From a virus, in the IMG/VR virus record IMGVR_UViG_3300007345_000258, positions 1 to 24,905 of that record: 24,905 bases of DNA. The stretch is one strand, 5' to 3'. Position 1 is the first letter of the stretch. Each line of letters starts with the position of its first letter. The notes beneath the pieces are model-generated. The model saw only the letters and a list, made by a program, of their open reading frames with translations, was not told the origin of the DNA and searched no databases. The translations under genes were made by a program, and so were the position numbers. This document shows positions 1 to 24,905 of the stretch, piece after piece.

Positions 1-35
1 CACGTTTTCACTTATGAACAATTAAATATTGAAAT

Positions 36-626
36 ATGAAATTAAAAAATATTTGGGCTATCACAAGATGGTTATTATTAGGAGTGGCTTTTGGTGTCAT
101 GGCATTTATAGGTATCCTTATCTTTCACATAGTATACCCGATTGAGTGTATATGGGGATGGAAGAAGTACTCATTCGGTTGGTGGTTTGTTAACCGAGAC
201 GAGAAGGATGAGATAAGTAACCTATACGGTGACGAAGGGTGGCGAGAGAGGAATGATATAGTGATAGAGGATATGACTGGATTTATTGGCTGGTTTCAAC
301 GTTCTTATGTTGCTTTTAGATGGATGGCACTTAGAAACCCAACTTGGAACTTTAAGCTGTGGGTGAGACCAAAGAATGGACCTCTATCAGATATAGATAT
401 ATTAATTGATGAAGGTCCAGGAGGTGCATTGACATACAGGAACCATACTTTATTTGGAGAGCAATATGGCTTCTTTACAGTAGGTGGCACTAGGTACTTT
501 AGATACTCTATCTCTAAGCATGTCAAGTTCTTATGGATATGGGAGAGGCACTGGATTGTGCAACTTGGCAGTTCTAGTGAGAGATACATCTACAAAAATA
601 AATGGTCAGATAGACAAATAAGTTAA
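36..626 (+). CDS. N-terminally anchored membrane protein, phage conserved hypothetical
   Basis: A 196-residue protein of unknown function. Residues about 11-34 form one strongly hydrophobic segment (LLLGVAFGVMAFIGILIF), preceded by Lys/Arg residues, so a single membrane anchor with the bulk of the protein after it is likely. The rest is rich in Trp, Tyr and Gly (KYSFGWWF, ALRNPTWNF, IWERHWIVQLG) and looks like a compact beta-rich domain. The DEKDEISNLYGDEGW and ALRNPTWNF motifs resemble a membrane protein often seen in Bacteroidota phages, but I cannot name the family with certainty. It lies upstream of the consensus promoter at 634 and so probably belongs to the preceding transcription unit. 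A role at the host envelope is possible but is inference only. Confidence 0.8.
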   Translation: MKLKNIWAITRWLLLGVAFGVMAFIGILIFHIVYPIECIWGWKKYSFGWWFVNRDEKDEISNLYGDEGWRERNDIVIEDMTGFIGWFQRSYVAFRWMALRNPTWNFKLWVRPKNGPLSDIDILIDEGPGGALTYRNHTLFGEQYGFFTVGGTRYFRYSISKHVKFLWIWERHWIVQLGSSSERYIYKNKWSDRQIS

Positions 627-633
627 CTTTTCC

Positions 634-664
634 TTTGTTATTATTAATATTTATCTTAAATTTG
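634..664 (+). promoter_or_regulatory. Bacteroidota-type promoter (TTTG - 19 bp - TAAATTTG)
   Basis: TTTG at 634-637 and TAAATTTG at 657-664, spaced by 19 bases, match the Bacteroidota housekeeping promoter (-33 TTTG, -7 TAnnTTTG). The site lies in the only gap of this gene block and its -7 element ends 22 bases before the ATG at 687. The sequence from 638 to 665 is identical at 26 of 28 positions to the promoter region at 7985-8012. Confidence 0.75.
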
Positions 665-686
665 CTTCATATTAAAATTAAAAGAT

Positions 687-1058
687 ATGCAAGTAATAAC
701 AAAAGTGTTGAAAGTCAGCAAGTATGATTACTACATTAAGCATTTAGAAATAATGAATGTTCTTCTGCCAGAGGATAAATTTCCTGAAAGGCTATCCACT
801 AAAGAGATTGAAGTATTAGCTGCTTTCATGTCACAGGACAAGAACCTCATTGAAGAAGATATGTTTAATGGGGTTGTCAGAAAAAAGGTGATGGAGAAAC
901 TCTCTCTTAAACCTGGTGGTCTTGGTAACCACCTCAAAAAAATGATAGCTAAGAACTATCTAACCAAGAACCCTATCACAAGAAAAATAGATTTAAGAAG
1001 TTTTATGTTCCCTGTCAATAATAGTCAGGGGTATCGAATCAAACTAGTAAAAGAATGA
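687..1058 (+). CDS. Winged-helix-like small protein, possible regulator or packaging factor
   Basis: A 123-residue protein. The middle part (about residues 36-105) reads as helices separated by short turns: LSTKEIEVLAAFMS, an intervening acidic helix, VRKKVMEKLSLKPGGLGNHL, then MIAKNYLTKN followed by a short basic beta wing. This is the layout of a winged helix-turn-helix, with SLKPGGLGNHLKKM as the candidate recognition region. It is the first gene behind the consensus promoter at 634 and overlaps the next gene by four bases (ATGA), so it heads an operon. It may be a transcription regulator of late genes. Because small terminase subunits are often short helix-turn-helix DNA-binding proteins encoded upstream of TerL, that role is also open. 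The fold is inferred from pattern only. Confidence 0.75.
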   Translation: MQVITKVLKVSKYDYYIKHLEIMNVLLPEDKFPERLSTKEIEVLAAFMSQDKNLIEEDMFNGVVRKKVMEKLSLKPGGLGNHLKKMIAKNYLTKNPITRKIDLRSFMFPVNNSQGYRIKLVKE

Positions 1059-1288
1059 ATCACCTATTAGGAGTAGAAAGCACACTAATGATGAACACAG
1101 ACACTCAAAAGGTGGACTATGTGTTACAGATAGAGATTACACAAGATGTATATGACTGGTTAGACAATCATGATATTGAGTACACTGAGGAAAGAGAAAA
1201 GGTATTCCTTGTCAATAACATCAGGTATGTGTATTTAGGACCAAAAATAGAATTAACAATGCCTATGGCAACAGAAGGACAAGCATGA
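1055..1288 (+). CDS. Small hypothetical protein
   Basis: A 77-residue protein I do not recognise. Its ATG overlaps the upstream stop (ATGA at 1055-1058) and its own stop overlaps the next start, which points to translational coupling across three genes. An internal in-frame ATG at 1088 or 1091 is a possible alternative start, giving MMNTDTQKVDYVLQIEITQD. The core alternates hydrophobic and polar residues (VDYVLQIEIT, KVFLVNNIRYVYLG) around an acidic helix (VYDWLDNHDIEY), suggesting a small alpha/beta fold. It has no cysteines and no membrane segment. Function unknown. Confidence 0.7.
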   Translation: MNHLLGVESTLMMNTDTQKVDYVLQIEITQDVYDWLDNHDIEYTEEREKVFLVNNIRYVYLGPKIELTMPMATEGQA

Positions 1289-1602
1289 GAAAAGAAGAAA
1301 CATTAAAAAATGATGAACTCTTACATGAGTTTTATGCTCAAGAAGGGCATAAGTATCCTGAATTGAATTTAGACCAATTCAAGGAGATAGTGTTTGGACC
1401 CTGGTTAATGACAAAGAAAGAGATGGAATCAGGAGACCTGGATACCATAAGATTAAAATACTTTGGTACATTCCAAGTCTACCCTGGTAGGGCAAAACAA
1501 CAGCTAAAGAGTATTAATGACAGAAAGAGGTTTAATAAGATTGAGATTTCTCAATACTTCAAGTTAAAGGATATGCTTGAAAAATTCTTAAAAAAGCAAT
1601 AA
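1285..1602 (+). CDS. Dwarf HU/IHF-like DNA-binding protein (putative)
   Basis: A 105-residue protein. Residues about 26-70 contain a helix (LNLDQFKEIVFGPWLMTKKEM) followed by SGDLDTIRLKYFGTFQVYPGRA. The pattern of a helix, an acidic turn, 'IRLKYFGTF-V-PGR' and then a basic region resembles the HU/IHF core, in which a Gly-x-Phe strand turn precedes the DNA-binding arm. IHF-like proteins are a known feature of crAss-like phage genomes. Compared with a typical HU (about 90 residues) the arm is poorly developed, and the C-terminus is a basic helix (KRFNKIEISQYFKLKDMLEKFL). It overlaps the previous gene by four bases and the next by one (TAATG). A role in shaping DNA for packaging is inference. 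Confidence 0.65.
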   Translation: MRKEETLKNDELLHEFYAQEGHKYPELNLDQFKEIVFGPWLMTKKEMESGDLDTIRLKYFGTFQVYPGRAKQQLKSINDRKRFNKIEISQYFKLKDMLEKFLKKQ

Positions 1603-1808
1603 TGGGAACAATAAAAAACATATATGTAGGGTATAAAAATTACTTAACAGGTAAGACTACCCCAGAGGAAAAGCAAAGACTTGCAATCTGTAATAGGTGT
1701 GAATTTAAGAAACCTGAAGCTCCTATACATTGGTGTATGAAATGCCCATGTCATATGCCAGCAAAAATTAAATCCCCAAAGGCACATTGTAAAATAAAAA
1801 GATGGTAA
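1602..1808 (+). CDS. Small Cys-rich zinc-ribbon-like protein
   Basis: A 68-residue basic protein with six cysteines: C30, C33, C45, C48, C50 and C63, in the arrangement CNRC ... HWCMKCPC ... HCKIKRW. The spacing fits a small zinc-binding ribbon with two CxxC knuckles. Similar short proteins with 'WC-KCGC-L-AK' motifs are common in tailed phages, where their function is unknown. The ATG overlaps the stop of the HU-like gene (TAATG at 1600-1604), so it is almost certainly co-translated. Nucleic-acid binding is a plausible inference from the charge and the zinc ribbon, not something the sequence proves. Confidence 0.75.
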   Translation: MGTIKNIYVGYKNYLTGKTTPEEKQRLAICNRCEFKKPEAPIHWCMKCPCHMPAKIKSPKAHCKIKRW

Positions 1809-1809
1809 T

Positions 1810-1923
1810 ATGAACAACAATATAAAAACCCTGAAAGAAAACTATAATAAGTTAATTCAGAAGAGACAAATAAAAAACACAGCAGGGATAACCTGGAAAA
1901 ATAAATTAAGATATGGAGGATAA
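1810..1923 (+). CDS. Possible 37-aa basic micro-protein
   Basis: An ATG two bases after the zinc-ribbon gene opens a 37-codon frame ending TAA at 1921-1923. It fills what would otherwise be a 104-base gap and overlaps the start of the next gene by 11 bases in another frame. The product is strongly basic (NNNIKTLKENYNKLIQKRQI then ITWKNKLRYGG), probably one helix. The fit between neighbours in a gene-packed region is the main support. It may instead be a leader or chance frame. Confidence 0.4.
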   Translation: MNNNIKTLKENYNKLIQKRQIKNTAGITWKNKLRYGG

Positions 1924-2509
1924 TAATTATACAAGAGTAAGAAATTACACAACAAAAGAACTATTAAATCATGTAAAAACTCTCCCCTCATTTAAAGGCT
2001 TTCCAAAAGATTATTGGATACTTGGAATACAATCTAATGAAGATTTATATAATCATTTTGATGATAAATTCTATTTATTTTTTGGGAGGAAGTTTATAAT
2101 GGTAACAACAGGTACTACTAATGCTGGTACTACTGGATTACATAACTATGAAAAATATAGTAAGGATGGTGTTTTAATTGTTAAGACAAATGAGTGGTAC
2201 TATGGGCTCTGGAAGTTTGGATTACACAGAGGAAGAATGCCAGCTTTAAAACAAATCAGACCAATCAAATATTTCAGAGATTGGAATAAGAATAAAAAGG
2301 TTGAGGAAATAGGCAAGATGTATGAGGGCATACGTGGAATTAATTTTCACACTGTCACCTATCAGAAAGCTATGAACTTAATCCGAAAATTAATTGGTGG
2401 CTGGAGTGTTGGCTGTCAAGTGATTAATAATGTAAGAAAATATTTTGAAATCTTAGACCTAGTTAAAGGTCAGAAAGATGTAACTTATTGTTTAATAAAA
2501 GAATTTTAA
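1913..2509 (+). CDS. L,D-transpeptidase (YkuD)-like putative cell-wall enzyme
   Basis: A 198-residue protein. The C-terminal half has GINFH (H146), then after about 18 residues GGWSVGCQVI (S165, G167, C168). This echoes the catalytic signature of YkuD-type L,D-transpeptidases (H ... S-x-GC-R/Q), where the cysteine attacks the peptidoglycan stem peptide. Upstream are GLWKFGLHRGRMPALKQ (H105) and a conserved-looking FRDWN. Bacteroidota phages often carry proteins with this combination, usually annotated as peptidoglycan hydrolase or endolysin-like. There is no signal peptide, so if it acts in lysis it needs the holin encoded far away at 20202. Its start overlaps the 37-aa ORF. The catalytic assignment is moderately sure; whether it cleaves or cross-links peptidoglycan cannot be told from sequence. 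Confidence 0.6.
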   Translation: MEDNNYTRVRNYTTKELLNHVKTLPSFKGFPKDYWILGIQSNEDLYNHFDDKFYLFFGRKFIMVTTGTTNAGTTGLHNYEKYSKDGVLIVKTNEWYYGLWKFGLHRGRMPALKQIRPIKYFRDWNKNKKVEEIGKMYEGIRGINFHTVTYQKAMNLIRKLIGGWSVGCQVINNVRKYFEILDLVKGQKDVTYCLIKEF

Positions 2510-2510
2510 T

Positions 2511-2696
2511 ATGAGAGTAGAGATACAAAGAAACGAAACAAGCCAGCCTATTGTCTACGAGACAATAGAGAATGCTTATACTAAAGGACCCATGTACTGT
2601 GTAATGTTTATAAAAGATGGAGCACGTAAAACACATAAATATCCTTTATGTTCCTTGTTTAGGGTGATTGAGGAGTATAATAAATCTAAAAGATAA
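2511..2696 (+). CDS. Small hypothetical protein
   Basis: A 61-residue protein starting one base after the previous stop and ending one base before the next start (TAATATG). Alternating residues (VEIQRNE, PIVYETIENAY, MYCVMFIKDG, THKYPLCSLFRVIEEY) suggest a small beta-sheet followed by one helix. Not recognised. The tight junctions on both sides support its reality; function unknown. Confidence 0.65.
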   Translation: MRVEIQRNETSQPIVYETIENAYTKGPMYCVMFIKDGARKTHKYPLCSLFRVIEEYNKSKR

Positions 2697-2697
2697 T

Positions 2698-3270
2698 ATG
2701 GCATACCTATTTATAGTATCAGAAAAAACAGTATTTCCACATGCAGAGACTTTGTTGATTAGTCCTTTCAAAGATATTTGGGAGAGAGACAAAGACAAGA
2801 AAAAAGTCAATGCCTTAGAGGAGCTAGCTTATGTAGAGTTTATGACCTCAATGAAAAAGAGTAATCAATATAGGCAGTACCCTGAAAGTCAAAAAGAAGG
2901 TAAAGTAAGGGCTGCTGTTATTACAAGAGAACATTGGGAACCTGATGAACTGATTAAGCAAGCAATGCATAAGATAATTCAATTCCAACAAGAAGCATCT
3001 ACAACCTATAACTATTATATGGCTGCAAAGAAAGCTGCAGAGAAAATGCAGAACTTCTTCTTAGAGGTGGATATCAATGCAGTAAATGAGAAGACAATGA
3101 ATCCTTTGTATAAACCAAGGGATATAACAGCAGCTCTGAATGACACAGAGAAAGTATTGAGCAACCTAAAGAACTTAGAGAAGAAAGTAGAAGAAGAGTT
3201 GTATGAAGAAACAAAGAATAGAAGTAATAAAGAAATTTCATTCTTTGCTAATCCTGAAAGTTTAAATTAA
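2698..3270 (+). CDS. Conserved hypothetical protein upstream of TerL; small-terminase candidate
   Basis: A 190-residue, mostly helical, charged protein. I chose the ATG at 2698, one base after the preceding stop, giving MAYLFIVSEKT; an earlier in-frame ATG at 2668 would overlap the upstream gene by 29 bases. The N-terminal part contains ALEELAYVEFMTSMKKSNQY, a segment I associate with proteins found beside terminase genes in Bacteroidota phages. Residues about 100-180 are likely coiled coil (AAKKAAEKMQNFFLEV, LNDTEKVLSNLKNLEKKVEE). Position just before TerL and the helical, oligomer-prone character fit a small terminase subunit, but no helix-turn-helix is evident, so this is inference. Confidence 0.7.
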   Translation: MAYLFIVSEKTVFPHAETLLISPFKDIWERDKDKKKVNALEELAYVEFMTSMKKSNQYRQYPESQKEGKVRAAVITREHWEPDELIKQAMHKIIQFQQEASTTYNYYMAAKKAAEKMQNFFLEVDINAVNEKTMNPLYKPRDITAALNDTEKVLSNLKNLEKKVEEELYEETKNRSNKEISFFANPESLN

Positions 3271-3338
3271 TGGGAGTACTAGACCTATTAGTATTAATAT
3301 TACTACTGCTCATAGTGGGTGGTGACCAAAGAGAATAG
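3270..3338 (+). CDS. 22-aa hydrophobic micro-protein between 3270 and TerL
   Basis: The ATG at 3270 overlaps the previous stop (TAATG) and the frame closes with TAG at 3336-3338, immediately before the TerL ATG at 3339. The product is MGVLDLLVLILLLLIVGGDQ plus RE: a run of about 14 aliphatic residues with a charged tail, long enough to be a minimal membrane helix. That it exactly bridges two genes, with coupled junctions at both ends, supports translation. It may serve mainly to couple TerL translation to the upstream gene. Function unknown. Confidence 0.5.
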   Translation: MGVLDLLVLILLLLIVGGDQRE

Positions 3339-5507
3339 ATGGCAGATGAAACATACATCACTGGTAAGGTTGATGCAGTAAGAAACCCTAGTGGTGACTG
3401 GGTAAATACTCAGGTATTTAGGGAAGCTGGTAACCATTACATGAAGCATAATTATTATGTTGCAGACCCCTGGGGCACACCTGACTGGGTATCTTATTGG
3501 AAAAATGAGAGAACTAAGTCAATGAAAGGTGTTACCATTGGTGGCTCTAGGATTACAGGAGAACATTATAACTACCTCAACTATACACCTATTAAAAAGG
3601 TAGGTGCGATTAGAGGAAACAAAGCAGACAAGATTACAGGGTTTCCTGACTTTTGGGATGGAGACTACAACTACTTCTGGATTAGGCAGATAGCCAGGTA
3701 TGGAGTAATAGACATGCTCCTTGAAGATGAAGAAAAGGAGTTGGTCTTAAAGATGGACGATAAAGCTCAGGCTCTCAAGATGAAAGAATTATTTGAGAGC
3801 TTGAATCTTTTTGTGCAGATTGAGGAAGGTTTTCTAGGTGGAGGATTTAATCTTATTGTAGGTAAGAGTAGACGTAAAGGATATTCCCTAAAGGCTGCTG
3901 CAATTGGCTCTAATGCTTACTTCACTAAACCCAACAAACTTATTATATATGGTGCCCATGATAAAAAATACCTATACCCAAATGGTATTTTTGGAATGAC
4001 CTACAACAACATTAACTTCATCAATGCTAACACTGGTTGGGCTATGCCCTCTGATGTTATTGATAGGTTAGGTTCTGGTCACATTAAGGCATCATACATT
4101 CAATACAAGAATGGAATAAAATTAGAGAAAGGTTTCAAGTCTGAGATTATGGCTTTAACCTTTAAGGACAACCCAGATGCTGCCAGGGGTAAGGATGCTG
4201 AAGAAGTATTCTTTGAAGAATCAGGAGCATTTGGTACACCTGGATTATTGAAAGATTCCTATAAAGCAACAGAAGATTGTGTAATGGCAGGGGCTATCAA
4301 GACAGGTATGATTACAATCTTTGGTACTTCTGGAGATATGGAAGGTGGTACTTATGATTATGCTGACATGTTTGGTAGACCACAAGCCTTTGGTTTACTG
4401 CCATTTAAGAATATATGGGATGAGAATCAAATAGATATGAATGTAGGATTCTTCCACCCAATCAACTGGAACATGGAAGGATTCTATGATAAGCACGGTA
4501 ACTCAGATAAAGAAGGAGCTAAAAATGTAGAGATTAAGATTAGAGAAAATCTTATCAAGCATGGTGCAACCTCAACAGAGATACAGTCTAGAATGCAAGA
4601 GAAACCTCTTGGACCTAGTGAAGCTTTCTCTGCCATATCTGTAAACACATTCCCTGTCCTAGAACTGAAGAGACAATTACAACTAGTAAAAGGTAAAGGT
4701 TGGCAAATGTCAAAAGGTACTCCTGTCAACATGTACTATAAGGATGGCAAAGTAATTGCTGAGCCAATCATGGATGGGACAGCCAAACCAGTTACAAGTT
4801 ATTATAATGTACCCACTGATACAAGAGGGTGTCCAATGATTTATGAACAACCTATTGCAAATCCTCCAGTTGGGTTGTATAAGATTGGTTATGACCCTAT
4901 TAGACAAGATGAAGGAACCTCACTAGCTTCCATCATAGTTTATAAGAGTGCCCACAGAGGTACACAACACTCTGACATAGTTGTGGCTGAATATATAGGC
5001 AGGTTAGAAACTCCATCAGATATTGACAGGATTGCAGAAATGTTTGCAGACCTCTATGGAACTAAAATCATGTACGAGAATGAAGTTACTGGTGTTAAAA
5101 CCTACTTCCAAAGAATTAAAAGATTGCATTTACTTGCAGCTCAACCTGACAGAGTAATTAGTAAGAACATAAAAAACTCTAGAGTTGCTAGGGTATTTGG
5201 TTGTCACATGAATGGACAACTTAAAGATGCAGGAGAGAGATATGTAAAAGAGTGGCTACTTACTGTGTTAGACTATGATGAACATGGTGCAGCAATCAGA
5301 GTGATAGATAAAATTTATTCTATCAGGTTGCTTGAAGAGCTAATCGCATACAACAGAGCAGGGAACTTTGATATGGTTTCTTCACTGTTTATGTGCATGT
5401 TTCAAATACAAGAAGAAGAGCTAGGAAAGGTGTATGATGAGAAGGATAAACATAAAAATGCAAAAAAACTTCTTGAAATGCGTCGAAAAATGTATAAAAA
5501 GCGTTAA
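3339..5507 (+). CDS. terL: Terminase large subunit (ATPase and nuclease)
   Basis: A 722-residue packaging motor protein that pumps DNA through the portal and cuts the concatemer. The ATPase half has GGSRITGEHYNYLNYTPI near the start, a Walker A-like stretch GKSRRKGYS at 175-183, a Walker B motif EEVFFEES at 288-295 with catalytic Glu, and a coupling motif TIFGTSGDMEGG at 326-337. The nuclease half has the RNase H-like acidic residues D519 (KIGYDP), E580 or E582 (MYENE) and D678 (NFDMVSS). Size and motif wording match crAss-like terminases, which use a degenerate Walker A. It directly follows the micro-ORF and precedes the portal gene. A promoter-like TAACTTTG overlaps its stop codon. Confidence 0.95.
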   Translation: MADETYITGKVDAVRNPSGDWVNTQVFREAGNHYMKHNYYVADPWGTPDWVSYWKNERTKSMKGVTIGGSRITGEHYNYLNYTPIKKVGAIRGNKADKITGFPDFWDGDYNYFWIRQIARYGVIDMLLEDEEKELVLKMDDKAQALKMKELFESLNLFVQIEEGFLGGGFNLIVGKSRRKGYSLKAAAIGSNAYFTKPNKLIIYGAHDKKYLYPNGIFGMTYNNINFINANTGWAMPSDVIDRLGSGHIKASYIQYKNGIKLEKGFKSEIMALTFKDNPDAARGKDAEEVFFEESGAFGTPGLLKDSYKATEDCVMAGAIKTGMITIFGTSGDMEGGTYDYADMFGRPQAFGLLPFKNIWDENQIDMNVGFFHPINWNMEGFYDKHGNSDKEGAKNVEIKIRENLIKHGATSTEIQSRMQEKPLGPSEAFSAISVNTFPVLELKRQLQLVKGKGWQMSKGTPVNMYYKDGKVIAEPIMDGTAKPVTSYYNVPTDTRGCPMIYEQPIANPPVGLYKIGYDPIRQDEGTSLASIIVYKSAHRGTQHSDIVVAEYIGRLETPSDIDRIAEMFADLYGTKIMYENEVTGVKTYFQRIKRLHLLAAQPDRVISKNIKNSRVARVFGCHMNGQLKDAGERYVKEWLLTVLDYDEHGAAIRVIDKIYSIRLLEELIAYNRAGNFDMVSSLFMCMFQIQEEELGKVYDEKDKHKNAKKLLEMRRKMYKKR

Positions 5508-5512
5508 CTTTG
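5505..5512 (+). promoter_or_regulatory. Candidate -7 element (TAACTTTG) for the portal gene
   Basis: TAACTTTG matches TAnnTTTG and overlaps the TerL stop codon. Eight bases separate it from the portal ATG at 5521. No good TTTG is seen 17-20 bases upstream, so it is weaker than the site at 634. Transcription would begin at or only a few bases before the start codon. Confidence 0.45.
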
Positions 5513-5520
5513 TAAAAATT

Positions 5521-7944
5521 ATGAATATGAATCAATCAATTAAGAGAGCTGTCAACGAAAGATTAAGCTCAGCAGCCAAGAATGCAGACAAGCAAGCATG
5601 GTATAAAGAAAAAGCCAATACACTTAAAAATGACCACAACTCTCTTAGAGAATCTTATGGTCATGTCTCGGATTACAAGAGAATGATGGTTAACTACAAT
5701 CTCTTCAACAACATTATAGACCTAAAGGATTTTGAATATGTCTGTAAACCATTTGGTTCTGAGCAAGGTGAACTTCCTGCATCTATGGTAAACCGTGATA
5801 TATCCTCAGGTAAGCTGAAAGCTCTGTTTGGTATGGAGATGAAGAGACCAAACTCCTGGAAGACAATTGCTGTTAATCCAGAAGCTACTACTAGAAAAGA
5901 GCAGGAAGCTATGGGCAGATACAGAAACTTTGTTGTATCTGAGATAACTGGTCCAATTAGAAAACAGATTGAGACGAGAATTGCTCAGGAGAATTCTGGC
6001 AAAGAACTCACAGCTGAAGAGCAACAACAAGTTGCAGCAAGGATAGACCAGGAACTTAATTCCCAAACTCCTCTAGAAACAAAGAAATATATGGAGCGTG
6101 AGCACCAAGACCCAGCTGAGGTTATGACACATCAGCTCTTGGAATACATGATTCAGAAGACAGATATCAAAAGAAAATTTAATGAGGCATTCAAACACCT
6201 TAGCTTATCAGCCAAGGAGTGTATGTATGTAGGTATCCTTAATGGAGAGCCTCAGGCATGGAATGTAAACTCATTACGCATACATACTAAAAGGTCAAGT
6301 ATCTCTCCTTTTATAGAAGATGGAGAAAGTATGTCTGTAAAGTATAAAATGACACCATCAGAAATCTTACAACATTTTGGAGATGAATTAACAAATGAAG
6401 AAATAGATAGAATCTACTCTGCTTATATAGATGATAACTCAGGTGAAGACTTATTTGAGTTGGCAGAAAGAGTTGATGAAGATGGTGAGTATAGAGACTA
6501 TGCAAATATTGATGTACACCACTGTTTATGGAAGTCCCTTAGAAAGATGGCATTCTTATACTATACAGGTGCAGATGGGGCAGAAGCTGTTATGATAGTT
6601 GATGAGACTTATAAGCTTAACCCAGATGCTGGTGACATTAGAATAGAATTTGAATGGTTACCTGAAAGTTATCAGACTTGGATAATCCTCGATGATATCT
6701 ACGTTAACATGGAACCAATCCCAGGTCAGTTCAAAGATATTGACGACCTCTATAATTGTAAATTCCCATACTATGGAGTGTACTTAGATGATATGAACTC
6801 AGTTCCTACTTCACCTATGGATAGACTAAAGGTTTATCAGTACTACTATAATATTGTAATGTATCGATTAGAATTACTTCTTGCCTCAGATAAAGGTAAG
6901 AAAGTTATGATGAACATTAATGCTATCCCTGACAGTGCAGGTATAGATATGGAGCAATGGACATACTTCTTTGAGAGTTCACCATTTATGTGGTTTAACC
7001 CAAATGAAGAAGGAACAGGATATAATGATGTAAATACAATGGCTAAGACCATAGATTTATCATTAGCCTCTGACATTGCAAAGTATATTGAATTCGCTGA
7101 ATATCTTAAAAGACAAGCTGGAGCCTCAATAGGTATTCCAGAAAGTGTTGAAGGTCAGGCTGATGCTAATCAAGCTGTGGGTACTAACAGACAGAACCTT
7201 GTACAGACCTCAAATATCTTAGAACCATTCTTTGATATACACGCTACCTTTAAAAGAAATGTATTGGTTGCTCTTATAGAGACAGCCAAGATTGCTTATG
7301 CTGGTAAGAATTCAGTAAAGCTTTCTTATGTATTAGATGATATGTCTATGAAAATGCTAGAGTTAGATGTAGACTTACTACAAGCCTCTAGAATTGGACT
7401 GTTTGTTGCTAATGCTACCAAAGCTACTGAAGCTGTGGATAACATTAAGCAATTGGCTCATGCAGCTATGCAGAACCAAAAAGCAGAGCTATCAGACATT
7501 ATGGCTGTCCTTAGAACTGAAGGAGTAGTAGAAGCTGAAGAAACTCTTAAAGTGGCTGAGAAGTCACGTAAAGCTGACGAAGCTGCTATTGAACAGAACA
7601 GAGGCAAGCAGGCTCAAGAACTTGAGAAAATGAGACAAGATGGCTTAGATAAGCTACACAAGAATGATAAAGAGCTTGTTGTTCTTAAGGAAGGTGAAAG
7701 ACGTAAAACTGTTATTGCTCAATCAGCTATTACAGGAATGTCCTTCAATCCAGATGCTGATGCAGATAATGATGGAGTAAATGACTTCCTTGAAGTTGCC
7801 AGAGATGGAGTGAAAGCTGACATTGAAAGAAGCAAAGCACAGCTAGACCGTGAAAAATTTGAGCAATCTAAGGTAGAACACAAGGATAAAATGAAGCTTG
7901 AAGGCAAAAAAATTAGCTCAGGAAACAAAAATCCAAAGAAATAG
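5521..7944 (+). CDS. Portal protein
   Basis: An 807-residue protein at the position and of the size expected for the dodecameric portal of crAss-like phages, the channel through which TerL loads DNA. I chose ATG 5521 (MNMNQSIKRAVNERL); a longer frame from 5434 would overlap TerL by 74 bases and adds a basic, out-of-character segment. A second ATG at 5527 is also possible. The middle contains acidic, aromatic portal-like segments (PMDRLKVYQYYYNIVMYRLE, EYLKRQAGASIGIPESVEGQ, NQAVGTNRQNLVQTSNILEP). The C-terminal ~120 residues are a long charged helix or coiled coil. Within it D747-A-D-N-D751-G-V-N-D-F-L-E758 is a textbook EF-hand or dockerin-type calcium loop. Identification rests on context, length and helical layout. 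Confidence 0.9.
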   Translation: MNMNQSIKRAVNERLSSAAKNADKQAWYKEKANTLKNDHNSLRESYGHVSDYKRMMVNYNLFNNIIDLKDFEYVCKPFGSEQGELPASMVNRDISSGKLKALFGMEMKRPNSWKTIAVNPEATTRKEQEAMGRYRNFVVSEITGPIRKQIETRIAQENSGKELTAEEQQQVAARIDQELNSQTPLETKKYMEREHQDPAEVMTHQLLEYMIQKTDIKRKFNEAFKHLSLSAKECMYVGILNGEPQAWNVNSLRIHTKRSSISPFIEDGESMSVKYKMTPSEILQHFGDELTNEEIDRIYSAYIDDNSGEDLFELAERVDEDGEYRDYANIDVHHCLWKSLRKMAFLYYTGADGAEAVMIVDETYKLNPDAGDIRIEFEWLPESYQTWIILDDIYVNMEPIPGQFKDIDDLYNCKFPYYGVYLDDMNSVPTSPMDRLKVYQYYYNIVMYRLELLLASDKGKKVMMNINAIPDSAGIDMEQWTYFFESSPFMWFNPNEEGTGYNDVNTMAKTIDLSLASDIAKYIEFAEYLKRQAGASIGIPESVEGQADANQAVGTNRQNLVQTSNILEPFFDIHATFKRNVLVALIETAKIAYAGKNSVKLSYVLDDMSMKMLELDVDLLQASRIGLFVANATKATEAVDNIKQLAHAAMQNQKAELSDIMAVLRTEGVVEAEETLKVAEKSRKADEAAIEQNRGKQAQELEKMRQDGLDKLHKNDKELVVLKEGERRKTVIAQSAITGMSFNPDADADNDGVNDFLEVARDGVKADIERSKAQLDREKFEQSKVEHKDKMKLEGKKISSGNKNPKK

Positions 7945-7984
7945 CTATTACACACTAATAAAAAATAATTAAGATTTATGTTAA

Positions 7985-8011
7985 TTATTATTAATATTTA
8001 TTTTATATTTG
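7985..8011 (+). promoter_or_regulatory. Promoter for scaffold/capsid genes (TATATTTG)
   Basis: TATATTTG at 8004-8011 matches the Bacteroidota -7 element. The 28 bases from 7985 match the promoter spacer and -7 region at 638-665 at 26 positions, although TTTG at -33 is replaced by TTAA. It lies in a 71-base gap after the portal gene. The element ends only four bases before the ATG at 8016, predicting a transcript with little or no 5' leader. Confidence 0.65.
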
Positions 8012-8015
8012 CAGT

Positions 8016-9155
8016 ATGCTAAAAACAAATAATGATGAATTTGCTGGTTTATTCGATTCTGATGTAGCAGATGTTGACTTCTTTGCAGAAGAAGCAGCAC
8101 CTACTGAAGGAGAAGAAGAAGCAGTAGATGATAAGAACCCTAAGGTTGAAGACAGTAAGCCTAAGGAAGAGCCCAAACCCGATGAAGACCTATTCAAAAA
8201 AGAAGAGGTAGTTATTACAGAAGAAGAAGAAGAGGAAGAAGAAGAAGAAGCAGGTGAACCAGAAGGTGAACCAAGTTCTGCTTTATCCACTTTAAAGAAT
8301 CTCAAAGAAAAAGGTTATATCGATTATGAGCTAGAGGAAGGGGAAACCCTTACTGAACAAAAAGCTGAAGAGCTTATTGAGGATTCTTTTGACAATATGT
8401 TTGAAGAAAGAATTGAAGAGTTGTTTGCAAATGTACCAGAAGTGGTCAAGCAAATGAACAAGTACGTATTACAAGGTGGTGACATCAATGCATTCTTAGA
8501 CCAAGTGGCTACACAAAAATCCACAGGTATCTCAGTAGGCATGGACTTAACTGATGAGGCTAACCAAGAGTTAGTAGTCCGTAATGGATTAAAAGATGAA
8601 GGGTATGACGATGAATACATTGCTGCCAACATTGAGTTTCTTAAAGACTCAAAAAGGATGGAGAGCGTTGCTGAGAAACAGTACAGTAAGTGGACAAAAG
8701 AATATAAGGTTAAGCAAGCTGAGATTCTTGAATCTACAAAGAATGCTGAAAAAGAAGCAAAAGCTCAACGTCGAGAATTAAAAAATAAAGTGGTATCATT
8801 CCTTGATGAAACAGAAACTGTTGAAGGATTTGCTGTCACTAGACAAGACAAAAAAGAGCTACCTACTTATATGTCTGATAGAACTATTCAATTAGAGAAT
8901 GGAAATCAGGTAACAGGTATGCAAAAAGATTTAATGAGAGTTTTGAATAGCCCTACGGGTTCTATCCAAATAGCAAAGTTATTAAAAAATGCTAACGCAG
9001 ATGGAGTTCTAAGTTTTGAAGAAATCAAGCAACATACAGAATCAAAGGTAACAGAGAAGGTTAGGGATAATGTTAGGCGAAATAAAAAGAGTGTTATATC
9101 AGGAGCAGGGGGAGTTAGAAAATCTAAAAAACCTTTAGCATCCTATTTTAATTAA
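8016..9155 (+). CDS. Acidic scaffold-like head protein
   Basis: A 379-residue protein between portal and major capsid protein, the usual place of the scaffolding protein. The first ~90 residues are very acidic and disordered-looking, with ten consecutive Glu at residues 69-78 encoded by GAA/GAG codons (8220-8249). The middle is helical and charged (EELIEDSFDNMFEERIEELF, QAEILESTKNAEKEAKAQRR), and the C-terminus is basic (RRNKKSVISG, RKSKKPLASYFN), as in scaffolds whose basic tail binds the capsid protein. No protease signature is visible. It could alternatively be an internal head protein; position and charge pattern favour scaffold. It is the first gene behind the promoter at 8004. Confidence 0.75.
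   Translation: MLKTNNDEFAGLFDSDVADVDFFAEEAAPTEGEEEAVDDKNPKVEDSKPKEEPKPDEDLFKKEEVVITEEEEEEEEEEAGEPEGEPSSALSTLKNLKEKGYIDYELEEGETLTEQKAEELIEDSFDNMFEERIEELFANVPEVVKQMNKYVLQGGDINAFLDQVATQKSTGISVGMDLTDEANQELVVRNGLKDEGYDDEYIAANIEFLKDSKRMESVAEKQYSKWTKEYKVKQAEILESTKNAEKEAKAQRRELKNKVVSFLDETETVEGFAVTRQDKKELPTYMSDRTIQLENGNQVTGMQKDLMRVLNSPTGSIQIAKLLKNANADGVLSFEEIKQHTESKVTEKVRDNVRRNKKSVISGAGGVRKSKKPLASYFN
8220..8249 (+). repeat. GAA triplet run encoding ten Glu
   Basis: Ten consecutive GAA or GAG codons (one GAG) form a homopurine run inside the scaffold-like gene. Unit changes would keep the reading frame, so length variation between related phages would be tolerated in this acidic linker. Confidence 0.85.
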
Positions 9156-9172
9156 AACTAAATATTTAATTT

Positions 9173-10654
9173 ATGGCAACTAAAATTAACAAATTGCAGG
9201 TAAGACAAGCCAAGTTTAATTCCACTAGGATGACTGACTTAAACCACTGGAGTAACCAGTTGGCTATCAAACCTACTGTCTTTGAGGCACCAACAAGAGC
9301 AATCTTTGCATCAAAAACAAATAGCCTAAATCTTTCCTCTGGTAATGTATTGGAAGGTATCTTCGGGCTAGGAAAAACGAAGTATATTGATGACCTTAAC
9401 TGGTCATGGAAAATGAAAGTTAAAGGATTCCGTCCTATGACTATCATTGAGAACAGAACAGCTGGAAACACTCCAGGTAAATATCGTGGAGACATCGAAG
9501 TATTAGTAGATGTTGACCTATTTGCTATTGGTGAGTCAATTGGACCTGGTTCCTCTGACAAGTCTCAAGTGGTAACTGTAACTAATAAGACTAAAGAGGG
9601 AGCTCGTGGATTCGTGTATACCTTAAAGACTTATACTGAAGGTGCAGAGCATTTTATCAATCCTAAGTACCTTAAGCCAGGAACTAAATGGACTCGTATG
9701 TTTACCATGCGTGGTGAAGCTGCAGAAAGTGGGTCTCACACTGAGAACTACACTAATGTAGAGTACAAAAACTCATTGGTTAAACTTCGTAAGGAGTACA
9801 AAGTAACTGATTTCGCTGCACAAGCAGTGGTTGAAATTGCTTTCCAAGATGATGAGGGTGGAGTACACAAATCATGGATGGACAAACAAGAAGCTGATTA
9901 CTACATGGCAATGAATAAAGAAATGGCAACATTTGCTCTTTATTCTCGTTTAGGTGACCAACCTCTTATCGACCCAGATTCAGGATACCCAATCAATCCA
10001 GGTGCTGGTATGGAGCAACAAATTGGTTTTGGTGGAAATGTAGAGCGTTATACTACAATGTCTGCTGAGCTAATTGAAGCTTTCTTTGATAGAATCGTAT
10101 ACTCTAGAATAAATCCAGGAGATTTAGGAGAAGTTATGGGATTATCAGGTCATTATGGAATGAAAGAGTATGCTAAAGCATTAGATACTTGGACAGGTGG
10201 TAAAGCTATTGTTCGTGAATCTTCTACCTTTATTAAAGGTACTGAAGGTATGAGTAATAACTCACTAAGAACTGGTTATCAGTTTGTAACTTATGACCTA
10301 CCAACAGGTGGTTCATTCAAGTTAGTTCATAATGCTATGAATGATGATAAGTCTATTCACCGTGATATTGACCCATTAACTGGTGTTCCATTACAATCAC
10401 AGCGAATTACTATCCTTGATGTAACAGGTGGTAATGGTGATAGCTTAGCTAAAGATAACATTTGCTTGGTTCGTAAGAATAAAGTATATGGTAGCACACG
10501 AATTTTAGGACGAGTTGGACCAGGTGGTGTAAGTACTGGAGACAGAGCTACACACTCAGGAGATTACTACGAAGTACATATCTCAGATAGTATCGGAGTA
10601 CAAATTACTGACTCAACTGTAACTGGGGAACTAGTTAAATCAGTGAATGAATAA
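9173..10654 (+). CDS. Major capsid protein
   Basis: A 493-residue protein directly after the scaffold-like gene, of the length expected for crAss-like major capsid proteins (HK97 fold, about 490-500 residues). The N-terminal segment LQVRQAKFNSTRMTDLNHWS is likely the N-arm; DLNWSWKMKVKGFRPMTIIE and the later RMFTMRGEAAESGSHTENYT are typical of capsid proteins of this group. The sequence is free of long low-complexity runs and has no cysteines in its first half, fitting a shell protein. Codon use shifts slightly towards cgt for Arg compared with the tail genes, as often seen for highly expressed genes. The ATG follows an A/T-rich leader; no Shine-Dalgarno is seen, which is normal for Bacteroidota. 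Confidence 0.9.
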   Translation: MATKINKLQVRQAKFNSTRMTDLNHWSNQLAIKPTVFEAPTRAIFASKTNSLNLSSGNVLEGIFGLGKTKYIDDLNWSWKMKVKGFRPMTIIENRTAGNTPGKYRGDIEVLVDVDLFAIGESIGPGSSDKSQVVTVTNKTKEGARGFVYTLKTYTEGAEHFINPKYLKPGTKWTRMFTMRGEAAESGSHTENYTNVEYKNSLVKLRKEYKVTDFAAQAVVEIAFQDDEGGVHKSWMDKQEADYYMAMNKEMATFALYSRLGDQPLIDPDSGYPINPGAGMEQQIGFGGNVERYTTMSAELIEAFFDRIVYSRINPGDLGEVMGLSGHYGMKEYAKALDTWTGGKAIVRESSTFIKGTEGMSNNSLRTGYQFVTYDLPTGGSFKLVHNAMNDDKSIHRDIDPLTGVPLQSQRITILDVTGGNGDSLAKDNICLVRKNKVYGSTRILGRVGPGGVSTGDRATHSGDYYEVHISDSIGVQITDSTVTGELVKSVNE

Positions 10655-10667
10655 TTAAAATTAGAGC

Positions 10668-11486
10668 ATGGTAGATAAAGATTTAAAAATAGAAATCAGA
10701 CCAATACCAGGACGAAATGGTATAAAAAGTTTTTCCGAAAACTTGGAGTACTTTAGTCAGGCTCATATCTTAGCTCCTTTTGTAAACCCTGTGACGTTGA
10801 AATACAGCACAGGGTTAGCAGAGGAGGATGTAGCACAATTGAAAAAGGGAGGATTCCCTTATAATATTGATGATACATATAGAAGAGGTGTGCCACATGA
10901 ATTCTGGGAAAGTTCGATAGTAAAGGTAGAATTAAGCAATAGTCCAATCTTCTTATATCCAGGCAAAAATCAAATTGACTTTATTAAATACAAGTATTTA
11001 CTCGTAAACAACTATATTTATAAAAGTGAAGATGAGATGTTGACTGGAAGTAAGCCAGAAGCTACACACTATATTTATGATGAAGGTGCAGCCAATAAGA
11101 TTAAAGCAACCAAACTTGATAGGAGAAACAGTCTCGTGAGACAAGTATCTGACCTTTCTTTAACTAGAAAAAGACAGATTATTCTTATCATACTTAATGA
11201 AAACACAGATAATAAGGATGAAGATTATTTAACTGTAAGATTTGAGGACATATTTAATAAAAAAGAGTTATCTTTGGAACTTAAAATGTTATTGGAGCGA
11301 GATAAGAAAGAAGTTGCATTAGCAGCTGATATTAAATCAGCAATTCAAAAGAATGTGCTAAAACGCACAAAACAAGGAATTTTCTATTTTGAGACCAATT
11401 TAGGTTTCAATGAGGAGGACGTTAGGAAAACCCTGAGTTCACCTGATAACCAAGAGATTTTATTACATATAAAATCCAAAATTTAA
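10668..11486 (+). CDS. Conserved virion-associated protein after MCP
   Basis: A 272-residue protein of unknown role that I recognise as a type often found just downstream of the capsid gene in crAss-like and other Bacteroidota phages. Typical wording includes EIRPIPG, PVTLKYSTGLAEEDV, KGGFPYNIDDTY and VPHEFWESSIVKVEL. The C-terminal third is helical and charged, ending KIK-like. No enzymatic motif is visible. Placed 13 bases after MCP and 6 bases before the next gene, it is in the head-gene operon and probably a head or neck component. The assignment to the virion is from context. Confidence 0.75.
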   Translation: MVDKDLKIEIRPIPGRNGIKSFSENLEYFSQAHILAPFVNPVTLKYSTGLAEEDVAQLKKGGFPYNIDDTYRRGVPHEFWESSIVKVELSNSPIFLYPGKNQIDFIKYKYLLVNNYIYKSEDEMLTGSKPEATHYIYDEGAANKIKATKLDRRNSLVRQVSDLSLTRKRQIILIILNENTDNKDEDYLTVRFEDIFNKKELSLELKMLLERDKKEVALAADIKSAIQKNVLKRTKQGIFYFETNLGFNEEDVRKTLSSPDNQEILLHIKSKI

Positions 11487-11492
11487 TAACTT

Positions 11493-12716
11493 ATGAAAAA
11501 TACATTAGCAGACAACAAGCAGCTTTTCAACGTAAAAGCAATTGGAGATTCAAAAACACTAGACCTATTATTGGATGGTGAATTTGGAGTCTTTGCAAAG
11601 GGAGCTACTACCTCAGTGGCAGCAGCAACTGCCTTTGCAGCCCTTCCAGATGAGTTTCGCTTTATTGCGAAATTAGATGGAAAGGTATATTACAGTTTTG
11701 ACACAATCAAGAAATCTTCAATTATAAACGTTGCTGAAAGCCCTTATGTTGCTCCAGCTGTGAATATATGGGAAGCCACAGTGGCAAGTTCAGAGTGTGA
11801 TTGCATTAGTGCAGCTACATTAAGAATTGGTCTAGATGAGGAGTCTTTGATGCGTGAAAGAGGATTGTCTTGGGTAAACATGGACAGTTCAGTAGTTAAT
11901 GCTCCAACAGAGCTAACTAGTGCTTGTGATTGTACAGGTAACCCAACTTATGATAATCACATTATCACATCTGAATTATTCAGTCAAGTGAATAATTCTG
12001 AATCACCATTTTACATTGCAAAGGTACGCTTTGATGTGACAGGATTAACCACTTATGCAGATGATACTGCACGAGATGCAGCTATCCCAGCTCCAGTAGG
12101 AGGTGAGATTGTATTGAACACTGCAGATGCATTTATGCAAGTTTATGACTTAGCAACAACTGCATGGGTTGATGTAGCTAGTTTAACTGGTTACTTCACT
12201 GATAAAGCAGCAATCACTGCTTTCATCACAGCTACTAAAGCTCTTAACACTGACAGCAATGACGTAACTGATACTGAGAAGTTGATTTTAGTTCTTGAAG
12301 GTGTTCCAGCAACAGCTCGTAATTACAAGGACCTAGATGTAAATTATATCTATCCTCGTGGTGTTAGATTATCACCAGCAATAACTCTTAATGGGGACAG
12401 TGGTCCTTCTATTGAGTTCACTGAAACACAAGAACTTGTGTATGAAGTAAATGCAGGTGCTGACCTAAGAGCAGAAGAGTTTGAGTGCATGTCATTGCAT
12501 ACTAACTTGAATCACTATCCTCAGTTATCTGATGGTATTGCTTCAGGAGATTTAATCTTCCAATTTGAGAATGGTCAAACATACAGCTCAATTAACTTTG
12601 AGTTCTCAACGGATAAAGTAAATCGCAATGATGGTGATAAGCGTAACTTCAATGTCTTACTGGCAACAGATGATGGAGGAGTTTATGCTCAATTACAAAA
12701 CATGTTTGTAGCATAA
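11493..12716 (+). CDS. Virion structural protein with paired Cys-Asp-Cys motifs
   Basis: A 407-residue protein, rich in Ala, Thr, Asp and Ser, with the beta-rich look of an abundant virion protein. It carries two CDC motifs (C102/C104 in SSECDCIS and C145/C147 in SACDCTGN), which could bind metal or form disulfides. Residues about 185-270 contain ADDTARDAAIPAP and FTDKAAITAFITATKALN, resembling helices inserted into a beta protein. The C-terminus (FNVLLATDDGGVYAQLQNMF) is a beta hairpin. Candidates are an auxiliary capsid protein or a tail-tube-like protein. No sheath or baseplate genes are visible, so I prefer a head or neck role, at low certainty. Confidence 0.7.
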   Translation: MKNTLADNKQLFNVKAIGDSKTLDLLLDGEFGVFAKGATTSVAAATAFAALPDEFRFIAKLDGKVYYSFDTIKKSSIINVAESPYVAPAVNIWEATVASSECDCISAATLRIGLDEESLMRERGLSWVNMDSSVVNAPTELTSACDCTGNPTYDNHIITSELFSQVNNSESPFYIAKVRFDVTGLTTYADDTARDAAIPAPVGGEIVLNTADAFMQVYDLATTAWVDVASLTGYFTDKAAITAFITATKALNTDSNDVTDTEKLILVLEGVPATARNYKDLDVNYIYPRGVRLSPAITLNGDSGPSIEFTETQELVYEVNAGADLRAEEFECMSLHTNLNHYPQLSDGIASGDLIFQFENGQTYSSINFEFSTDKVNRNDGDKRNFNVLLATDDGGVYAQLQNMFVA

Positions 12717-12735
12717 TAACTAAAAAAAGGAAACT

Positions 12736-13440
12736 GTGGACATAAAGGACATGCATTATGACTTCAAATCGAAGTTTAATAAAATTGACAGTCAATCATA
12801 CAGGAATCTTCGGGTTCCTGAGATTGATTGGATACTTAATGAAGCACAGGAACTTTTTGTAAAGATGGTAGCAAAGCCTAGGGTGAAAAACTCCCTAGGT
12901 TTTGAAACCTCTCAAAGAACAATAGATGATATCAGACCTCTAGTAGTTAAAGCTACACTAGGTTTATTAAATGGAACTGTATATACTCTTCCTAGTGACT
13001 ATTGGTTCTACTTGAGAGCAAGAGCTGTTTTAACCAAAGGAACTTGCAGAAATTTCCCAGCTGTTGTTAGAATTCAGCAGCTAGATGATGAGTTTGAAGA
13101 AGACCCATTTACAGCATCTTCATTTGAATGGAGAGAGGTAAATGGCGTTTTTAATTCACAAGGATTACAGTTATTCACAGATGGCACATTTTCATATCAA
13201 AGTGTCAAGATGGATTACATTAAAAAATTAGAATACATACACAATGCAGAAGATTTTAGAGCTGGTGGGTATAATTTACCTTCAGGTATTGCCCTAACAG
13301 GGACTAATGATTGTATTTTACCTGAGGGAACACACAGAGAAATTGTGGACCTCGCAGTTATGTTGGCTTCAGCAAATATTCAATCTCCTGATTGGCAACA
13401 GAAACTTGCAAAAATTAACCTAAACATACCACTCTCATGA
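12736..13440 (+). CDS. Probable head-tail connector (ring) protein
   Basis: A 234-residue protein starting with GTG. I kept GTG 12736 because an AAGGA stretch lies a few bases upstream and the in-frame ATG at 12751 has none at a useful distance; the ATG remains possible. The N-terminal helix VPEIDWILNEAQELFVKMVA, followed by a beta domain with LPSDYWFYLRARAVLTKGTC and a C-terminal helix (THREIVDLAVMLASANIQSP), matches the general plan of phage neck proteins that bind under the portal. Similar 'LNEAQ' proteins occur in the neck genes of crAss-like phages. It overlaps the next gene by four bases (ATGA). A strong inverted repeat lies inside the gene at 12872-12904. Confidence 0.7.
   Translation: MDIKDMHYDFKSKFNKIDSQSYRNLRVPEIDWILNEAQELFVKMVAKPRVKNSLGFETSQRTIDDIRPLVVKATLGLLNGTVYTLPSDYWFYLRARAVLTKGTCRNFPAVVRIQQLDDEFEEDPFTASSFEWREVNGVFNSQGLQLFTDGTFSYQSVKMDYIKKLEYIHNAEDFRAGGYNLPSGIALTGTNDCILPEGTHREIVDLAVMLASANIQSPDWQQKLAKINLNIPLS
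12872..12904 (+). other. 12-bp inverted repeat inside the connector gene
   Basis: CAAAGCCTAGGG (12872-12883) and CCCTAGGTTTTG (12893-12904) pair over 12 positions (11 Watson-Crick, one G-U as RNA) around a 9-base A-rich loop. It is fully inside a coding frame. It may be a folded mRNA element or chance. Confidence 0.6.
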
Positions 13441-14066
13441 ATATAAACCTATTAGAAATAAATGCAGATGCCTCCTATATTGTGGCATCAGTTACAGTTG
13501 AGGCTGGTAACAGAGTAGCAAATGTATATGCCTGGAATCAGGAAACATACAAGACTGCTGCTGATGTTATTGACTTATCAAGCTTATTAGAGGGAACCTC
13601 AGAAGATGAGGATTTTACAATTCCAGCAAGTGCCCTAGGTACTGAGTCTATCTCTGGTGTGTGGATTATTGAGTTCTATGCAAATAATAGTACAATAGAC
13701 CCACTAGTAGGAGACTCCAAAACAAATATACCAACAGTTGATGATGAAGCTCCAGTAGAAGGATTAGTAGCTAACTTAATTGGCTACCATGAGTGTGTAT
13801 TAGAAAAAGGATTAAACATAGTCGTAAAAGACTGTAAGATACAAAGAGATAACTGTGGAAATACAGACTCTCTTATATTTGCAGCAACTCTATTAGATTT
13901 GTTGCACCAAGCTTTGACATTTAGTCAAACAGAAGAGGCAATTAGGATAGCAAGTGCCCTAGATGATGTATGTGATATTTGTGCAGGGTGCCCAGATTAT
14001 GCCCCAGGATTATCAAACATTGGCTATGGTTTTAAAACAGTAGATAATGTGATAACTCCTACATAA
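13437..14066 (+). CDS. Six-cysteine virion-associated protein
   Basis: A 209-residue protein with two parts. Residues 1-100 are beta-rich and may form an immunoglobulin-like or fibre-base domain (SYIVASVTVEAGNRVANVYA). Residues 115-190 are helical with six cysteines: C120, C133, C140, then C179, C182 and C185 in the arrangement C-x2-C-x2-C (VCDICAGCPD). Such Cys-rich helical tails recur in virion gene clusters of Bacteroidota phages. Metal binding is plausible but unproven. It overlaps the connector gene by four bases and is followed one base later by another protein ending its core in C-TD-IC, so the two may form a pair. Function unknown. Confidence 0.7.
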   Translation: MNINLLEINADASYIVASVTVEAGNRVANVYAWNQETYKTAADVIDLSSLLEGTSEDEDFTIPASALGTESISGVWIIEFYANNSTIDPLVGDSKTNIPTVDDEAPVEGLVANLIGYHECVLEKGLNIVVKDCKIQRDNCGNTDSLIFAATLLDLLHQALTFSQTEEAIRIASALDDVCDICAGCPDYAPGLSNIGYGFKTVDNVITPT

Positions 14067-14067
14067 G

Positions 14068-14421
14068 ATGGCAACAGCAGATAACAATGTAAATATATTA
14101 ATAGGTAGTACCATTAAGGCTTTGGACAGGAAGATTATTCTTGGAGGTCCAGCCACTACAATGATGATTGCCTTATATAGCACTTTAGTAAAACAACGTG
14201 CCTATGCCAGTGTTCAAGTGGCAGCAGGAAATGTCGAGTATTCAGAAAAAATCACTAAACTAGATGAATTATTATTTAAACTTAAGTATGGATGTACTGA
14301 TATCTGTAATTACTACAAGCAAATTGAAGGAGCTATTTTAATAAACTTCAAGATAAGTAATGCTACTATCACAATTGATACTCAGGAACTAAAAATAAGT
14401 CAACTACAAATCATAACATAA
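14068..14421 (+). CDS. Small virion-associated protein, possible partner of the previous gene
   Basis: A 117-residue protein. Residues 10-75 are helical (STIKALDRKIILGGPATTMM, KITKLDELLFKLKY) and lead to GCTDICNYY with C76 and C80, echoing the LDDVCDIC of its upstream neighbour. The C-terminal 30 residues are short beta strands (FKISNATITIDTQELKISQL). The stop codon TAA abuts the ATG of the first fibre gene, so it is translated in the same run as the fibre set. It may be a fibre adaptor or chaperone; the sequence does not decide. Confidence 0.65.
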   Translation: MATADNNVNILIGSTIKALDRKIILGGPATTMMIALYSTLVKQRAYASVQVAAGNVEYSEKITKLDELLFKLKYGCTDICNYYKQIEGAILINFKISNATITIDTQELKISQLQIIT

Positions 14422-16299
14422 ATGGCACAACAAAACTTTAATGTAGGCACACCTAATGGAGATAATGGAGATTTTGTCCGTGATGCTTTTAACAAAATAG
14501 AAGACAACTTCACAGAACTTTATAACTACAATACTAATGTAGTTGATGTATATGCTCAATGGACATCAAATCTAAACTTCGTTGTTACTGCACAATCATT
14601 TCCAGTTGCTGGAGAATGGTATAGTATAGGAGGAGAATTCGGTTTAACTTTAGATGCAGCTGACCCAACCTTTGATAGGTTTGATTTATTTGTGGCTGAT
14701 ATAGATGGCTCAATTAAAAAAATTACAGGAACTCCAGCAGCATCTCCTGCTGAACCAAACTATGATTTCCAAACACAATATCCAATCAAATTTATTAGAG
14801 TACAGGCTGCAGCAACAGACCCAGGAGGATACTCAGGAGAAGCAGTATTTAATGAGGATTTAGGAGAACCAGGAGAATGGATATATACACCAGCCCCAAC
14901 AAATGTTGTAACTAGTGTTAGTACACATTCAGGGACTAAATCAGTTGAAGCTACAAACTGTGTAAATGACAAAGTAAAATTTAGCAAGAGTACAGCAGTA
15001 CCCACTTCAAATATAAATACCTTAACTTTCTGGATACTTCAAAAGGAAGCTTGGGACATCAAAGCAGTAATTTATGTAGACCTATATAATACTTTAGGGA
15101 TAGCTGAGGTACCACCAGAAAGAATTACTATTCGTAATGGACAATATGGATATAACCCTTTAAATACCAGTTGGCAAAAAATAACTCTTGACTTTGATAC
15201 AGTTGTTACATCAGGTTTTTCTGGTTTAACTAGTATCCCAACACAAGGTGTTAATTTATCAAGTATAGACAAGATTCAGATATTACCTTATAGAGGAGGA
15301 TTTGCTAATAATGGATATTTTATTGATGAAGTTGACTTACAATTTCATGAGGTCATTATTGCACCACCTTCACCGACTACTTCAGAACTTATAAATAATG
15401 GAACTGACGGAACTGACACTTATGTAGAATTAGGGGAATTGGGGGCAGTGGCTGTAAGTAATGATTATGTGGATTTACTTAACAAACCTACTTTAAGTTC
15501 TGATTTCACAAATGATGGAGCTGATAATACATCTACTTATGTTGAGCATGACGAATTAGGAGCAGCAGCCACATCAAATGACTATACTGACTTAGACAAT
15601 ACACCTTTACCATATTATAAAGGTCTTTATGTAAGTTTAGCAGCTTTAAATATTGCACATCCAACAGCTAATGCTGGGGACTACGCAAATGTAGACCCAG
15701 GAGTAGCAAGTGATGTAACAAGGTATATTTGGGATGCTGATGATAATATTTGGGTTCAAGCAACAGGAGCACTTGTAGTAAATACATCTGACTTAGCAAA
15801 TGATGGTGCAGATGGTACATCAACCTTTGTGGAAAATGATGAAATAGCAGCTGTGGCAAATAGTGGTAGTTATACTGACTTAATAAATGTCCCATTAGCT
15901 GTACAAACAGTTGAGTTGGCTGAGGTAACTATCTTACCAGCTGCTCTGTTAGACTTGCTTGCAACACCAGTTCTTTGTGTTGCAAAAGGAGGACCAAATA
16001 CAGTTATTAAGATTCTTGCAATTTCAGGATACATAACATACAATTCAGTAGCTTACGATTTCATAGAGAATCTAGAATTTAAGTATTCCACTAGTGGAGT
16101 TATTATTAATATAGGTACATTTGCTGATTGGAATGCTGTTGCAACAGGAGCCTTTGATATTGATAAGACAGGAGCTAGTGGTGGACCTTTAGGTATAGAT
16201 GAGAATGTAACAGTCTCAGTGCCAACAACAGATGCAACTGTGGGTGATAGTACAATAAAATTGTCTATCCTTTACACAATCCAAGATTTCACATTTTAA
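14422..16299 (+). CDS. Tail fibre protein with carbohydrate-binding-like domain and three repeats
   Basis: A 625-residue adsorption protein. Residues 1-36 are a docking segment common in Bacteroidota phage fibres (FNVGTPNGDNGDFVRDAFNK then NFTELY). Residues about 135-310 look like a jelly-roll carbohydrate-binding module (GYSGEAVFNEDLG, THSGTKSVEATN, KIQILPYRGG, YFIDEVDLQF). Three copies of a ~34-residue fibre repeat follow, at 322-355, 361-395 and 457-491 (consensus NDGADGTSTYVE-DELAAVA-S-DYTDL-N-P). A module of the type SLAALNIAHPTANAGDYA (404-449) sits between copies two and three. The last ~130 residues resemble the end of the 323-residue fibre encoded at 16979. The gene ends just before the TAAA repeat leader of the next fibre gene. 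Confidence 0.85.
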   Translation: MAQQNFNVGTPNGDNGDFVRDAFNKIEDNFTELYNYNTNVVDVYAQWTSNLNFVVTAQSFPVAGEWYSIGGEFGLTLDAADPTFDRFDLFVADIDGSIKKITGTPAASPAEPNYDFQTQYPIKFIRVQAAATDPGGYSGEAVFNEDLGEPGEWIYTPAPTNVVTSVSTHSGTKSVEATNCVNDKVKFSKSTAVPTSNINTLTFWILQKEAWDIKAVIYVDLYNTLGIAEVPPERITIRNGQYGYNPLNTSWQKITLDFDTVVTSGFSGLTSIPTQGVNLSSIDKIQILPYRGGFANNGYFIDEVDLQFHEVIIAPPSPTTSELINNGTDGTDTYVELGELGAVAVSNDYVDLLNKPTLSSDFTNDGADNTSTYVEHDELGAAATSNDYTDLDNTPLPYYKGLYVSLAALNIAHPTANAGDYANVDPGVASDVTRYIWDADDNIWVQATGALVVNTSDLANDGADGTSTFVENDEIAAVANSGSYTDLINVPLAVQTVELAEVTILPAALLDLLATPVLCVAKGGPNTVIKILAISGYITYNSVAYDFIENLEFKYSTSGVIINIGTFADWNAVATGAFDIDKTGASGGPLGIDENVTVSVPTTDATVGDSTIKLSILYTIQDFTF

Positions 16300-16452
16300 T
16301 AAATAAATAAATAAATAAATATTATGGAACAAAAAAATTTAAACATAGACCGATTTACGGATAAAGAAAAAGTAAAAGTAGAGTTAAACTTTAGAGACTT
16401 ATTTAGAAGAGTGAAAGGTCTTGAAGATGCACCAGATGGTGGAGGTGGTGAA
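16291..16452 (+). repeat. Fibre leader and docking-segment repeat, copy A
   Basis: This stretch spans the end of one fibre gene, a TAAA tandem repeat, and the first ~43 codons of the next. It matches 16950-17107 almost base for base. Differences are one TAAA unit and about five substitutions (for example GGAAC/GGCAC after the ATG and ACGG/ACTG). Identity includes non-coding sequence, so it reflects recent duplication or gene conversion. Confidence 0.9.
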
Positions 16453-16926
16453 TTACCTTATACTAGTTATAATGCAATAATCACTGCTGGAGGTTATGTT
16501 GAGGGTACTAGTGGTTTATTAATAGTTGGTAAAACATATTATATTGATTTTCTTGAAGTGGGGGATGATTTTGCTAATGTAGGGTATGTATCTGCAGGAA
16601 CAGCTTTTGTTGCTACAGGAACGACTCCAACAAATTGGACTAATGGAACTTATGTTCTTAATCTTACAGATTCAACTTTTGACCTTGTAGAATTATCTAA
16701 TAATACAGGAGAAATCATTACTGCTGCAGTAACCTACAATGAAGGGCAATTTATTAATACTACTGGCTCAATATTTTTAGAAGATAAAACACAGATATTT
16801 ATTACAATTATGGGGGTTAGTAATAATACAGGAACTGCAGCATATAGAAATGATAATGATTCTATATTATTTAGAAGTTTAGTAGCTGGAGTAAAATATT
16901 CACTTGAAGTAAGGGTTTATCCATAA
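16324..16926 (+). CDS. Short fibre protein with duplicated docking segment
   Basis: A 200-residue protein. Residues 1-36 (MEQKNLNIDRFTDKEKVKVE then LNFRDLFRRVKGLEDAP) are nearly identical to the start of the next fibre gene and are followed by a DGGGGE flexible linker. Residues about 60-110 hold a phage-fibre module (LIVGKTYYIDFLEVGDDFAN, then GTAFVATGTTPTNWTNGTYV). The rest is a beta-rich tip (FITIMGVSNNTGTAAYRNDN, then LEVRVYP). Its length is about a third of the neighbouring fibres. The leader before it is a TAAA tandem repeat. It probably trimerises on the same docking site as its paralogues and offers a different tip; this is inference. Confidence 0.8.
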   Translation: MEQKNLNIDRFTDKEKVKVELNFRDLFRRVKGLEDAPDGGGGELPYTSYNAIITAGGYVEGTSGLLIVGKTYYIDFLEVGDDFANVGYVSAGTAFVATGTTPTNWTNGTYVLNLTDSTFDLVELSNNTGEIITAAVTYNEGQFINTTGSIFLEDKTQIFITIMGVSNNTGTAAYRNDNDSILFRSLVAGVKYSLEVRVYP

Positions 16927-16949
16927 TAAAAAAAAATGAGAGAAGAAGG

Positions 16950-17107
16950 ACATTTTAATAAATAAATAAATAAAAATTATGGCACAAAAAAATTTAAACA
17001 TAGACCGATTTACTGATAAAGAAAAAGTAAAAGTAGAGTTAAACTTTAGAGACTTATTTAGAAGATTGAAAGGTCTTGAAGATGCACCAGATGGTGGAGG
17101 TGGAGAA
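16950..17107 (+). repeat. Fibre leader and docking-segment repeat, copy B
   Basis: This is the second copy of the segment at 16291-16452, again spanning a TAAA tandem repeat, a start codon and the docking coding region down to the poly-Gly linker. Just upstream, 16936-16965 reads as a nine-codon relic ATG frame that ends in the repeat, consistent with a joint left by duplication. Confidence 0.9.
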
Positions 17108-17950
17108 CCTGAAGGCTACACTACTTGGGGAACTACAATTGAGGGAGAAGAGTTATATGTATCAATAGGGGATTATAATGGAGCTGTTAATGGCACTACT
17201 ATTGAAATTGATGATGCTGGAAGTTCAGTAGATATATATGCTGATAATATAAATCTAAATGGTTCTGCTTTTATGAGAAAACCTGATTATTTTCAAGTAA
17301 GAGATTCTCCTGGAAGTGGATATAATCAACTTCATTGGAATAAATTAGAATTAAGTAGTGGATTTGGAGACCCTACTATATATACAACTAGTGGTTTTGA
17401 TTTATCAGGGAGATTAAATTTTAGTAAAGACAGTATTGTGTGTTCTCCTCAAATAATTCCTAGCACAGATGCTATGGGAACTTTTTTATTTCCAAATTTA
17501 GATGCTATAGCAACTGAAAAAACATTTGTTATGTCAGTAAATGGTGTAGATGCTGGAATTGATGGAAACGTAATAACAGGGTCTCAACAAGTTAAAGTAT
17601 CATTATCTGCTGCTCAAATAAAGGCATTAGGAACTACTCCAATAGATTTAATACCAGCACCAGGAGCAGGGAAGTATATTCGAGTAACAGGAATGGACTA
17701 TGACTATAATTACACTGCAGCCCCATTTGACGCTAACAGCTTTACTGTAGACTTTGATGGAGCAGGGGATAACATAATCTTTCCTGATTTGAATTTAGCT
17801 ACAACAGCTGATGACTGGGCTTTTGCTAGTCCAATTAATGAGCATAAGAATTTAGAGAATACTAAAGTAGTGGTCAATGGCACGGATTCAGTAGCAACTG
17901 GAGATGGCGTACTAACACTAAATGTAACTTATATGATAATGACTAGATAA
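16979..17950 (+). CDS. Tail fibre protein with duplicated docking segment
   Basis: A 323-residue fibre. Residues 1-36 are the duplicated docking segment, with a single conspicuous difference from the preceding fibre (FRRL for FRRV), then DGGGGEPEG. Residues 48-195 are a beta-rich shaft with short repeats (GTTIEIDDAGSSVDIYADNI, DLSGRLNFSKDS), ending in MSVNGVDAGIDG. The C-terminal domain (about 203-323) begins QQVKVSLSAAQIKALGTTPI and PAPGAGKYIRVTG, a common phage fibre-end domain. A divergent version seems to close the 625-residue fibre at 14422. It probably binds a host surface glycan or protein; the ligand cannot be read from sequence. Confidence 0.85.
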   Translation: MAQKNLNIDRFTDKEKVKVELNFRDLFRRLKGLEDAPDGGGGEPEGYTTWGTTIEGEELYVSIGDYNGAVNGTTIEIDDAGSSVDIYADNINLNGSAFMRKPDYFQVRDSPGSGYNQLHWNKLELSSGFGDPTIYTTSGFDLSGRLNFSKDSIVCSPQIIPSTDAMGTFLFPNLDAIATEKTFVMSVNGVDAGIDGNVITGSQQVKVSLSAAQIKALGTTPIDLIPAPGAGKYIRVTGMDYDYNYTAAPFDANSFTVDFDGAGDNIIFPDLNLATTADDWAFASPINEHKNLENTKVVVNGTDSVATGDGVLTLNVTYMIMTR

Positions 17951-18007
17951 TGAAAAAATTCTGGGACCACAAAAGCATAAATTGCTAACTATATAAAATA
18001 ATTAAAA

Positions 18008-19528
18008 ATGATGACATTAAGTCCAAAAGAAAGTATAAAGAAGAGTTTACAAAAGACAAGAGAAAATTTTATAGACCTTTTCAGAAGAGTCACAGCTCTT
18101 GAATCAGGAGGAGGAGGAGGAGGAGGAGCCTCAGTTATTGAAGTAACAAAAGCAGAGATAGATGTACTAATTGCCAATGGAGAATTAGTTGTTGGCTCTG
18201 CATATAAAATAAGTGGCGTAGACACTGCTTTGTATGGTGGAACTACAATTATGCTTCAAGCAGTTGAAACAGATGAGCTAAGCTTAGATGGAGTAGGAAT
18301 TTTTTACAATCCTAAATATGACGATACAGTAAGTGGATTCAATGTTTTTGATGATGCAGGAGTTTATATAGTAGGGGATAGAGTGCATTGGGGAGGTAAA
18401 ACTTGGGTAAACCTAAATGGGAATACTGGTATTCCACCTGATGTAAATTATGAATACGAACTTAGTGCAGATTGGACTGCACTTCCATTTGATGCAGTAG
18501 AATACAATGTAGCTTATGATGCTATTAAATACGATTATGAAAATGACTTAATTGTAGAACGAAATGAAAACAACTCAAATATAGTATCTTGTGATAGATT
18601 GACTGTTCAGCTTTATGGGAAAAGTCCTATCAGAGCCTTCATGTGGGGTAATAACCCAACTATCTTTGAAGACCTTTACATATATACTTATTATGGTAGA
18701 GCATATGGTTCATATACTCCTACTTTTTCTGCTGATATTTTTGGTATAGCGAATAATAGGATTATAAATTCTTTAAATGAAAATATTAATTTTAAAGGGC
18801 TTGCTTCTTATAATATAACAATGATTGAAAATAGTCAACAGGTTAGGTGTATATTTAAGACAGGGAGTTATCAAGTCAATATATCACTCTCAGGTAAAAG
18901 CCAACAGTTTGATTTAGTATTCGAGAATGGTTCATACCAAGAAGATATTATTTTAACGGACAATACTATTCAAAAGGATGTTAAAGCAGACAACAGTTCA
19001 CAAACACATTTAAGAATGAATAAAAGTGTTCAACAGAGCTTAACTCTTATAAATGCTGCACAAAGCTTTTGTTTATTTGATGATGGTTCACAATTTAATA
19101 CTAGTTTTACTGATTGTACCCAAGCTAATTGTCAATTTCTTTATGGAGGAGTACAACAGCAATGTGCATTTTCAGTTGGTAGCCATCAAAGGCATTGTAA
19201 ATTTATAGGTGAGAATGCAGAACAGAGAAGATTAACTTCTGCATTAGGGCATATACAAGAGAGAATTGTGTTTGAAGATTATTATAGTGAAAGATTAGCT
19301 TTGAATCCAACTGCAACAGAGGCAGATTTAATTTATAGTCCACGTATAATAACCAAACCATTCTTAGTAGCTGACTTACCTGATGGTATTACACCAAATC
19401 TCAGATATGTTGGAATGAAATGTTTTGTGACAGATGCAACTGCACCCACTTATGGGGCAACCATTGCTGGTGCTGGTGCTGTGTTTTCTCCTGTGATTTG
19501 GGATGGAAGTAATTGGATAGTGGGATAA
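18008..19528 (+). CDS. Fibre/spike protein with glutamine-ladder repeats
   Basis: A 506-residue protein. Residues 1-32 are a docking segment related to the two preceding fibres (ENFIDLFRRVTALES), followed by seven Gly (34-40). Residues 44-100 contain a fibre module (IANGELVVGSAYKISGVD). Residues about 276-420 are some 14 tandem units of 10-12 residues with a Gln in nearly the same place: Q278, 289, 300, 311, 322, 332, 342, 352, 362, 372, 383, 394, 406 and 417. Between the Gln residues the pattern alternates hydrophobic and polar residues, which points to a beta-solenoid with a Gln ladder. The C-terminus (VFSPVIWDGSNWIVG) is a typical fibre end. The start could also be the second Met. It may be a spike with a depolymerase or binding face, but no catalytic triad is recognisable. 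Confidence 0.85.
   Translation: MMTLSPKESIKKSLQKTRENFIDLFRRVTALESGGGGGGGASVIEVTKAEIDVLIANGELVVGSAYKISGVDTALYGGTTIMLQAVETDELSLDGVGIFYNPKYDDTVSGFNVFDDAGVYIVGDRVHWGGKTWVNLNGNTGIPPDVNYEYELSADWTALPFDAVEYNVAYDAIKYDYENDLIVERNENNSNIVSCDRLTVQLYGKSPIRAFMWGNNPTIFEDLYIYTYYGRAYGSYTPTFSADIFGIANNRIINSLNENINFKGLASYNITMIENSQQVRCIFKTGSYQVNISLSGKSQQFDLVFENGSYQEDIILTDNTIQKDVKADNSSQTHLRMNKSVQQSLTLINAAQSFCLFDDGSQFNTSFTDCTQANCQFLYGGVQQQCAFSVGSHQRHCKFIGENAEQRRLTSALGHIQERIVFEDYYSERLALNPTATEADLIYSPRIITKPFLVADLPDGITPNLRYVGMKCFVTDATAPTYGATIAGAGAVFSPVIWDGSNWIVG
18107..18127 (+). repeat. GGA triplet run encoding the poly-Gly linker
   Basis: Seven GGA codons in a row encode the Gly linker between docking segment and fibre body. 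Unit gain or loss would keep the frame and change linker length. Confidence 0.85.
18833..19267 (+). repeat. Coding region of the 10-12-residue Gln repeats
   Basis: This part of the fibre gene encodes about 14 degenerate repeats with spacing 11, 11, 11, 11, 10, 10, 10, 10, 10, 11, 11, 12 and 11 residues between the conserved glutamines. Consensus is roughly (S/T/A/V)-x-Q-x-x-hydrophobic-x-(F/L)-x-x-(G/N/S). The repeats are clear in protein but diverged in DNA, so they are old rather than a recent tandem expansion. Confidence 0.8.
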
Positions 19529-19529
19529 T

Positions 19530-20147
19530 ATGAAACTAAGAAATAAACTTTTTAGGAGAAAATCCTTTGCTTTATCTCGACAACCTATTTTCATACATAT
19601 ACCTAAAACTGGTGGAACAGCTTTAGAACATTGCTTTAAGCAAGCTGGATTAAGAATAAATAATTTATTACATACCCCAGCAAGATTTATTAAAGAACGT
19701 TTTCCTGATAATTATAAAGACCAATTTACTTTCACTATTGTCAGGAATCCTTATGCAAGATTTTTAAGTGCTTGCAGATATAATGGAGTAGATGATGAAA
19801 ACATTGAGGAGTTATCCTCCCAGATAAAGGGAGGAAATGTAGATTGGTGCAGTAATTTTAGTATACATCATTATGAACACTTTTTCACTCAGAAACATTT
19901 TATAACAGACTTTGATAATGAAACTATTATAGTAGATTACATAGGAAAGTTTGAAGACCTACAAAATGTAATAGATATTCTAAAAGAGAATGATGCTGAC
20001 ATCTCTAAGTATTTTGAGGTCAAAGCAAGTAAGTCCTCAGATTGGGAAAATATCTTAACACAAGAAACAAAAGACAATATCCAAAGTATTTATAGTGAAG
20101 ACTTTACATTATTTAATAACTTTTATAAGAAATATATTACAAATTAA
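19530..20147 (+). CDS. PAPS-dependent sulfotransferase family protein
   Basis: A 205-residue enzyme that should transfer sulfate from PAPS to a hydroxyl group, most likely on a carbohydrate. The 5'-phosphosulfate loop is FIHIPKTGGTAL (I24-P-K-T-G-G-T30), and the 3'-phosphate motif is FTIVRNPYARFLSACRY (R72, S80). Near the C-terminal third VDYIGKFEDLQNVIDIL is the usual third landmark of the family-2 type. H49 in LLHTPARF is a possible catalytic base. No membrane anchor is visible, unlike Golgi enzymes, so it is cytoplasmic or virion-packaged. It starts one base after the Gln-ladder fibre's stop, inside the fibre run. Likely targets are host surface polysaccharide or phage fibre glycans; neither is shown by sequence. 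Confidence 0.85.
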   Translation: MKLRNKLFRRKSFALSRQPIFIHIPKTGGTALEHCFKQAGLRINNLLHTPARFIKERFPDNYKDQFTFTIVRNPYARFLSACRYNGVDDENIEELSSQIKGGNVDWCSNFSIHHYEHFFTQKHFITDFDNETIIVDYIGKFEDLQNVIDILKENDADISKYFEVKASKSSDWENILTQETKDNIQSIYSEDFTLFNNFYKKYITN

Positions 20148-20160
20148 TAAAATATTAATT
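20142..20160 (+). other. AT-only inverted repeat upstream of the holin -7 element
   Basis: AATTAATA and TATTAATT form a perfect 8-bp inverted repeat with a 3-base A loop. It overlaps the sulfotransferase stop codon and ends one base before the -7 element at 20162. As RNA it would be a weak hairpin; as DNA it could be an operator. It has no T-run expected of an intrinsic terminator. Confidence 0.5.
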
Positions 20161-20161
20161 G

Positions 20162-20169
20162 TATCTTTG
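20162..20169 (+). promoter_or_regulatory. Candidate promoter -7 element (TATCTTTG) for the holin gene
   Basis: TATCTTTG matches TAnnTTTG in the 54-base gap before the holin-like gene, whose ATG lies 32 bases further on. No clear TTTG is found at -33. A perfect 10-base palindrome, TGCCTAGGCA at 20168-20177, overlaps the end of the element, and an AT inverted repeat lies just upstream, so the promoter may be controlled. Confidence 0.55.
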
Positions 20170-20201
20170 CCTAGGCAGAGTATTAAAATATAGAAATAAC
20201 G

Positions 20202-20768
20202 ATGAAGCAATATAACTTTTTTAACTTTTTTACTAATTTTAATTGGAAAAAAGCTTTAATTTTTCTTCCTGTACCATTATTAGCCCACCTTGAATCTGTG
20301 ATATACCCCTTAATTACTTTATTCATAGTCATCAACTTAGACTTACTAACAGGACTAGTATCTTATTTTTACAAGCTTCGTAAAGAAATAAGCAGACCAC
20401 TTATCTTAAATGATTATAGGTATGGTGTAGTATCAGGTGGCATAAGACAAACAATAATAAAATCATACCAATATGGTATGGCATTCATAGTTTTATTCAT
20501 AATAGAGATGATGGCATTTAAAGGCTCATACTCTTTTGAAGTACCATTAATTGGTATTCAAGCAAACCTAAGTCAATTCCTTTTGTGGGCTCTAGTTATG
20601 ATAGAGGTCAAGAGTATAGATGAAAACTTAAAAGGGGTTAGTGGTAAATCATTATTTGAGTCCATAGGACAAACTTTTCAATTTTTTAGAGACTTCGTCA
20701 ATAAAATCACTGGGAAAACACAAGACACCAGAGATTGGGAGGAATACCCTGATGACGAGGCTCGTTAA
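20202..20768 (+). CDS. Holin-like membrane protein
   Basis: A 188-residue membrane protein. Hydrophobic segments lie at about 18-52 (probably two passes around LAHLES), 90-106 and 122-136, followed by a charged cytoplasmic tail ending DWEEYPDDEAR. The order NLDLLTGLVSYFYKLRKEIS, then SGGIRQTIIKSYQYGMAF, then VMIEVKSIDENLKGVS follows the toxin-secretion/phage-lysis holin family (LC3/holin 4 type), with its 'D-TG', 'R-K' and 'E--SI-EN' landmarks. It would open the inner membrane at lysis. It has its own candidate promoter, which fits a need for timed expression. No endolysin is adjacent; the nearest candidate is the transpeptidase-like gene at 1913. Confidence 0.75.
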   Translation: MKQYNFFNFFTNFNWKKALIFLPVPLLAHLESVIYPLITLFIVINLDLLTGLVSYFYKLRKEISRPLILNDYRYGVVSGGIRQTIIKSYQYGMAFIVLFIIEMMAFKGSYSFEVPLIGIQANLSQFLLWALVMIEVKSIDENLKGVSGKSLFESIGQTFQFFRDFVNKITGKTQDTRDWEEYPDDEAR

Positions 20769-20782
20769 TTTCAAACAACTAT

Positions 20783-22102
20783 ATGATTAAAAAACAGATT
20801 ATTAATCACCTTCTAGCAAATGGTGGTAAACTGACATCAGAAGAAACTTGGCTATCAATAGCCAAAAGATATGGTATTGAACCAGCAGACCAAGAGAGGG
20901 CTGCAACAGATAAGAAATACAAAAACAAGACAATAGCAAGATTAGCTCAGAGATACTGGCAACAGTATTGCAAACAAGAGAACAAACTAAGCCTTGTCAG
21001 TCAAACCTTCAAAGGTGATAAATTAGCCTTTGAGACATTTAAAAAACAACAAAAACAAGCAGTCCCAATTGACTTTGATGACTTTGAGATAGAAAAACTC
21101 ACAACTAATCCCAATGGAGTTCCATGGATTAAGATGAAAAAGAAGGAGAACTTCTACTCAGAGGAACATCTTGCAAATCTAAAAGAGGTACTGACAAAAG
21201 AATTAGAACCTTTCAACTATAACCCAACTATATTTACAAATGGCAAAGCTCATTTTGTATATGGTGCTGACAAGCATATTGGGGCTCTCACTAAACTAGA
21301 TTCTATTTACAAGAACATATATGACAAAGATGTCATGAGAGAGAGGATAGTCTACGCTACTATCAGAAATATACAAGAAAGTGTAGCATTACATGGAGCA
21401 TTTGATTCTTTGTTCATTATGGACTTTGGAGATGCTCTTGATGGCTTTAATGCAAAAACTACTGGTGGTTTAAGAGGAACATCTTCTCACACACTACCTC
21501 AGCAGTTAAACAATAGGGAACAGCATGACTTCTATGTAGAGTTACATAGGGAATTGTTTGACATCATTATGGCTAATGATTTTGCAAGAGATGTTTATTT
21601 CATTGCAACAAGTAACTCAAATCATGGTGGAGACTTTGAATACGGAGCTATGAAGCACCTTGAGACCTACTTAGAGGTAAAGTATCCAGACATCAAAACT
21701 TATGTCTCCTACAACGCTTACAATCATTTTATATGGGAAGGACATGCTCTTGTTTTTGGACATGGAAAAGATGATGAAGATATGAAGAATGGACTACCTT
21801 TAGTCATTAATGATAAAGTAGCTTCTGTCTTATCTGATTACATCAGAGTGAACAAGTTAGATGACTACAATGTAAGTGTTATCAGTGGTGACTTACACCA
21901 ATCAGCTGATGGATATGCAAAGAATTTCAGATACAAAAAAGTACTGTCACAATATGGTAGTTCTAAATGGATGCACACCAACTTTGGTTCAGGGCAACCA
22001 GGATTATCTTCTGAAGTTTTTGTAGCTAATACAAGAAAAATATACAAGGATGAAGACTTCTTTGAAATAGAAGAAGAGTCAAACACAGGAATAACATTTT
22101 AA
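20783..22102 (+). CDS. Calcineurin-like metallophosphoesterase
   Basis: A 439-residue enzyme. The C-terminal two-thirds carry the five blocks of the calcineurin-like fold: ADKHIGAL (D163, H165), DFGDALDG (G216, D217), SNSNHGGD (N280, H281), FGHGKDDED (H327) and SGDLHQS (G369, D370, H372). Together these bind two metal ions, and substrates in the family range from DNA ends and cyclic nucleotides to phosphoproteins. Residues 1-70 look like a helical domain (ETWLSIAKRYGIEPADQERA, IARLAQRYWQQYC) that may bind DNA. It lies between holin and a short fibre gene. An SbcD-like nuclease role is possible, but no SbcC-like partner is in the window. Substrate unknown. Confidence 0.85.
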   Translation: MIKKQIINHLLANGGKLTSEETWLSIAKRYGIEPADQERAATDKKYKNKTIARLAQRYWQQYCKQENKLSLVSQTFKGDKLAFETFKKQQKQAVPIDFDDFEIEKLTTNPNGVPWIKMKKKENFYSEEHLANLKEVLTKELEPFNYNPTIFTNGKAHFVYGADKHIGALTKLDSIYKNIYDKDVMRERIVYATIRNIQESVALHGAFDSLFIMDFGDALDGFNAKTTGGLRGTSSHTLPQQLNNREQHDFYVELHRELFDIIMANDFARDVYFIATSNSNHGGDFEYGAMKHLETYLEVKYPDIKTYVSYNAYNHFIWEGHALVFGHGKDDEDMKNGLPLVINDKVASVLSDYIRVNKLDDYNVSVISGDLHQSADGYAKNFRYKKVLSQYGSSKWMHTNFGSGQPGLSSEVFVANTRKIYKDEDFFEIEEESNTGITF

Positions 22103-22128
22103 AGTACTTAACAGATAAATAAAAAATT

Positions 22129-22614
22129 ATGGAATTAACAGATTTAAGAATTACAAATAATTCGCCAAAAAATGAAAAGATTACACAACAAAATTTTAAA
22201 AGGCTTGAAGTCCTGGAAGTAGTGGAAGTAGTAGGTAGTGTAAACTATATAGAGAGAGCTCCAGGAACATTATTAGAGTCTGAATCAGGAAGTCAGTTTC
22301 TAATCAGTGGTTTTACTGGGGAAGCATTCTTGTTACCAGATAACCCTGCTACTAACACACAGTATGAATTTTTCATTACTAGTGGTCCAGGAATAGGACT
22401 TACTTCAGTTACTACTCAAGGAACATCTGAACTGATAGGGACAGTAATAACAGCAGCATCAGGAGTAGCTGGGGTGATAACAGGCTATACTGGGAGTGAT
22501 AATAAGACAGGTATCAACTTTTCAGGAGAGTCCCTAGGAGCACGTTTACTAGCGATATACAATGGTAATCATTGGATGATAACAGCAAATGGAGCAGGTA
22601 TAACATTAACCTAA
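22129..22614 (+). CDS. Short fibre protein
   Basis: A 161-residue protein. The N-terminus (ELTDLRITNNSPKNEKITQQ then NFKRLEVLEVVEVV) follows the same pattern as the other docking segments: a short beta stretch, a Lys-rich turn, then an 'NF--L--LE' helix that is likely trimeric coiled coil. A small beta body follows (SGSQFLISGFTGEAFLLPDN, FFITSGPGIGL), and the C-terminus LLAIYNGNHWMITANGAGIT is a common fibre end. The leader ATAAATAAAAAATTATGG resembles the leader of the fibre at 16979. It lies outside the main fibre block, after the phosphoesterase. It may be a head or tail fibrelet. Confidence 0.75.
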   Translation: MELTDLRITNNSPKNEKITQQNFKRLEVLEVVEVVGSVNYIERAPGTLLESESGSQFLISGFTGEAFLLPDNPATNTQYEFFITSGPGIGLTSVTTQGTSELIGTVITAASGVAGVITGYTGSDNKTGINFSGESLGARLLAIYNGNHWMITANGAGITLT

Positions 22615-22639
22615 TAGTGCTTAGTTAAATAAATTTTAC

Positions 22640-22647
22640 TATCTTTG
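22640..22647 (+). promoter_or_regulatory. Candidate -7 element (TATCTTTG) abutting the nuclease start
   Basis: TATCTTTG matches TAnnTTTG and ends four bases before the ATG at 22652, the same spacing as at 8004-8016. The upstream -33 region has no clear TTTG. A transcript from here would begin at or next to the start codon. Confidence 0.5.
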
Positions 22648-22651
22648 TAAG

Positions 22652-23368
22652 ATGGAGTCAGAACTAAACAAAATAATTAGCTTCTTTAAAGCATTGACTT
22701 TCAATGAAGCTAGACATATATATCATGTGGGAGACCATAGGGTTAAAGAATCAGTATCAAAAAAGCTGAAAGTTTTTGTGCCTAAAGCAGATTTTGAGGG
22801 GATAGCAATCTCTATTGATAAGAGAGACAAGCTGCCCCCTGGCACCACAGCTCATCTTTGGAAATTAAATTCTGATGTTGCATTAGCTATTGGAAACAGA
22901 GCTCACTATTTTGGTGAGCTATATGCGTTTAATAGGGACCTAATTCCACCAACAGGATACGAAGAAGCAGTTGTTAAGTTTTGGAATGACATCCCAAATC
23001 ACATTGTACCAGTTATAATGGAGCTAAAGATGTACCATAAAGAGTACATGTTTGCAGGAACAGGAGATATTCTCTTGTACAATATGCAAACAGGAAAGTA
23101 TATTATTGGTGACTACAAAACAAATAAGGATTTATACAAGAATTTTAATGGACAAAAATTAAAAGCTCCATTTGATAGTTTATTAGATATGCCTCTAAAC
23201 CACTACCAATTACAATTATCTTACTACCAACTTTTGTTTGAACAAACAGGTTTTGAAGTAGAGAGTAGAAAGGTTATCTGGCTAAAGCCAAGTGGAGAAT
23301 ATGAGATGTTTGATACAGAAGATTACACTGAAATTTTAAAAGAACATTTAAAACATTTAAAACAATAA
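22652..23368 (+). CDS. PD-(D/E)XK family nuclease (RecB/Cas4-like)
   Basis: A 238-residue nuclease. Landmarks in order: AHYFGEL (H85, E89), a Glu-containing helix MELKMY (E124), FAGTGDILLYN (G138, D139), then YIIGDYKTNKD with D154 and K156 forming the D-x-K active-site strand, and HYQLQLSYYQLLFEQTG containing the QxxxY motif (Q188, Y192). This is the order seen in RecB/Cas4-like PD-(D/E)XK enzymes, which cut or resect DNA with Mg2+. There are no iron-sulfur-type cysteine clusters. In a late region it may trim packaging ends or degrade host DNA; this is inference. It has its own candidate promoter and lies between two fibre-type genes. Confidence 0.8.
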   Translation: MESELNKIISFFKALTFNEARHIYHVGDHRVKESVSKKLKVFVPKADFEGIAISIDKRDKLPPGTTAHLWKLNSDVALAIGNRAHYFGELYAFNRDLIPPTGYEEAVVKFWNDIPNHIVPVIMELKMYHKEYMFAGTGDILLYNMQTGKYIIGDYKTNKDLYKNFNGQKLKAPFDSLLDMPLNHYQLQLSYYQLLFEQTGFEVESRKVIWLKPSGEYEMFDTEDYTEILKEHLKHLKQ

Positions 23369-23371
23369 AGT

Positions 23372-24664
23372 ATGAAATTAGATTGGTATATTACTAGGTT
23401 ACCTTGGCTCTGGTGGAAATTAAAAGGGATTATTGAATCTCCAACAATCTTATCACCAACCGAGAACAGGATTATAGTCACTCAGGCTAACAAAGACACT
23501 ATCTTAGGAGGAGTAATTGATTCTACTAAGGAATACTTTTTGGATGGGATTATTGATATGGGTTCAACCCAAATAACAGTTCCTCCAACTGGAATGACTA
23601 TATCAGGTCTGTCTTTTGACATTAGTGGTCTTACATCATCTGAAGACAATTATACGATGTTTATATCTGAGTCTATTGGTATAGGCAGTGGCAACTTGTT
23701 AGGTGCTGATTACTTTATATCAGTTTTAGGAGCAGGTTCTAAAGTGTACGAGTTATATGATGCTACGGGGTTTAATGCTTTTGAGTTCTCAAGAATCAAC
23801 TACATAGATTGTACTGATTTAGGAGACATATATGACTACAGACAAGGTTTAGAAGATGGTACAGGGAGATTTGGAGGTTCTCCTTCATTGACGCTACATG
23901 GCTTATGGAGAGGCGGTTATAGAATAACTACAAGTATTGTTAGAAGTTTAGCAGGAACAATGACTAAGCCATTATTCAAAGAAGGAACCTTATTCCAAAT
24001 GAATAGTAGATTCTTAACAGATATTAACTGTGACTTACCTACTTTAGCACCTTTCTGTGATTTTCAGACTATAAACTTTATAAACCCTTCTACAGTGCAA
24101 GTTAAAGGAGCTATAATAAGCAGAGACGGGGGATTTAATGCTGACGATACAAATATATTTCCAAATCTATTAGCAAGTGATTTACCTTGTGATTGGGATA
24201 ACAATATAGGTATTCCTAATACTTTCGTGGGTGGTGCTTTAAATAATGAAACAGAGGTTCAAACAGTAATAGTAACTCAAGGGGAAGCAGTAGACTTAAA
24301 CGGAACTTTTACAGCTGTAGACTTACAACACTTTGATAGTCCTGCTAATGGTAGACTGAGACATATAGGTATTAACCCAAGAGAATTTACAGTTAATTGG
24401 GATTTCTTAATAGACGGAAAAGACAATGATAATTATGAATTGTTTTTAATAAAGATAGATACCCAGGCTAATGTGACTGTAGAATATGCTCAAGTAAGAA
24501 CAGTTAACAACTTTCAAGGAGGTAGAGACGTAGGTATTTGGTCAGGTCAAACTTCTGTAATATTAAATCAAAACGACCTTATATTTTGGCAAATAGCAAA
24601 CTTGTTAGATAATGATAACTGTACTCTAGAGCAAGATTCAACTTGGTCTGTAAAAGAAAGATAA
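23372..24664 (+). CDS. Large fibre or spike-like virion protein
   Basis: A 430-residue protein that starts three bases after the nuclease. The N-terminus is Trp-rich (LDWYITRLPWLWWKLKGI) and unlike the docking segments of the other fibres, so it may attach at another place on the virion. Residues about 45-290 have the look of a right-handed beta-helix or beta-rich shaft (FLDGIIDMGSTQITVPPTGM, TISGLSFDISGLT, TINFINPSTVQVKGAIIS). The C-terminal ~130 residues suggest a C1q/TNF-like jelly roll (LRHIGINPREFTVNWDFLI then YELFLIKID), closing with DSTWSVKER, as in several phage fibre heads. No catalytic motif is evident. It directly precedes the neck protein gene. Confidence 0.75.
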   Translation: MKLDWYITRLPWLWWKLKGIIESPTILSPTENRIIVTQANKDTILGGVIDSTKEYFLDGIIDMGSTQITVPPTGMTISGLSFDISGLTSSEDNYTMFISESIGIGSGNLLGADYFISVLGAGSKVYELYDATGFNAFEFSRINYIDCTDLGDIYDYRQGLEDGTGRFGGSPSLTLHGLWRGGYRITTSIVRSLAGTMTKPLFKEGTLFQMNSRFLTDINCDLPTLAPFCDFQTINFINPSTVQVKGAIISRDGGFNADDTNIFPNLLASDLPCDWDNNIGIPNTFVGGALNNETEVQTVIVTQGEAVDLNGTFTAVDLQHFDSPANGRLRHIGINPREFTVNWDFLIDGKDNDNYELFLIKIDTQANVTVEYAQVRTVNNFQGGRDVGIWSGQTSVILNQNDLIFWQIANLLDNDNCTLEQDSTWSVKER

Positions 24665-24668
24665 AATT

Positions 24669-24905
24669 ATGAAGACAAAAGAAATAATACAACGGATTCA
24701 ATCTCTTTATTCTAAAGGGATAAAATCTGATGATTCGAGATTGTCATCAAGACACATTTATAATAAAGCCTTGACAACTAGGGCTTTTCTTATTGAACAG
24801 AAACTGGATAAAAGACAGCCTATTAGTCAGTCTGTATATCAAACTCTTGATTGTGTAGAGCTTATTCCTGCTCTACCTTATGAGTGTCCTTGCCTGCCTG
24901 AAGTA
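24669..24905 (+). CDS. Conserved neck/ring-type protein, cut by the window edge
   Basis: The first 79 codons of a gene that runs off the right edge; no stop is reached. The sequence KTKEIIQRIQSLYSKGIKSD, then DSRLSSRHIYNKALTTRAFL, and later YQTLDCVELIPALP with YECPCLPEV, is one I recognise as the N-terminus of a protein conserved among crAss-like and related Bacteroidota phages, where it lies in the neck and tail gene block. The 'CVEL ... ECPC' cysteines (C62, C73, C75) are part of that conservation. It starts four bases after the preceding stop. It is probably a ring or stabilisation protein under the portal; the role is inferred from context. Confidence 0.8.
   Translation, partial: MKTKEIIQRIQSLYSKGIKSDDSRLSSRHIYNKALTTRAFLIEQKLDKRQPISQSVYQTLDCVELIPALPYECPCLPEV

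Follow-up and report, generated by a model that had tools for sequence, protein, structure and literature searches.

Genes at the locus

The window, the whole 24.9-kb stretch of viral DNA analysed here, encodes a crassvirus capsid protein (Crass_capsid PF23898, E 2.2e-77) and a large terminase subunit (phrog_6681, E 6e-172) with 58% identity to that of Flavobacterium phage Fpv3 and about 32% to those of Crassvirales. By its sequence the window comes from a crassvirus-like phage, a relative of the crAss-like viruses of Bacteroidota, and covers only part of its genome. The phages Fpv3 and Fpv1 (Fipvunavirus; L002 / NC_031904) resemble this window in terminase (58%) and capsid (35%), yet their records carry no Crassvirales placement.

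Table 1. Features around the sulfotransferase gene of the window, and cargo found at the corresponding slot of related phages
Feature	Coordinates	Strand	Remarks
Fibre-like paralogue	16324..16926	+	Shared N-terminal anchor
Fibre-like paralogue	16979..17950	+	Shared N-terminal anchor
Last fibre-like gene	18008..19528	+	506 aa; same N-terminal anchor; stops 1 bp before sulfotransferase
PAPS-dependent sulfotransferase, Sulfotransfer_2 (PF03567)	19530..20147	+	205 aa; ATG start
Sulfotransferase landmarks			PSB loop HIPKTGGT; candidate catalytic His48; 3'-phosphate site VRNPYARFLS; KFEDL
Bacteroidota-type -7 promoter box (consensus TAnnTTTG)	20162..20169	+	TATCTTTG; between sulfotransferase and next gene
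Conserved hydrophobic, possibly holin-like protein	20202..20768	+	188 aa; right-hand boundary of cargo slot
Conserved nuclease-like protein	20783..22102	+	phrog_22398; weak phrog_704 DNA repair exonuclease
Slot cargo of L034: BD-FAE esterase-family protein	L034:8427-9374		44.5 bits, cut-off 26.8
Slot cargo of L035: DUF6734 protein	L035:8813-9628
Slot cargo of L173: DUF6734 protein	L173:3001-3819
Slot cargo of L038: protein weakly like window-start gene 36-626			23% identity

The sulfotransferase gene follows three tandem fibre-like genes (Table 1). Their products have in common the N-terminal anchor NF(R/I)DLFRR(V/L)xxLE followed by a Gly-rich linker, and their C-terminal parts are unrelated; such divergence behind a shared anchor is what would be expected of alternative receptor-binding tips. 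The tip of the third resembles those of the last fibres of the relatives L031 and L042, and one base after the stop codon of this gene comes the sulfotransferase ATG. The N-terminus of the enzyme, NKLFRR, resembles the RDLFRR of the fibre anchor, which may be chance. On the other side, a 54-bp gap leads to the hydrophobic protein gene, which found no family match in Pfam or PHROGs; the nuclease-like gene and then a PD-(D/E)XK exonuclease are the conserved genes that come next, and the hydrophobic and nuclease-like genes served as our synteny anchors. Holin- or spanin-like genes are present in the corresponding region of some relatives. The original prediction had spoken of a fibre/lysis block; the fibre half of that description stands, with three anchor-sharing genes directly upstream, and the lysis half holds only in part, through the holin- or spanin-like genes of relatives, the window's own candidate being without a family.

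Farther downstream, 23372-24664 encodes a phrog_16509 protein that is 47-50% identical to proteins of the Pseudoalteromonas phages HS1, HS5, H105/1 and H103, with a counterpart in L043 (60%) and in none of the other crass-like relatives. This distribution points to the transfer of what is probably a fibre gene between phages whose hosts belong to different phyla.

An intact, predicted PAPS-dependent sulfotransferase

That a sulfotransferase is encoded at 19530-20147, on the forward strand, was borne out by database comparison. The 205-aa product matched Pfam Sulfotransfer_2 with 36.9 bits (E 5.8e-9), against a curated cut-off of 22 bits, and the PHROGs family phrog_3347, 'Galactose-3-O-sulfotransferase', with E 1.2e-16. 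Both matches are far above chance; the 'galactose-3-O' of the second is a family-name transfer and not evidence for the acceptor. NCBIfam matches were noise below cut-off, and a DltD match in the Pfam scan was rejected because it fell below its own cut-off.

The two PAPS motifs and the later KFEDL landmark that had been read from the sequence are all present, as IHIPKTGGT (K26, G29), VRNPYARFLS (R72, N73, P74, S80) and GKFEDL (E142). An alignment with 54 phage homologues, every one of which matches PF03567, shows R72, P74 and S80 to be invariant, and F21, H23, P25, G29, H48, F68, N73 and E142 to be conserved in at least 90% of them. In the alignment only, His48 pairs with the TH(L) histidine of SULT7A1, the catalytic base of SULTs. 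Polysaccharide sulfotransferases have been defined by a PSB lysine, a PB-helix serine, a catalytic base and sheet architecture (PMC11625862), and the window protein has all of these features: the lysine and glycine of the PSB loop are K26 and G29 of HIPKTGGT, the arginine and helix serine of the 3'-phosphate site lie in VRNPYARFLS, and the catalytic base, for which a histidine or glutamate is expected, is probably H48, by its position in the alignment. Judged by its sequence, the protein is an intact enzyme of a known family. No signal peptide is evident in the sequence, and PAPS is cytosolic.

A single-sequence search of viral contigs found no close homologues; 50,697 phage records yielded one partial match (35%) and bacterial genomes one match (28%). 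The phmmer search against PDB sequences found nothing, and solved structures were reached by profile and fold comparison only.

An AlphaFold2 model built from the 54-homologue alignment (pLDDT 84.2) is predicted to have a PAPS-binding alpha/beta sulfotransferase fold, closest to those of heparan sulfate 6-O-sulfotransferase (HS6ST) and heparan sulfate 2-O-sulfotransferase (HS2ST). HS6ST ranked first in VIA-align (Z 12.8, rmsd 3.4, 178 residues), followed by HS2ST (Z 11.2 and 10.9); cytosolic SULTs came lower, at Z about 9, and tyrosylprotein sulfotransferase scored Z 8.6, below the polysaccharide enzymes. Foldseek matched sulfotransferases in PDB with weak E-values and, at E <= 0.001, 23 viral proteins, of which almost every one carries a sulfotransferase annotation.

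Transcription

The box TAnnTTTG occurs on the coding strand of four intergenic gaps of the window (657-664, 8004-8011, 20162-20169 and 22640-22647), where 0.36 occurrences are expected by shuffling; none of 2000 shuffles reached four. A similar box lies 12-65 bases upstream of the counterpart of the hydrophobic protein gene in five relatives (L031, L034, L038, L030 and L042). A sigma-70 promoter scan of the sequence stayed at chance level. The four boxes provide a ready map of putative transcription units in the window. Because the sulfotransferase gene begins 1 bp behind the fibre stop codon and a box precedes the next gene, we read it as the last gene of the fibre transcript; it most likely ends the structural/fibre transcript and hence would be transcribed late.

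Cargo at the same slot in related phages

We found no PF03567 match in about 60 related or crassviral records (batches of 25, 15, 6 and 14), many of which are fragments that stop short of the slot; the batch of 15 left out three known non-relatives that did match PF03567. The original prediction had looked to related phages for the same gene at the same position, and it is absent from every related record searched, which points to a lineage-specific acquisition. In the best-matched relative, L031, the tip of the last fibre matches that of 18008-19528 with 38% identity across 63 residues. The gene for this fibre is followed directly, after a 110-bp gap, by the homologue of 20202-20768; by sequence, L031 has a near-empty version of the slot. 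Four other relatives hold cargo there (Table 1), and nothing recognisable as cargo was found at the slot of L042, L039 or L041. One slot-region protein weakly matched DUF7338 in a joint scan; 'DUF7338-like' as a name for this cargo is a guess. We dropped the idea that DUF6734 is a glycosyltransferase: it has a DxD-like 'HIDNDF' motif, but its model reached only pLDDT 34.8, and on plasmids it does not lie beside glycan genes.

Since cargo varies or is missing among the relatives, the slot appears to be a place for optional genes, and this comparison shows where crassvirus-like phages place them. On the sequences compared, the sulfotransferase is accessory cargo in one crassvirus-like lineage. 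Its G+C content of 28.8% is the lowest among the window genes (comparison figure 35.2%), and in the sulfotransferase tree it sits on a long branch (2.71) without a sure sister, which together suggest horizontal acquisition; its codon use is typical of the phage. ATP-sulfurylase, as a means of supplying PAPS, was not found in 11 relatives.

Two outcomes had been named at the outset as counting against the prediction: loss of the PAPS-binding residues in homologues, and a recent random host-gene capture absent from all relatives. The gene is indeed absent from every related record searched, but the PAPS-binding residues are kept. Likewise, capture by a single lineage agrees with what we see, but the position of the gene is not random: it lies where the fibre transcript most likely ends, a place that holds other cargo in relatives.

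Homologues in other viruses and plasmids

Sulfotransferases had been thought unusual in phage late regions. This view does not survive comparison: one profile scan found relatives of the gene in at least 313 viral contigs, PHROGs holds a family for them, and published work lists sulfotransferases among phage genes without an assigned function (PMC10580990, PMC8290583), their role in phage genomes being described as unclear (PMC10580990). In the literature searched, we found no paper treating crAss-like phages and sulfotransferases together.

The 115 genes that we compared beside viral homologues belonged most often to Sulfotransfer_2 itself (17), methyltransferases and glycosyltransferases. 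The homologue of jumbo phage LR756500 lies inside a run of glycosyltransferase genes, and in a Sulfitobacter plasmid the homologue has an oligosaccharide flippase gene on one side and glycosyltransferase genes on the other. Two homologues have fibre-like neighbours. In the unrelated phage L049, a strong BLAST match with 32% identity to the window enzyme, the Sulfotransfer_2 gene lies in the region 3958-10064, inside a tandem array of six or more fibre-like paralogues of the MADVTI type, which have Collar and Peptidase_S74 domains; in a Phaeobacter plasmid, the gene immediately before the homologue encodes a tail-spike-like product (DUF2793 plus an autoproteolytic Peptidase_G2 domain). We looked for enrichment of viral Sulfotransfer_2 genes beside fibres and did not find it, with a clear fibre-paralogue array in one of 84 loci (L049); other large neighbours were rejected as fibres, being polymerase, helicase, tail sheath, tape measure, portal or glycosyltransferase. 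Fibre adjacency recurs twice, which is too rare for enrichment.

Discussion

Our proposal starts from what is supported directly: family membership, the predicted fold, motifs without losses, confinement to one lineage, the place in the slot and the promoter box. What makes the gene informative is where it stands, probably last on the fibre transcript and in a slot whose cargo differs between relatives. As a single copy linked to that transcript, it leaves two main candidates for the acceptor, the receptor glycan and the fibres. What it does, on which acceptor, when and to what effect we infer as follows. One crassvirus-like lineage would have gained horizontally, as cargo, a cytosolic PAPS-dependent carbohydrate O-sulfotransferase. 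Transcribed late, as the final gene of the structural/fibre transcript, it would use host PAPS as sulfate donor and act in the cytosol on the lipid-linked precursor of a glycan destined for the host surface (O-antigen, capsule or exopolysaccharide). The sulfated glycan would be a changed receptor for the fibres, so that debris and neighbouring infected cells would no longer trap progeny or admit rivals.

We give this late editing of the host surface slightly less than an even chance of being right. By analogy with the glycosyltransferase and flippase neighbours of the viral and plasmid homologues, a glycan is most likely the acceptor, and clusters of glycan genes in phages have been interpreted as probably modifying the surface against competing phages (PMC7824862). 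The window gene differs from most viral homologues in having no glycosyltransferase or glycan cluster with it in the 25-kb fragment. Receptor editing also has to contend with the point that a lytic phage gains only if the precursors turn over before lysis, and fibre adjacency fits modification of the fibres equally well. Both uses put forward in the original prediction, sulfation of surface glycans and sulfation of fibres, are plausible.

Modification of the virion is the main alternative: the enzyme would sulfate the fibres, on a glycan or on tyrosine of the neighbouring fibre proteins, and so change their charge and binding. We consider this rather unlikely, even with a fibre gene 1 bp away on what is probably the same transcript and with the L049 array and the Phaeobacter tail-spike neighbour as parallels. 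The majority of viral homologues have no fibre gene next to them, and chance could account for the two or three of about 80 that do; no glycosyltransferase that might serve the fibres is seen in the fragment, and the predicted fold is of the polysaccharide type, with the tyrosylprotein enzyme scoring lower.

Sulfation of a small molecule or nucleotide (a DNA-modification intermediate, a lipid or a defence signal) strikes us as improbable. The predicted fold is nearer to polysaccharide enzymes than to SULTs, although it is SULT-type folds that act on small molecules, and glycan enzymes are common neighbours of the homologues, although some viral ones lie near DNA primase, DNA polymerase or QueD genes. 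Nucleotide or protein modification has been suggested (PMC10829341); no DNA-modification genes are seen beside the window gene. Least probable of all is a recent, possibly neutral passenger, captured horizontally and without selected function in this phage, which would account for the absence from all related records searched, the low G+C, the long branch and the single known copy. Against it, the gene is full-length, has lost none of its catalytic motifs and follows the codon usage of the phage, and the slot repeatedly holds intact cargo in relatives.

Beyond receptor editing by this one enzyme, the end of the fibre transcript could be an exchange slot for surface-editing enzymes, with matched pairs of fibre and editor swapped as cassettes. 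We offer this as a doubtful extension. If it were true, slot enzymes would be co-expressed with the fibres and would remove or mask the receptor that those fibres use, the examples being the sulfotransferase of the window, the BD-FAE esterase of L034 and the DUF6734 proteins of L035 and L173. The sulfotransferase and its fibre in any case form a testable two-gene system for a recurrent, unexplained type of phage gene.

Comparison with known systems

With the PF03567 family (HS2ST, HNK-1/chondroitin and other carbohydrate sulfotransferases) the window protein has in common the PSB Lys/Gly loop, the R..P.....S site, the histidine and the predicted fold (Z 11-13 to HS2ST/HS6ST); it differs in its length of about 205 aa, which is little more than the catalytic core, and in an identity of 12-15%. 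The phage sulfotransferases of phrog_3347, placed by PHROGs in its moron/AMG class, and those of cyanophages, pelagic phages and jumbo phages belong to the same family and are alike in size and accessory distribution, but their identity to the window protein is about a third at most among those found, and most of them lie in glycosyltransferase/methyltransferase clusters, whereas the window gene stands alone behind a fibre gene. With the O-antigen/capsule clusters of jumbo cyanophages and with O-antigen conversion by prophages, our reading shares the idea that a phage enzyme alters host surface polysaccharide; here the chemistry would be sulfation, by a single gene in a late, fibre-linked position.
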